The notes under the pieces are model-generated. The model was not told the DNA's origin. It worked only from the letters and a program-made list of their open reading frames with translations, and did not search any database. A DNA stretch of 64,000 bases from Aidingimonas halophila (GTDB taxonomy: Bacteria > Pseudomonadota > Gammaproteobacteria > Pseudomonadales > Halomonadaceae). The stretch spans positions 186,001 to 250,000 of the forward strand of contig NZ_FNNI01000007.1 of NCBI RefSeq assembly GCF_900106955.1, given 5' to 3'. The position numbers and the translations under genes are program-made. Below are positions 1 through 64,000 of the stretch, one piece after another (within the stretch, counting starts at the first letter, position 1; the number at the start of each line of letters is the position of its first letter).

Positions 1-218
1 ACGTGTTCACGCTGACCCCGCGAGATGCCGATACGCTCTTCGAAGAGCTCTCCATGGCATTCGATGACGATCGACTGACCATGCTGGACATGACCGATAG
101 TACCGGCCAGCGCACGGCGATCGAGTTTTCATCGATTGAGGTCAATGCCGATATCGATGACTCGCAGTTCGAATTCGATATCCCCGACGGGGCGGATGTG
201 ATTCGCGAGGATGAATGA
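1..218 (+). CDS. lolA: LolA, outer-membrane lipoprotein carrier (C-terminal part)
   Basis: This is the last part of the periplasmic chaperone that takes lipoproteins from the LolCDE exporter to LolB at the outer membrane. The gene is cut by the left edge of the window; its frame is open from base 3 to TGA at 216-218, giving about 71 residues. The stretch LTPRDADTLFEEL and the closing pattern F-x-F-x-x-P-x-G-x-D-V-I are typical of the final strands of LolA. It converges on rarA with only 8 bp between the stop codons. In many enterics lolA and rarA run in the same direction, so the opposed order here is a local rearrangement. Identification rests on a short segment and so is a little less than certain. 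Confidence 0.85.
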   Translation, partial: VFTLTPRDADTLFEELSMAFDDDRLTMLDMTDSTGQRTAIEFSSIEVNADIDDSQFEFDIPDGADVIREDE

Positions 219-226
219 GCGTGATC

Positions 227-1582
227 CTAGCGGCTATGGTCGGGGGGATCGTCATCAGCTTGTTGATCCAGACTTTTCCGCCATTCCATGATCTGCTTGA
301 AGCGTGATTCCTGGCCGTGGTCGCTGGCGGCATAGAAGTGGGTTCTCGGCAGGTCGTCGGGCCAGCAATCATGGAGGCGTCCTGCCGGGTAGCCATTGGG
401 TTCATTATGTGCATAGCGATAGCCTTCGCCGTGTCCCAGTTCGGCCATCAGTTGGGTCGGCGCATTGCGCAGATAGGTCGGGACTTCAAGGTTGGGGTGC
501 TCGGCGACGAATGCCTTGGCCGCATTCCAGGCCTGATCGATGGCGTTGCTTTTCGGGGCAACGGCCAGGTGAATGGCCGCATGGGCGATGGCTCGCTGCC
601 CCTCGTAGTCCCCCAGACGCAGATAGGCATCCCAGGCAGCCATGACCAGCGGTAAGGCGCGTGGGTCGGCGTTGCCGACATCCTCCGAGGCGATCGCCGA
701 CAGGCGACGTATGACATCCAGGGGATCACCGCCGCCTTGAATGAACTGGGCGATATAGAGTAGCGCCGCGTCCTGTCGTGACGAACGCACCGATTTGTGG
801 ATCGCTGACAGCAGGTCATAGTAGTGGTCGCCCTGCTTGTCGAAGGCGCTGGCACGATGACCGATCACATCTTCAATGGCTGCAGCCGTCAACCGCTCCT
901 CACCGGACGCATTGGTGGTCGTAAAGTCACATGCCGTTTCCAGCAGCCCTAGTGCTCGTCGTGCATCGCCATCGGCAGCGCGTGCCAGTTTTGCCAGCAC
1001 GTCCTCGTCAGCGAGAATTCGGCGTTGACCGAGACCGCGTTCATCGTCTTCCAACGCCTGGCGCATGACGGTGATCAACTCTGTCTCATCAAGTGCCTTC
1101 AGTACGTAGACGCGGGCACGGGATAACAGCGCTGAGTTCACTTCGAATGAGGGGTTCTCGGTCGTGGCACCGATGAGGGTCAGCAGCCCGGATTCCACAT
1201 GCGGTAACAGAGCGTCCTGCTGGCTCTTGTTGAGGCGATGAATTTCATCGAGAAAGAGCAGTGTGCTGCGTCCCTGCGACTGCGAGAGTCGCGCTCGTTC
1301 CACGGCGGCACGGATATCCTTGACCCCGGCCATGACCGCCGAAAGGTGTTCCAGCTCGGCACCGGACTCGTTGGCGAGAATCTCGGCCAGTGTGGTCTTG
1401 CCGACCCCTGGCGGCCCCCATAGTATCATCGAGCGTACGGCTGCTGTTTCCGCCATGCGCCGCAACGGCTTGTCCGGCCCGACCAGGGCTTGTTGACCGA
1501 TATAATCAGCCAGGCGCCTGGGTCGCATGCGGTAAGCCAGGGGGGCGCTTTCATGCGATTGTTGTTGGCTGAATAGATCCAT
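227..1582 (-). CDS. rarA: RarA (MgsA) replication-associated AAA+ ATPase
   Basis: RarA acts at stalled replication forks and gaps and is related to clamp-loader subunits. The 451-residue length is normal. Visible motifs are the Walker [10 protein letters not shown] at residues 56-64, the Walker B LFLDEIH near 109-115, the sensor [12 protein letters not shown], and the arginine-rich [11 protein letters not shown]. The C-terminal half has the family's DPLDVIRRL and [13 protein letters not shown] motifs, which belong to the tetramerisation and DNA-binding region. The start MDLF is the family start; the AGGAT sequence upstream is weak and distant. Its 3' end nearly abuts lolA. There is no serS beside it, unlike in E. 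coli. Confidence 0.96.
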
Positions 1583-1751
1583 AACGTATTGAAATCCTAT
1601 AAGAAAAGGGAATGATGAGACGACAGCGTCTTTAGGGTCTATTCTTACGGTTCAACCAACCATCCTGACCCCATGGCCGTTGAACCCAGGCCCCGGTGGC
1701 GAATCCAATGACATACTGACATTCGCCTTCGACTGCAGAGGAGGCTCTGTG

Positions 1752-2312
1752 ATGCCGATGTTGACCCAACTGCGTCTGGATCATGCCAACATGGCGCGTC
1801 TGTTGCACGTGCTGCAACTCAAGCACAAGACACTGGCCGCTGGTGAACGTCCGGACTTTCAACTGGTTCGTGAAGTCGTCGATTACATTCTCGATTACAT
1901 GGATGATTTTACCGTACCTCTGGAACGTATTTGCAGCGAGCAATTATCGGCCAGAGTGCCTCAGAGCATGGACTTGAGTCGTCAACTGGCCGAAGACTAC
2001 AAGGCACTGCACGAGCGTCTGATGCGTCTCTCCCAGGATATTGACATGATCCTGATGGATGCGGTGATCCCCATGGATCGGTTTGCCGATGATCTCAAAG
2101 CCTATCTCGAAGCGCATCGCGCTTACCTCCGTGACGAGAGAGAGTCATTGTTCCCGTTGATTCAGGAGTACTTTGACGATGATGATCTACAGCGACTCGC
2201 CGATGCCATGCCGGAAGGGGCGGCCGAGAAGCTGGAACAATTACAAGACGCCTACCCTCAACTCTACGCTGAATTGAGTGCGGCGCCAGAGCCTGCCACC
2301 ACCACTCCCTGA
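1752..2312 (+). CDS. Hemerythrin HHE-domain protein
   Basis: A 186-residue, all-helical soluble protein of the hemerythrin/HHE cation-binding kind, which usually holds a di-iron centre and is linked to oxygen or NO sensing, or to iron storage. The start is placed at ATG 1752, preceded by an AGAGGAGG ribosome site; the frame is open further upstream but without such a site. Candidate metal ligands are the LRLDHANMARLLHVL helix at the N-terminus (H-N-x-x-R-x-x-x-x-x), a second helix with DYILDYMDDF, and AHRAYLRDERESLFP, where the E-x-x-L-F-P motif is a common hemerythrin end motif. The usual HxxxE in the second helix is not obvious (the alignment gives Y-M-D-D-F), so iron binding may be altered. 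It is monocistronic between rarA and umuC. Specific role unknown. Confidence 0.78.
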   Translation: MPMLTQLRLDHANMARLLHVLQLKHKTLAAGERPDFQLVREVVDYILDYMDDFTVPLERICSEQLSARVPQSMDLSRQLAEDYKALHERLMRLSQDIDMILMDAVIPMDRFADDLKAYLEAHRAYLRDERESLFPLIQEYFDDDDLQRLADAMPEGAAEKLEQLQDAYPQLYAELSAAPEPATTTP

Positions 2313-2320
2313 AGAGTCGG

Positions 2321-3586
2321 CTAACGGCTACTGACCCGTGGAAGTTCATCCCAGCGAGTCGTATAGCGGGGCGATCGTCGGCGACTCTGCATCCGCCAGC
2401 GGGCATCGGCCGCTTGGATACCCAATGTCAGTGCGTCATGACCGAAGCGCTGGCGGATGCCGTCCCATACGTTCATCAGCCGCTCCTGTTGCGGCGAGTC
2501 CTGTCTGGCAAACAGGGGACGTTGTTGGAAATGGCGTGATGAGAGGTCGGTGAGCATGATGCCCACTTTCTGGTATGCATGACCTTCCCGCCACACATGA
2601 GCCAGCAATTGTTGGGCTTGTTGGTTGATATGACGCGTGTCGGCACTGGGACAGGGCAGGGCAGCCCATAAGCTGCTGCGATGTTGCGGTGTAGTCTGGA
2701 ATGGGTTGGTACGCAGGAAAACGCCGACGGCGCCGGCCTGCATTCCATCACGGCGCAATTTTTCTCCGGCTTGCTGGCAGTGGTGGCGTAGCGCGGCGGC
2801 AAGGTCGCGGGGATCCGTCAATGACCGTCCGAACGAACGTGAGCAGAGGATATGGCGACGCGGCGTCTCGAGTTCGTGGGGGGACAGGCAGGGGGCGCCG
2901 CTCAGTTCCCGGGCAATACGCGCTACCACGACACTGAAACGTTGTTTCAACCAGGGCTGCGGCGCATCCCTCAGGGTGTCGGCCGTCAGAATGTTCTGCC
3001 CGGTCAGCGCGGCCTGTAGTCGATTGCCTATGCCCCAGATGGCACTCAAGGGCAATGAACTCAACCAGGTGGTCAGGGTTGGATCGTCAGGGTGCGTCCA
3101 GACGCATACCTGCGGTGTTTGCGGTTGTCGTTTGGCTCGCTGATTGGCGAGTTTGGCCAGTGTGCGTGTGGGGGCAATACCGACTGAGACCGGTAGTCCG
3201 ACCTCACGGTCGACGGCCCGCACGAGGGAGTTGCCCAGTGATTCGAGTTCATCGACAGCCAATCCGCTCAGGTCGAGAAAACACTCATCGATGGAGTAAG
3301 GGTCGAGGGCTGGAACCCGGGCACCAAGCACTTGCTGGACACGGGAAGAAAGGTCGCCGTACAGCGCGTAATTCGAGGAGCACAAGTGCAGATGACGCCG
3401 CTGACTCGGAGCGATTTTGTGCGTGGGAATCCCCATGGGAACGCCCAGGTTCTTACACTCCTGGGAGCGGGCAATGACGCAGCCGTCGTTGTTGGATAAC
3501 ACGGCTACGGCCCGGCCGGCGAGATCCGGGCGGAAAAGCCGCTCGCAGGCGACATAGAAGTTGTTGCAGTCGACGAGAGCGAACAT
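2321..3586 (-). CDS. umuC: UmuC, catalytic subunit of DNA polymerase V (Y family)
   Basis: Error-prone translesion polymerase subunit that works with UmuD'2 and RecA after DNA damage. The 421-residue length matches the E. coli protein (422). Catalytic acids are visible at D6 (FALVDCNNFYV) and D100-E101 (SIDECFLDLSG); the finger segment NNDGCVIARS and the little-finger and C-terminal tail SPRYTTRWDELPRV are conserved. The equivalent of the clamp-binding QLNLFD motif is the weaker QRPLFA. ATG 3586 is chosen because the longer frame adds 23 residues foreign to the family and would run into umuD. umuD ends 17 bp upstream, so the two genes form one operon. Confidence 0.96.
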   Translation of the reverse strand: MFALVDCNNFYVACERLFRPDLAGRAVAVLSNNDGCVIARSQECKNLGVPMGIPTHKIAPSQRRHLHLCSSNYALYGDLSSRVQQVLGARVPALDPYSIDECFLDLSGLAVDELESLGNSLVRAVDREVGLPVSVGIAPTRTLAKLANQRAKRQPQTPQVCVWTHPDDPTLTTWLSSLPLSAIWGIGNRLQAALTGQNILTADTLRDAPQPWLKQRFSVVVARIARELSGAPCLSPHELETPRRHILCSRSFGRSLTDPRDLAAALRHHCQQAGEKLRRDGMQAGAVGVFLRTNPFQTTPQHRSSLWAALPCPSADTRHINQQAQQLLAHVWREGHAYQKVGIMLTDLSSRHFQQRPLFARQDSPQQERLMNVWDGIRQRFGHDALTLGIQAADARWRMQSRRRSPRYTTRWDELPRVSSR

Positions 3587-3603
3587 ATGAGGATTCCCTG
3601 CGG

Positions 3604-4038
3604 TCAGGAGGGGCGGTGGCGGCACGCATGGATGATATGACTGACGACTCCCCACAGACGAACGTCGTTTTCATCGTCGAGTGGCAGGCGCGCCCGACCG
3701 GGATCCGCCGGACAAAGCCAGATGCGTCGGCCATTGCCATCCAGCCGCTGCAGACAGAGTTCGCCATCCAGCGCCGCGATTACCCAGTCTCCCCGCTGTG
3801 CCGTCAATGAGCGATCCACGATCAGCAGATCGTGTTGGTGAAAACCATCGCGTGACTGGGATTCATCGGCGACACGCATGAAAAAGGTCGCGGACGGATG
3901 CGGTACCAGATGTCGGTGCAGGTCCAGGGGCGCTTCCCGGTAGTCGTCCGCCGGCGAAGGGAAGCCGCTGGCACTGCGTGTCCAAGGGGACGGTGAGGTC
4001 CGGTTCATAGCAGGGAGCGACAGAGGGTCGACACGCAT
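3604..4038 (-). CDS. umuD: UmuD-like S24-family subunit of polymerase V; Lys97 replaced by Gln
   Basis: UmuD is a LexA-like protein that RecA stimulates to cut itself between residues 24 and 25; the product UmuD' activates UmuC. Starting at ATG 4038 (AGGAC ribosome site), the 144-residue protein numbers exactly like E. coli UmuD: a Ser24-Gly25 junction (Cys-Gly in E. coli) in SASGFPSPADDY, and the nucleophile Ser60 in ADESQ, where GDSM is usual. The general-base lysine, position 97 in E. coli, is Gln here (DGELCLQRL, codon CAG; AAG would be Lys). The rest, including HPSATFF, DLLIVD and VIAALDGE, is well conserved. The upstream frame (57 residues) crosses the LexA box and is not coding. Identity is secure; whether it still cleaves is doubtful. 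Confidence 0.93.
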   Translation of the reverse strand: MRVDPLSLPAMNRTSPSPWTRSASGFPSPADDYREAPLDLHRHLVPHPSATFFMRVADESQSRDGFHQHDLLIVDRSLTAQRGDWVIAALDGELCLQRLDGNGRRIWLCPADPGRARLPLDDENDVRLWGVVSHIIHACRHRPS

Positions 4039-4064
4039 GATGGACTGTCCTGATGATGAATTTA

Positions 4065-4084
4065 TACTGTAAAAATAAACAGTA
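4065..4084 (-). promoter_or_regulatory. LexA operator (SOS box) of umuDC
   Basis: The core CTGT-N8-ACAG lies at 4067-4082 with an A/T spacer (AAAAATAA), flanked by TA on both sides. This is a near-consensus SOS box, 27 bp upstream of the umuD start. The family consensus is TACTGTATATATAAACAGTA, and only the spacer differs. It predicts tight LexA repression and damage induction of umuDC. The murI gene starts about 120 bp away on the other strand and may feel the same operator only weakly. Confidence 0.95.
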
Positions 4085-4207
4085 TATGGGGAGATTGCAA
4101 CAGCGCGTGTTGTCTGCGGATGCAACGTCGCATGATCCCGGGGGCTGGGGTAGAATGCGCGCAGTGCTCTTGGTGCGCTATCGGAATACGTTCGGGGAGA
4201 TGTCGCC

Positions 4208-5026
4208 ATGAACGACGGGCCGATCCTGGTGTTCGATTCGGGGGTAGGCGGATTATCCGTGGTTGCAACGTTGCGTCAGCAACTCCCCGATGCGGCGCTG
4301 GCCTATACTTGCGACAATGCGATGTTGCCCTATGGGACGAAGGCCGACGATTGGCTGGTCGAGCGCATCGTTGCCGTCTGTGACGCGGCGGTCGAGGCCA
4401 GTCGGGCCAGTGTACTGGTGATTGCCTGTAATACCGCCAGTACATTGGCACTGGAGGCGTTGCGAGCCCATCTGGCGATCCCCGTGGTCGGCACGGTGCC
4501 GGCCATCAAACCGGCTGCCCGGCTGTCGCAGAGCGGGCATATCGCCCTGTTGGCCACGTCGGCAACCGTCAATCGACCTTATACGCGACACCTGATCGAG
4601 ACGTTTGCAGCGCACTGTCGAGTGCAGCGAGTCGCTGCCGATCCTCTGGTCGCACAGGCCGAGCGCCTGCTGGCGGGCCGAGCAATGGACGAAGCGATTG
4701 TATCGGCCAGCCTCGAACCGCTATGGCTGGACTCTCGACTGGATACCATCGTGCTGGGCTGCACGCATTTTCCACTGCTGCGCGAGCATCTGAGTGGGTT
4801 GTCTCCCTGGCTGATTCATTGGGTGGATTCCGGCGAGGCCATCGCCCGTCGTACGGCTCAGGTATCCACTTCACCGGCGGTGGCGAACGGACCGGGACGA
4901 TCCTGGACCACTGCCATGACGCCTGAAGTCACTCGGGCCTTGCATCGGTTCGGCTTCGCCGCCCCCTCATTGCTCACCATCACTGACCCCATACCCCCAT
5001 TGTCGTCATCCATGCTTCCCTCATGA
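4208..5026 (+). CDS. murI: Glutamate racemase MurI
   Basis: A cofactor-independent cytoplasmic enzyme that makes D-glutamate for peptidoglycan. Its 272 residues carry the two catalytic cysteines, C74 in VIACNTAST and C185 in VLGCTHFPLL, along with the N-terminal DSGVGGLSV loop (D10, S11) and LPYGTK. Start ATG 4208 follows GGGGAGATGTCGCC, a good ribosome site. A TAGAAT at 4151-4156 could be the -10 of its promoter, but the -35 is poor. The stop overlaps the trmA start (ATGA), implying translational coupling of the two. Confidence 0.97.
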   Translation: MNDGPILVFDSGVGGLSVVATLRQQLPDAALAYTCDNAMLPYGTKADDWLVERIVAVCDAAVEASRASVLVIACNTASTLALEALRAHLAIPVVGTVPAIKPAARLSQSGHIALLATSATVNRPYTRHLIETFAAHCRVQRVAADPLVAQAERLLAGRAMDEAIVSASLEPLWLDSRLDTIVLGCTHFPLLREHLSGLSPWLIHWVDSGEAIARRTAQVSTSPAVANGPGRSWTTAMTPEVTRALHRFGFAAPSLLTITDPIPPLSSSMLPS

Positions 5027-6156
5027 CTCCTGGAGATTCATTGTCCGTGGCTGTACCTGTCGTCGACCCTGACCGCTATGATGAACAACTCGATGATAAG
5101 CGAGTGCATTTGACCGAGCAGTTTGCGCGCTTTTCACCGCCTCCGCTTGAAGTCTACCCGTCTCCGGCCAGCCACTACCGTCAACGTTGCGAATTTCGGG
5201 TATGGCATGAAGGAGAGGATCTGTTCTACGCGATGTTCGAGAACGACCGGGAGATTCCCGGCAAGAAGCGTGTGATTCGTCTCGATACATACCCGGTCGC
5301 CAGTCGTCAGATCAATGACTTGATGCCACGACTGCTGGAGGCTGTCCGCGATAATACCGTGCTGCGCCGGAAGCTGTTTCAGGCCGAGTTTCTGACCACG
5401 CTTTCCGGCGACGCCTTGATCACTCTCATTTATCACCGCCAGTTGGACGATGAATGGGAGGTTGAAGCCCGCAAGCTGCAGACCCGTCTGGGGGCGATGA
5501 TCATCGGCCGGGCCCGTAAGCAGCGTCGGGTACTGGAGCGGGACCATGTGTGGGAACGGCTGAGGGTCGATGGCCGTGAATTCCACTATCAACAAGTCGA
5601 AAACAGCTTTACTCAGCCTAATGCCGCCATCTGTCAATCCATGCTTTCCTGGGCACGGGATGTCACTCAAGGGAGTGAAGCCCGCGATTTGGTGGAATTC
5701 TACTGTGGTAACGGCAACTTCACGGTCGCGCTGGCTGAAAATTTTCGCCGGGTACTGGCCACGGAAATTTCTCGGACTTCGGTGGCGTCTGCCAAGATCA
5801 ACCTGGCGGCCAATGGTATCGACAATGCGTATGTCGCCAGGATGTCTGCCGAAGAATTCGCAGCGGCACTCCGTGGGGATAAAGGGGGGCGTCGAGTGGC
5901 CGAAATGGCGCTTGACGACTACGATTTCTGTACTGTGCTGGTTGATCCGCCGCGTGCCGGGTTGGATAAAGCAAGTTGCGATCAGTTGCGAGGTTATGAC
6001 CGGATCGTCTACATCTCATGCAACCCCGAGACATTAGCGGAAAACCTGGCGCATCTGGGGCGTACTCATGCAGTGACGCGTTTTGCCTTGTTCGATCAGT
6101 TTCCCTGGACACCTCACTGCGAATGCGGTGTCGTCCTGGATAAACGTCGCCCTTAG
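5023..6156 (+). CDS. trmA: tRNA (uracil-54-C5)-methyltransferase TrmA
   Basis: It makes ribothymidine at position 54 in the T-loop of tRNA using S-adenosylmethionine, and also modifies tmRNA. The 377-residue protein has the SAM site EFYCGNGNF (about 225-233), the substrate motif TQPN near 197-200, the DPPRAGLD loop (308-315), the nucleophile C333 in YISCNPETL, and the general base in HCECGVVL (E367). It starts 4 bp inside the end of murI (ATGA overlap). The N-terminus is about ten residues longer than E. coli TrmA. Confidence 0.97.
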   Translation: MTPGDSLSVAVPVVDPDRYDEQLDDKRVHLTEQFARFSPPPLEVYPSPASHYRQRCEFRVWHEGEDLFYAMFENDREIPGKKRVIRLDTYPVASRQINDLMPRLLEAVRDNTVLRRKLFQAEFLTTLSGDALITLIYHRQLDDEWEVEARKLQTRLGAMIIGRARKQRRVLERDHVWERLRVDGREFHYQQVENSFTQPNAAICQSMLSWARDVTQGSEARDLVEFYCGNGNFTVALAENFRRVLATEISRTSVASAKINLAANGIDNAYVARMSAEEFAAALRGDKGGRRVAEMALDDYDFCTVLVDPPRAGLDKASCDQLRGYDRIVYISCNPETLAENLAHLGRTHAVTRFALFDQFPWTPHCECGVVLDKRRP

Positions 6157-6333
6157 CGAGCTATGGTCGTCAAGAGGCAATGCACAACTGACATGCTCCA
6201 TGAAAAAAGGTCAATAGAGTAGGGACTGGCACGCGTCTGACGTAAGCTTGATCTCATCGGAACCGGTGCAGGGTATGCCGGATTGCCATTCGAGGACCGC
6301 ACGCAGGGCGGTCGGATCAAACCGAGGTGATTG

Positions 6334-9300
6334 ATGCAACACGTTGCCATCGAAGGGAAGCAGGAGTTTCTGGCGCAAATCAGGGAACAACTGGCGAAGC
6401 GACTCCCCGAAAACAAGATAGAACCGATCATGGTCTTCGCCGATATCCTCTACTCACGGGCTTCCATCGAGGATCTTGCCGAACGCCGGGTGGAGGATAT
6501 CTATGGCTCCACGCTGTCCACTTGGCACTTCATCCAGACGCATGATCCGGAATCGCCCAAGGTTCGCGTCTATAATCCGGATTTCGAAGAGCACGGCTGG
6601 CAGTCGACCCACTCAGTGGTTGAAGTGCTGCATCCCGATATGTCGTTTCTGGTCGATTCCGTGCGCATCGAACTCAATCGCCGCGGTATCACCGTCTATG
6701 CCATTCACAACGCGGTACTGGCCACCGAACGTGATGCATCGCACCGATTGCAGCGCCTGACACGTGCCGGAGACAAGCAGGCTCCCGGTAATCGTGAGTC
6801 GCTGATGGTCATCGAGATCGATCGCCATTCCGACCAGACGCTCCTCGAAGATATCGAGAACAGCCTTTATGACGTGCTGCGTGACGTACGCACGGCGGTC
6901 AATGACTTCGAACCCATGTGCGGAAAGGTCCATGATGCCCTCAAGGAGCTCAAGGCCAAACGACCCAAGCAGGTCAAGAGTGCCGACCATAAGGAGGCCA
7001 TCGCGTTTCTCGAGTGGTTGCTCGAGGATAACTTTACGTTCCTGGGCTGCGATGAGTATGAAGTGGTCGAGACCGATGGCCACGATGAATTACAGAAGGT
7101 CCCCAATAGCGAACTCGGTGTCTTCAAGCTAGAACATCCCCGCTACCGGGAGCGCATACGTAATGACATGGGGGTGGATGGTGAACATTACGTACTGGTG
7201 CCGGAACTGCTGTCCTTCGCCAAGAGCGCCTACCATGCACGGGTGCATCGTCCGACCTATCCGGATTACATTTCCATCGATCGCTATGACGATGATGGGC
7301 GGGTGATCGGTGAGCGTCGTTTCCTCGGTCTGTATGCAGCGACCGTTTACAACGATTCACCGCGTCATATTCCGGTGTTGCGACGCAAGATCGACGCTGT
7401 GATGGAAGCGGCTGATGTGAATCCGAAAGGTCATGACGGAAACCAGTTACGTCAGATTCTCAACGTCTACCCGCGTGATGACCTGTTTCAGACTTCCATT
7501 GGTGAACTGTGCGATACGGCCGTTGGCATTCTCAACATTCGCGAGCGTCGTCGGGTCCGGCTGTTCATCCGCGAGGACCGGTTCGGCAAATTCTACTCCT
7601 GTCTGGTTTTCGTACCGCGTGACGTATTTTCCACCGATCTGCGCGTACGTATCCAGAATCTGCTCTGTGACGAACTCGACGCGACCTTCGGCGATTTCAA
7701 CACTTATCTCTCCGAGTCGGTGCTGGCGAGAATCCAGTTGATTCTGCGATTCAATGGCGACGAGCCGGTGGATTACAATCTCAGACGCCTCGAACAGAAG
7801 GTCATCAACCTGGCGCGTAACTGGCGAGATGACCTGCATACCGCGATGGTGGAAGGCTTTGGCGAAGAACAGGCCAACCGGTTGATGGATGTCTACCGCG
7901 ACGCTTTCCCGATCGGCTATCGTGAGGATTTTTCGGCCCGGACGGCCGTCTACGACATCGATCACATCAACGAACTCGACAGCGGCGCTCCGCTATCGAT
8001 GTCGCTCTATCGACTGGTCGAAGAAGAAGGCGACAGCGTCAACCTCAAACTGTTCCATAAAGGGAGTCCAATCCCACTCTCCGATGTGCTGCCAATGATG
8101 GAAAATCTGGGGTTGCGGGTCATTGGTGAATACCCTTACGAGATTGAGCGCAGTGATGGCAGTTACTGGATTCATGATTTCTATCTCGAGCATCACGGCA
8201 GTGAAGTCGTCAACCTGCAGGAAATGCGCGACTCATTTACCGAAGCGTTCAAGCGGATCTGGGTCGGAGACGCAGAGAACGATCCCTTCAATCGTCTGGT
8301 AATCGGCGCCAATCTGGGCTGGCGGGAAGTGGCGATACTGCGTGCTTATGCCCGATATCTCAAGCAGATCCGCTTCGGTCTGTCCCAGCTCTATATTTCC
8401 ACGACGCTTGCCAATCATCCGGACATCACCCGTGAATTGGTGCATCTGTTCGCCTTACGTCTGGATCCGAGTGGCGACCAGAGTGCCGAAGCCATACAGG
8501 AAAGCGTGACGCGTCTGCACCGGCTGCTCGATGACGTGGCCAGCCTTAACGATGATCTGTTGATTCGCCGTTACATGGAGCTGATTCAAGCGACGCTGCG
8601 AACGAATTACTATCAGCCCGATGCCAATGGTGAGCTCAAAGGATATATCGCCTTCAAACTCGAGCCGTCACGCGTCACGGGGATGCCCAAGCCACGCCCT
8701 GCCTACGAAATCTTCGTCTATTCACCGCGGGTTGAAGGTGTCCATCTGCGTGGCGGCAAGGTCGCACGTGGTGGGTTGCGCTGGTCTGACCGTCACGAAG
8801 ATTTTCGTACCGAGATATTGGGGCTGGTCAAAGCGCAGCAGGTCAAGAATGCCGTAATCGTGCCGGTCGGTGCCAAGGGCGGCTTCGTCTGCAAACGTTT
8901 GCCTGAAGGGGGTGGCCGGGATGCCATCCAGCAGGAGGGCATCGCCTGCTACAGGATATTCATCCGTGCGTTGCTGGATGTCACCGATAACCTGGATGGC
9001 AACACCGTGGTACCGCCTCAAGCCGTGGTACGCCATGACGATGATGATCCCTATCTGGTGGTGGCCGCCGACAAGGGGACGGCGACGTTTTCCGATATCG
9101 CCAACGAGATTTCATTGGAATACGGCCATTGGTTGAAGGACGCCTTCGCTTCGGGGGGCGCCAATGGCTATGACCACAAGAAAATGGGCATCACTGCCAA
9201 AGGTGCCTGGGAATCCGTCAAGCGGCACTTCCGCGAGATGGGGGTCAATACGCAGGCCGATCCGTTTACCGTGGTGGGTATCGGTGACATGGCCGGGGAT

Positions 9301-11172
9301 GTGTTCGGCAATGGGATGCTGTTGTCGGACAAGATCCGCCTGGTCGGCGCCTTCAATCATCTGCATATCTTCGTCGACCCGGACCCGGACCCAGCCAAGA
9401 CATTCGCCGAGCGTCAACGCCTGTTCGATTTGCCTCGTTCGAGTTGGGAAGATTACGACACCCGGTTGATCTCCAAAGGCGGGGGGATCTTCAGTCGGAG
9501 CGCCAAGTCGATTCCGATCTCCAAGGAGATGAAACAGGTCTTCGCCATCGAAGAGGACAAGCTGGCCCCGAATGATCTGTTGCGTGCCATGCTCAAGGCC
9601 AGCGTCGATCTGATCTGGAACGGAGGTATCGGCACCTACGTCAAGTCGGAGAACGAGACCGATGCCGATGTCGGTGACAAGGCCAACGATGCGCTGCGGG
9701 TCAACGGCAACGAGCTCAACTGTCGGGTTATCGGCGAAGGCGGTAACCTGGGACTGACCCAGCGCGGTCGTATGGAAGCGGCTTTCCACGGCGTGCGCGT
9801 CAATACCGACTTCATTGACAATGCCGGCGGAGTGAACTGTTCCGACCACGAAGTCAATATCAAGATCCTGCTTGATGATATCGTCAAGCGTGGCGATATG
9901 ACCGAGAAGCAGCGCAACCAGTTGTTGGCACAGATGACGGATGATGTCGGGGCCCTGGTACTACGTGGCAATTATCGCCAGACCCAGGCATTGTCATTGT
10001 CGGAGATCCTGTCCCGAGAAGGCATGGGCCCTTATCGACGCTTCATCAATGAGCTCGAGGCCAGCGGTCAACTGGATCGCGAACTGGAGTACCTCCCCAG
10101 TGACGAGGAGTTGCTGGAACGTTCCCATGCCGGCGGCGGGCTGACGCTGCCTGAGCTGTCGGTGCTGATCTCCTATTCCAAGAGTGTGCTCAAGGGGGAT
10201 CTGATTGCGTCCGATGTCCCCGATGACCCTTATATACAGCAGCATCTTGAGCGTATTTTCCCGCAAGTGCTGGTCAAGCGCTTCAAGAAACAGATCTACG
10301 ACCACAAACTCAAACGTGAAATCGTGGCAACCCAGATCGCCAATGATCTGGTCGATCATATGGGTGTCGTGTTCGTACGTCGTTTGATGGATACCACCGG
10401 CAATGACCGGGCGGATATCGCCAGGTCTTATGTCATCGCCCGTGACAGTTTCCATCTCAATGAGATCTGGGAGCAGATCGAGGCGCTCGACAACCAGGTC
10501 GAAAGCCATGTGCAGTATCGTATGATGCTTGATCTGATGCGTCTGTTGCGACGCGCCACGCGCTGGTTCCTGCGTCAGCGCAGCAGTTTGACCGCCAAGG
10601 ATAGCATCGAGCATTTTGCTCCCCGTCTGTCTCAACTCCAGGAGAGCCTCGACGAGCGCTTACGAGGTGAAGAGCGTGACATCTGGGAAGTGCGTCGCAA
10701 CGAGTTGGTCGAGGCAGGGGTGCCTGCATCGTTGGCCGCTACCGTGGCATCCAGCACGAGCATGTACTCCGGTCTGGGCGTCATCGAGGCAGCCAAGCAG
10801 TCAGGCGAGAAGATTCAACGGGTTGCCGAGGTCTTCTACGAGATTGGCCATCGTCTGGCGTTGCCTCAGGTCATCGAGCGGATCAACGCGCTACATGTGC
10901 AGGATAGCTGGCAGGCGCAAGCCCGCGAGGCGTTCCGCGATGATCTCGATCGTCAGCAATTGGCGCTGACCGTCGGTGTATTGCGGATGGAAGGCGCCCC
11001 CAGGGAGGTTGCGCCGCGGGTCGATCAGTGGTTGACGCGCCACTATACGCTGTATCAGCGTTGGTGCGGGCTGTACGAAGAGATTCAAGCAGGCGGGCAG
11101 GGAGGTTATCCGCTCTTTGCGGTGGCCATCCGTGAACTCGTGGAACTGGCCGAAAGTAATGGAGAAGGCTGA
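6334..11172 (+). CDS. gdhB: NAD-specific glutamate dehydrogenase, large (about 180 kDa) class
   Basis: It oxidises glutamate to 2-oxoglutarate and ammonia in amino-acid catabolism. The 1612-residue length and layout match the L-180 class: a long N-terminal regulatory region with ACT-like segments, a central catalytic domain, and a helical C-terminal region. The catalytic region shows GGLRWSDRHEDFRTEILGL, the lysine loop VPVGAKGGFVCKR (about residue 845) and the nucleotide-binding GIGDMAGDVFGNGMLLS (about 985), then EGGNLGLTQRGRMEA. The frame opens at TTG 6331, but ATG 6334 after GAGGTG is the better start. It is monocistronic, with 177 bp before it and about 100 bp before pyrD. The gene symbol follows Pseudomonas usage. 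Confidence 0.96.
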   Translation: MQHVAIEGKQEFLAQIREQLAKRLPENKIEPIMVFADILYSRASIEDLAERRVEDIYGSTLSTWHFIQTHDPESPKVRVYNPDFEEHGWQSTHSVVEVLHPDMSFLVDSVRIELNRRGITVYAIHNAVLATERDASHRLQRLTRAGDKQAPGNRESLMVIEIDRHSDQTLLEDIENSLYDVLRDVRTAVNDFEPMCGKVHDALKELKAKRPKQVKSADHKEAIAFLEWLLEDNFTFLGCDEYEVVETDGHDELQKVPNSELGVFKLEHPRYRERIRNDMGVDGEHYVLVPELLSFAKSAYHARVHRPTYPDYISIDRYDDDGRVIGERRFLGLYAATVYNDSPRHIPVLRRKIDAVMEAADVNPKGHDGNQLRQILNVYPRDDLFQTSIGELCDTAVGILNIRERRRVRLFIREDRFGKFYSCLVFVPRDVFSTDLRVRIQNLLCDELDATFGDFNTYLSESVLARIQLILRFNGDEPVDYNLRRLEQKVINLARNWRDDLHTAMVEGFGEEQANRLMDVYRDAFPIGYREDFSARTAVYDIDHINELDSGAPLSMSLYRLVEEEGDSVNLKLFHKGSPIPLSDVLPMMENLGLRVIGEYPYEIERSDGSYWIHDFYLEHHGSEVVNLQEMRDSFTEAFKRIWVGDAENDPFNRLVIGANLGWREVAILRAYARYLKQIRFGLSQLYISTTLANHPDITRELVHLFALRLDPSGDQSAEAIQESVTRLHRLLDDVASLNDDLLIRRYMELIQATLRTNYYQPDANGELKGYIAFKLEPSRVTGMPKPRPAYEIFVYSPRVEGVHLRGGKVARGGLRWSDRHEDFRTEILGLVKAQQVKNAVIVPVGAKGGFVCKRLPEGGGRDAIQQEGIACYRIFIRALLDVTDNLDGNTVVPPQAVVRHDDDDPYLVVAADKGTATFSDIANEISLEYGHWLKDAFASGGANGYDHKKMGITAKGAWESVKRHFREMGVNTQADPFTVVGIGDMAGDVFGNGMLLSDKIRLVGAFNHLHIFVDPDPDPAKTFAERQRLFDLPRSSWEDYDTRLISKGGGIFSRSAKSIPISKEMKQVFAIEEDKLAPNDLLRAMLKASVDLIWNGGIGTYVKSENETDADVGDKANDALRVNGNELNCRVIGEGGNLGLTQRGRMEAAFHGVRVNTDFIDNAGGVNCSDHEVNIKILLDDIVKRGDMTEKQRNQLLAQMTDDVGALVLRGNYRQTQALSLSEILSREGMGPYRRFINELEASGQLDRELEYLPSDEELLERSHAGGGLTLPELSVLISYSKSVLKGDLIASDVPDDPYIQQHLERIFPQVLVKRFKKQIYDHKLKREIVATQIANDLVDHMGVVFVRRLMDTTGNDRADIARSYVIARDSFHLNEIWEQIEALDNQVESHVQYRMMLDLMRLLRRATRWFLRQRSSLTAKDSIEHFAPRLSQLQESLDERLRGEERDIWEVRRNELVEAGVPASLAATVASSTSMYSGLGVIEAAKQSGEKIQRVAEVFYEIGHRLALPQVIERINALHVQDSWQAQAREAFRDDLDRQQLALTVGVLRMEGAPREVAPRVDQWLTRHYTLYQRWCGLYEEIQAGGQGGYPLFAVAIRELVELAESNGEG

Positions 11173-11274
11173 CCCACTCACGGCCTGAATAGCAGGAGGG
11201 ATTCGCGGAGGGTGGTGAGACTGCGCTATACTCGCCACCCGTTTTTGCGCAGAACCCCACCGTCAGGTAGCGTC

Positions 11275-12336
11275 ATGTATCGACTCCTCAGGCCGTTGCT
11301 GTTCCGGCTGGATCCGGAAACCGCCCACCATCTCACGCTTGCTGCGCTCAAGGGAGCCCATCGTCTGGGTCTGACCGGTCGCTTGGGTGGTGGTCGGGTC
11401 GGAGACCCGGTGGATTTGATGGGGCTGCGTTTCCCCAACCGGGTCGGTTTGGCCGCCGGTCTCGACAAGAACGCCGATTACCTGGAGGCTCTGGGAGCGC
11501 TGGGCTTCGGGTTCCTCGAGGTCGGTACCGTGACGCCTCTGCCACAGGATGGCAATCCGCAACCGCGTCTATTTCGATTGCCCGATGCCGGCGCGATCAT
11601 CAATCGCATGGGATTCAATAATCGCGGTGTCGATCATCTCGTGGCCCGTGTTCAGGCGAGCCGTTTCGATGGTGTCATCGGTATCAACATCGGCAAGAAC
11701 CTTGCGACCCCCGTGGAGCGGGCAGTGGACGATTATCTGACCTGTCTTGCCAAGGTGCATGCGCATGCGGATTATGTCAGCGTCAATCTGTCGTCACCGA
11801 ATACGCCGGGATTGCGTGACCTGCAGTTCGGCAAGCATCTGGATGCCGTATTGGGGGCGCTGCGTGACGAGAGCCTGCGACTGGATCGTGAGCATGGACG
11901 CCAGGTGCCACTGGCTGTAAAGATCGCCCCTGACATGAACGCCGATGACGTTGCGCTAGTGGCTCGCTCGCTGAGGACGCATGGTATCGATGCGGTGATT
12001 GCCACGAATACCACGATTGAGCGCAAGGCTGTCGCAGGGCTGGTTCATGCCGATGAAGCCGGTGGTCTATCGGGGCGCCCGGTTCGAGAGGCCTCCGATG
12101 TCGTAGTGCGCGAATTGCGCCGGCAGTTGCCGGATATGCCGATCATCGGTGTCGGTGGTATCGATAGTGGGGAGGCGGCGTTGGCGAAGCATGATGCGGG
12201 CGCCGATCTCGTACAGCTGTATTCAGGCTTGATCTATCGTGGGCCGGCGTTGGTGGGGGAGTGTGCAAGGGCGCTGTGCCAGGCGAGTTCGTTGGTCGGC
12301 AACAAAAAGGCCCGTGTAGATCACGGGCCTTCGTAG
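11275..12336 (+). CDS. pyrD: Dihydroorotate dehydrogenase (quinone), class 2
   Basis: A membrane-associated flavoenzyme of pyrimidine synthesis that passes electrons from dihydroorotate to quinone. The 353-residue protein has the class 2 N-terminal amphipathic region ([20 protein letters not shown]), the FMN and substrate motifs [14 protein letters not shown] and NRMGFNNRG, the catalytic serine loop [15 protein letters not shown], and the phosphate-binding GVGGIDSG. Start ATG 11275 gives the family N-terminus; a TATACT at 11227-11232 is a plausible -10. The last ten codons (KARVDHGPS) are written by the terminator hairpin of the convergent rmf gene, so the C-terminal tail is a by-product of that structure and longer than in E. 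coli PyrD. Confidence 0.96.
12307..12331 (-). terminator. Intrinsic terminator of rmf, embedded in the end of pyrD
   Basis: A perfect 10-bp stem (AAGGCCCGTG / CACGGGCCTT) with a 5-base loop. Read on the minus strand, the stem is followed by TTTTTG, so it should end rmf transcripts coming from 12558. On the plus strand there is no U tract, and the hairpin lies before the pyrD stop codon. It therefore serves the minus strand while forming part of the pyrD coding sequence. Confidence 0.85.
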
Positions 12337-12351
12337 GGAAATGAGGGTGTG

Positions 12352-12558
12352 TCACGTCACCATGGGGTTCTTGTGAATGCCGGATACACCTGTCATACCG
12401 GACCACTGATCCCCTCGACCTTCACGCCAACCGCTCATCCAGTATTCGCGAAGATTGATATCCTGACTGGGGCAATCATCACGGGAACGGCCTGAAATAC
12501 CGGCTTTATAGCCGTGAACATAAGCACGCTGGAAGCGATCACGTTTCTGTCGTTTCAT
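12352..12558 (-). CDS. rmf: Ribosome modulation factor RMF
   Basis: A small basic protein that pairs 70S ribosomes into inactive 100S dimers in stationary phase. At 68 residues it is slightly longer than the E. coli protein (55). The conserved block KRDRFQRAYVHGYKAGISGRSRDDCP, then REYWMSGWREGRGDQWSGMTG, is diagnostic. AGAGG precedes the ATG at 12558. It converges on pyrD and shares sequence with it through the terminator. Its promoter must lie in the 355-bp gap to rlmKL; in other gammaproteobacteria rmf is induced by ppGpp and growth arrest. Confidence 0.96.
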   Translation of the reverse strand: MKRQKRDRFQRAYVHGYKAGISGRSRDDCPSQDINLREYWMSGWREGRGDQWSGMTGVSGIHKNPMVT

Positions 12559-12913
12559 CGGATGGCCTCTTGAAGGAAGCGTTGATGGATGACAATGAAT
12601 GTCTTTTTTTCAAGGGTATCGGGTTGCACGAAACGAATGGATACCTCCATGTGTTGTCGTATTCCGGCTGTTTGCCATATAACAACCCGCTGTCACACGC
12701 TGTCACACGGTCTGACATGCATGGCAGGGTAAACCGCTGTCAGACATACACCTCTTCGGGCGTCCGTGGACAGGAGCGCATGCGTTTTTCAGTAGCTACA
12801 CTTTTACATTTAGCTCATGATCCCGATATCTGTCGACCAGCAAATTGTAATGATTCCGTTATCGAATCGACATATCAGCGAGTGGATCCACAGCAGGGGC
12901 CGAACCAGTATTG
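12559..12913. other. Intergenic region between rmf and rlmKL
   Basis: A 355-bp gap with divergent genes on both sides, so it must hold both promoters. It contains a cluster of CGCTGTCA repeats (12689-12746, listed separately). An open frame at 12570-12914 on the plus strand would code 114 residues, but I recognise no family, its composition is unlike the neighbours, and it crosses the repeats; I do not call it a gene. No convincing sigma-70 hexamer pair was found on either strand. Confidence 0.6.
12689..12746. repeat. Cluster of CGCTGTCA repeats, probable operator region
   Basis: CGCTGTCACA occurs at 12689-12698 and again at 12699-12708, exactly 10 bp apart, and CGCTGTCA recurs at 12735-12742. 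The last copy extends into the palindrome TGTC-A-GACA (12738-12746), and TCTGACA at about 12711 is the inverse orientation. One-turn spacing and palindromy suggest a protein-binding site controlling rmf or rlmKL. The binder is unknown. Confidence 0.5.
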
Positions 12914-15121
12914 ATGAATATGATGCAAACGACGGATTCCCTGGAAATCTTTGCGACCTGCCCCAAGGGGATAGAAACCCTCTTGGCCGATGAATTGACA
13001 GCACTGGGCGCTCGGGTCGACCGGACCACGGTGGCGGGGGTACACCTTCACGCCTCCCTGGTGGAAGCCTATCGCTTCTGTCTCTGGTCGCGCCTGGCCA
13101 ATCGTATCGTGCTGTGCCTGTCACAGGTACAGGATATCGAGCGTCCCGAACAGTTGAAGGCGGCGACCGGCGCACTTGATTGGTCGGCGCATTGGCGGCC
13201 GGGTACCACCATGGCCGTGGATTTCCATGGTCAGAGCGCCCATATCCGGCATACCCGATTTGGCGCGCAGACCGTCAAGGACGGCGTGGTGGATGCACTA
13301 CATGAGGCCGGTGCGCCACGACCTCGCATTGATGCGCGCTCACCGGATCTCCGCTTGTATGCTCACCTGCATCGGGGACGGCTGACGTTGGGGATCGATT
13401 TGTCCGGCGACAGCCTGCACAAGCGGGGATATCGACGCGACCTGGCTCATGCGCCCCTCAAGGAGAACCTCGCCAGTGCGTTGCTGGTTCGTGCCGGTTG
13501 GCCTGAGCGAGCCAAGCAAGGGGAGGCGCTGGTCGATCCCCTGTGCGGATCCGGCACGCTGCTGATCGAAGCGGCATTGATGGCCGCCGATATTGCCCCT
13601 GGGTTGCGTCGAAAGCGTTTTGGGTTTCACGGCTGGGCGGGACACGATCCGGCTGTCTGGGGCGAACTCACGCGTGAGGCCGAGGCACGAGCGAGTATCG
13701 GGCGCAAGCGCTGTCGGGTCCGGCTCTTCGGTTACGATCAGAGTCCACAGGCCATTGCGGCGACCAAGGCCAATGCCATGCGTGCGGGGGTTCCTGCCTT
13801 GATCGAACTTCAAGGAAAGTCGCTGACGACACTGTCGCGCCCTGACTCATTGCCTGACGATGCGCGGGGTTTGTTGATTACCAACCCACCCTATGGCGAG
13901 CGGTTGGGGGAACTGCCTGAACTGGTTTCGCTCTATACCGAGTTGGGACAAGCTGCACGTCGGATCTTTCCGGGATGGCGCCTGGCACTCTTCACTGGAA
14001 ACCCGGATCTGGGGCACCGCCTGGGATTGCGTGCTGTCAAACAATACGCCTTCAAGAATGGGCCGCTGGATTGCAAGTTGCTGTTGATTGATGTGCCCGA
14101 AGCGCAAATGAGTGGGGACACGGTGGCTGCGGAAACACCGGGAGAAGCGTCGCCCTACAGTGAGGGCGCACGCATGTTCGCCAATCGCTTGGAAAAGAAC
14201 CGTAAACGGTTGCGGAAGTGGCTGAAGCGCATGGGCGAGAGTTGCTATCGGTTATACGACGCCGATATGCCGGAATACGCATTGGCCATCGATGTCTATG
14301 CAGATCGTGTGCATGTTCAGGAGTATGCGCCGCCCAAGTCGGTCAACAGTGCCCAGGCGCAGCGCCGTCTGCACGAGGCCCTCACGGTGATTCCCGAGGT
14401 GCTGGGGGTACGACCCGATCATGTTCATGTCAAACAGCGTCGGCGCCAGACCGGTAGTGCGCAGTATCAGAAACATGGGACCAGCGGTGAGCGATTCCAG
14501 GTTCAGGAGGGGCAGGCCCGCTTCTGGGTCAACCTGCAGGATTATCTGGATACGGGACTCTTTCTCGATCATCGCCCCGTACGCCGGATGCTGGCGGAAA
14601 TGGCTGCCGGTCAGCGCTTTCTCAACCTGTTCTGCTATACCGCAGCGGCGACGGTGCATGCCGCTCTGGGGACGTCGACGTCCCCAGGTGCCAGCGATAG
14701 CGTCAGTGTGGATCTCTCCAACACCTATCTCGACTGGGCGCGGGATAACATCACCTTGAACCGTCTTGATCCCAGTCGTCATCGAGTGGTGCGTGATGAC
14801 TGCATCCACTGGCTGGAAACCGCCGGTAGCGAGTTCGATCTCATCTTCATGGATCCGCCGACCTTCTCCAATTCCAAGAAGATGGCGGAGACACTGGATA
14901 TACAGCGTGATCATCCGCGCCTGATTGAGCTGGCCATGGCGAGACTGGCACCAGGGGGGACGCTGGTGTTCTCCAACAACCAACGAAAATTCCGCCTTGA
15001 GCCCGAGTTGGCCGAGCGCTTTGCGGTGGAAGATATCTCGTCGCAAACCTTTGATCCGGACTTCTCCCGCAATCCTCATCTTCATCACGTCTTCCTGATT
15101 CGCCACCGGGAGCCGGCATGA
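12914..15121 (+). CDS. rlmL: RlmKL, bifunctional 23S rRNA methyltransferase (m2G2445 and m7G2069)
   Basis: A fused enzyme that modifies two guanosines of 23S rRNA in the peptidyl-transferase region. The 735-residue protein holds an N-terminal THUMP domain (about 45-155), the RlmL methyltransferase with DPLCGSGTLLIEAALMA and catalytic NPPYGERLG, and the C-terminal RlmK half with FLNLFCYTAAATVHAA and FMDPPTFSNSKKM. The frame opens at TTG 12911; ATG 12914 is used, though ATG 12920 or 12923 cannot be excluded. Its last codon overlaps the start of the glutaredoxin-like gene (ATGA). Confidence 0.96.
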   Translation: MNMMQTTDSLEIFATCPKGIETLLADELTALGARVDRTTVAGVHLHASLVEAYRFCLWSRLANRIVLCLSQVQDIERPEQLKAATGALDWSAHWRPGTTMAVDFHGQSAHIRHTRFGAQTVKDGVVDALHEAGAPRPRIDARSPDLRLYAHLHRGRLTLGIDLSGDSLHKRGYRRDLAHAPLKENLASALLVRAGWPERAKQGEALVDPLCGSGTLLIEAALMAADIAPGLRRKRFGFHGWAGHDPAVWGELTREAEARASIGRKRCRVRLFGYDQSPQAIAATKANAMRAGVPALIELQGKSLTTLSRPDSLPDDARGLLITNPPYGERLGELPELVSLYTELGQAARRIFPGWRLALFTGNPDLGHRLGLRAVKQYAFKNGPLDCKLLLIDVPEAQMSGDTVAAETPGEASPYSEGARMFANRLEKNRKRLRKWLKRMGESCYRLYDADMPEYALAIDVYADRVHVQEYAPPKSVNSAQAQRRLHEALTVIPEVLGVRPDHVHVKQRRRQTGSAQYQKHGTSGERFQVQEGQARFWVNLQDYLDTGLFLDHRPVRRMLAEMAAGQRFLNLFCYTAAATVHAALGTSTSPGASDSVSVDLSNTYLDWARDNITLNRLDPSRHRVVRDDCIHWLETAGSEFDLIFMDPPTFSNSKKMAETLDIQRDHPRLIELAMARLAPGGTLVFSNNQRKFRLEPELAERFAVEDISSQTFDPDFSRNPHLHHVFLIRHREPA

Positions 15122-15438
15122 CTCGTCTGACTCTCTACACGACACTGGGATGCCATCTCTGTGAACGGTTGGAAGCGGAATTCGCCAGGCTGAGTGATGA
15201 CCCGGTCACTCTCGAACGAGTGGACATCGCCGATGACGATGAGCTGCTGGCGCGATATGGCGAACGCATTCCCGTGCTGGCCGACATGAATGGCCATGAA
15301 CTCGATCGCGGATTCGACCCCGAGCGACTGACCGGTTGGCTGGCTGAGCGGGGCTGCCTGCGTGCCGATACAGTGACAGCGGATACTCGTGAATCGCAGG
15401 GTGGGTATTGGCGGGATGGGCGTCGGTATTTGGGATGA
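15118..15438 (+). CDS. Glutaredoxin-like protein (DUF836 family)
   Basis: A 106-residue thioredoxin-fold protein of the DUF836 glutaredoxin-like group. The active-site pair sits in LYTTLGCHLCERLE (C-H-L-C near residues 12-15), followed by the strand VDIADDDELLARYGERIPVL with the cis-proline of the fold. The tail after about residue 80 is family-poor and basic. The start overlaps the rlmKL stop by 4 bp, so the two are translationally coupled. The physiological substrate is unknown. Confidence 0.88.
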   Translation: MTRLTLYTTLGCHLCERLEAEFARLSDDPVTLERVDIADDDELLARYGERIPVLADMNGHELDRGFDPERLTGWLAERGCLRADTVTADTRESQGGYWRDGRRYLG

Positions 15439-15439
15439 G

Positions 15440-15474
15440 CCGGTAGATACGGATATACACCTCGTGTCTACCGG
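15440..15474. terminator. Inverted repeat between convergent genes, probable bidirectional terminator
   Basis: An 11-bp stem (CCGGTAGATAC with GTGTCTACCGG, one G-U pair) around a 13-base loop, starting 2 bp after the glutaredoxin-like stop and ending 12 bp before the WGR gene's stop. It fits a shared terminator, but neither side has a clear run of T. Confidence 0.5.
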
Positions 15475-15486
15475 TGTCGCGTCACG

Positions 15487-15768
15487 CTAAACGCTATCGA
15501 GTAACGAGAGCTGTTTGACGGCATCCCGCCCCTCCGGTGTCTCGTCCTGGGTTTCCAAGACCTTCCGAAAGCCTCGTGAGGCCTGGATCGTGGCTTCGTC
15601 ATCCAGCCACATCAGGGCCTGGGTGTGATCATCGGCCAGACGGTGTTGCAGGCCGCCGTACTGTGTACCTATCTGTCCCCAGGCACGACTGAATATCCAA
15701 TCGCCGAACATATCCTGGTGAATATGCACCAGCACATAGTCATGGTCACTTTCCCAGCGAACGATCAC
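15487..15768 (-). CDS. Stand-alone WGR-domain protein
   Basis: A 93-residue protein that is almost entirely one WGR domain, a nucleic-acid-binding fold best known from PARPs and from MolR/YehF-type bacterial proteins. The signature appears as MFGDWIFSRAWGQIGTQYGG, with the expected aromatic N-terminal strand (YVLVHIHQDMFG) and the helical SRGFRKVLETQ segment near the end. Larger family members carry extra domains; none is present here. It lies alone between convergent and divergent neighbours (pdxB starts 120 bp away on the other strand). Function unknown. Confidence 0.75.
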   Translation of the reverse strand: MIVRWESDHDYVLVHIHQDMFGDWIFSRAWGQIGTQYGGLQHRLADDHTQALMWLDDEATIQASRGFRKVLETQDETPEGRDAVKQLSLLDSV

Positions 15769-15887
15769 GGTGGCTCCTGCTGTGCGGTGGCGGAACGCCT
15801 CATCAGGTATCGAGACATGTTATTGTAACGGCACGCTGTTGCGGCACAAACCACCCGACTTTCTTTTTCCGACGCAAGGAGGCTGCC

Positions 15888-17060
15888 ATGCATATCGTCG
15901 CTGATCGAGATATCCCCGGGGTCGACACTTGCTTTGGGGAATGGGGGCGGCTGACACGCTTGCCAGGTCGGGAAATCGATGCTCGTGCCGTACGCGATGC
16001 CGATGTACTGCTGACACGTTCGATCACGCGTGTCGATGATGCACTGGTCGCTGATTCACGACTTCGCTTTGTCGGCACATGCACAATCGGCACCGATCAT
16101 GTGGACCAAACGGCCTTGACATCGCGCGGTATTGGTTTTGCCAGTGCGCCGGGGTGCAATGCCGAGGCGGTCGTCGATCAGGTGCTGTCGAGTCTGCTGA
16201 CGATAGCCGAACGCGAGGGGACGGAACTGGACGAGCGACGTGTCGGTGTCGTCGGTGTCGGTAATGTCGGTGGACGGCTGTTCCAGCGTCTCTCGGCACT
16301 GGGTATCGATTGTCTTTGCTGTGATCCGCCACGAGCGCAGGCAGAAGGTGACGACGGGTATGTCGATCTCGATACGCTGATTGCCTTGTGTGATGTGATC
16401 TGTTTGCACACGCCATTGATTCCTGAAGGACGATACGCAACGTATCATTTGTTCGATGACGCCCGAATCGAGGCGCTGGCACCGGAAACCTGGCTTCTCA
16501 ATGCCGGTCGAGGAGAGTGTCTGGATGGTGATGCGCTGTTGCGACGACTCAGCCGTCGTGGCGATATCACGGCAATACTCGATGTCTGGGAACGTGAGCC
16601 GGATATCGATCAAGCGCTGTGGCAACGGGTTGCCATCGCTACACCCCATGTGGCTGGTTACAGCCTGGATGGCAAGCTGCGGGCCACTCATATGATCTAC
16701 ACCGCATTGGCGGATCAGTGGGGAATGCCGAAGTGCCATGCCTTCGAGGAGCTGACGCCGCCGCCGAGCCTGTCCCGACTGGTTCTCGATGGTGGTCTGA
16801 CTCCCTGGGAGGCGTTACGGCTGTGTGTGCGGGCCGTCCATGACGTGCGGCGTGATCATGACCGTCTGGCCCTGGCCTGCCGGAAGCGAGGAATGGGGGC
16901 AGGCTTCGACGGATGTCGGGCAGGAAAGGTCAGGCGCCGAGAGTTCTCTACTTTGACGGTAGAACTCGGCGCCGATGCCGCCGATTACGCTTCCTGGCTG
17001 GCGGCGGCAGGATTCAGCATTCACACGTCAACGATAATCACCGATAGGAAGACTCCTTGA
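15888..17060 (+). CDS. pdxB: Erythronate-4-phosphate dehydrogenase PdxB
   Basis: Second enzyme of the DXP-dependent pyridoxal phosphate pathway; it oxidises 4-phosphoerythronate. The 390-residue protein belongs to the D-2-hydroxyacid dehydrogenase family, with [11 protein letters not shown] at the start, the NAD motif [13 protein letters not shown] (about 118-130), catalytic positions in LLNAGRGE, the WEREPDID segment, and the histidine in [12 protein letters not shown]. The C-terminal quarter is the PdxB-specific dimerisation domain. The ATG follows GCAAGGAGGCTGCC, a strong ribosome site. Its 3' end overlaps the convergent htpX by 23 bp. Confidence 0.96.
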
Positions 17061-17937
17061 GGGCGCGAATGCGGTCATCCAGAGGGGGGTGACTGGCGAA
17101 GAGCCGCTCCATCACCTTGCGGGTCTGTCCTGTCGTGATGGCAAATGCCGTCAGTGTATCCGGCATCTGGTCGGGCATTTCGGTTTCCGCTTTCAATCGT
17201 CCGAGGGCACCGATCATCGCTGCACTACCTGCCCATTTGGCTCCGGCTGCATCGGCCCGATATTCCCGAAACCGCGAGAACCAGGCTACGATGATCGAGG
17301 CAATCAGGCCGAACACGATCTCGGCGACGATCACGACCGCGAAATAGCCCAAGAAACCCAGACCGCCGCCGTCATCGCGGCTGCGCAGGAAGTTATCCAC
17401 CAAATGGGCGACGATTCGTGCGAAGAACATGACGAAGGTATTCAACACGCCCTGGATCAGCGCCAGGGTGACCATGTCGCCGTTGGCGACGTGGCCGATC
17501 TCATGAGCCAGTACCGCCCGAACCTCTTCCGGTTTCATGCGGTTGAGCAGACCGGCGGAGACAGCCACCAGGGCATCGTCCTTCTTCCAGCCCGTGGCGA
17601 AAGCGTTGGATTGCTGAGCGGGAAAGATGCCGACCTCGGGGGTCTTGATACCGGCATCCCGTGAAAGCTCTGCCACCGTATCGAGCAACCACTTTTCGGT
17701 CGCGTTGCGCGGTTGTTCGATGACTTGCGTGCCGGTACTTCGCTTGGCTATCCACTTGGAGATGAACAAGGAGATCATCGAACCGCCCATGCCGAACACG
17801 AAGCAGAAGATCAGCAACGCGTTCATGTTCAACCCATTGGCGTTGAGGTAGGGCTCGACGCCGAGCAGACGCAGCGTAATGCTGGCCACCAGGATGACTG
17901 CCAGGTTAGTGGCCAGGAAAAGAATGATTCGCATCAT
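17038..17937 (-). CDS. htpX: HtpX, membrane zinc metalloprotease
   Basis: An inner-membrane M48 protease that removes damaged membrane proteins, with an overlapping role to FtsH. The 299-residue protein begins [14 protein letters not shown], as in E. coli. It has two N-terminal membrane segments (about 4-24 and 40-60), the zinc site HEIGH at 145-149 with the third ligand in the later [11 protein letters not shown], and two further hydrophobic segments between (157-180 and 195-220). A sigma-32-like promoter stands upstream (18000-18028). It converges on pdxB with a 23-bp coding overlap. Confidence 0.97.
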
Positions 17938-17999
17938 GTGATTTGAACTCCCGCTGTGGTCTGTACCTGAGTCGCCGCGGGGGCGATCATTGATAGCTT

Positions 18000-18028
18000 A
18001 GATACGGCCAAGCCCTTTGTGTTTCAAG
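18000..18028 (-). promoter_or_regulatory. Sigma-32-like heat-shock promoter of htpX
   Basis: On the minus strand, CTTGAAA (complement of 18022-18028) is followed after 14 bp by CCGTATCT (complement of 18000-18007). The sigma-32 consensus is CTTGAAA, an 11-16 bp spacer, then CCCCATnT. The -10 end is about 60 bp upstream of the htpX ATG. Heat-shock control of htpX is established in E. coli, which supports the call. Confidence 0.7.
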
Positions 18029-18050
18029 TACCTGGACGACTTTTATTCCA

Positions 18051-26392: not shown

Positions 26393-27391
26393 ATGGAGAG
26401 CGTCAGAATCCCGGGAACGGAGCTGGTCCCTTCGCGTGTAGGATTGGGAACCTGGGCGATAGGTGGTTGGAAATGGGGCGGCACCGATGATGCCAATGCC
26501 GTTCGTACCATTCATGCGGCCCTGGATCGCGGTATTACCTTGATCGATACTGCGCCGGTATATGGTTTTGGGCATTCCGAGGAGATCGTCGGACGGGCGA
26601 TTGCCGAGTACGGGCAGCGTGACAAGATGGTCCTGGCTACCAAGACGGCGCTGGAATGGCAAGAAGGCAGCGATGGCGTGGTGCGCAATGCCTCGGCGGC
26701 GCGCATCGAAAAGGAGATAAACGACTCACTGCGGCGTCTGCGCACCGAGACGATTGACCTGTATCAAATCCACTGGCCGGATCCTCGAGTGCCGATGGAG
26801 GAAACTGCCAATGCCATGCGACGGCTGTATCGCGACGGCAAGATACGAGCTATCGGTGTCAGTAATTTCACGTCCGAGCAGTGTGAAGCGTTTCGTGAGG
26901 TTGCGCCGTTACACAGTGTTCAGCCGCCGCTCAACCTGTTCGAGCGCGATGCCGAGCGCGATATCATCCCTTATGCGCAGCGCGAAGGACTGGTCTTTCT
27001 GGCCTATGGCGCGCTGTGTCGTGGTTTGTTGACTGGCAAGATGCATGCGGACTCGACCTTCACCGGCGATGACTTGCGTCAATCCGACCCCAAGTTCCGG
27101 GCGCCTCGATTCACGCAGTATCTCGCGGCGGTCGAAGCATTGACACAATATGCCCGCGAGCGTCACGACAAACCGGTACTGGCCCTGGCGGTTCGCTGGG
27201 TGCTTGACGCCCACCCCAATGCCATCGCCCTGTGGGGAGCGCGGCGGCCGGATCAGGTGACACCGTTGGATGACATCGATGGCTGGACGCTGGAAGCTTC
27301 CGACCTGCGCGATATTGATACCCTCATTGACGAACATGTCACGGACCCGGTGGGTCCGGAATTCATGGCCCCGCCTGCCAGAGGTGGCTGA
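26393..27391 (+). CDS. Aldo/keto reductase, first of two
   Basis: An NAD(P)H-dependent oxidoreductase with a TIM barrel, 332 residues. Visible are GLGTWAIGGWKWGG near the N-terminus, the catalytic Asp/Tyr in LIDTAPVYGFGHSEEIVG, Lys in LATKTALEW, His in YQIHWPDP, and the cofactor region VSNFTSEQ and WGARRPDQV. Start ATG 26393 has AAAGGAG before it; the longer frame adds 11 residues without a site. It is divergent from the LysR gene, with a second aldo/keto reductase 72 bp downstream. The two enzymes are from different subgroups, so this is not a recent duplication. Substrate unknown. Confidence 0.92.
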   Translation: MESVRIPGTELVPSRVGLGTWAIGGWKWGGTDDANAVRTIHAALDRGITLIDTAPVYGFGHSEEIVGRAIAEYGQRDKMVLATKTALEWQEGSDGVVRNASAARIEKEINDSLRRLRTETIDLYQIHWPDPRVPMEETANAMRRLYRDGKIRAIGVSNFTSEQCEAFREVAPLHSVQPPLNLFERDAERDIIPYAQREGLVFLAYGALCRGLLTGKMHADSTFTGDDLRQSDPKFRAPRFTQYLAAVEALTQYARERHDKPVLALAVRWVLDAHPNAIALWGARRPDQVTPLDDIDGWTLEASDLRDIDTLIDEHVTDPVGPEFMAPPARGG

Positions 27392-27463
27392 CATCGGTAT
27401 GCGTCGAGACTGCGTAGCGTAGGTAGTGCAGCGTCCGTTTCATCATCAACCAGGAGAATTTAC

Positions 27464-28519
27464 ATGGAATATCGTTATCTCGGCCAGTCAGGACTACGCG
27501 TTTCCTCACTCACTCTGGGCACCATGACCTTCGGTGGTGTCGGCAAGATGGCCAGTGTCGGGGACACCGATGTAGCCGGTGCCAAGCGCCAGGTCGATCT
27601 GGCGACGGAACAGGGCGTGAACTTCTTCGATACCGCCAACATGTATTCGGAAGGGCGTTCCGAGGAAATCCTCGGCGAGGTGCTGGCGGACCGACGCGAT
27701 TCGGTGCTTGTGGCCAGCAAGGTGCGTTTCCCGATGGGCGAAGGTCCCAACGACGAAGGCTTGTCGCGCCATCATATTCTGCGTCAGTGCGAGGCCAGCC
27801 TGCGACGTTTGCGCACCGACTGGCTGGATCTCTATCTGCTGCACGAGTGGGATGGCAGAACCCCACTGGAAGAAACGTTGGCTACCATGGATCAGTTAGT
27901 GCGCGATGGCAAGATTCGCTATTACGGCGTTTCCAACTGGTCCGCCTGGCACGTCATGAAGGCGCTCAAGATCTGCGAACGGCACAACTTCATCAAGCCG
28001 ATCTGTCAGCAGATCCACTACACCGCCCAGACCCGCGACGCCGAGTACGAGCTGATGCCGGCGGCCGTCGATCAGGGGTTGGGCACCATGGTCTGGAGCC
28101 CTCTGGCCGGCGGCTTGCTGTCGGGCAAGTATCGCCGCGATCAGCGTAGCCCCGATGGAACACGGTTCAGTCAGGGATGGACCGAGCCGCCGATTCACGA
28201 TGAGGACAAACTCTTCGACTTGATCGACGTGCTCATCGACGTGGCTGATGGTCATGGTGTGTCAGCCGCCCAGGTAGCACTGGCCTGGTTATTGACGCGT
28301 AGCGGTGTGACCACTGCAGTGGTCGGCGCGCGGAAGGATCATCAGCTCAAGGACAACCTGGCTGGTGCGCGACTGCGTCTGACTGCGGACGAGATCGCGG
28401 CCATCGAGAGAGTCGGCCGACCGACACTGCTTTATCCCTACTGGCACCAGCACAATACTGCGGCCAGTCGGTTGGGCAGTGCCGATCGTGTGCTTCATGG
28501 TCAGTACCTCGACGAATGA
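27464..28519 (+). CDS. Aldo/keto reductase, second of two
   Basis: A 351-residue aldo/keto reductase of the YajO/Tas-like group, with LGQSGLRVSSLTLGTMTFGG at the start, the Asp/Tyr motif FFDTANMYSEGRSEEILG, Lys in VASKVRFPMG, His in YLLHEWDG, and VSNWSAWH and VVGARKDHQLKDNL for the cofactor. AGGAGAATTTAC precedes the ATG. It is probably cotranscribed with the reductase upstream. The next plus-strand gene is far away and an inverted repeat follows. Confidence 0.93.
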   Translation: MEYRYLGQSGLRVSSLTLGTMTFGGVGKMASVGDTDVAGAKRQVDLATEQGVNFFDTANMYSEGRSEEILGEVLADRRDSVLVASKVRFPMGEGPNDEGLSRHHILRQCEASLRRLRTDWLDLYLLHEWDGRTPLEETLATMDQLVRDGKIRYYGVSNWSAWHVMKALKICERHNFIKPICQQIHYTAQTRDAEYELMPAAVDQGLGTMVWSPLAGGLLSGKYRRDQRSPDGTRFSQGWTEPPIHDEDKLFDLIDVLIDVADGHGVSAAQVALAWLLTRSGVTTAVVGARKDHQLKDNLAGARLRLTADEIAAIERVGRPTLLYPYWHQHNTAASRLGSADRVLHGQYLDE

Positions 28520-28588
28520 GAGATGCCGGCTGGTTCATTTAGCGTCCGTCAAGGTGCTTTGCGCCATGTTTAGTGCACGACAAGAAAA

Positions 28589-28608
28589 CCCCGGCGGGGG
28601 CGCCGGGG
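28589..28608. terminator. GC-rich hairpin between convergent genes
   Basis: A perfect 8-bp stem (CCCCGGCG / CGCCGGGG) with a GGGG loop on the plus strand. On the minus strand it is followed by TTTTCTTG, so it most likely ends peroxiredoxin transcripts; it may also act on the aldo/keto reductase transcript 70 bp upstream. Confidence 0.65.
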
Positions 28609-28714
28609 AAAAGAGACACGTCTCAAGAGTGGAGAGCACACACCAGACCTTCGAGGCGATGTCCTACGAGTCACACACTCTTTTAGTTTAAGTGGGCTCT
28701 CAGTCGTTTTCTGC

Positions 28715-28749
28715 AAGAAATCTCGGACATATGACGTACGAGATTTCTT
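28715..28749. repeat. Long A/T-rich inverted repeat directly after the peroxiredoxin stop
   Basis: An 11-bp perfect stem (AAGAAATCTCG / CGAGATTTCTT) with a 13-base loop that itself contains the palindrome CATATG. It begins 4 bp beyond the peroxiredoxin stop on the minus strand. The low GC of the stem is unlike the surrounding sequence. Possible roles are mRNA 3'-end stabilisation or a binding site; it is not a classic terminator. Confidence 0.6.
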
Positions 28750-28753
28750 ACAT

Positions 28754-29230
28754 TCAAAGATGAGCCAGCACGGTCTCTGCACTGCTTTCTTGAACGCCCT
28801 TGGTATCGATGCCCAGGTACTCGATGACACCGTCATTGGCGATCAGGGCGAAGCGCTTGCTGCGGGTCCCCATGCCACCGCCTGAAGCATCCATGTCAGT
28901 GCCCAGCGCTCGTGCGAACTCGGCATTGCCGTCGGCCAGCATGGTGAAGGCCCGGGCATTCTGATCCTTCTGCCAGGCATCCATGACAAAGGCGTCGTTG
29001 ACGGCCATACAGGCGATCGTGTCCACGCTCTTGCCGAAGATCTTGTCGGCATTGATCACGAAGCCCGGCATATGCGTGTTCGAACAGCCGGGAGTGAAGG
29101 CGCCGGGAACGGCAAATAGCACCACACGCTTGCCGGCGAACAAGTCACCCGTGGAAATATCCTCAGGGCCTTCGGCTCCGTTGGTCTTGATCGTGACGTC
29201 GGGAATCCTGTCTCCTTCGACGATCGTCAT
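28754..29230 (-). CDS. Peroxiredoxin, Prx5-like
   Basis: A thiol peroxidase of the Prx5/AhpE-like group, 158 residues. The peroxidatic cysteine is in FAVPGAFTPGCSNTHMPGF (about residue 49); a second cysteine lies in DTIACMAVND and a conserved arginine in RSKRFALI. No glutaredoxin domain is fused. ATG 29230 is preceded by AAGGATACTGCA; the open frame upstream (45 residues) overlaps the divergent gene's leader and is not coding. Two inverted repeats lie downstream. Confidence 0.92.
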   Translation of the reverse strand: MTIVEGDRIPDVTIKTNGAEGPEDISTGDLFAGKRVVLFAVPGAFTPGCSNTHMPGFVINADKIFGKSVDTIACMAVNDAFVMDAWQKDQNARAFTMLADGNAEFARALGTDMDASGGGMGTRSKRFALIANDGVIEYLGIDTKGVQESSAETVLAHL

Positions 29231-29356
29231 TGCAGTATCCTTATGCGGGATATGGGAGGTGAACGAACCGGCCGTTGGCCGGTTGCTTCTAGTGCATTGT
29301 CCGCACCGAGCGTAAGCCCCCTGGAACAACGCGGTCAAACCAGGAATACTGGCGTC

Positions 29357-29863
29357 ATGGAACAAGCCATCCGTATAGCACGTATCAGCGACGACTCAGT
29401 CCACGTCGCGACCCTGGCCGAATGGGCCCATGGCGAGTGGGGGCATCTGCACCCTGAGCGAAGCCTCGACACCGCCATCGCGGTGTTTCGTACCGAGTGC
29501 GGTTCAGGTGGGGTGCCCACGGTGTTTGCCGCCCTGCACGCTGATGTACCGATCGGCATGGCCAGTCTGGTTGCCGATGACATGAGCGATCGGCGTGATC
29601 TGACCCCTTGGCTCGCCTCGGTCTATGTACTGCCTGCGTGGCGTGGCCGAGGCATCGCTTCGCAATTGGTGCGACGCGTCGAAGAAGAAGCCTGCGCACA
29701 TGGTCATGGCAAGTTCTATCTCTACACGCCGGATCAGCAGGCACTTTATCGGCGATTGGGGTGGCATGCGCTGGAGGATCGCGAATACCGTGGCGAGAGG
29801 GTAACTATCATGTACCGTACCTTTGCCGAGTCCCGGTCCTGCTGGTTTCCTGGAAGCGCTTGA
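29357..29863 (+). CDS. GNAT-family N-acetyltransferase
   Basis: A 168-residue acetyltransferase. The acetyl-CoA motif is VLPAWRGRGIASQLVRRVEEEA (R/Q-x-x-G-x-G/A), preceded by the strand ASVYVLP and followed by FYLYTPDQQALYRRLGWHALE, which is typical of the last GNAT motif. ATG 29357 (MEQAIRIARISDD) is used; the frame extends upstream but without sense. It is divergent from peroxiredoxin with 126 bp between starts. Substrate unknown. Confidence 0.88.
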   Translation: MEQAIRIARISDDSVHVATLAEWAHGEWGHLHPERSLDTAIAVFRTECGSGGVPTVFAALHADVPIGMASLVADDMSDRRDLTPWLASVYVLPAWRGRGIASQLVRRVEEEACAHGHGKFYLYTPDQQALYRRLGWHALEDREYRGERVTIMYRTFAESRSCWFPGSA

Positions 29864-30015
29864 GCCAGAATGGCCTTGGCATGATTGCGTATTTCATCGC
29901 GCCAACCAGTCACTTCGATGGGCCCAGTTTTGAGTATCCGCTATCGATCCGGCTCTTCCGCATGCAAAGATGTCGCGTCTACACTGGGTATTCATTCCTG
30001 ATGATGGGAGACGTT

Positions 30016-30180
30016 ATGACGGGCAAGAGGATCGGCCCGATCGTGGTGGTCATTGGGCTGGTAATGGTGGTGCTGGGATTGATGGCAGCGCGGCTGTTTT
30101 TGTTTGTGGGCGTGGCTGCGACCGGGCTGGGAACGGTGCTCTGGTTGACAAGGCCGCGTGAGGCACGTGAGAGGCGATAA
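30016..30180 (+). CDS. Small membrane protein, two hydrophobic segments
   Basis: A 54-residue frame beginning MTGKRIGPIVVV, with hydrophobic stretches at about 8-25 and 27-46 and a basic tail (TRPREARERR). GGGAG lies 6 bp before the ATG. The composition and the positive-inside tail suit a small inner-membrane protein, but I recognise no family. It sits between the acetyltransferase and the DUF3617-like gene, with 65 bp to the latter. The long open frame around it reads as a chance extension. Confidence 0.55.
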   Translation: MTGKRIGPIVVVIGLVMVVLGLMAARLFLFVGVAATGLGTVLWLTRPREARERR

Positions 30181-30245
30181 CCTTCTCCTTGAACTATGCT
30201 GATTCACGGAAAACAACAACACCTTGAATGGATGGAGATTGTCTC

Positions 30246-30680
30246 ATGCGTCGTTTCCTCGGGTATGTCGCCATAGTCTCTCTCGTAGGCACCACGTCCG
30301 TTCTGGCGGAGCAGGAACCTGCCAATCTCGAACCGGGAGAGTGGGAATTCTCCAGTGAGACGCAAGTGAAAGGGGACATGCAGATTCCTGACCAGAGCGA
30401 TACGCAACGCCAGTGCTTGACCCAGGAAGAGATCGATGAAGCCAGTATCATCATGGTGGACGATCAGGATGAGTGCGAACTGGTGGATATGGATTCCCGG
30501 TCCGATGGCATGACCTATCGGTTGGAATGCCAGGGTGAAGGCGCCGATGCCACCATCAGTGGTGACATGCAGTTCATGGGAGATCGCGCCGAAGGCACCA
30601 TGGATGTCGAAAGCATGACACCAGCGGGTGAAATGCTCATGAAGACGCGTATCGAAGGGCGTCGGGTCGGTGACTGTTAG
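30246..30680 (+). CDS. Periplasmic DUF3617-family protein
   Basis: A 144-residue secreted protein. The signal peptide is about MRRFLGYVAIVSLVGTTSVLA, cut before EQEP. The mature part has the DUF3617 order: EPGEWEFSSET near its start (L-x-P-G-x-W-x-x), a cysteine in RQCLTQEEID, CELVD, and LECQGEG, and a last cysteine at the C-terminus (GDC), giving four cysteines that could form two disulfides. GGAG precedes ATG 30246. Function of the family is unknown. Confidence 0.8.
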   Translation: MRRFLGYVAIVSLVGTTSVLAEQEPANLEPGEWEFSSETQVKGDMQIPDQSDTQRQCLTQEEIDEASIIMVDDQDECELVDMDSRSDGMTYRLECQGEGADATISGDMQFMGDRAEGTMDVESMTPAGEMLMKTRIEGRRVGDC

Positions 30681-30683
30681 GTA

Positions 30684-31103
30684 TCAACCGGCAGTAGCCG
30701 CTTCACCGACCTCGGCACTATCCGGCGCTTCGGGAAGATGCCTGACCCATTCCAGCGCCGGTTCACGCTCGGCCATGGGGAAAGCGCGAACTTCCAGTGG
30801 TTTGAATAGCCGTGTTTCCAGGTGGGCAATCGGTCGCACCCAGTGGCGGTCGGTGACGATGGCCGCCCGGTAGAAATGCCGTAGATCACCCAGTTGGGTG
30901 AGGCCATAGCCCAGATCGCGCAATACGGCACTGAGCGTCATCCAGCGCATGGCATCGATCTCTGCGTAGAGACTGATACGCGGCTGTGCCTCTTTCAGTC
31001 CCTCGATGGCATCAATGACGTGTTGCAAGTCGTCGGCCGTCACACGCCCGCTGGCACGGAATGCCACGACGTGGGCAGCGCCGGGGGGAAGCAGTTCAAT
31101 CAT
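30684..31103 (-). CDS. SpoIIAA-like (STAS/SEC14-type) protein
   Basis: A soluble protein of about 139 residues of the SpoIIAA-like group, with the core pattern FRASGRVTADDLQHVIDAIE, then RISLYAEIDAMRWMTLSAVLRDLGYGL and RAAIVTDRHWVRPIAHLETRLFKPLEVRAFPMAEREPALEWV. The RBS AGGAGG favours ATG 31103 (8-base spacing) over ATG 31109 (2-base spacing), although both are in frame. Its stop is 3 bp from the stop of the convergent DUF3617 gene. The family's role is unsettled; lipid or small-molecule binding is suggested by the fold. Confidence 0.82.
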   Translation of the reverse strand: MIELLPPGAAHVVAFRASGRVTADDLQHVIDAIEGLKEAQPRISLYAEIDAMRWMTLSAVLRDLGYGLTQLGDLRHFYRAAIVTDRHWVRPIAHLETRLFKPLEVRAFPMAEREPALEWVRHLPEAPDSAEVGEAATAG

Positions 31104-31157
31104 CAGCATGGCCTCCTGAAACCGATAGCGTGTTCCACTTCTCCCAGCATAGCAGGG

Positions 31158-34100
31158 CTAGACACTGCCGTGACTTGATTCAGACTGTGCCTCGTCGGAC
31201 TCTGCCATTTCCCGTTCGAGCCGTCGCCTGACTGCTCCCGGAGAGCCGGTACGTCGGGCCAGCAAGTCATAGGCGACCGGTACCACGAACAGTGTGAATA
31301 CGGTGGCCGCGGCGACTCCGCAGAAAATCACCGTACCGATGACCAGTCGGGTTTCGGATCCGGCACCCGTGGAGACGATCAATGGGATGGAGCCTGCCAT
31401 GGTGGTCACCGCCGTCATGAGAATCGGGCGCAAACGGGTCACGGCGGATTCCATCAGGGCATCACGGAACTCTTTACCTTGATCACGTAGCTGGTTGACG
31501 AATTCCACGATCAGAATGCCGTTCTTGGCGGCCAAGCCAACCAGCATCACCAATCCCACTTGGCTATAGATGTTCAGGGACTGGCCGCTGAGGAAGAGGC
31601 CCAGCAGCGCGCCGAACATGGCCAGAGGCACGGTCAACATGATGACGAAGGGATGAATGAAGCTTTCGAATTGGGCGGCGAGCACCAGGAAGACGACCAG
31701 CGCGCCGAGGATGAGGAGGAACCCGGTGGCACCGCTGGCTTCCTGATAATCACGGGATGCCCCCTGGACATCGGTCTGAGCTTCGCCGGGCAACTCCTCG
31801 TCGGCAATACGCTCCAGATAGTCCAGTGCCTCACCTAACGGGTATCCATCGACCAGTTCGGCTTCCAGCGTAATGGCGCGAATCCGGTTGAAGCGGTTGA
31901 GTGTGCTCGGGCCAGCGAAGTTTTCCAGACTGACCAGGCTGGCCAGTGGAATCAACTCGCCACTGCGGTCGGAGCGTACCTGAATATTGTCCAGCGCATC
32001 GGGGCTGCGTTGTTTGTCGCGTTCTCCTTCGAGGATGACGTCGTACTCTTCCCCGTCATCGACATAGCGAGTCACGTTGCGCCCCCCGAGCAGGGTTTCC
32101 AGGGTCCGACCGATTTCCGTGACGGTAACGCCGAGATCGGCGGCTCGCTGATAGTCGATATCGACGCGCAGTTGTGGCTGGGTTTCCTGATAGTCGCTGT
32201 CGAGGGCGGTCAGACGAGGGTTGTCCTCACGAATCCGCTCGAACAGGATGTCGCGCCACTCGGCCAATTCCTCATAGGTACCACCGCCCAGCACGAACTG
32301 CACCGGTTTCTGTATGCGTTGGCCAAACCCTTGACGCATGATGGGGGCGGCCGTGATCCCCGGCAGGCCGTCGAGTTCCTGACGGACATCGGCCATGATG
32401 TCCCAGGCGGATCGTCTGTCTCCCCAGTCGGCGAGATTGACGATGGCGAAGCCGTTGTTGAAGGTCTCGATATTGCCATAGCCTCGAGGAGCGCGGACGA
32501 CGACCCGTTCGATTTCGCCGTCGTCGACCATGGGCATCAGGCGGGCTTCGATTTCGTCCATGTAATCGACCATGTAATCGTAGCTGGCGCCTTCCGGACC
32601 ATTGACCATGATGAAGAAATTGCCGCGGTCTTCCTGTGGCGTGTATTCATTGGGCAACTGGGTGGTCAACCAGGTCGTCGCTGCGATCAAGGCCACGAAA
32701 GCCGCTAGCATGAGTAACCGGGCTTTCAGCGCCCAGCCGAGCAGATGGCGATAGAGTCGTTGACTGGCATCCAGTAACCAGTGGACGCCAGCGGCCAACT
32801 TGCCTTCATGCATGTTGGGGCTGAGGATCTTGGAGGCCATCATCGGGGTCAAGGTCAGTGCCAGTAGACTGGAGATGGCGACGGCGGCAGCCAGGGTAAG
32901 CGCGAATTCCGAGAACAGGCGACCGATATCGCCTTGCAGAAAGCTCAAGGGCACGAAGACGGCGATCAACACCAGGGTCGTGGCGATGACCGCAAAGGCG
33001 ATCTGTCGTGTGCCTCGAAACGCCGCCACCAGCGGCGTTTCGCCATACTCATGCATGCGCCGGTTGATGTTCTCGAGCACCACGATGGCGTCGTCGACAA
33101 TCAGCCCGATGGCCAGTACCAGTGCCAGTAGGGTCAGCAGGTTGATGGAGAAGCCCAGCACGGCGAGGGCGATGAATGACCCGATCAGTGCGATGGGGAC
33201 GGTTACGGCGGGGACCAATGTGGTCCGGAAATTGCCCAGAAACATGAAGATGACCAGCACGACCAGTCCCATGGCAATGAACAGTGTCATCACGACCTGC
33301 TTGATCGCCCCCTCGACGAAGACCGAGGAGTCGAAATTCACGCGCAGTTCCATGCCTTCGGGCAGGGTGTCCTGCAGACGCTCCATCTCCGCCTGGACAC
33401 CCTCGGACAACTCCATCACATTGGCGGTGGACTGCTTCATCATGCCCAGGCCGACCATGGGAACGCCATTGCCACGAAACAGTGAACGGTTTTCCACTGC
33501 GCCGACTTCGACGCGGGCAATGTCGTCCATGCGAACCAGGTAGCCGTCCTCGCCCTCATCGAGTACCAACTGGCGGAATTCCTCGGGCTCGGCAAAGCTG
33601 CGTGGCAACCGCACCACGAACTGGCGATCTTCCGACTCGATGGAACCAGCGGGCAGTTCGACATTCTCGGCCTGCAGAGCGTCTTCGACATCACCGACCG
33701 TCAGGTTTCGCGCAGCCAAGGCATTACGATCCAGCCATACGCGCATGGCATACTCCAGGCCACCACCGACGCGGACCTGAGACACCCCCGGTTGCACCGA
33801 GAACCGATCGACCAGATAGCGGTTGGCATAGTCGGTCAGTTCAGGGATCGAATAAGCCTCGCCCGACAGGCTCAGCCAGACCACGACCTCACTATCGCTG
33901 TCGGCTTTCTGGACCTCCGGGGGATCGGCTTCATCGGGGAGGTTGTCGAGCGATCCGGAGATTCGGTCGCGAATGTCATTGGCTGCCGCATCGATATCCA
34001 TGTCGAGTCCGAATTCGACCCGGATACTGGAGCGTCCATCTTCGCTGGATGAGGTGATGATCTGAATTCCTTCGACGCCGGCGATCCGGTCTTCCAACAC

Positions 34101-34295
34101 CTGCGTGATGCGTGTTTCCACTACACTGGCCGAGGCACCGGGGTAGCGTGTGTCGATACTGATGACGGGCGGATCGATGGAGGGGTATTCCTGCAGTGCC
34201 AACCGTTCGAGAGCCAACAGGCCGAAGGCCACGATCAGCGCAGCGATGACTGTGGCCAGGACCGGCCGTTGTACGGAGAGATCGGACAGCTTCAT
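31158..34295 (-). CDS. RND-family efflux permease (AcrB/HAE1 type)
   Basis: Proton-driven inner-membrane drug or solvent pump component, 1045 residues, with the full twelve-segment layout in two halves. The N-terminus MKLSDLSVQRPVLATVIAAL and LEDRIAGVEGIQIITSSSEDG are family marks, and the TM4 proton-relay aspartates are in LALVLAIGLIVDDAIVV. The later block LVGLAAKNGILIVEFVNQL is typical of the second half. It starts 1 bp inside the end of the upstream membrane-fusion gene (TGATG). No outer-membrane factor is encoded here, so it probably uses a TolC-like protein elsewhere. Substrate not predictable. Confidence 0.95.
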   Translation of the reverse strand: MKLSDLSVQRPVLATVIAALIVAFGLLALERLALQEYPSIDPPVISIDTRYPGASASVVETRITQVLEDRIAGVEGIQIITSSSEDGRSSIRVEFGLDMDIDAAANDIRDRISGSLDNLPDEADPPEVQKADSDSEVVVWLSLSGEAYSIPELTDYANRYLVDRFSVQPGVSQVRVGGGLEYAMRVWLDRNALAARNLTVGDVEDALQAENVELPAGSIESEDRQFVVRLPRSFAEPEEFRQLVLDEGEDGYLVRMDDIARVEVGAVENRSLFRGNGVPMVGLGMMKQSTANVMELSEGVQAEMERLQDTLPEGMELRVNFDSSVFVEGAIKQVVMTLFIAMGLVVLVIFMFLGNFRTTLVPAVTVPIALIGSFIALAVLGFSINLLTLLALVLAIGLIVDDAIVVLENINRRMHEYGETPLVAAFRGTRQIAFAVIATTLVLIAVFVPLSFLQGDIGRLFSEFALTLAAAVAISSLLALTLTPMMASKILSPNMHEGKLAAGVHWLLDASQRLYRHLLGWALKARLLMLAAFVALIAATTWLTTQLPNEYTPQEDRGNFFIMVNGPEGASYDYMVDYMDEIEARLMPMVDDGEIERVVVRAPRGYGNIETFNNGFAIVNLADWGDRRSAWDIMADVRQELDGLPGITAAPIMRQGFGQRIQKPVQFVLGGGTYEELAEWRDILFERIREDNPRLTALDSDYQETQPQLRVDIDYQRAADLGVTVTEIGRTLETLLGGRNVTRYVDDGEEYDVILEGERDKQRSPDALDNIQVRSDRSGELIPLASLVSLENFAGPSTLNRFNRIRAITLEAELVDGYPLGEALDYLERIADEELPGEAQTDVQGASRDYQEASGATGFLLILGALVVFLVLAAQFESFIHPFVIMLTVPLAMFGALLGLFLSGQSLNIYSQVGLVMLVGLAAKNGILIVEFVNQLRDQGKEFRDALMESAVTRLRPILMTAVTTMAGSIPLIVSTGAGSETRLVIGTVIFCGVAAATVFTLFVVPVAYDLLARRTGSPGAVRRRLEREMAESDEAQSESSHGSV

Positions 34296-35401
34296 CAGGC
34301 GTCATCCCTATCGTCACGATGACGCTCGAGGATATCCCGAATGCCGTTCTCGTCGTTGGCAATACCCAGTAATTCGACTTGATCGCCGTCTCGTACACGC
34401 TGAACGCCGTGACTGATCAGCAATTCGCCTTCATCGACTCCCTCAAGGATTTCCACCTGACCTTCACGGCGTTCACCGATCTCGATTTCACGCTGTTCGA
34501 CCCGGTTGTCATCCTCGGTATCGATCACCAGGACATACTGCCGTTCGCCGCGTGGAATCAGTACCGACTCCGGCACCACCAGCGCATCGCGCACCTGGCG
34601 TTCCAGCGTGGTGATCATCAGCATGCCGGGACGTAACAGTCGTTCGGGATTCTCGATCTCGGCCCGAACCTGGACGCTGCGTGTAGTGGGGTCGATGCGC
34701 GTGCCGATACTGGTGACCTCTCCCTCAAACGTCTGGTCCTCGTAAGCGGCTGCAGTGGCTCGGATGCTTTGACCCCGTTCCAGTGTGGAAAGGAAGCCTT
34801 CAGGGACACGAAAATCCAGCTTGACCACATCCAGCTTGTCCAGCGTGGTCAGTTCATCGCCCGGTGTGACCAGCGAGCCGGGACTGATATCACGGAAGCC
34901 GACGACACCGTCGAAGGGAGCCCGTAGCCGGTGCTCCATGATGCGAGCCCTGATTTCATCGATCTCCGCCTCGACCTGACGCAACTGGGCCTGACTGTCT
35001 TCGACATCGGCTCGAGAGCCCAGGTTGCGTGACTGTAACTGGGTAGCTCGCGATACCGCATTGGCACGTTCATCACGCAGGGCTTGGGTAGAACGTAACT
35101 GGGCCTGCTCTTCGCCATCTTCCAATTGCACCAACAAGTCGCCCGCTTCCACCTCATCACCATCGCCGAAATTTACCTCGCGTACCACGGCGGTCACGGT
35201 GGCCGAGATAGTGACACTCTCATCGGCACGCAGCGTACCCAATGCCTCCAGTGGATCGGACCACTGGCTCACGGTGACCTCGGTACCGATCACGGCGGTA
35301 CGTTCCTGGGCAGAGGCACCCGTGCTGACCACGACAAGGAAAAGCAGGAAACCATACAAGCAGGAGAGGGAGCGGGGGGCGAGTCGAGTCGAAGGGCGCA
35401 T
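34295..35401 (-). CDS. RND efflux periplasmic adaptor (membrane-fusion protein)
   Basis: Bridges the permease to an outer-membrane channel. Start ATG 35401 gives a proper signal peptide, MRPSTRLAPRSL then a hydrophobic core LYGFLLFLVVV and a cleavage after ASA; ATG 35428 would add nine residues ahead of it. The mature protein has a biotinyl-lipoyl-like half (VREVNFGDGDEVEAGDLLVQLED), an alpha-helical hairpin (about 110-165), the second lipoyl half RAPFDGVVGFRDISPGSLVTPG, and a beta-barrel domain. 368 residues. First gene of the operon, translationally coupled to the permease. Confidence 0.94.
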   Translation of the reverse strand: MRPSTRLAPRSLSCLYGFLLFLVVVSTGASAQERTAVIGTEVTVSQWSDPLEALGTLRADESVTISATVTAVVREVNFGDGDEVEAGDLLVQLEDGEEQAQLRSTQALRDERANAVSRATQLQSRNLGSRADVEDSQAQLRQVEAEIDEIRARIMEHRLRAPFDGVVGFRDISPGSLVTPGDELTTLDKLDVVKLDFRVPEGFLSTLERGQSIRATAAAYEDQTFEGEVTSIGTRIDPTTRSVQVRAEIENPERLLRPGMLMITTLERQVRDALVVPESVLIPRGERQYVLVIDTEDDNRVEQREIEIGERREGQVEILEGVDEGELLISHGVQRVRDGDQVELLGIANDENGIRDILERHRDDRDDA

Positions 35402-35659
35402 TACTGGCTCATTGGTTATGAAGTTCATTATTCGCTTGCATCATACGCGCAAGTCTGTGCAAACAATGTGATAAAAATGCACAGCCAAATATAGCTATTC
35501 CATGTATAGCTATTGTATAGGATTGGCGATCAATAGCGAAGGTCACCGGGTATAGCGAAAATGCGCGTTTTGTTATCATGGCCGATTCAATAACCGTTCA
35601 TATGTGGCCATCCCTTGAAACCGTATCAATATGTAGCCCTTACTCCATGTCGGTGAGCC
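35402..35659. other. Divergent promoter region between the efflux operon and the YhiN-type gene
   Basis: 258 bp with lower GC than the neighbours, holding the repeat cluster at 35491-35559 and probably both promoters. No recognisable coding frame. Confidence 0.6.
35491..35559. repeat. ATAGCTAT / ATAGCGAA repeat cluster in the divergent promoter region
   Basis: The 8-bp palindrome ATAGCTAT occurs at 35491-35498 and 35506-35513, centres 15 bp apart; related words ATAGGATT (35517), AATAGCGAA (35532-35540) and ATAGCGAA (35552-35559) follow. It lies in the 258-bp gap between the efflux operon and the flavoprotein gene. This looks like a set of operator half-sites, but there is no regulator gene beside the operon. 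Confidence 0.5.
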
Positions 35660-36841
35660 ATGACGCAACCTGACGTCGTCGTGATCGGAGCCGGTGCGGC
35701 TGGCATGATGTGTGCCCTGACCGCCGGCTATGCCGGCCGGTCCGTGCTGCTGCTCGATCATGCCAACAAACCGGGCAAGAAGATTCTGATGTCCGGCGGC
35801 GGGCGTTGCAATTTCACTCATATGGAGACATCGCCCGCCAATTTCTTCTCCTCCAATCCCCACTTCTGTATCTCGGCATTGAAACGCTATCGTCCGGAGC
35901 ACTTCGTTGAACTGGTCGAGCGGCATGGCGTCGACTATGTAGAAAAAACGCCGGGCCAGTTGTTCTGTCGCGATTCTGCCAAGCAGGTTGTCGAGATGTT
36001 GCTGACGGAGTGTGATTGGGCCGGTATCCATATCCAGCTCAAGACAACGGTGGAATCCGTCGAGCGTTTGGGTGATGGGATGGTACTGCAGACCTCGCTC
36101 GGGCGGATCGAGACAGGTGCCGTCGTGGTGGCCACCGGTGGACTATCGATTCCCACCATGGGGGCGACGGGATTTGGCTATGACATCGCCCGCCGGTTCG
36201 GGCTGTCGGTGACGGACACGACACCCGCTCTGGCCCCGTTCACACTGACCTCAGGCTGGAAAGCGCGTGCGGCGGACTTGTCGGGTGTCAGCACACCGGT
36301 GATCGTCCGTTGTCGCGATGGCAGATACCACGAGCCGATGCTGTTCACCCATCGGGGCTTGTCCGGACCCGCCATGTTGCAGATTTCCAGCTATTGGCAG
36401 TCGGGTGATGATCTCGAGATCGACTTGTTGCCGGAGAGGGATGTGGCTGATGTTCTGGCCGTGGCGCGACAGACGACCCCCAAGCGTCGCTTGACGACCT
36501 GCCTTGGTGACTATCTACCGCGGCGCCTGGCCTTGGCATTGGCTGAATGGTATGGGGGGGAGGACCCGATACTGGCCGAGCTATCCAATGCCAGGATTCA
36601 TGAGTGGCAGGGACGTCTGCAGCCGTGGCGCATCAAGCCGGCCGGTACCGAGGGTTGGCGGACGGCAGAGGTCACCATGGGGGGTGTCGAGACAGCGGCG
36701 ATTTCCTCACAGACCTTCGAGGTCAAAGGGCTGCCGCAGTTGCGCTTCATCGGTGAAGTGCTGGATGTAACAGGAGAGCTCGGAGGGTATAATTTTCAAT
36801 GGGCCTGGGCGTCAGGCGTCGCCTGTGGCCAGGCATTATAG
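35660..36841 (+). CDS. NAD(P)/FAD-dependent oxidoreductase, YhiN/HI0933 family
   Basis: A 393-residue flavoprotein of the HI0933 (YhiN, BaiN-like) group, whose cellular reaction is not settled. It has the FAD site VVIGAGAAGMMCALTAGYAG at the N-terminus, the diagnostic KPGKKILMSGGGRCNFTH, a second nucleotide motif around ATGGLSIPTMGATGFGYDIA, and the C-terminal ELGGYNFQWAWASGVACG. The start ATG 35660 follows GGTGAGCC. It is divergent from the efflux operon across the repeat-rich region. Confidence 0.94.
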   Translation: MTQPDVVVIGAGAAGMMCALTAGYAGRSVLLLDHANKPGKKILMSGGGRCNFTHMETSPANFFSSNPHFCISALKRYRPEHFVELVERHGVDYVEKTPGQLFCRDSAKQVVEMLLTECDWAGIHIQLKTTVESVERLGDGMVLQTSLGRIETGAVVVATGGLSIPTMGATGFGYDIARRFGLSVTDTTPALAPFTLTSGWKARAADLSGVSTPVIVRCRDGRYHEPMLFTHRGLSGPAMLQISSYWQSGDDLEIDLLPERDVADVLAVARQTTPKRRLTTCLGDYLPRRLALALAEWYGGEDPILAELSNARIHEWQGRLQPWRIKPAGTEGWRTAEVTMGGVETAAISSQTFEVKGLPQLRFIGEVLDVTGELGGYNFQWAWASGVACGQAL

Positions 36842-36844
36842 CAA

Positions 36845-37144
36845 TTACCCCAACAGCTTGCGCAGGCGCTTCATGAGCATCCAGACGGTAACGCCCCGTC
36901 GGCTGTAGCGTAATAACGTATTGCGGTTTTTGACACCTCGCCAGAACAGCAGGCCGCTGACTGCATAGATCGGCACCTTCCAGCGCATGGCGGTGTGCCA
37001 GGCGTCATCGATGCCGCTACTCGCTTCCCGCCAGCGATTGGCATCGACCAGCATATCGAGTCGTTGCTGCTCGATGCGCGTTTCGAGCTCTGCCTTGCGT
37101 TGGCGACGCAGTTGGCTTGGAGAGAGATTACGAGTCACGTTCAC
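36845..37144 (-). CDS. yqjK: YqjK-like small protein
   Basis: A 99-residue basic protein; the N-terminal half is a charged helix (SQLRRQRKAELETRIEQQRLDMLVDANRW) and there is one hydrophobic stretch near IYAVSGLLFW, matching the YqjK group. It overlaps the end of yqjE by 17 bp and stops 3 bp from the convergent flavoprotein stop. In enterics yqjD, yqjE and yqjK form one operon, here in the same order. Function unknown. Confidence 0.78.
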   Translation of the reverse strand: MNVTRNLSPSQLRRQRKAELETRIEQQRLDMLVDANRWREASSGIDDAWHTAMRWKVPIYAVSGLLFWRGVKNRNTLLRYSRRGVTVWMLMKRLRKLLG

Positions 37145-37520
37145 GCTCCAGTAGGTCCCGGTCAGTCGCCAGTTGCTTGAGAGTACTTTTCAGTAGCGTG
37201 CGACGCCTTGCTTGCCTACGTACCCACAGGGCCAGGCCGGTGCCGCTGAGCAGAAGCACGGCCGCGCAGCCGCCAATCGCTTCCAGACGATAACTTTCCC
37301 AGAAGATCACCACGACGAAGAGAGTCAAGACGACCAGCCCCAGCATCAGAAGTATCAGACTGATGCCGGATATGAGCAGCAGAGTGAAGAGTCTGGCCCG
37401 CTCCTCTTCGAGTTCGACGACGGCGAGGCGCAACCGCGTCTCGCCGGTACTCAACAGGCTTTGTATCAGCCGCTTGGTCGCGTCGAACAGACGTTCTGCC
37501 GGTCCTTGGCGATCTGCCAT
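37128..37520 (-). CDS. yqjE: YqjE family membrane protein (phage-holin-like superfamily)
   Basis: A 130-residue inner-membrane protein. An N-terminal amphipathic helix (GPAERLFDATKRLIQSLLSTGETRLRLAVVELEEER; E-L-E-x-E is a family mark) is followed by two hydrophobic segments (about 48-72 and 82-104) and a basic tail. ATG 37520 overlaps the yqjD stop by 1 bp (TGATG); the longer frame lies inside yqjD. Proposed in the family to sit with YqjD at the membrane. Confidence 0.85.
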   Translation of the reverse strand: MADRQGPAERLFDATKRLIQSLLSTGETRLRLAVVELEEERARLFTLLLISGISLILLMLGLVVLTLFVVVIFWESYRLEAIGGCAAVLLLSGTGLALWVRRQARRRTLLKSTLKQLATDRDLLERERDS

Positions 37521-37852
37521 CAACGACGTCCTATCAGCATGCCGATGACCACGCCGGCGATGGCGCCGATACCGACACTGGTCCAAGGGTTGTCGTGGAC
37601 GTATTTGTCACAGGCGTCGACCTGCTCACGCACGCTGTCGCGTGCTTCGCCATAAAGGTGTTCACCACGTGCTTCAAGCCGTGAACGCGTGTCTTGCAGG
37701 CGTTTCTCGGCACGTTCCCGTAACTCTTTGATGTTGTTGCGTGAATCGTCGGCTGTTGCACTCACCAATTCCTCGACGGTCTGCGTGAGATGGCGCAGAT
37801 CGGCCTTGAGTTGCTCGGTACTGGCTTCGGTATTGGGTTTACGGTTTGCCAT
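37520..37852 (-). CDS. yqjD: YqjD/ElaB-type DUF883 membrane-anchored ribosome-binding protein
   Basis: A 110-residue protein: a long coiled N-terminal part (TEQLKADLRHLTQTVEELVSA) and a C-terminal single membrane anchor VGIGAIAGVVIGMLIGRR preceded by HDNPWTS, the DUF883 signature. In E. coli YqjD anchors ribosomes to the membrane in stationary phase and is controlled by RpoS. First gene of the yqjDEK unit. Confidence 0.93.
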   Translation of the reverse strand: MANRKPNTEASTEQLKADLRHLTQTVEELVSATADDSRNNIKELRERAEKRLQDTRSRLEARGEHLYGEARDSVREQVDACDKYVHDNPWTSVGIGAIAGVVIGMLIGRR

Positions 37853-37935
37853 AGGGTCTTCCTCTGACGGTGAATGACGTTCACAGCATAGCAGCTATGT
37901 CACTGAGGTGAATGGTCGACATGTTGATCCGGAGC

Positions 37936-38853
37936 TCACCGATCGAGGCCGCTGCCACTGAACAGAGGGTTCAGGCTGAAGCCCAGGCTGAGACGATTGT
38001 TGTCATGATCGTAATCGATCAGACTTTCCCCGTAGCCGTTGTAGTACTGAATGTGGGCGCGCACGTTGCCGAAAAAGGGCCATGAATAATCCAGTTGTGC
38101 CCCCATGTGGCCGGCGCCGGGATTGCCGCGCACCATCAGGCTGGCTTCATGGTTGTCGTTGAAGCGGTGGGCGAGGGTAATGTCGCCATAGCCCATGTAC
38201 TTCTCGATATCCGGGTTGTCATCTTCGCTGCGGGATTCGGGAATGCGCCAGTGTGGCGCCACGCTGACAGCCCAGTCCCCGCGTTGAAAGACGCTGTCGA
38301 GGTACAGGCGATTCCAGCTACGTGACTCGTCACCGGACTGTCCGTTGGATTGGTGGTTGATGGCAATACGGTTCTGGGTGTTGGTCCAGCCAAGCCAATC
38401 CCAGTCATTGTCGAAACTGACGAAGAACTCCGGTTCGAAATTGGTTTCACGAAAGGGGGAGGAGTTTTCCGAGTTATATGCCTGCCACCAGCTGCGTTGG
38501 GTATAGGCAAAATAGAGGTCGCCAGTCTCACCGAACAACTCGTCGGCCAGGGAGAACTTGGCGCTGAACTGGAACATGACCTCGGCGTTATCGACATCGG
38601 CCCCATCATTGGCAGCGCGGAACTGGCTTTCGTTTGGATTGGTGTTGTAACTCCACGGCATCAGGTAATTGCGCCGGTAGGTCGTGATGGAGAACGGGTT
38701 ACGTTCCGATTGCTCTTCAAGCAACCGTCGCTGGTTTGCCTCGAGAACCGCTTCACCCACTTCTTCATCCTGCTGGGCATGGAGCATGGAAAAAGGGAGA
38801 AGCGTTACGATCACCCCCAGTGAATACATGAGTAATGGCTTGATCATGGCCAT
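37936..38853 (-). CDS. pldA: Outer-membrane phospholipase A (OMPLA)
   Basis: An outer-membrane 12-strand beta-barrel enzyme that hydrolyses phospholipids in the outer leaflet. The 305-residue protein has a signal peptide ending near SMLHA/QQDEE and the catalytic block INHQSNGQSGDESRSWNR, where His and Ser of the H-x-S motif and the Asn twelve residues on form the triad. The barrel ends in LNPLFSGSGLDR. AGGAAG lies before ATG 38853; ATG 38847 is an in-frame alternative. It stands alone between yqjD and tlyA, which both read in the same direction. Confidence 0.95.
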   Translation of the reverse strand: MAMIKPLLMYSLGVIVTLLPFSMLHAQQDEEVGEAVLEANQRRLLEEQSERNPFSITTYRRNYLMPWSYNTNPNESQFRAANDGADVDNAEVMFQFSAKFSLADELFGETGDLYFAYTQRSWWQAYNSENSSPFRETNFEPEFFVSFDNDWDWLGWTNTQNRIAINHQSNGQSGDESRSWNRLYLDSVFQRGDWAVSVAPHWRIPESRSEDDNPDIEKYMGYGDITLAHRFNDNHEASLMVRGNPGAGHMGAQLDYSWPFFGNVRAHIQYYNGYGESLIDYDHDNNRLSLGFSLNPLFSGSGLDR

Positions 38854-38924
38854 GTGAACTTCCTGTTATGTTAGGCAATGAGGTGTCGATGTGTCGTTTC
38901 TACCATGCCATCGAGTCAAGTCAA

Positions 38925-39689
38925 TCATTGCCGCCTGGCATGCAGCAAGAATTCCCGGTTACCGTCTCCACCCTGAATCGGGCTGTCGATCCAGCACAGC
39001 ACATCGAATCCGTTCTCGTGACAATAGTCCCGCAATCGCGACTCGACGGTGAGCAAAGCCGTATCGCCGGTGATGATACCACGCTCGTTGACTTGCCCCG
39101 GCCCCAGTTCGAACTGAGGCTTGACCAAGGATAGCAGTTCGCCGCCCGGAGTCAGTAGTCGGGCAAGCTCGGGTAAAATCAGCGTTTGTGAAATGAAAGA
39201 GACATCCATGACCGCCAGGTCGAGACCCGTGGAGGCATGACGAGCCAGCGCGTCCTGCAGCAATGGCGATCGAGTCATGGCCCGTGCATTGATACCTTCC
39301 AAGACGGTGATACGGTCGTCATTCGACAGTAGGGACGCGAGTTGGCCGTGGCCGACCTCGATGCCGATCACATGGGCAGCACCGTGCTGCAGCAGGCAGT
39401 CCGTGAAACCGCCGGTGGATTGGCCGACATCAAGGGCGGTTCTGCCGGTGACGGAGATGGCCGTGTGCTGGATCAGGGCATCAAGCTTGAGTCCCGCTCG
39501 TGAAATATAGCGCTCCTCCGGCGCATCGGCTACCACCAGGGGACTCCCATCGTTCAGTCGCTCACTGGGTTTGGTCAGCAGGCGTCCGGTATCGCCGAGA
39601 CTGACGAATCCCTGACGAATCAGCCGCTGGGCGCGTGATCGCGAGCGAGCCAGCCCTTGTGTGACAAGCAGTTGATCGAGTCGCTGCAT
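38925..39689 (-). CDS. tlyA: TlyA-family rRNA 2'-O-methyltransferase
   Basis: Homologue of TlyA, which methylates ribose in 16S and 23S rRNA in mycobacteria and has been called a hemolysin. The 254-residue protein has an N-terminal S4 RNA-binding domain (MQRLDQLLVTQGLARSRSRAQRLI), the SRAGLKL linker, the SAM motif DVGQSTGGFTDCLLQ, and the catalytic-site motif SLVKPQFELG. One feature differs from many: Q replaces the usual A/G in the DVGxSTGG loop. AUG is preceded by GAGAG. Confidence 0.92.
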   Translation of the reverse strand: MQRLDQLLVTQGLARSRSRAQRLIRQGFVSLGDTGRLLTKPSERLNDGSPLVVADAPEERYISRAGLKLDALIQHTAISVTGRTALDVGQSTGGFTDCLLQHGAAHVIGIEVGHGQLASLLSNDDRITVLEGINARAMTRSPLLQDALARHASTGLDLAVMDVSFISQTLILPELARLLTPGGELLSLVKPQFELGPGQVNERGIITGDTALLTVESRLRDYCHENGFDVLCWIDSPIQGGDGNREFLLHARRQ

Positions 39690-39797
39690 GCGTCTCTCAT
39701 GAGTCGGTCAAAACGACATTATACCGTTCTGCTCCCGCTTGGCAGCCATTTCATGCGATCATGAGGTCATTAGCCGGTTAATGAAGGGAGAGTGTTC

Positions 39798-40823
39798 GTG
39801 ACAAGAGCCTCGCAGGGAGCGTTGCTCAAAGCCTTGGCCGTCGGCGCCGTTGGCGGTGTGATTTTTGATCAGACGGGGTTGCCATTGGCCTGGATGCTGG
39901 GCCCTCTGGTAGCCAACCTGATCGTTTCGGCGCGAGGCGTAGATGTCCGGGTTCCCGAACCGTTACGCGAAGTCTTTCTCGGCGTGTTGGGGATGGTGCT
40001 GGGTAGTCGTGTGACTCCCCAGTTGGCTGAACGGGTACTGGACTGGCCGTTGTCAGCGGCCCTGTTGCTGGTGGGCGTCGCGGTTTCCACGGCAGCAGCG
40101 TCGGCCTGGTATCGCTATCGTGGTTTCGATGCCGTCAGTGCCTGGTTCGCCTCATCGCCTGGCGCCATGACGGCGATGATCATGATGGGTGATCGCAGTG
40201 GCGGTGATCCGCAACGAATTGCGGTCGCACAATCCCTGCGCGTGGTGTTGGTCGTGCTGATTCTACCGCCGCTGTTCTGGGCATTCGAGGGTGGCGAGGC
40301 CGCAGATAATACGGTCGCCATGGTGACCCGCGATCCCTGGTTATTGCTGGCCCTGCCGATCCTGATCCCCCTGGGGCGCAAGTTGAAAGTGCCGACGCCG
40401 GCCTTGTTGGCCCCATTGGCATTCGTGGCACTACTCAGTGGTTTCGGAGTGGCAAGTCTTCAATTACCGGACTGGGGCATGAATATGATGCTCTGGGTCC
40501 TGGGAAGTGCCATCGGATCACGGTTTCGTGGCCTTTCCGGTGCCCGTTTCGGGCGATACCTGTTCGAGGCGTTCATCGCGACACTTCTTGCCTTGGGGGT
40601 GCTGGGCATATTTGCGGAGTTGATCCATCAGAGCGTGGGTGTCCCGCGGGATGTGGCGTTGCTGGCACTGGCGCCGGGTGGGATCGGCGAAATGGCAATC
40701 CTTGCCGTGGCACTCGATCTCGACCCGGTGTTCGTGGCGTTTCACCACTTGCTCCGCATGGTCGCACTGATGATAGTGGCCCCTTTTTGGGCACGCTGGT
40801 TGCGGCACCGGTTTTCGCAGTGA
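39798..40823 (+). CDS. AbrB-family polytopic membrane protein
   Basis: A 341-residue inner-membrane protein of the AbrB (putative ammonia monooxygenase-like) transporter family, built of about ten hydrophobic segments in two related halves: AVGGVIFDQTGLPLAWMLGPL in the first half has a counterpart near the end. The motif SSPGAMTAMIMMGDRSGGD is characteristic. GTG 39798 is chosen because AAGGGAG lies 7 bp before it; GTG 39792 has no room for a site. The substrate is unknown; AbrB in E. coli is linked to regulation of other genes but the mechanism is open. Confidence 0.88.
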   Translation: MTRASQGALLKALAVGAVGGVIFDQTGLPLAWMLGPLVANLIVSARGVDVRVPEPLREVFLGVLGMVLGSRVTPQLAERVLDWPLSAALLLVGVAVSTAAASAWYRYRGFDAVSAWFASSPGAMTAMIMMGDRSGGDPQRIAVAQSLRVVLVVLILPPLFWAFEGGEAADNTVAMVTRDPWLLLALPILIPLGRKLKVPTPALLAPLAFVALLSGFGVASLQLPDWGMNMMLWVLGSAIGSRFRGLSGARFGRYLFEAFIATLLALGVLGIFAELIHQSVGVPRDVALLALAPGGIGEMAILAVALDLDPVFVAFHHLLRMVALMIVAPFWARWLRHRFSQ

Positions 40824-40849
40824 TGTCGGTCAGGGCGGCAATCTTGTGG

Positions 40850-42886
40850 TTACCTGCGATGATTGTGGGCTATCGTCTGCAGCGAATCGGCCTGTAAGCG
40901 GTCCGCGCCCCAACTGCGGTGGATATGACCGATGACCCGATCGAGCTCCTCCTGCGAGATACTCGCCAGCTCGCCGCTTTCCAGCGGGTCGTAGTGGAAG
41001 ATGTAGAGTCGCGATGCAAATTGCTCGAAAGGCAGCGAGGCCTCGCCAAAACGTTCACCGTTGCCGGCGGTACTGACCTCGACGCCATCCCCCCAATCCT
41101 GGCCGCTGTCGTTGTTGGGGTTGTAGAAATAAGCGCGCATCACATCGCCAGGGTCCAGTGCCACACGCAGCAGGCTGATGGCGTGCCAGCCGATGAAACG
41201 CGCCGAGCTGTCGGTCACGGCAATACCGGCGGGCTGGGGGTGAATCAGGGGTTGATTGCCGTTGTAGTAGGGGTGATAACTGGCATAGAAGTGGCGCAGA
41301 AAATCCTCGAGCCCCGTGATCTGACCGGTGGCCACGTCGACGTTGATGCGAAACCCGCGACCGGACCACCATCCATGGAATTCGGGATTCACCCAGCGGT
41401 GCGGATCGCCCTCGCGGCCGATACAGCGACGTCCCATCTCGGCATAGATGCGGTCGAGGTGCGGAACGACCAGCAGCGAGACCGGATCCAGGTCGATGGG
41501 CAATTCCGTGGCCACACCTGACAGACTGGCCATCGATGAAATCGGTTGCCCCTCGAAATGCATGATGATCTCATCGTCGCGGGCGGCCCAGGCCACCATC
41601 TGCAGCAGGTAATCAGGATCGTTGTAGGCCCACATCGATAGTGCGCGTGCCGACTGGCACGTCGGGTTATTGCCCTGGCCGATACCCAACGGCATACCGA
41701 GCATACACAGCACGCCTTCCAATAATCTGGCTTGGGGGGAGACGACGTCACCATAAGCGAGTGTCAGGCGTTCCTGGGACCAGGCAGACAACGGCAGGGC
41801 GACCTGGCGCCATAACGCTGGTGCCACGGGGAGTTGATAGAGAATGCCGCGTTCCAGCATCAGGGCCAGGCCATATATCCCCTGTGCCGTGGCTGGATGG
41901 ACTGACTCCTCGATAATCGCTTGGATGAGCTGTCGGTAGCACAGCAGGCAATCACGACCCGTCGACGAGAGGCCGAGAGCTTCCGACAGCAGATGATCGC
42001 CCTGGTCGAGCAGGTGCCGGAGCAGGATCGTATGGTAGGGCGATACCAGACCAGTATCGTGCATGGCGCGTGCAAAGCCCGTGGCTTCATACTGCAAGGC
42101 ACCACTGTCCATGCTGGCAAGGCGCTGTGCATAGACGTCGACGCCGGGGTCTTCACGGCAGGCTTGCGTGGCCCCGAACAGGCTGCTGATCAATCGGTCG
42201 GCACCCTGTCCGCTGGTCCCCAGATCGATATCCGGGTCGAGACGACACGCGGCGATCTGGGTGATCATGCGCTTGACCGGTTCGACCTGGATGGGGCGTT
42301 GCTGAAGGATGCGCCATATCTCATCGATCAGCTTGTCCATGACATGTTCATAGCCAATACGTTCGGCCAGATGGGCGAACAGCGATCGCGTGATCGTGGC
42401 CAGGCGGCCTTGTGTCTCGCGTTCCGCTTCACTCGGGGCGGAAAACAGCAGCTCCAGGTTGATGGCGAGTACCTGGGTCAGGTAGTGGTGTGCCTGCTCG
42501 CTGGAGACTTGAGGGTGCGCGTATTCCCCCATCGCCACCTTGAGCAGGCGTAGTTCGCTCAAGGCTTCGAGTATGACGGTATCGGTGTCGGGGCTCTTCA
42601 GGGAGAGTGTCGTCAATGAGGGAACCAATGTCTGCGGATGGCCCCAATCGGTTCCCGTGAAGAGACCGGCGTCTTCCAGAGTCTGGGCGCGTGCCTCGAG
42701 CGCCGTACACCCCCCGTCAAGCAGCATGATGCGCCGCGCGGTATCGAAAATCCGGCGTAACTTGCCGGGTTTGGCGAAGTCCGGGGCGTCCGCCAGGATG
42801 GCGATGGCGTCGTCGAGCTTGTCCAGCAATGGCTTGAGTCTGGCATCATCGCTGGATGCGTCATGGTCATGCGTCGTCACGCCCAC
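40850..42886 (-). CDS. Large protein of unknown family with a papain-like Gln/Cys/His/Asn arrangement
   Basis: I do not recognise this 678-residue protein as a named family. It has no signal peptide and no membrane segments. Residues 1-330 are mostly helical; the second part holds a set of residues spaced like a papain-fold enzyme: Q404-G-N-N-P-T-C410 (Gln six residues before Cys, as Gln19 and Cys25 in papain), then GWH568AISLLRV, then YN589PNNDSGQDWGDG, which resembles the N-S-W-G-x-x-W-G stretch after the active-site His. Cys to His is 158 residues and His to Asn 21, close to papain (134 and 16). The rest of the C-terminus is aromatic-rich. It starts 30 bp after the ATP-grasp gene on the same strand, so they share an operon. 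A peptidase, transglutaminase or amidase role is inference. Confidence 0.6.
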   Translation of the reverse strand: MGVTTHDHDASSDDARLKPLLDKLDDAIAILADAPDFAKPGKLRRIFDTARRIMLLDGGCTALEARAQTLEDAGLFTGTDWGHPQTLVPSLTTLSLKSPDTDTVILEALSELRLLKVAMGEYAHPQVSSEQAHHYLTQVLAINLELLFSAPSEAERETQGRLATITRSLFAHLAERIGYEHVMDKLIDEIWRILQQRPIQVEPVKRMITQIAACRLDPDIDLGTSGQGADRLISSLFGATQACREDPGVDVYAQRLASMDSGALQYEATGFARAMHDTGLVSPYHTILLRHLLDQGDHLLSEALGLSSTGRDCLLCYRQLIQAIIEESVHPATAQGIYGLALMLERGILYQLPVAPALWRQVALPLSAWSQERLTLAYGDVVSPQARLLEGVLCMLGMPLGIGQGNNPTCQSARALSMWAYNDPDYLLQMVAWAARDDEIIMHFEGQPISSMASLSGVATELPIDLDPVSLLVVPHLDRIYAEMGRRCIGREGDPHRWVNPEFHGWWSGRGFRINVDVATGQITGLEDFLRHFYASYHPYYNGNQPLIHPQPAGIAVTDSSARFIGWHAISLLRVALDPGDVMRAYFYNPNNDSGQDWGDGVEVSTAGNGERFGEASLPFEQFASRLYIFHYDPLESGELASISQEELDRVIGHIHRSWGADRLQADSLQTIAHNHRR

Positions 42887-42916
42887 TCCTCGTATTAACA
42901 GGCTTGTTCTCTAGGA

Positions 42917-44140
42917 TTATACATAGAAATCCAGAGACTCCTGATGTTTCAGCAGATCCCGCATCGTATGGGGGTCTTCACCGAAGAAGTAGACTAGCCC
43001 CCAGTGGGTACCGAAGGCCGTGCGTTTGGTTACGGTCTCCTCTTGCGGTGCCGTCAGCTCATGCGATTCGAAATAGGGGTGATCTTCGGTCTCTTCCGGG
43101 ATTTCCAGGCGGCTGACCACACGCCGGCGTGGGTAGACACCGAAGCAGCCGGCATGCCCCTTGGCGTCGACCACCTCGCGGGGGAAGAAGGCGGTGATCT
43201 CTTCTTCGGTCGTCTTGGGGTCGAACGTGAGGATCAAACCTTGGTAGGCATTGAAGCCGTAAGCCCGCTCCAGAAGTTCGAAGACCTTGAAGCCGGGCGG
43301 TCGATAGGCGACTTCCCCGAAGTACATTTCACCATCGCTGGTAACGAAGTACTCCGGATGAATGAAGCCGAAGTCAATGTCGAATGTCTTGATCAGCTTT
43401 TCGATCTGGGCGGTGATCTGAGGACGGTATTTCTCAAGTTCAGGAGTCGCCGGCACGAAAACCGAATACCCGAGCGTCACATACTCGGAAATGTTCAGGA
43501 AACGAATCTTGCCATCGTGGATCCATGCCTCGACCGCGAACTCCCAACCGTCGAGGTGAGATTCCATCAGTACCGGAAACTCTTCCTCGGGGATGGTATC
43601 GACTTCATCGGGCGTGCGGATGACGCGGTGCCCGAGGCAGCCGGCCTTGTCGAATGCCTTCAGATGAATGGGATCGTTGGGGTCGCCGTCGAGCTTGAGC
43701 AGCGTCTGATTGACGCGCTTGAGGAAGCGGATGACATCGTCATGGTCATGAGCTTCCTCGAAAATGCCGACACGAATACCGCCCAACTGGGCTCGGCGTT
43801 TCATCAGCGCCTTGTCACGCAGCAACAATGACTGCCCATAAAGTCTGGGATTGTCGAGCAGGACGGAATTGATGGCGCCAGCCCATTCGACGGTTTCCTC
43901 GAATAGTGGGATGGCGACGTCCACTCCCATATCCTGCAGCGTCTGGGCGATTTCCATGGAGCGATCGTTGAGTCGCTCGAAATCCCACGGAACGTAGGGA
44001 ATGTCGTGCTCCTGACAGTAGTCTTCAGCCCATGGCGGTGCAACGACGACATAGCGCCGGTCGAAATTCTCGGCGGCTTCAATGGCGTTGAGGCTCCAGC
44101 CAAGAAACGCGATATAGCCCTTGCTTGGATCCTTTTTCAT
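42917..44140 (-). CDS. ATP-grasp ligase of unknown substrate
   Basis: A 407-residue ATP-grasp protein that should join a carboxylate to an amine or similar nucleophile with ATP hydrolysis. Marks are a preATP-grasp N-terminus (IAFLGWSLNAIEAAE), the ATP-binding core around VLMESHLDGWEFAVEAWI (about 190-207), and the metal-binding end FGFIHPEYFVTSDGEMYFGEVAYRPPG (E276 and R280). It is not one of the housekeeping ligases (PurD, PurK, Ddl, GshB, CarB). ATG 44140 has GGGGAG before it; the upstream frame continues without support. It is the first gene of a two-gene unit with the 678-residue protein. Product unknown. Confidence 0.85.
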   Translation of the reverse strand: MKKDPSKGYIAFLGWSLNAIEAAENFDRRYVVVAPPWAEDYCQEHDIPYVPWDFERLNDRSMEIAQTLQDMGVDVAIPLFEETVEWAGAINSVLLDNPRLYGQSLLLRDKALMKRRAQLGGIRVGIFEEAHDHDDVIRFLKRVNQTLLKLDGDPNDPIHLKAFDKAGCLGHRVIRTPDEVDTIPEEEFPVLMESHLDGWEFAVEAWIHDGKIRFLNISEYVTLGYSVFVPATPELEKYRPQITAQIEKLIKTFDIDFGFIHPEYFVTSDGEMYFGEVAYRPPGFKVFELLERAYGFNAYQGLILTFDPKTTEEEITAFFPREVVDAKGHAGCFGVYPRRRVVSRLEIPEETEDHPYFESHELTAPQEETVTKRTAFGTHWGLVYFFGEDPHTMRDLLKHQESLDFYV

Positions 44141-44378
44141 GTCGCACTCCCCGAATGGATGGTCTATACCACCCAAGCTACACCTGTTGAGGAGGTGCTG
44201 CCATGGCAATGTCTTCTCGATCCGTGACAGTAACGTCGCGAGCAGTGGATTGGCACGTGGCGAGGCATGAGCTATTGCCCGTGTCGAGGGTGGCTGTTAT
44301 AGTGCGCTCCGCTCGGATACGCCGTTGACGTCGTAGTTCTGTTGACTGCAAGACGCTGGTGATCATCCGTATCGTTAT

Positions 44379-44490
44379 GGTGACCCCCGTCGGTCCTCCC
44401 GCAACGCTAAACCGCGAACCCCGCCAGGCCCGGAAGGGAGCAACGGTAGTGGTGGATGCGTGTGCCGGGATGTGGCTGTCGGGGGTTGCC
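44379..44490 (+). ncRNA. ffs: 4.5S RNA of the signal recognition particle
   Basis: A 112-base RNA closed by an 11-bp stem (GGTGACCCCCG with CGGGGGTTGCC). The universally conserved apical region is clear: GTCCTCCCGCAACGC, CCAGGCCCGGAAGGGAGCA (tetraloop GGAA), and GCGTGTGCCGGGATGTGGCTG. It folds into the single hairpin that binds Ffh. It lies between the ATP-grasp gene and a convergent gene at 44504; no clear sigma-70 pair was found upstream, although TTGACT at 44342 may be its -35. Confidence 0.94.
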
Positions 44491-44503
44491 TCCTTCCAGA
44501 GAG

Positions 44504-45211
44504 TCATTTCTTGGCCAGCACGGCCAGGTAATTCCGCACGTTGCTGTTGATCCGCTGACGCTGTTCCGCATGCTCCAGCGCCATTTCACACCACGCATGA
44601 GCGCGTGATGCTGAGGGTGGTAGCGGGCTAAAATCCGGGTCGATGACCGTGGCCGTCCTGTTGGTGTCGACGACGTCCTGCTGGTGAATGTCCAGCGGTC
44701 GGTCATGAGTCGGACACGGATGGCGTGCCAACCACTCATAGACAGCCAGTGGTGAGCATCCCGCCTGGGAGGGATAGAGCACCGCTTCCGGCGGTATGTC
44801 GATGCGCTCGAGGATTGCCAGATAATTGACGGCATGGTCGCAGGCCAGGTTCCAGCGGTGGATGTCCTTTTCGCCGACCGGCAGGAAATGGCCGCCGATG
44901 CAGTGGTAGGCGGCATGCGCCAATAGAAAGCGAGAGTCTCTGGTTGGTAGATGGGCGGCAAAGTGACTGTTGATGAAGAGATGCCGCCCATCGGTCAGCA
45001 GGGTGGGAAGACGGCTGTCGATGACCGGTACCGGATCCAGGAACCTGACCAGGTGACCCGTGAAAGGGTGGCTTTTGATCAGTGCATCGCGGACGCTCCG
45101 CCATGATTGCTGCTGCTCTTTCTTGACCATCTGCTCGGCGCGCGTCGGCACCCTCGGTTTGTCGTGGATATGGCAGTAGGCTGCCAGTCGTGCGATCGCA
45201 TTCGGGGACAT
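44504..45211 (-). CDS. DUF2201-like putative metallopeptidase with degenerate active site
   Basis: A 235-residue protein that resembles the N-terminal metallopeptidase-like part of DUF2201 proteins. The family normally has HExxH in LAHExxHxxxGH, then WNxAxDxxxN. Here the segment reads LAHAAYHCIGGHFLPVG (H99, A100, H103, H108) and WNLACDHAVNYLAIL, so the catalytic Glu is Ala, while the flanking pattern is kept. The C-terminal VWA-like half of typical members is missing. AGGAG precedes the ATG. Probably catalytically inactive, a binding protein or a relic. It is separated from the 4.5S RNA gene by 13 bp. Confidence 0.6.
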   Translation of the reverse strand: MSPNAIARLAAYCHIHDKPRVPTRAEQMVKKEQQQSWRSVRDALIKSHPFTGHLVRFLDPVPVIDSRLPTLLTDGRHLFINSHFAAHLPTRDSRFLLAHAAYHCIGGHFLPVGEKDIHRWNLACDHAVNYLAILERIDIPPEAVLYPSQAGCSPLAVYEWLARHPCPTHDRPLDIHQQDVVDTNRTATVIDPDFSPLPPSASRAHAWCEMALEHAEQRQRINSNVRNYLAVLAKK

Positions 45212-45313
45212 GAAAAACTCCTGTGACTACTGTCATTGACATCCCGGTCAATGGGCCATGTCATCGGCATGCATCTCCATAATATCGCTGGGCGACTTCA
45301 TGTCGCTGGCCTG

Positions 45314-45583
45314 CTATTCTTTACGCTCTTGATACCGCGCGATGTCGTCGCGGTAGCGAGACGGCCAGATGGTCGCTGGATCGACGCCTATTGCCTGGGC
45401 AATGAGGCGTTCGCCTTTCGGCCAGGGGCGGTCCAGTGCCACGGATAAGGTGGTAGCCTGACGGTACCCGTGATGAGCGGCCAGTTTTCGCAGCGTCCAG
45501 CCGGCCTTGTGGAGGGCTGCCACGATATCGGCACGATGCCAGTCTCCCGGGGCCGGTTTTTTTGCTCGCGGTTTTTCGTTCAT
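45314..45583 (-). CDS. Ner/Nlp-type winged-helix DNA-binding protein
   Basis: A small (89-residue) regulator of the Ner (phage Mu) / Nlp / SfsB group. Evidence: GDWHRADIVAALHKAGWTLRKLAAHHGYRQATTLSVALDRPWPKGERLIAQAIGVDPATIWPSRY, with the family word RPWPKGE and the ending IWPSRY, read here in pieces along the protein. ATG 45583 is used; no good ribosome site, and ATG 45619 in frame would add 12 residues. It faces an XRE-type gene across an A/T-rich region with palindromes. The family includes phage switch proteins and chromosomal regulators. Confidence 0.85.
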   Translation of the reverse strand: MNEKPRAKKPAPGDWHRADIVAALHKAGWTLRKLAAHHGYRQATTLSVALDRPWPKGERLIAQAIGVDPATIWPSRYRDDIARYQERKE

Positions 45584-45625
45584 GACGGAAACAGTGCAAT
45601 GATATGAAGTTGTATGCAATCACAA

Positions 45626-45693
45626 ATAGACGGTTATTTCCATCTATATGCGTAATTTATTGATTGTATTTTTATTGATCATGATATATCAAT
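45626..45693. promoter_or_regulatory. Candidate operators between the two divergent regulators
   Basis: An A/T-rich gap with two inverted repeats. One is ATAGACGG-N6-CCATCTAT at 45626-45647 (one mismatch in eight). The other is ATTGAT-N8-ATCAAT at 45674-45693, ending 15 bp before the XRE gene start. Both are the size expected for dimeric helix-turn-helix proteins, and the layout resembles a small genetic switch. No -35/-10 pair is certain. Confidence 0.5.
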
Positions 45694-45708
45694 GGCTTGG
45701 AGTCCGAC

Positions 45709-46281
45709 GTGGTGTATCAGTCCGGTAAGTCTCACGCTAAAGGGGTTCAGGCATGGGATGTGGATGGGTTTTGCGAGCGCCTGCGTCGGGCAATGGCAGG
45801 AAGGTCGGCGTACGCCCTGGAGCGGGATACCGGTATCGCGCAAAGTTTGATAAGGAAATATTTGAGCGGTTCGTCGCTGCCCGGTGCGGACAAACTCGTC
45901 GTGCTTGCGAGTGCTCTCGGTGTATCGGTGGGATGGCTAGCGATCGGCGAGGGGGACAGTGGCAGTGTGATCGAGGGAGTACAGGAAACCAGCCCCTCAT
46001 TGCATTCGTCTCCGTCGGAAGGTGGGGGGCGAGACCCGCGCCGTCACGCCGGTGTCGAGACGGAGAGTGTGCCCACCATCGTTTATGCTCGCATCATGGA
46101 ACCTCTGATGAAGCTGACGCGAACCGAAAGCCAGCGTGAATGGGTATTGCAACGGGCCATCGACGTCCTGCGGGTCCTCACCGATGGTCGTTCCGAGTTG
46201 ATGGAAGTCCTGAGCCAGGCGGAGCTGGAAAAAACGGTTGCCCTGGTGGTGGCCGTACATTCCCATCGTGGAGACGAATGA
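45709..46281 (+). CDS. XRE-family helix-turn-helix regulator
   Basis: A 190-residue protein with an N-terminal XRE/Cro-like helix-turn-helix domain: FCERLRRAMAGRSAYALERDTGIAQSLIRKYLSGSSLPGADKLVVLASALGVSVGWLAIGEG. The C-terminal part (about 95-190) is Ser/Gly-rich then helical, without an S24 peptidase motif. Start GTG 45709 has GGAG at 6 bp; a TTG at 45697 opens the frame but has no site. It is divergent from the Ner-type gene; dnaX follows after 174 bp. Probably a former phage repressor or a chromosomal regulator of unknown target. Confidence 0.8.
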   Translation: MVYQSGKSHAKGVQAWDVDGFCERLRRAMAGRSAYALERDTGIAQSLIRKYLSGSSLPGADKLVVLASALGVSVGWLAIGEGDSGSVIEGVQETSPSLHSSPSEGGGRDPRRHAGVETESVPTIVYARIMEPLMKLTRTESQREWVLQRAIDVLRVLTDGRSELMEVLSQAELEKTVALVVAVHSHRGDE

Positions 46282-46334
46282 GTCATGGCGATTGGTACCG
46301 GTCGACGCGTTCGGCAGGAAACCATCAGTCTTGC

Positions 46335-46363
46335 TTTCCGCCCTTCGCTGCAATCGCTAGAAT
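46335..46363 (+). promoter_or_regulatory. Candidate promoter of dnaX
   Basis: TTTCCG at 46335-46340, 17 bp, TAGAAT at 46358-46363, about 90 bp before the dnaX ATG. The -10 is good, the -35 only fair. Confidence 0.4.
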
Positions 46364-46455
46364 GACGTATCGTCGTCGATGGTTTTCCATGGATCGACGA
46401 TGCCCGTTTCAATGAAGCCGTTTATCGGTCGACTTCAGCAAGGAACCCGCGCTGC

Positions 46456-48321
46456 ATGAGTTATCAGGTACTGGCACGTAAATGGCGTCCGCGCACCTTC
46501 CACGAGCTGGTGGGGCAGGAGCATGTCCGTCGTGCGTTGGTCAACGCACTGGACCAGGGGCGTCTGCACCATGCCTATCTGTTCACGGGGACCCGGGGGG
46601 TGGGAAAGACGACCCTTGCTCGCATACTCGCCAAGTGTCTGAACTGTACCGCCAATGGTCGGGGCGACGATGGCGTGACGTCCCGACCCTGCGGGGAGTG
46701 TGAAAATTGCCGCATGATCGAGGAGGGCCGGTTCGTCGATCTCATCGAAGTCGATGCGGCATCCCGCACCAAGGTCGAGGACACCCGCGAACTGCTCGAT
46801 AATGTCCAGTATGCGCCGACCCAGGGGCGTTACAAGGTGTACCTCGTCGATGAGGTGCATATGTTATCGACCCACAGTTTCAACGCGTTGCTGAAGACGC
46901 TCGAAGAACCGCCTCCCCATGTCAAGTTTCTGCTGGCGACGACCGATCCGCAAAAACTGCCGGTCACCGTTCTGTCGCGCTGCCTGCAGTTCAGTCTCAA
47001 GAACATGCCGCCGGAACCGATCGTCGACTACCTGAGTCGGGTTCTGGAGGCCGAATCCGTGCCCTTCGATGAGAGCGCGCTCTGGCTGCTTGGCAAAGCC
47101 GCCAATGGCTCGATGCGTGATGCCATGAGCCTGACCGATCAAGCCATCGCATTGGGGCAGGGCGAAATACATCACTCCGATGTGTCGGCGATGCTGGGCA
47201 CGCTGGATCATCGCCACTTGCTGGCCTTGATGGAAGCCCTGGCTGAGGTCGATGCGCAGCGGGTGCTGTCCGAAGTGGCGTCATTGGCCGAGCAAGGGCC
47301 CGACTTTGCCGGGGTGCTCGATGATCTGGTCGGCATGTTGCACCGCCTGGCGGTGGCGCAGATGGTGCCGGAGGCGCTGGACAACGGCCAGGGGGATCGC
47401 GACACGTTACTGGCGTTGGCGGCGCGGTTCACGGCCGAAGACGTGCAGCTTTACTACCAGATCGGACTGCAGGGCAGGGGCGATATGTCCCATGCGCCGG
47501 ATCTGCGCTCGGCGCTGGAGATGACCCTGCTGCGCATGCTGGCGTTCCGGCCACAGGGCGTGCCAAAGCCGGCCAAGACCCCGTTGCCGATGCGCTCTCC
47601 AACGGATACATCGTCAGCTGGACCTCCCTCGGTCGATGACTCGGCGGCAGCGCATGAGGCGCCACCCATTGACGATAGCGAGGTAACCGAGCGCGCTGCC
47701 GCCGTACCCGAGCCGAAGCCGATGGAGGATATCGGCGACGCTGTGCACGCTGACCTCCCCGAGCCTGAGTCGTTCGAGACAGCCGAGGCGTCTGAGCTAC
47801 CCCCGGCGGAGGCGGAAACGGCCCTGTCTCCTCCTGCCGCAGTGGCTGTCGACGAGACACCGATACCGACGCCGGAATCGGCAGAGGCGCTGAGCGACTC
47901 CGGCCTGTCGGGAACCTTCAGCCATGATGATTGGCTGGCATTGTTCGACCGGCTGGACCTCGGCGGTTTGACACGCAACCTGGCCGCGCACTGTATGGTC
48001 GACACCGATGACGGCAGTTCCCTGGTGTTGCGTCTGGATCCCTCACAGGCGGCGATGAATGCCGATATCCATGTTGAGCGCATTCAGAATGCCCTGGCCG
48101 GTGCCGGTATCGAGCGTCGATTGTCCATTGTTGACGGTCAGTTGTCCGAGGGTGTCGAAACGCCTCGCGCCAGGTCGCAACGCCTGGAATCAGAGCAGCG
48201 AGCGCGGGCGGTTGAAGCCTTGCAGGATGACCCGCATATACAACAGATACAGCAAACGTTCGGTGCTCGGCTGGTCGAATCGACCGTCAAGGCTCAAGCC
48301 AGCGAACGCGAAACACACTGA
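46456..48321 (+). CDS. dnaX: DNA polymerase III subunits tau/gamma
   Basis: Clamp-loader ATPase that also ties polymerase and helicase together. The 621-residue protein has Walker A GTRGVGKTT (45-53), a zinc cluster with cysteines at 64, 79, 82 and 85, DEVHML in the Walker B, and SRCLQFSLK. A Pro/Ala/Glu-rich linker (about 375-480) leads to the tau C-terminus with DDWLALFDRLDLGG. No A AAA AAG slippery heptamer was seen, so a shorter gamma form by frameshift is not predicted from the sequence. dnaX, ybaB and recR are in the usual order. Confidence 0.96.
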   Translation: MSYQVLARKWRPRTFHELVGQEHVRRALVNALDQGRLHHAYLFTGTRGVGKTTLARILAKCLNCTANGRGDDGVTSRPCGECENCRMIEEGRFVDLIEVDAASRTKVEDTRELLDNVQYAPTQGRYKVYLVDEVHMLSTHSFNALLKTLEEPPPHVKFLLATTDPQKLPVTVLSRCLQFSLKNMPPEPIVDYLSRVLEAESVPFDESALWLLGKAANGSMRDAMSLTDQAIALGQGEIHHSDVSAMLGTLDHRHLLALMEALAEVDAQRVLSEVASLAEQGPDFAGVLDDLVGMLHRLAVAQMVPEALDNGQGDRDTLLALAARFTAEDVQLYYQIGLQGRGDMSHAPDLRSALEMTLLRMLAFRPQGVPKPAKTPLPMRSPTDTSSAGPPSVDDSAAAHEAPPIDDSEVTERAAAVPEPKPMEDIGDAVHADLPEPESFETAEASELPPAEAETALSPPAAVAVDETPIPTPESAEALSDSGLSGTFSHDDWLALFDRLDLGGLTRNLAAHCMVDTDDGSSLVLRLDPSQAAMNADIHVERIQNALAGAGIERRLSIVDGQLSEGVETPRARSQRLESEQRARAVEALQDDPHIQQIQQTFGARLVESTVKAQASERETH

Positions 48322-48366
48322 CGAGCCGCTTCGCGGCTGATTGTTCCACGTCGAGAGGTATTTGCC

Positions 48367-48696
48367 ATGATGAAGGGCGGAGGAATGGGCAACCTGATGC
48401 AGCAGGCCCAGGAAATGCAGGAGAAGATGCAGCGCGTTCAGGAAGAAGTGGCGCAGGCCGAGGTGGTCGGCGAAGCCGGGGCCGGCATGATCAAAGTCAC
48501 GATGAATGGCCGCCATGATGTCAGCAAGGTCGATATCGACCCCAGCGTCATGCAGGAGGACAAGGAGTTGCTCGAGGACCTGCTGGGCGCGGCAGTCAAT
48601 GATGCTGTACGAAAAGTCGAAGCCAATTCGCGAGAGAAGATGGAAGAGGCCACGGCGGGTCTGAACCTGCCACCTGGATTCAAGATGCCTTTTTGA
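48367..48696 (+). CDS. ybaB: YbaB/EbfC nucleoid-associated protein
   Basis: A 109-residue dimeric DNA-binding protein. The N-terminal Met/Gly/Gln-rich helix ([32 protein letters not shown]) and the conserved [18 protein letters not shown], then [15 protein letters not shown], are diagnostic. The stop overlaps the recR start (TGATG). Start ATG 48367; an in-frame ATG follows directly. Confidence 0.96.
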
Positions 48697-49301
48697 TGAG
48701 TTTTTCGCCGCTGGTAGAGCAGTTGATGGAGTCGCTGCGGGTGCTGCCCGGCGTTGGGCCCAAGAGTGCCCAACGCATGGCAATGCATCTGCTCGAACGT
48801 GACCGGGAGGGAGGCAGGCGTCTGACATCGAGTCTTGCCGAGGCGCTGGAGTGTGTCGGGTACTGTTCCCGTTGCCGTACCTTGACAGAGGAGACGACCT
48901 GTACGCTTTGTTGCAGCCCCCGTCGCGATCCAAGCGTGTTATGTGTGGTCGAATCGCCGGCCGACATGTTGGCATTCGAGGAGGCGGGAGGATTTCAGGG
49001 GCTCTACTTCGTCCTGCACGGCCACTTGTCACCGCTGGACGGTATTGGTCCCGAGGACATCGGGCTCGATCAGTTGGAAGCGCGGCTCGAAGAGGGTGGC
49101 GTCGAAGAAATCGTGCTTGCCACCAATCCCACCGCTGAGGGAGAGGCCACTGCACATTATATCGCCACACAGTTGGCGGATCGCGAGATTCGCCTGTCTC
49201 GCCTGGCCTATGGCATGCCGATGGGCGGCGAACTCGAATATGTGGATGGCGGTACGCTGAGCCGGGCCTTTACTGGCCGCCAACCGTTTCAGAGCGACTG
49301 A
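48696..49301 (+). CDS. recR: Recombination mediator RecR
   Basis: Works with RecF and RecO to load RecA on gapped DNA. The 201-residue protein has the N-terminal helix-hairpin-helix [21 protein letters not shown], a four-cysteine zinc motif (CGYCSRC...CTLC), and the Toprim domain [28 protein letters not shown] and [24 protein letters not shown] 48696 overlaps the ybaB stop; a TTG three bases earlier is ignored. Confidence 0.97.
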
Positions 49302-49332
49302 CCGCCAGCTTGATCATTCAACCGGAACCGCT

Positions 49333-50463
49333 ATGCCGTTGACGCCTGATATTCATTGGATCGATACCCCCGAGGCACTCGATGCGGCTTGCCGCGACCT
49401 CGAGAGCGCTGACACTCTGGCTCTGGACACGGAGTTCTTTCGTGAGTCGACCTTCCATCCGGTGCCGGCGTTGGTACAGCTCACTGCCGGTGGGTGCGTA
49501 TATTTGATCGACCCTCAGGCCGTGGCGGCCACGGCCGCTTGTCGGACGCTATTGGCCAGCGGCCCGGTCAAACTGTTGCATGCCTCCAGCGAGGATATCG
49601 AAGTATTGGCAGCCTGGGCGGGAGTCATCGTTGCCCCATTGGTCGATACTCAGCTTGCCCAGGGGCTGCTTGGGGAAGATCCGGCCATGGGGTATCAGCG
49701 CCTGGTCGCTCATTGGGCGGGGGAAAATCTGCCCAAGGATGAGACACGCTCCAATTGGCTCGAACGTCCGTTGTCCGAGGCTCAGCGAGAGTATGCCGCA
49801 CTGGACGTCGTTTATTTGCTGGAGGTGTGGTATGCCCAGCGCGAACGGTTGGAAGCCCTCGACCGTTTCTCCTGGCTCGAGGATGACTGTCAGGCGTTGG
49901 TGAGGCAAGCGGGGCGTGATGAAAGTGATGATGCGCTCTGGTACCTCCGTCAGCGTCAGCTTTGGCGCTTGTCGCCGCGGCAGATGGAAGCGTATCGTCT
50001 CATGACGTCCTGGCGTGAAAGTGAAGTGCGTCGGCGTGATCTGCCGCGCGGCTGGTTGGTCAGCGACAAGCTGCTGTTTGCCATTGCGGAAAAAATGCCC
50101 CGAAACCGTTATGAATTGGCCGCCATCGACGGTATCAAACCATCATTGGTCAAACGCGAGGGCGATACATTGCTGGCGCTGCTCAACGAGGCGCGCCAGC
50201 TGACGGATGCGTCACTACCCGAGGCACTGCCTTCACCATTGACCAGCGATTTCAAGAAGCGTCTCAAGAGGCTGAAGGCCGTGGTCAATCGTGACGCTGA
50301 GCAGTTGGGTGTCGCACCGGAAGTGCTGATGCGGCGTCGTGACCTGGAAGCACTGGTCACGGCGAATCTGCGCAATGATCCGCTACCCTTGCCACAAGGC
50401 TGGCGTGGTGAACGGCTATCATCGGCATTGCGCCAGGTATTGGTTGATGAGGAGCTGGCATGA
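49333..50463 (+). CDS. rnd: Ribonuclease D
   Basis: 3'-5' exoribonuclease that trims tRNA precursors. 376 residues. The DEDD active site is visible as LALDTEFFRES (D,E), the middle D in LLHASSEDIEVL, and YAALDVVYLLEVW (D). Two HRDC domains follow: MEAYRLMTSWRESEVRRRDLPRGWLVSDKLLFAIA and a weaker one near the C-terminus. Its stop overlaps the ycgL start. It begins 31 bp after recR, so it may be in the same transcript. Confidence 0.95.
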   Translation: MPLTPDIHWIDTPEALDAACRDLESADTLALDTEFFRESTFHPVPALVQLTAGGCVYLIDPQAVAATAACRTLLASGPVKLLHASSEDIEVLAAWAGVIVAPLVDTQLAQGLLGEDPAMGYQRLVAHWAGENLPKDETRSNWLERPLSEAQREYAALDVVYLLEVWYAQRERLEALDRFSWLEDDCQALVRQAGRDESDDALWYLRQRQLWRLSPRQMEAYRLMTSWRESEVRRRDLPRGWLVSDKLLFAIAEKMPRNRYELAAIDGIKPSLVKREGDTLLALLNEARQLTDASLPEALPSPLTSDFKKRLKRLKAVVNRDAEQLGVAPEVLMRRRDLEALVTANLRNDPLPLPQGWRGERLSSALRQVLVDEELA

Positions 50464-50756
50464 GCGCCGAACGACTGGTTTGTGAAGTGTTCAAGAGTTC
50501 GAGCAGGGAAGGGATGTATCTCTTCGTCGACAAGCGTGAAGGGCTGGAACACGTGCCCGATGCCTTGCTCGAGCGTTTCGGTGAGCCGGTCGCCATAATG
50601 ACCCTGCTGCTCACGCCTGAACGACGGCTGGCGCGTGCCAGCACAAAGGACGTCATGGACAGCATTGTCGACAGCGGTTTCTATTTACAGATGCCGCCGG
50701 GCAAGGACGATCATCTACTGGACCGTTATCGAGCGCCGACTGAAGCGCGTTACTGA
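50460..50756 (+). CDS. ycgL: YcgL-domain protein
   Basis: A 98-residue protein matching YcgL: CEVFKSSSREGMYLFVDKREGLEHVPDALLERFGEPVAIMTLLLTP and GFYLQMPPGK, read in parts. Start overlaps the rnd stop by 4 bp, and the stop overlaps the ycgN start by 1 bp (TGATG). Conserved next to rnd in many gammaproteobacteria; its role is not established. Confidence 0.93.
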   Translation: MSAERLVCEVFKSSSREGMYLFVDKREGLEHVPDALLERFGEPVAIMTLLLTPERRLARASTKDVMDSIVDSGFYLQMPPGKDDHLLDRYRAPTEARY

Positions 50757-51205
50757 TGCGTGAACGTTTCTGGGAGTGGTTGCCGCTTTCCGCGCTGACC
50801 CACGAAGAGTGGGAAGCGTTATGCGATGGTTGTGGCCAGTGTTGTCTGTTGAAGCTTGAAGACGAGGACACCGGTGACATCGCAACGCTGGATGTCGCCT
50901 GCCAGCTTCTGGATATTGGCAGCTGTCGCTGTAGTGACTATGACAATCGCTTCCAGCGTGTGCCTGGATGCACGCAACTCACCCCGGATCGAGTTGGCGA
51001 TTTCCGTTGGCTACCTCACTCCTGTGCATATCGCCGTGTTCATGAAGGTCGCGGTCTGGCTGACTGGCATCCCTTGATTTCCGGCGATCCTGACAGTGTG
51101 CATCGTGCCGGTGTCAGTGTTTCCCACTACGCTGTCTCGGAACCCGATGTGCCTGATGACGAACTCGACGATCACATCATCGCCGTGCTCCCTATCCATG
51201 AATGA
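50756..51205 (+). CDS. ycgN: YcgN-type cysteine-cluster protein (UPF0260)
   Basis: A 149-residue protein with a conserved cysteine set: C-D-G-C-G-Q-C-C near residues 23-30, CQLLD, SCRCSDY, VPGCTQLTP and SCAYRR. Eight or more cysteines suggest a metal or iron-sulfur site. Opening residues RERFWEWLPLSALTHEEWEALCDGCGQCCL fit the family. Coupled to ycgL. Function unknown. Confidence 0.94.
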   Translation: MRERFWEWLPLSALTHEEWEALCDGCGQCCLLKLEDEDTGDIATLDVACQLLDIGSCRCSDYDNRFQRVPGCTQLTPDRVGDFRWLPHSCAYRRVHEGRGLADWHPLISGDPDSVHRAGVSVSHYAVSEPDVPDDELDDHIIAVLPIHE

Positions 51206-51418
51206 TGGCTCTTTCCCGCCCCCCGACATGGCATGAGTCATGTTTTTCCGATGAATCGGGTATGGACTTTTCCTGTCGCATAATCAGTCTCTTTTCCGAT
51301 GGTGCACTCGCGCTTGTCACGTAATGCTAACAGAGCATGTAACGGTTTGTTGTCCAGCCTTCCTGGATAGCAATCATGGGCGGGTATTGACGGGTAAGAT
51401 GATCATGCGAGGTGGATC

Positions 51419-52042
51419 ATGGGACGCTGGACAACACTGACTTTGTCAGCAGTTCTAATAGCGGGGGCATCATCGGTTTGGGCGCAGTCATCCTGGGATA
51501 ATGGCGATGTATCGGATGAGGCGTTATCCGAGATCATGGATGACCGTCTACCGGCTCCAGCCGCCGGTGGTGGTGGCGGTGGTGGTGCAGGTAGTGGCGG
51601 TTCCGGAAGCGGCGGGGGGGGATGCGGTGGCGGTGGTGCCGATAGTGGCGGCGGTTGCGGCGGTGGATCGTTCTTCCTGAATGTCGCCACAACGGGGGAT
51701 AGTGTCGTACCCGGTGATGACGGTGGCAGCGATAATGGCTCAACGCCCGGCAGCGGCCCCGGACCGGGTACCGGTAATGGGGGCGGCTCCGGCGGTGGCG
51801 GTACCGGGGGTGGTAATGGCGGTACTGGTGGAGGCAATAGCGGAGGAACTGGAGGAGGCTCCAACGGCGGTGGAGGCGGCAACGGTAACGGCGGTGGTAG
51901 CGGCGGCGGTTCCAATGGCGGCAGTGGCGGTGGTGCCAGTGGTGGCGGTACCGGTGGTGGAGCGAATGGGGGTAGCGGTGGCAGTGCCAGTGGTGGCGGT
52001 ACTGGCGGCGGTGCTAATGGAGGCTCCGGCGGAGGCAGTTAG
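51419..52042 (+). CDS. Secreted glycine-repeat protein
   Basis: A 207-residue protein of unknown function. It has a signal peptide (GRWTTLTLSAVLIAGASSVWA, cut before QSSW), a short acidic region to about residue 45, and then almost only Gly with Ser, Thr, Asn and Ala. Two cysteines lie in the first Gly stretch. A non-repetitive island SFFLNVATTGDSVVPGDD interrupts it at about 84-101. The end is two tandem 17-residue repeats (see repeat entry). No lipobox or LPXTG motif is seen. ATG 51419 follows GCGAGGTGGATC. It could be an extracellular or envelope protein; composition is unlike all neighbours. Confidence 0.65.
   Translation: MGRWTTLTLSAVLIAGASSVWAQSSWDNGDVSDEALSEIMDDRLPAPAAGGGGGGGAGSGGSGSGGGGCGGGGADSGGGCGGGSFFLNVATTGDSVVPGDDGGSDNGSTPGSGPGPGTGNGGGSGGGGTGGGNGGTGGGNSGGTGGGSNGGGGGNGNGGGSGGGSNGGSGGGASGGGTGGGANGGSGGSASGGGTGGGANGGSGGGS
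51935..52036 (+). repeat. Two 51-bp tandem repeats coding Gly-rich 17-mers
   Basis: Each unit codes A-S-G-G-G-T-G-G-G-A-N-G-G-S-G-G plus Ser or Gly. Copies start at 51935 and 51986. They differ mainly at third codon positions, so amino acids are conserved more than bases. Confidence 0.85.
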
Positions 52043-52085
52043 ACGACCGTTTGCGCCGGAGCCGTCCGATGGCAGTGAGTCGGGC

Positions 52086-54173
52086 TTACGAACGATCCAG
52101 GCTATCGGTTAGCCCCAAGGCCCATAGAATGAATGCATCCTGGCGGGCGTTGTCGCGCCAGGCCTTGAAGCGACCCGATGCGCCGCCATGTCCCGATGTC
52201 ATGTCGGTATGTAACAGAACAGGACTGGCGTCGTGCATCCGGCGATCGAGGCGCCGTTCATGCAGGCGGGCATAGAGTTTGGCCGGCTCCCAATAAGGGA
52301 CGCGGGAGTCGTGCCAACTGCTCTGCAGGAACAGGCATGGATAGGGCTGATCACTCAGATTGTCCAGCGGTGAGTAGGCAGCGATGCGATGATGCACGTC
52401 CGGGATCTCGGGGTTACCCCATTCGGTATATTCGGCGGTAGTCAGTGGCAGATTCGGATTCATCATGGTCCGTAATACATCCACGAAAGGCACATCGAGT
52501 ACCGCGGCACAGAAAGCTTGCGGACGCATATTGAGGCTGGCCCCAACCAGTAACCCGCCGGCGCTGGCGCCATAAGCGACGATACGTCGGTCATCGGCCA
52601 GTCCAGCATCCACCAGGGCATCACGGGCAGCGAGAAAGTCCTGGAAGCTGTTTTCCTTGTGCTGGAGCTTCCCTTTCAGATACCAGGGCTCGCCGCGTTC
52701 GCCTCCCCCACGGACATGAGCCACGGCGAATGCCACCCCGCGGTCCAGTAGCTCCAGTCGAGCAATCGAAAACCACGGATCGAGTGCTTCACCGTAAGCG
52801 CCGTAACCATACAGTAGAACCGGCATGGGTGAATGGCCCAGTTTGTCGGCACGTGCCACGATCGACACCGGTACACGTTCACCATCGTGGGAGGTCGCCC
52901 ATATCCGTTGTGCTTTCAGTTGCTCAGGAAGCAGATTGCCGTGGACGGGTTGTTGTTTCAGCAGTCTACGCTCCCCGCTATCCAGGTCGAACTCGATCCA
53001 CTGTACGGGGTGAGTGAAGGACTCTTCCTCCAATCGCAGACGCCGTGTCCGGAAGTGTGGGGTGTCTGCAAGATATTGACTGCAGGGTGTCTCGGGCAAG
53101 GGAAGCGTCGAGTCCTGGTTGATCTGTTGATCGGGCGTCAGTTCGATGGTGCGTAGTCGACCCTGAGCTTCGTCGTGGTCGCGTTCCGTGATCACCAGCC
53201 CCCAGTCGAACGCATCCACTCCCTCCAATGTATGCGATTGCCGGTGGTCGAGCAGGGAGCGCCATTCCGTGGGCCGCTGTTGCTCGGCCCAATCCAGTCG
53301 GAAATGCGGGGCGTGTCGATTATGGAGTATATAGAAATACCCCGGGCGATGTTCCAGCACATACTCGACGCCGAGTTCGCGCTTTCGGAAACAGGAGGCT
53401 GGTGTGCTGGGTGACGCAGCAGGAATCAAGTGACACTCGGTGGTGTCCTTGGAGGCGCTCTCGATGATCAGCCATTCGCGTGAGCGTGTTTTGCCGAGAT
53501 CGAGCCAGTATTCGGGATCGGGTTCATGAAAGATCCGGTAGGGTGTAGGCTCGTCAATCGATAAACGCCAGATGCTTTCGGGCCGCTGGGTTGCATCATA
53601 ACGGGTGAACAGCAGGGTCCGGTTATCTTCGGCCCATATCAGATCCGGGCCGATATGCTCGAGCAATACCTCGGGATTGCCGTCCGGCAGTTGCTTGAGC
53701 ATCAGCGTGAAATACTCGTCTCCCTGGGTGTCTTCCGTCCAGGCTAGCCAGGTTTCGTCGGGTGAGAGCGCCATGTCCCCGAGTTCGAGGAAGTCCTTGT
53801 CACTGGCCCTGGCCTGAAGATCAAGAAAACAACGTTTCTGCCGATAATCTTCGTTGGGATGTCGCCACCAACTGGGATAGTCACCATCTTCGGTTGTTTC
53901 ACTCCAGTAGGTATAGTGATCGAGAGGCGTTGCCAGTCCGGTGATCGCGAGTTCCCGGCGAGCTAAATGGCCGTGGTACAAACTGTCGATCAGCGGTTCG
54001 AGCGAGCTGAACCAGTCACGGCTATGGGCATTGGCAGCTTCCAAAAAGGCCTTGACGGCTGGGTCATCACGCTGTTCCAGCCAATGCCAGTCGGGATCGT
54101 CCGCATGGCGAAATTCGGGCAGGAACCTTTCAGGAACGGCAACGTCGTGGTCACGGGGTGGCTGTGCTTTCAT
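52086..54173 (-). CDS. ptrB: Oligopeptidase B (prolyl-oligopeptidase family)
   Basis: A cytoplasmic serine peptidase that cuts after Arg and Lys in short peptides. 695 residues: an N-terminal beta-propeller (to about 410) and an alpha/beta-hydrolase C-terminus with GYGAYGEALDP, the nucleophile in AYGASAGGLLVGA, DVPFVDVLRTMMN, the Asp near SSWHDSRVPYWEPAK and the His in TDMTSGHGGASGR. Start ATG 54173; a TTG 33 bp upstream opens the frame but has no site. The divergent membrane-protein gene starts 44 bp away. Confidence 0.95.
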   Translation of the reverse strand: MKAQPPRDHDVAVPERFLPEFRHADDPDWHWLEQRDDPAVKAFLEAANAHSRDWFSSLEPLIDSLYHGHLARRELAITGLATPLDHYTYWSETTEDGDYPSWWRHPNEDYRQKRCFLDLQARASDKDFLELGDMALSPDETWLAWTEDTQGDEYFTLMLKQLPDGNPEVLLEHIGPDLIWAEDNRTLLFTRYDATQRPESIWRLSIDEPTPYRIFHEPDPEYWLDLGKTRSREWLIIESASKDTTECHLIPAASPSTPASCFRKRELGVEYVLEHRPGYFYILHNRHAPHFRLDWAEQQRPTEWRSLLDHRQSHTLEGVDAFDWGLVITERDHDEAQGRLRTIELTPDQQINQDSTLPLPETPCSQYLADTPHFRTRRLRLEEESFTHPVQWIEFDLDSGERRLLKQQPVHGNLLPEQLKAQRIWATSHDGERVPVSIVARADKLGHSPMPVLLYGYGAYGEALDPWFSIARLELLDRGVAFAVAHVRGGGERGEPWYLKGKLQHKENSFQDFLAARDALVDAGLADDRRIVAYGASAGGLLVGASLNMRPQAFCAAVLDVPFVDVLRTMMNPNLPLTTAEYTEWGNPEIPDVHHRIAAYSPLDNLSDQPYPCLFLQSSWHDSRVPYWEPAKLYARLHERRLDRRMHDASPVLLHTDMTSGHGGASGRFKAWRDNARQDAFILWALGLTDSLDRS

Positions 54174-54217
54174 AAGGTGCGGTGTACCATGGGAAGTAGT
54201 GTTCAAGGAGAGATAGT

Positions 54218-54649
54218 ATGTTGATTTCTGACTCGATACCGTTGCTGTGGGTTGCCTACATCCTACTGTCAGTGATTGTACTGGTCACCGGGTATCTCGG
54301 TATCCGCTTCGTACCACGTCTGCCCCGACTGATGATAACCGGCATTGTCGCTGGCACATTGTGGATGCCGTGGCGATTTTCACTACCGCTGATGGAAGAG
54401 GAGGGCGGTACCTATCAAGGTATCGCACCGGCCATCGTGGTGACGACCGTTGATTTTCTGCAAGGTGGGCTGAAAGCAGCCCCTTTGGTCATGGTGGCAA
54501 TAGGGGCCTTGTCGGGGGCCATGGCAGGGGCCGCCGTCTGGTGGTTCTGGCCACGGCAGGCGGATGGATCATCAGCGGGTGGCAGTGCTTCAAACAAGCC
54601 CGAGGGTGGTGTCGAGCGACAGGAACGTCGTGAGCCGGTGATTGGATGA
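54218..54649 (+). CDS. Inner-membrane protein of unknown function
   Basis: A 143-residue protein with hydrophobic segments at about 8-30, 37-53 and 85-110 (LMITGIVAGTLWMPWRFSL and MVAIGALSGAMAGAAVWWFW) and a polar Gly/Glu-rich tail. I recognise no family. ATG 54218 follows AAGGAGAGATAGT. The VWA-domain gene starts 10 bp after its stop, with the ribosome site just behind the stop, so the two are probably made together. Confidence 0.7.
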   Translation: MLISDSIPLLWVAYILLSVIVLVTGYLGIRFVPRLPRLMITGIVAGTLWMPWRFSLPLMEEEGGTYQGIAPAIVVTTVDFLQGGLKAAPLVMVAIGALSGAMAGAAVWWFWPRQADGSSAGGSASNKPEGGVERQERREPVIG

Positions 54650-54659
54650 AGGAGGTCGA

Positions 54660-56549
54660 ATGCGCGTGCTGCTAGTGGTCATCGCCTGGAGTCTGGCCTG
54701 GATGGCGACACCCGCGCTGGCCCAGAACGATCCGGACGCATCGGCATCCATCATGACGCGGGATGTCGGCAGTCTGACTGTGAATGATGACCGTCCGACT
54801 CCGGACGTCCGTGTGATCTTCGATGTGTCCGGCAGCATGCGCGACAATGACCCCGACCGGTTGAGCGTGAGTGCCCTGGAATTGCTGACCGCCCTGTTGC
54901 CTTCCGGTATTCACGGCGGGATCTGGCGTTTTGGTGAACGAGTCGACAATGCCTTGCCGGTGGCTCCCATCGGTCGTCAATGGCGCAATGACGCATCGCA
55001 ACTGGCGCCTTCCCTCGTCGAGTATCAGCAGTACACCGACATCGAAGCGGCCGTACAGGCGGCAGCCGAGGAAGATGCCGGGAATCGTCAGCGTCATCTG
55101 ATACTGTTGACCGATGGCATGATCGACCTTCCCGATGACGCGGATCGCAGCGACGACGAGTCGCGGGAGCGGCTGCTCGATGAGCTGGTACCCCGGTTGG
55201 CGGATGAAGGAACGATCATTCATGCGATCGCCTTTTCGCCGGATGCCGACCTGTCTCTGGTGGAACGCCTGGCTCAATCCGCGGACGGGCTGGCGGCATT
55301 GGCCGAGACCCCCGATGTGCTGTTGCGCTCCTTCCTGGATATCCTGGAACGGATTTTTCCCGCTGACCAAGTGCCGCTGGACGATGACCGCTTCGTCATC
55401 GACCCGGATGTCGAATCCTTCTCGGCACTATTGTTTCATGAGCCCGATGCCGATTCGCCGACCCTGGTCGGACCGGATGGCCGTCGTTACGAGCAGGGTG
55501 ACGAGCTGCCCGACGACATCCGCTGGCAAAGTGAGTCACGCTTCGACCTGATCACGATACCATCCCCGGAAGAGGGCGAGTGGCGGATCGAGGGCGACGT
55601 CGGTGATGAGAGTCGTATCAATGTCTCGTCGTCGCTGGTTCTGCGGACGTCTCCCTTGCCCCCGACGCTCTATCTGGGCTTCGATCTACCGGTTTCGGCC
55701 TGGCTGGAGGAAGATGGGGAACGCACCTCGAACCTCCCCGAAGGGCTTGAGGTCAGAGCGGAACTGTCCGATATGGGGGGTGAGGTCCAGAAGGCTACCC
55801 GGATGGATCATGACGAGGAGGGACAGCGTTTCGTCGGCATGTTGCCCGCCCCGGAACGGACCGGTAATGCGCGCCTGGTCATCAGTGCCGAGGCCGAGGA
55901 CTTCCAGCGGCAACGGGTTCAGGCGGTGAATGTCCTGCCTCCCATCAGCGCTCGGATCGACGAGCAGGGCAAGCGCGTTGAGTTGATCGCCGAACATCCG
56001 GGCATTGCTCGTGACAACACCGATTTACGTGCCGAATTGCAGGGTGAGTCACTCGATATCGAAGCGCTGGACGACCGTCATTGGGTGCTGGAATTGCCTG
56101 AACTGGATGCCGATGTGCGTGTCCCCTTGTCGTTCGACGCGACTGTCGAACTCGACGGTGAATCGCGGGAGTTGCGGTTACCGAATCTGGTTCTCAACCC
56201 CGATGGTCGTATCGGCCTGGGCGGGGCGAATATTGACGCCGAAGGGATCGAGGGACAGGCCCTGGCCAGCGGAGATGAAAAGTCGGAGCAGGACCATGAG
56301 ACGGATGACGCCACGCATCATTGGTTGGAGGAGCTGACGACTCAACTGAATGAAGGCGTTGAAGCGCTGTGGCTCTCGAGCGTTCCCCAGATCGAACGCT
56401 TCGGGCGCGAGATGGGACTCGAGCCCCGTCTGGCACGTTGGTGGCCTTGGTTGTTATTGGGACTGATCGTGTTCATCACTCTTGCAGGTCTGGCATGGCG
56501 TCGCGCTGCCGTGCGCCGGCGCAGAGTTCGGGAGGAGCCACATGTGTGA
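54660..56549 (+). CDS. VWA-domain protein, periplasmic with C-terminal membrane anchor
   Basis: A 629-residue protein with a signal peptide (cut after PALA at about 21), a von Willebrand A domain with a complete MIDAS start DVSGSM (55-60) and the later LLTDGMID, then a long Glu/Asp-rich beta-type region (about 240-560) and a single anchor LLLGLIVFITLAGLAW near residue 600, followed by a basic tail. This predicts a large periplasmic part. Start ATG 54660 has AAGGAGGTCGA before it. Gene ends 8 bp inside the next start. VWA proteins often work in adhesion or as parts of complexes; the partner here is unknown. Confidence 0.82.
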   Translation: MRVLLVVIAWSLAWMATPALAQNDPDASASIMTRDVGSLTVNDDRPTPDVRVIFDVSGSMRDNDPDRLSVSALELLTALLPSGIHGGIWRFGERVDNALPVAPIGRQWRNDASQLAPSLVEYQQYTDIEAAVQAAAEEDAGNRQRHLILLTDGMIDLPDDADRSDDESRERLLDELVPRLADEGTIIHAIAFSPDADLSLVERLAQSADGLAALAETPDVLLRSFLDILERIFPADQVPLDDDRFVIDPDVESFSALLFHEPDADSPTLVGPDGRRYEQGDELPDDIRWQSESRFDLITIPSPEEGEWRIEGDVGDESRINVSSSLVLRTSPLPPTLYLGFDLPVSAWLEEDGERTSNLPEGLEVRAELSDMGGEVQKATRMDHDEEGQRFVGMLPAPERTGNARLVISAEAEDFQRQRVQAVNVLPPISARIDEQGKRVELIAEHPGIARDNTDLRAELQGESLDIEALDDRHWVLELPELDADVRVPLSFDATVELDGESRELRLPNLVLNPDGRIGLGGANIDAEGIEGQALASGDEKSEQDHETDDATHHWLEELTTQLNEGVEALWLSSVPQIERFGREMGLEPRLARWWPWLLLGLIVFITLAGLAWRRAAVRRRRVREEPHV

Positions 56550-57327
56550 GCTGTTGGGCATGAGTGCCAACGTGCCCACGGACATCTGCTTCAGTTTCAC
56601 CGGTTTCCTGCATCGAGGTGGAGGCACCGGCCCGCATCGGGATGGGTGGGGTATCGCGTTCTATGAAGAGGGCGGGTATCGCGATTTTCGGGACCCGCAC
56701 CCCTCCATCGACTCGCCGATCGCGCGGTTGATCTGTGATTACCCGATCAAGTCACATGTGGTGATCAGCCACATTCGCCAGGCCAATGTCGGCACGATTC
56801 GGCTGGCGAACACCCACCCCTTTACCCGGGAAATGTGGGGGCGTCCCTGGTGCTATGCACACAATGGACAGCTCGAGGGGTGGGAGTCACTGCCGCTGTC
56901 GTTCTACCGTCCCGTCGGTGATACCGATAGCGAGCGTGCTTTCTGCTTCCTGATGGGAGAGTTGCGCCAACGCTTTCCCGACCCGCCCGATGACCGTGAT
57001 TCGATGTGGTGTGTGTTGCATGGGCTCTGTGAACACTTGCGGCGACTGGGTGTTTTCAATCTCCTGCTCTCCGATGGGCGCTATCTCTACGCGTATTGTA
57101 CGACCAAACTGGTCCATATCACCCGGCGGGCGCCGTTCGGCAAGGCCAGCCTGTCGGATGCCGAATTGACCGTGAACTTCGAAGAGCATACGACACCCAA
57201 TGACGTCGTGTCGGTGTTGGCAACCGAACCCTTGACCGACAACGAGCGCTGGACTGCCATGGAACCAGGCGAGTTGCTGGTCTGGAAGGATGGGGAAATC
57301 CAGCAGCGGCTGGGGCCATTGGACTAA
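56542..57327 (+). CDS. yafJ: Class II glutamine amidotransferase, YafJ type
   Basis: A 261-residue N-terminal nucleophile amidotransferase. It starts MCELLGMSANVPTDICFSF, with Cys2 as the nucleophile after removal of Met, then HRGGGTGPHRDGWGIAFYEEGG, SHIRQANVG, ANTHPF and CYAHNGQLEGW, all class II marks. There is no synthase domain, so ammonia must be passed to another protein or the role is hydrolytic. The ATG lies inside the end of the VWA gene (8-bp overlap), with GGGAGGAG before it. Confidence 0.92.
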   Translation: MCELLGMSANVPTDICFSFTGFLHRGGGTGPHRDGWGIAFYEEGGYRDFRDPHPSIDSPIARLICDYPIKSHVVISHIRQANVGTIRLANTHPFTREMWGRPWCYAHNGQLEGWESLPLSFYRPVGDTDSERAFCFLMGELRQRFPDPPDDRDSMWCVLHGLCEHLRRLGVFNLLLSDGRYLYAYCTTKLVHITRRAPFGKASLSDAELTVNFEEHTTPNDVVSVLATEPLTDNERWTAMEPGELLVWKDGEIQQRLGPLD

Positions 57328-57444
57328 ATGGCAAACGTAAGTTTCAATCGATCGTTTTACACTGTATCGGGCTTTGAGATACGTTAGCGAGAATCAGAGT
57401 CAAAGGTATGGAGAGATATTCCCTACCGGTCGAATAACAATACG

Positions 57445-57478
57445 GTCAGTGTTCCTGTCAGGATGACGAGACACTGAC
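57445..57478. promoter_or_regulatory. Inverted repeat upstream of fadD
   Basis: GTCAGTGT at 57445-57452 and ACACTGAC at 57471-57478 form a perfect 8-bp inverted repeat with an 18-base loop, about 19 bp before the fadD start. It could be an operator or leader hairpin. The 169-bp gap before fadD holds no clear promoter besides. Confidence 0.45.
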
Positions 57479-57496
57479 ATGTCATGGAGATAGCCC

Positions 57497-59164
57497 ATGA
57501 GCGAGCACGCCAATCCCCCCATTCTGACAGGGCAGCCCATCGAAGGGCTGGATGACTACGCGTCGGTTCTCGACGTCTTTCGGGCATCCGTAGCGCGTTT
57601 TGCCGATAAACCGGCATTCAGTTGCATGGGGCAGACCCTGACTTATGCAGCGCTGGACCGCTTGTCGAGGGATTTCGCTGCCTGGTTGCAAAATGACACG
57701 ACGCTTCGACCGGGGGATCGAATTGCCATTCAACTGCCGAACGTGCTGCAGTTTCCCGTGGCTGTCTTCGGGGCATTACGCGCCGGCCTGATAGTGGTCA
57801 ATACCAATCCGCTTTATACCGAACGCGAAATGGCCCACCAGTTCAGCGATTCCGGGACCAAGGCCATCCTCATCCTGGCCAATATGGCCAACAAGCTGGA
57901 ACGCATACTGGATAAAACGACGCTTGAGCATATCGTGGTAACCGAGCTGGGCGATTTGCATGGCGCTCCAAAGCGCTGGCTTATCAATACTGTCGTCAAA
58001 CATGTGAAAAAGATGGTGCCCGACTACCAGTTACCGATGGCGATGCCGTTCCGGCAGACGCTGGCGCACGGTCGTGAGCTTCCTCTCCAGGAAGCAGAGC
58101 ATCGACCCGAGGATGTCGCCGCCCTGCAATATACGGGCGGAACGACGGGCCGTGCGAAAGGCTCCATGCTCACGCATCGCAACCTGATCGCCAATATGTT
58201 GCAGGCTCGTGCCGCCATCGGGCCGGGACTGGGCGAGGGGTGTGAAACCATCATTGCACCGTTGCCGGTCTACCATATCTACACCTTCACGGTGAACTGT
58301 CTGTTCATGGTCGAGACCGGCAACCACTCGGTGCTGATCACCAATCCGCGTGATCTCGACGCCTTCGTCAAGGAATTGAGATCCTGGTCATTCAGCGGCT
58401 TCATCGGCCTCAATACGTTGTTCAATGCGCTCTGTAACCGTGAAGATTTTCGCCAACTCGATTTTTCCCGGCTCAAACTGACCATATCCGGGGGAATGGC
58501 TCTCACTCAGGCAGTCGCCAAGCGTTGGGAAGAAGTGACGGGCTGTCCGGTGGCGGAAGGTTATGGTTTGACCGAGACATCACCGGTCGTGAGCTTCAAC
58601 CCGGTGGACGCGATCCAGCTGGGCACGATCGGCAAGCCGGTCGTTGGCACGTCCGTCAAGGTCGTGGACGCGGACGGCAGCGATCTTCCACTGGGCGAAC
58701 CGGGTGAGCTCTGCGTGAAAGGACCGCAGGTGATGAAAGGGTATTGGTGTCGTGACGAGGACTCTACCCAGGCCATCGATGCCGATGGTTGGTTCCACAC
58801 CGGCGACATTGCCATCCTCCAGGAGGACGGCTATATACGCATCGTCGATCGCAAGAAAGACATGATCAATGTCTCCGGTTTCAATGTGTATCCCAATGAG
58901 ATCGAGGATGTCGTCGCCGCTCATCCCGATGTCGTCGAGGTGGCCGCCGTCGGCGTGCCGGACGATGGTGCCGGCGAAGCGGTCAAGTTATTCGTGGTGT
59001 CTCGCAATGCCGATCTCGACGCCGAAACGTTGCGGACCTGGTGCAAGCAACAGTTGACGGCCTACAAGGTGCCGAAGTATGTGACATTTCGCGATGAACT
59101 GCCGAAAACCAACGTCGGCAAGGTCCTTCGTCGTGAGCTGCGTGATAACACCGACGAGAAGTGA
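57497..59164 (+). CDS. fadD: Long-chain acyl-CoA synthetase FadD
   Basis: It activates fatty acids with CoA and ATP at the inner membrane. The 555-residue protein has the adenylate-forming motifs YTGGTTGRAKGSM (212-224), YGLTETSPVV, DGWFHTGDIA, and the fatty-acid signature in IRIVDRKKDMINVSGFNVYPNEIED; the catalytic Lys is in LPKTNVGKVLRRELR near the end. GGAGATAGCCC precedes the ATG. Control by a fatty-acid responsive repressor is usual in the family; the inverted repeat upstream might serve it, though it is not the classic FadR or PsrA sequence. Confidence 0.95.
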   Translation: MSEHANPPILTGQPIEGLDDYASVLDVFRASVARFADKPAFSCMGQTLTYAALDRLSRDFAAWLQNDTTLRPGDRIAIQLPNVLQFPVAVFGALRAGLIVVNTNPLYTEREMAHQFSDSGTKAILILANMANKLERILDKTTLEHIVVTELGDLHGAPKRWLINTVVKHVKKMVPDYQLPMAMPFRQTLAHGRELPLQEAEHRPEDVAALQYTGGTTGRAKGSMLTHRNLIANMLQARAAIGPGLGEGCETIIAPLPVYHIYTFTVNCLFMVETGNHSVLITNPRDLDAFVKELRSWSFSGFIGLNTLFNALCNREDFRQLDFSRLKLTISGGMALTQAVAKRWEEVTGCPVAEGYGLTETSPVVSFNPVDAIQLGTIGKPVVGTSVKVVDADGSDLPLGEPGELCVKGPQVMKGYWCRDEDSTQAIDADGWFHTGDIAILQEDGYIRIVDRKKDMINVSGFNVYPNEIEDVVAAHPDVVEVAAVGVPDDGAGEAVKLFVVSRNADLDAETLRTWCKQQLTAYKVPKYVTFRDELPKTNVGKVLRRELRDNTDEK

Positions 59165-59272
59165 GCTCCAAAGGGGCAGGCCGATTAGGCGCAAGGCATC
59201 GTGGAGCGTTACAATGGCATCATCGTCCGCTACATGAGACGGATCGTTGTCGTTCCATCGAAAGAGGCTGGC

Positions 59273-62200
59273 TTGAACACCACGACCACGCGTCCTGCCG
59301 ACTCCCGTGCACAATCCCGTATCGAGACTCTTGCCTCGCAACTTGATGAGGCCATGTTGAGTGATGCCCATGAGTTTCACCGTCGTCTGGCCGGACTGAA
59401 ACGCCGGGTACGTGACGGCAAGCCCGTCGACCGTGGCCTCAACGATATCGAGCGCAGGCTGGCGCAGTCGCGTGCTGCCGTTGAGCGCCGCCGCGGGGCG
59501 AACGTCCGTCTCGACTACCCGGAAGAGTTGCCGGTTGCCGAGCGCCGGGGAGATATCCTCGAGGCATTGACGGACAACCAGGTAGTGGTCGTGGCGGGCG
59601 AGACCGGTTCGGGCAAGACCACGCAACTACCGAAACTGTGTCTGGAACTGGGGCTGGGGCGTCGAGGGCTGATCGGTCATACCCAACCCCGCCGCTTGGC
59701 CGCGCGTTCGGTGGCGACCCGCCTGGCCGAAGAGTTGCAGGTGCCGTTGGGTGAGCAGGTCGGCTATCAAGTTCGCTTCACCGACCAGACCGGCGACGAT
59801 ACCCTGGTCAAGCTCATGACCGATGGCATCATGCTGGCGGAAACCCAGCACGACCCCGACCTGTCTCGCTATGAAGCCATCATTATCGATGAGGCGCATG
59901 AACGCAGTCTCAATATCGATTTTCTGCTGGGATATCTCAAGCGGCTGACACGGCGACGCCCGGATCTGAAGATCATCATCACGTCGGCGACCATCGATGT
60001 CGAGCGGGTCGCCGCCCATTTCGGCGAGAACGAGCCGGCACCGGTCGTCGAGGTCAGCGGTCGGACGTATCCCGTCGAGACCCGGTACCGTCCGTTGGTA
60101 CGGGCAACCGATGACGAGGAGGACCGGACGCTGCAGGAAGGGATTCTGCACGCGGTGGAAGAGGTCGAGTCCATCGAACGGGAGAAGCGCTGGTTCCATG
60201 GCCCGCGCGATGTCCTGATCTTCCTGCCCGGTGAGCGCGAGATTCGTGAAACGGCCGATACCTTGCGTCGGGCCCAATTGCGCGACACTGAAATTCTGCC
60301 GCTTTATGCCCGCCTCTCCAACAGTGAACAGAATCGCGTCTTTACATCGCATACCGGGCGCCGCATCGTGCTGGCGACCAACGTCGCGGAAACCTCGTTG
60401 ACGGTACCTGGCATTCGTTATGTGATCGATCCGGGACTGGTCCGCATCAGCCGCTACAGCTATCGCGCCAAGATCCAGCGTCTGCCGGTGGAGCCTGTCA
60501 GTCAGGCCAGTGCCGAACAACGTAAAGGGCGCTGTGGCCGGATTGCCGAAGGGGTCTGTATCCGGCTGTATGATGAGGATGACTTTCTCGCTCGCCCGCC
60601 ATTCACCGAACCCGAGATCCAGCGTACCAACCTGGCCTCGGTGATTCTCTCGATGCTGGCACTGCGGCTCGGGGATATCGAAGACTTTCCCTTTGTCGAT
60701 CCCCCTGATCGTCGCTTCATCAAGGATGGCTTTCGACTGTTGTACGAGCTGGGCGCCGTCGACGATCGGCAAGGGTTGACGGCCACTGGCCGGCGTTTGG
60801 CCCGCCTGCCCATCGATCCCCGCCTGGCACGCATGCTGATTGCCGGGGCCGAGAATGACAGCCTGCGCGACGTGTTGATCGTGGTGAGCGCTCTGGCCAT
60901 CCAGGACCCTCGCGACCGGCCGGCGGAAAAACGCCAGGCTGCCGACCAGGCCCACAAGCGCTGGGAAGATCCTGATTCCGATTTCGTTGCCTGGCTGAAC
61001 CTCTGGGAAGGCTTCGAGGCAGCGCGCAATGAGTTGTCCGGTAATCAGTTGCGGCGCTGGTGTCGAGAGCATTACCTCAATTATCTGCGCTTGCGTGAGT
61101 GGCACGATACCTTCCGGCAGTTGCGTCAACTGCTTCGCGACATGGATATCCAGGTGCCGCCGGCCCAGCCTGCCGCGACGACTGCATCGAACGATGCGTC
61201 AGGCGTCGGTGAGCAGCAGGGACGCTATACGGCCAAGCTGCACCAAGCGTTGTTGACGGGGCTGTTGTCGAATATCGGCCAGTGGCTGGAAAACCGTGAT
61301 TACCTGGGCGCCCGCAATCGCAAGTTCCTGATCCATCCGGGGTCGGGATTGGCCAAAAAGCGTCCCAAATGGATCATGGCCTTCGAGCTGGTGGAAACAT
61401 CACAACTATTCGCCCGCCAGGTGGCGCGCATTGACCCGACGTGGATCGAACCGCTGGCGGGGCATCTGGTCAAGCGTAGTTACAGCGAACCGCACTGGGA
61501 GATGAAGCGGGCCCAGGTTGTCGCGTTCGAACAAGTGACGCTGTTCGGCTTGCCGATCGTTGCTCGACGCAAGGTGCATTATGGTCCCATTGCACCCGTC
61601 GAGGCGCGCGAACTGTTCATACGTCGTGCGCTGGTCGAGGGTGAGTATCGCACCAGGGCGGAATTCTTTACTCACAATCGCGCCCTGATCGGTGAAGTCG
61701 AAGATCTCGAGGACCGGGCACGCCGCCGGGATATCCTGGTCGACGAAGAAACGCTGTTCGCCTTTTACGATGAACGCATTCCGGCGGATATCGTCAATGG
61801 CAAGGGATTCGAGCGCTGGCGTCGCGAGGCGGAGGCAGAGAACCCCGATATCCTCAAGCTCGACAAGGCCGCGTTGATGGCTCGCGAAGCCGAGGATGTG
61901 ACGGTTGAGCAGTATCCCGACGAGTTGAATCTAGGCGGTGTGCGCTATCCCTTGAGCTATCATTTCCAGCCAGGTGCATCGGATGATGGTGTAACGCTGA
62001 CGGTGCCGGCTGCCATGTTGTCGCAGCTCCCGCGGGCGCGTCTGGAATGGTTGGTGCCCGGACTGCTACGTGAGAAGTGCATTGCGCTACTCAAGGCCTT
62101 GCCGAAGTCCATCCGTCGCCAGGTCGTACCGATTCCCGATTGGGTCGATGCTGCTCTGGAGGCCATGCAGCCGGATGATGTGCCATTGACCGTTGCGTTG

Positions 62201-63268
62201 GGTGAGTTTCTGCGGGTCAAGACCGGGCTGCGGCTATCGCCCGATGACTGGCGGACCGACCAGCTCGAGCACCATCTGATGATGAACCTGCGGGTTGTCG
62301 ATCATGAGGGCAATGTGCTGGGGGAGGGGCGAGATATCGATGGCTTGATCCAGCGTTTCGAGCATGCCGCCAGCGAGGGAGCCAAATCATTGGCCAGCCA
62401 GGCACGGATCGACGACCGACTCGACGACTTACCCGAGACACCGCTACCGGAATCGCGCGTAACGGCCCAGGCAGGCATTCGGGTGGAGGCCTACCTGGCG
62501 CTCGTGGAGGGCGATGGCGGCTTGGGTGTGGAGCTTTTCGATCACGCTGACAAGGCGCTCGAGGCGCATCGCCATGGGATCAAGCGTCTGGCCATGCAAC
62601 GCCTGCCGGAGCAGGTACGCATGTTGAAACGCGTCGATGGCCTCGACCGCTGCGCCTTGCTGTTCGCCAATGTCGGCAGCAAGCAACAGTTGATCGATGA
62701 TGTGGTGGAGGCAACGTTCCTGCAAGTCGTAGCCACCGATCCGCTACCGAGATCTCAGTCGGCACTGCACGAGCGCCTGGAGAACACTCGTGCCGCTCTG
62801 GTGCCCCATGGCGAACGACTCGTGAGCACGGTGGAGAAAGCGCTGACCGGTCATCTGGCTGTGACCAAGGCGTTGAAAGGCAATCTGAGTCTGGCTCTGT
62901 CGCTGGTATACAGTGATATCAAGGCACAGATGCAGCGCCTGGTGTACCCCGGATTCATCGCACAGGCCGGCGAGTGGTTGGCTCACTATCCGCGTTACAT
63001 GGAAGCCGCTGCCATCCGGCTGGAGAAGGCACCTCGTGAGCGCCAGCGAGATCAGATGCTGATGCAACAGGTACAGGAATTCGAAACACGCCTGGCGGAG
63101 CGCCGTAAAGCGAGCCGTCGCAGCGGTATCGAGGATGCCGGACTCGATGAATTCGGCTGGTGGATCGAAGAGTTGCGAGTCTCCTATTTTGCTCAGCAAC
63201 TGGGTACGCTGATACCGGTCTCGGAAAAGCGGTTGGAACGTCGGTGGGCGGAAATAACCCGTGTATAA
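59273..63268 (+). CDS. hrpA: ATP-dependent RNA helicase HrpA
   Basis: DEAH-box RNA helicase. About 1331 residues from TTG 59273, which has AGAGG 5 bp before it; ATG 59234 and GTG 59201 are in-frame alternatives without a ribosome site. Motifs: GETGSGKTT (I, about 109-117), GHTQPRRLAARSVA (Ia), IIDEAHERSLNIDFLLG (II), ITSATIDVERVAAHF (III), TNVAETSLTVPGIRYVIDPG (V), EQRKGRCGRIAEGVCIRLY (VI). Then come the winged-helix/ratchet regions and the long C-terminal DUF3418-type region of HrpA. The stop overlaps a TATAAT. Confidence 0.93.
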   Translation: MNTTTTRPADSRAQSRIETLASQLDEAMLSDAHEFHRRLAGLKRRVRDGKPVDRGLNDIERRLAQSRAAVERRRGANVRLDYPEELPVAERRGDILEALTDNQVVVVAGETGSGKTTQLPKLCLELGLGRRGLIGHTQPRRLAARSVATRLAEELQVPLGEQVGYQVRFTDQTGDDTLVKLMTDGIMLAETQHDPDLSRYEAIIIDEAHERSLNIDFLLGYLKRLTRRRPDLKIIITSATIDVERVAAHFGENEPAPVVEVSGRTYPVETRYRPLVRATDDEEDRTLQEGILHAVEEVESIEREKRWFHGPRDVLIFLPGEREIRETADTLRRAQLRDTEILPLYARLSNSEQNRVFTSHTGRRIVLATNVAETSLTVPGIRYVIDPGLVRISRYSYRAKIQRLPVEPVSQASAEQRKGRCGRIAEGVCIRLYDEDDFLARPPFTEPEIQRTNLASVILSMLALRLGDIEDFPFVDPPDRRFIKDGFRLLYELGAVDDRQGLTATGRRLARLPIDPRLARMLIAGAENDSLRDVLIVVSALAIQDPRDRPAEKRQAADQAHKRWEDPDSDFVAWLNLWEGFEAARNELSGNQLRRWCREHYLNYLRLREWHDTFRQLRQLLRDMDIQVPPAQPAATTASNDASGVGEQQGRYTAKLHQALLTGLLSNIGQWLENRDYLGARNRKFLIHPGSGLAKKRPKWIMAFELVETSQLFARQVARIDPTWIEPLAGHLVKRSYSEPHWEMKRAQVVAFEQVTLFGLPIVARRKVHYGPIAPVEARELFIRRALVEGEYRTRAEFFTHNRALIGEVEDLEDRARRRDILVDEETLFAFYDERIPADIVNGKGFERWRREAEAENPDILKLDKAALMAREAEDVTVEQYPDELNLGGVRYPLSYHFQPGASDDGVTLTVPAAMLSQLPRARLEWLVPGLLREKCIALLKALPKSIRRQVVPIPDWVDAALEAMQPDDVPLTVALGEFLRVKTGLRLSPDDWRTDQLEHHLMMNLRVVDHEGNVLGEGRDIDGLIQRFEHAASEGAKSLASQARIDDRLDDLPETPLPESRVTAQAGIRVEAYLALVEGDGGLGVELFDHADKALEAHRHGIKRLAMQRLPEQVRMLKRVDGLDRCALLFANVGSKQQLIDDVVEATFLQVVATDPLPRSQSALHERLENTRAALVPHGERLVSTVEKALTGHLAVTKALKGNLSLALSLVYSDIKAQMQRLVYPGFIAQAGEWLAHYPRYMEAAAIRLEKAPRERQRDQMLMQQVQEFETRLAERRKASRRSGIEDAGLDEFGWWIEELRVSYFAQQLGTLIPVSEKRLERRWAEITRV

Positions 63269-63269
63269 T
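63264..63269 (+). promoter_or_regulatory. Candidate -10 box of mlaA, overlapping the hrpA stop
   Basis: A consensus TATAAT whose TAA is the hrpA stop codon. The 17-bp upstream hexamer (TCGGTG) is weak. It is about 108 bp upstream of the mlaA start. Confidence 0.45.
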
Positions 63270-63376
63270 CATTCGCCGACTATGCATTTCTGCGCTAGGG
63301 TAGCAGTCGAACAGCAAATCTCCTCGGGAGATGCGACAATCGCGGTATATGAGATGGGACAGCACAGGGTGAGTCG

Positions 63377-64000
63377 ATGACACGCAAGGGAACGCCAGGA
63401 ACAGCAGTAGCTATCCACCGGTGGGGCGTATCGTTGCTAGGAGCGATATTGCTGTCGGGATGTGCCAGCCAGCAAACAGCACAGGACGATCGGAGTCCCG
63501 AGGATCCGTGGGAAGGATTCAATCGCGGTGTATTTGCCTTCAATGAAGTGATTGACCGCTATGCGCTCAAACCGGCCGCTCAAGGTTACGATGCCGTCAC
63601 ACCGGAACCGGTACAAATCGGCGTGGGTAATTTCTTTTCCAATCTCGGTGAGATTCGCACGGCACTCAACAGTGTTCTGCAGGGCAAGCCGGGTAATGCC
63701 GGAGTGGCATCCGGTCGTTTCGTGATCAATACCGTCGTCGGGGTTGGGGGGTTGCTCGATCATGCGACAGCGATGGGACTGACGGTCGACGGTGAGGACT
63801 TCGGCCAGACGCTGGGGGTCTGGGGACTCGATTCCGGTCCCTACCTGGTGCTGCCGCTGTTGGGGCCGAGTACGGTGCGTGATACGGCGGGCCTGCCGGT
63901 GGATATGTACACGTATCCGCTGACGTATGTCGAGGATGACCCGACGCGATACGGGCTGACATTCCTGCGTGTGGTCGATACCCGAGCCGGTTTCCTCGAA
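63377..64000 (+). CDS. mlaA: MlaA (VacJ) lipoprotein, N-terminal part
   Basis: Outer-membrane lipoprotein of the Mla pathway that removes misplaced phospholipids from the outer leaflet. The frame runs off the right edge after 208 codons. It has a lipoprotein signal ending in the lipobox LLSGC29, and then the family start PWEGFNRGVFAFNEVIDRY, NFFSNLGEIRTALNSVLQGK, GVGGLLDHATAMGL, DFGQTLGVWGLDSGPYLVLPLLGPSTVRDT. ATG 63377 follows CAGGGTGAGTCG. It reads in the same direction as hrpA, 108 bp away. Confidence 0.94.
   Translation, partial: MTRKGTPGTAVAIHRWGVSLLGAILLSGCASQQTAQDDRSPEDPWEGFNRGVFAFNEVIDRYALKPAAQGYDAVTPEPVQIGVGNFFSNLGEIRTALNSVLQGKPGNAGVASGRFVINTVVGVGGLLDHATAMGLTVDGEDFGQTLGVWGLDSGPYLVLPLLGPSTVRDTAGLPVDMYTYPLTYVEDDPTRYGLTFLRVVDTRAGFLE

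Follow-up and report, generated by a model that had tools for sequence, protein, structure and literature searches.

A halomonad UmuD lineage without the Ser-Lys dyad or the usual cleavage site, and its possible role as an uncut UmuD′-like subunit

The umuDC locus of Aidingimonas halophila

The stretch of the Aidingimonas halophila genome analyzed here (the window, 64 kb in full) carries a umuDC operon with a LexA box and conserved neighbors on both sides. The features used below are as follows.

227..1582, minus strand: rarA, a conserved synteny marker
1680..2312, plus strand: a gene that we take to be hemerythrin-like, a conserved synteny marker downstream of umuC
2321..3586, minus strand: umuC, 421 aa, catalytic motifs and DUF4113 tail intact (Pfam, motif reading)
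3604..4038, minus strand: umuD-like gene, 144 aa, S24 fold without the Ser-Lys dyad (translation, Pfam, structure matches)
3748..3750, minus strand: codon 97, CAG, Gln replacing the catalytic Lys (Q/R/L/Y within the clade described below)
3859..3861, minus strand: codon 60, TCC, Ser (D/T/A/G/H in most relatives)
3967..4038, minus strand: N-terminal arm, codons 1 to 24, without a PLF-type motif and, with R-S-A-S-G at the site, without an Ala/Cys-Gly scissile pair
4064..4085, no strand assigned: LexA box ATACTGTAAAAATAAACAGTAT, palindromic core
4208..5026, plus strand: murI, divergent neighbor and conserved synteny marker
5023..6156, plus strand: trmA, a conserved synteny marker

Translation and alignment showed that the window UmuD can be numbered residue for residue as E. 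coli UmuD, as the original prediction had proposed from the ATG at 4038, and confirmed the combination of Ser60 with Gln97 (CAG) read from 3604 to 4038 on the minus strand. S24 was the only Pfam domain in the protein (Peptidase_S24, PF00717; 59.6 bits against a cut-off of 23.3), the arm comprising just 24 aa, and the best PDB matches were E. coli UmuD/UmuD′, both by sequence and by fold. A check for a stand-in lysine found none in the whole 144-aa protein, which rules out compensation for Lys97 by a lysine elsewhere, and its loss stands.

The umuC gene begins 17 bases beyond the end of umuD and encodes the Pfam domains IMS, IMS_C, and DUF4113. The box at 4064 to 4085 is perfect and is the sole CTGT-N8-ACAG within the 64-kb window. 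Both observations agree with the earlier view that umuC and the LexA box are intact and that the operon looks used.

A clade that lacks both the dyad and the scissile pair

The lineage of the window UmuD was found in 26 of the 275 Halomonadaceae genomes searched (one per species), representing six genera. Named members in a second genome collection belonged to Aidingimonas, Litchfieldella, Franzmannia with Halomonas salipaludis, Modicisalibacter, and Chromohalobacter. Phylogenetic analysis placed these UmuDs in a single clade, with support of 100/98 in a first tree that included the active-site columns and the same result (100/99) in a tree rebuilt after removal of the arm and active-site columns; the UmuCs formed a matching clade (SH-aLRT 100). 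The order of genes at the locus, trmA-murI / umuD-umuC / hemerythrin-like / rarA, was also conserved. Both flanks were present at most of 20 named loci and one flank at the others, the whole arrangement was carried by genome G023, and it was not found at any other umuD locus tested. Given this monophyly and conserved locus, the operon looks vertically inherited rather than mobile.

Lys97 was missing from all 26 clade UmuDs, with Q, R, L, or Y at that position, so the question of whether Gln97 is lineage-wide is answered at the level of the lost lysine. Ser60 was missing from 24 of the 26 (D, T, A, G, or H) and occurred only in the window UmuD and in a sequence shared with Halomonas sp. ML-15. 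The sister species and nearest named relative, Aidingimonas lacisalsi, has Thr60 in a UmuD of 76% identity. Ser60 had been read as the nucleophile; it is present in the window but is not a feature of the lineage, and is an isolated survivor.

The cleavage site was compared across 201 distinct UmuDs drawn from genomes and from viral contigs. Automatic alignment misplaces the A-S-G of the clade against A24, so sites were counted on the sequences without gaps. In all 172 UmuDs with both Ser60 and Lys97, the cleavage position carried an Ala/Cys-Gly pair, either directly before GFPSP (147 of 172) or three residues upstream, as R-A-G-x-S-G (25 of 172), where cleavage of that bond is an assumption. 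The pair was found in none of the 29 UmuDs without Ser60 or Lys97, including 0 of 26 in the clade. A Fisher test of this association takes no account of shared descent, and its p-value carries no weight. The residue at P3 was Gly or Ser in every clade UmuD, versus V/I/L at 143 of 147 canonical sites. An arm motif of the PLF type was recognized in 1 of 26 clade UmuDs versus 139 of 172 canonical ones. The original prediction had placed the cleavage site at Ser24-Gly25; the position holds, while the usual Ala/Cys-Gly pair is not there. That reading overlooked the loss of Ser60 and of the cleavage site, which define a clade.

Some canonical halomonad UmuDs (at L026, L035, L145, L163, and similar loci) read R-A-G-[LIFV]-S-G-F-P-S-P, with the A-G pair, a candidate bond, three residues further upstream than that of E. 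coli.

Besides the 26 clade members, the 29 dyad-deficient UmuDs comprised two from another Halomonadaceae genus (g3) and one from Oceanospirillum beijerinckii. The g3 UmuD-like genes (L175:5750-6187 and L174, near 6044-6214) encode Ala60, Arg97, and S-G at the cleavage site, and the L174 copy has a stop codon close to the gene end; umuC was not found near either. The O. beijerinckii UmuD (L107:2926-3348) has Ala60 and S-G at the cleavage site and retains Lys97; its gene is preceded by a LexA-like box and followed by umuC. In the rebuilt tree, the g3 and O. beijerinckii UmuDs branched separately, and neither fell within the clade. This separation of three groups suggests that joint loss of the dyad and the scissile pair arose, as it appears, at least three times. 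A degenerate DNA pattern for SGFPSPA gave matches near chance level across the class and was set aside.

Conservation of the operon

Of 32 positions conserved in at least 85% of canonical UmuDs, 27 were kept in the clade. The five lost positions were Ser60, Met61, Lys97, Ile66, and Asn111; the count for position 24 in this tally is an alignment slip. Pairwise dN/dS within the clade (Nei-Gojobori) was 0.05 to 0.32 for the UmuD body and 0.06 to 0.14 for UmuC, while that of the UmuD arm, which has few sites, varied by pair from 0 to >1. The catalytic motifs of UmuC were intact in all clade members read. The C-terminal tail of UmuC has been described as the UmuD′-binding site in E. coli (PMC6511836), and it is retained in the window UmuC as DUF4113 (Pfam). 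Judged by these measures, the UmuD body, UmuC, and the UmuD′-binding tail are under purifying selection in the clade.

The arm before GFPSP was 12 to 27 residues long in 24 clade members, as measured from predicted start codons, with shortening to 12 residues in Litchfieldella anticariensis. AF2 confidence in the arm was low for both the window UmuD and a canonical UmuD, and the models do not show an undocked arm. Strict conservation within the clade was seen in GFPSPA after the cleavage position and in RxAS before it. This might reflect another use or processing of the segment and counts against reading the protein as an uncut UmuD′ mimic.

A LexA box was present in all 24 clade members examined, starting 38 to 57 bases ahead of the umuD start codon. 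Its spacer (TTATTTTT or close) is almost identical between genera, and this near identity seems to exceed what LexA binding alone would need.

Pol V and an uncut UmuD

Cleavage of UmuD to UmuD′ is the textbook posttranslational brake on mutagenic Pol V. In the clade, the switch appears to have been dismantled at both ends, through loss of the Ser-Lys dyad on one side and, on the other, of the Ala/Cys-Gly bond and the hydrophobic residue at P3. The arm of the uncut protein would no longer dock on the globular domain, and the undocked dimer would serve UmuC without proteolysis, acting as UmuD′ does. LexA repression, protein turnover, and RecA, and not UmuD cleavage, would govern Pol V activity. 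Loss of the arm motif along with the enzyme, while UmuC is maintained, favors this reading of an uncut, UmuD′-like subunit in a LexA-controlled Pol V without a cleavage switch, for which we estimate a probability of roughly 0.63.

The components of this reading differ in strength. The lineage's UmuD is almost certainly not self-cut; the earlier expectation that self-cleavage is blocked is supported by a true and lineage-wide loss of Lys97. From its sequence, we infer that the clade UmuD is a poor substrate in trans as well and stays uncut in the cell. The uncut protein is probably active with UmuC. For the lineage as a whole, we lean toward a dead, uncut, and constitutively UmuD′-like UmuD that has lost enzyme and site jointly, as may have happened in at least two other lineages.

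Laboratory variants of E. coli UmuD are informative about what an uncut protein can do. In the K97A variant, cleavage is blocked, UmuC is kept at the membrane, and Pol V mutagenesis is strongly inhibited (PMC4552617). Since K97A alone gives an inactive, membrane-held Pol V, abolishing cleavage is not sufficient to produce a UmuD′ mimic. UmuD-3A, which is uncut and has a loosened arm, is regarded as mimicking UmuD′, and a truncated form, UmuD 18, is also uncut and supports low yet detectable mutagenesis (PMC5342242).

It is conceivable, though unlikely, that uncut UmuD restrains UmuC or acts in a checkpoint or antimutagenic role, with no mutagenic Pol V being formed. Such a role would fit the membrane-held UmuC and inhibited mutagenesis of K97A (PMC4552617), and most clade members keep a full-length arm. 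However, the PLF-type motif is gone from that arm in 25 of 26 members, the L. anticariensis arm is down to 12 residues, and UmuC keeps its catalytic residues at low dN/dS.

Cleavage in trans, by LexA, by a 168-aa stand-alone S24 protein, or by a second canonical UmuD where present, is improbable. An active partner can cut E. coli UmuD S60A in trans (PMC5342242), canonical umuDC also occurs in some clade genomes, and the motifs of LexA and the stand-alone S24 protein are intact in the A. halophila genome. Nevertheless, 26 of 26 members have lost the A/C-G pair and the hydrophobic residue at P3, and the loss of these features and of the arm motif speaks against cutting by a partner as well as against self-cutting. 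The candidate proteases fit poorly too: a search of this genome gave no second UmuD, and the stand-alone S24 protein is present in 181 of 275 Halomonadaceae genomes, mostly without a clade UmuD, with none found in G186, a genome that bears one.

Self-cutting by Ser60 with a base other than lysine, or production of UmuD′ by another protease such as Clp or Lon, is very improbable. Ser60 in the window species and one relative, and Thr60 in several others, would be compatible with a different base, but the canonical bond is lost in these proteins. With no lysine anywhere in the window UmuD, and with residue 60 changed to D, A, G, or H in much of the clade, a substitute base is very unlikely for the lineage. 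The original prediction had left three options for UmuD, namely that it acts uncut, is cut in trans, or uses another base; the first is favored by the sequences, which disfavor the other two.

In one genome, loss of active-site residues would resemble early decay, but the idea of an operon decaying toward a pseudogene is hardly credible and largely refuted by conservation, as the open frame, LexA box, and locus are retained across six genera, dN/dS is well under 1, and the same state recurs in many separate assemblies.

An uncut, UmuD′-like clade UmuD would differ in several respects from the systems known to us. It shares with E. coli UmuD its length, numbering, S24 fold, GFPSPA segment, umuC operon, and LexA control but lacks, as a lineage, the Ser-Lys dyad, the Ala/Cys-Gly pair, and the PLF-type arm motif. 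The laboratory variants K97A, S60A, UmuD-3A, and UmuD 18 are likewise uncut, and a loosened arm confers whole or partial UmuD′ mimicry on the last two (PMC5342242); these proteins were engineered, whereas the clade lost enzyme, site, and arm motif in nature, a loss maintained across genera. HumD of phage P1 is a natural counterpart of UmuD′ and functions without being cleaved (PMC7092418). HumD is already short, while the clade UmuD retains an arm of 12 to 27 residues before GFPSP and a dead active site. Acinetobacter UmuDAb is also a UmuD relative with an altered role, described as a repressor that requires its N-terminal domain (PMC4807011); the window UmuD has only a short arm and no N-terminal DNA-binding domain, and its genome has LexA. 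No description of a natural dyad-less UmuD was found in the open-access literature, and an earlier description elsewhere is possible. For Chromohalobacter, the same literature yielded no paper on UmuD, and the Halomonas matches did not appear relevant.

If the uncut reading is correct, a clade without the protease and its target bond, yet with the operon kept, would indicate that the cleavage brake is dispensable, and related species with cut and uncut systems could be compared to test what the brake is for. Absence of the dyad together with the scissile pair also offers a simple rule for recognizing dead UmuDs in genomes.

An S24/UmuD search of the A. halophila genome, which the original prediction had proposed as a check for a second umuD, found none. 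The other S24 matches were LexA, the 168-aa stand-alone S24 protein, a phage-type repressor, and two more. The stand-alone protein (L010:4193-4699; G000 contig C10) has GDSM and VTLKK intact and no helix-turn-helix, and it looks like the C-terminal domain of LexA on its own. Its co-occurrence with the clade UmuD was considered and rejected, as the protein occurs across the family. No second UmuD match was obtained in 12 of the 26 clade genomes (E ≤ 1e-15). Several other clade genomes also carry canonical umuDC in addition to the clade operon, so heterodimers would be possible in those genomes.
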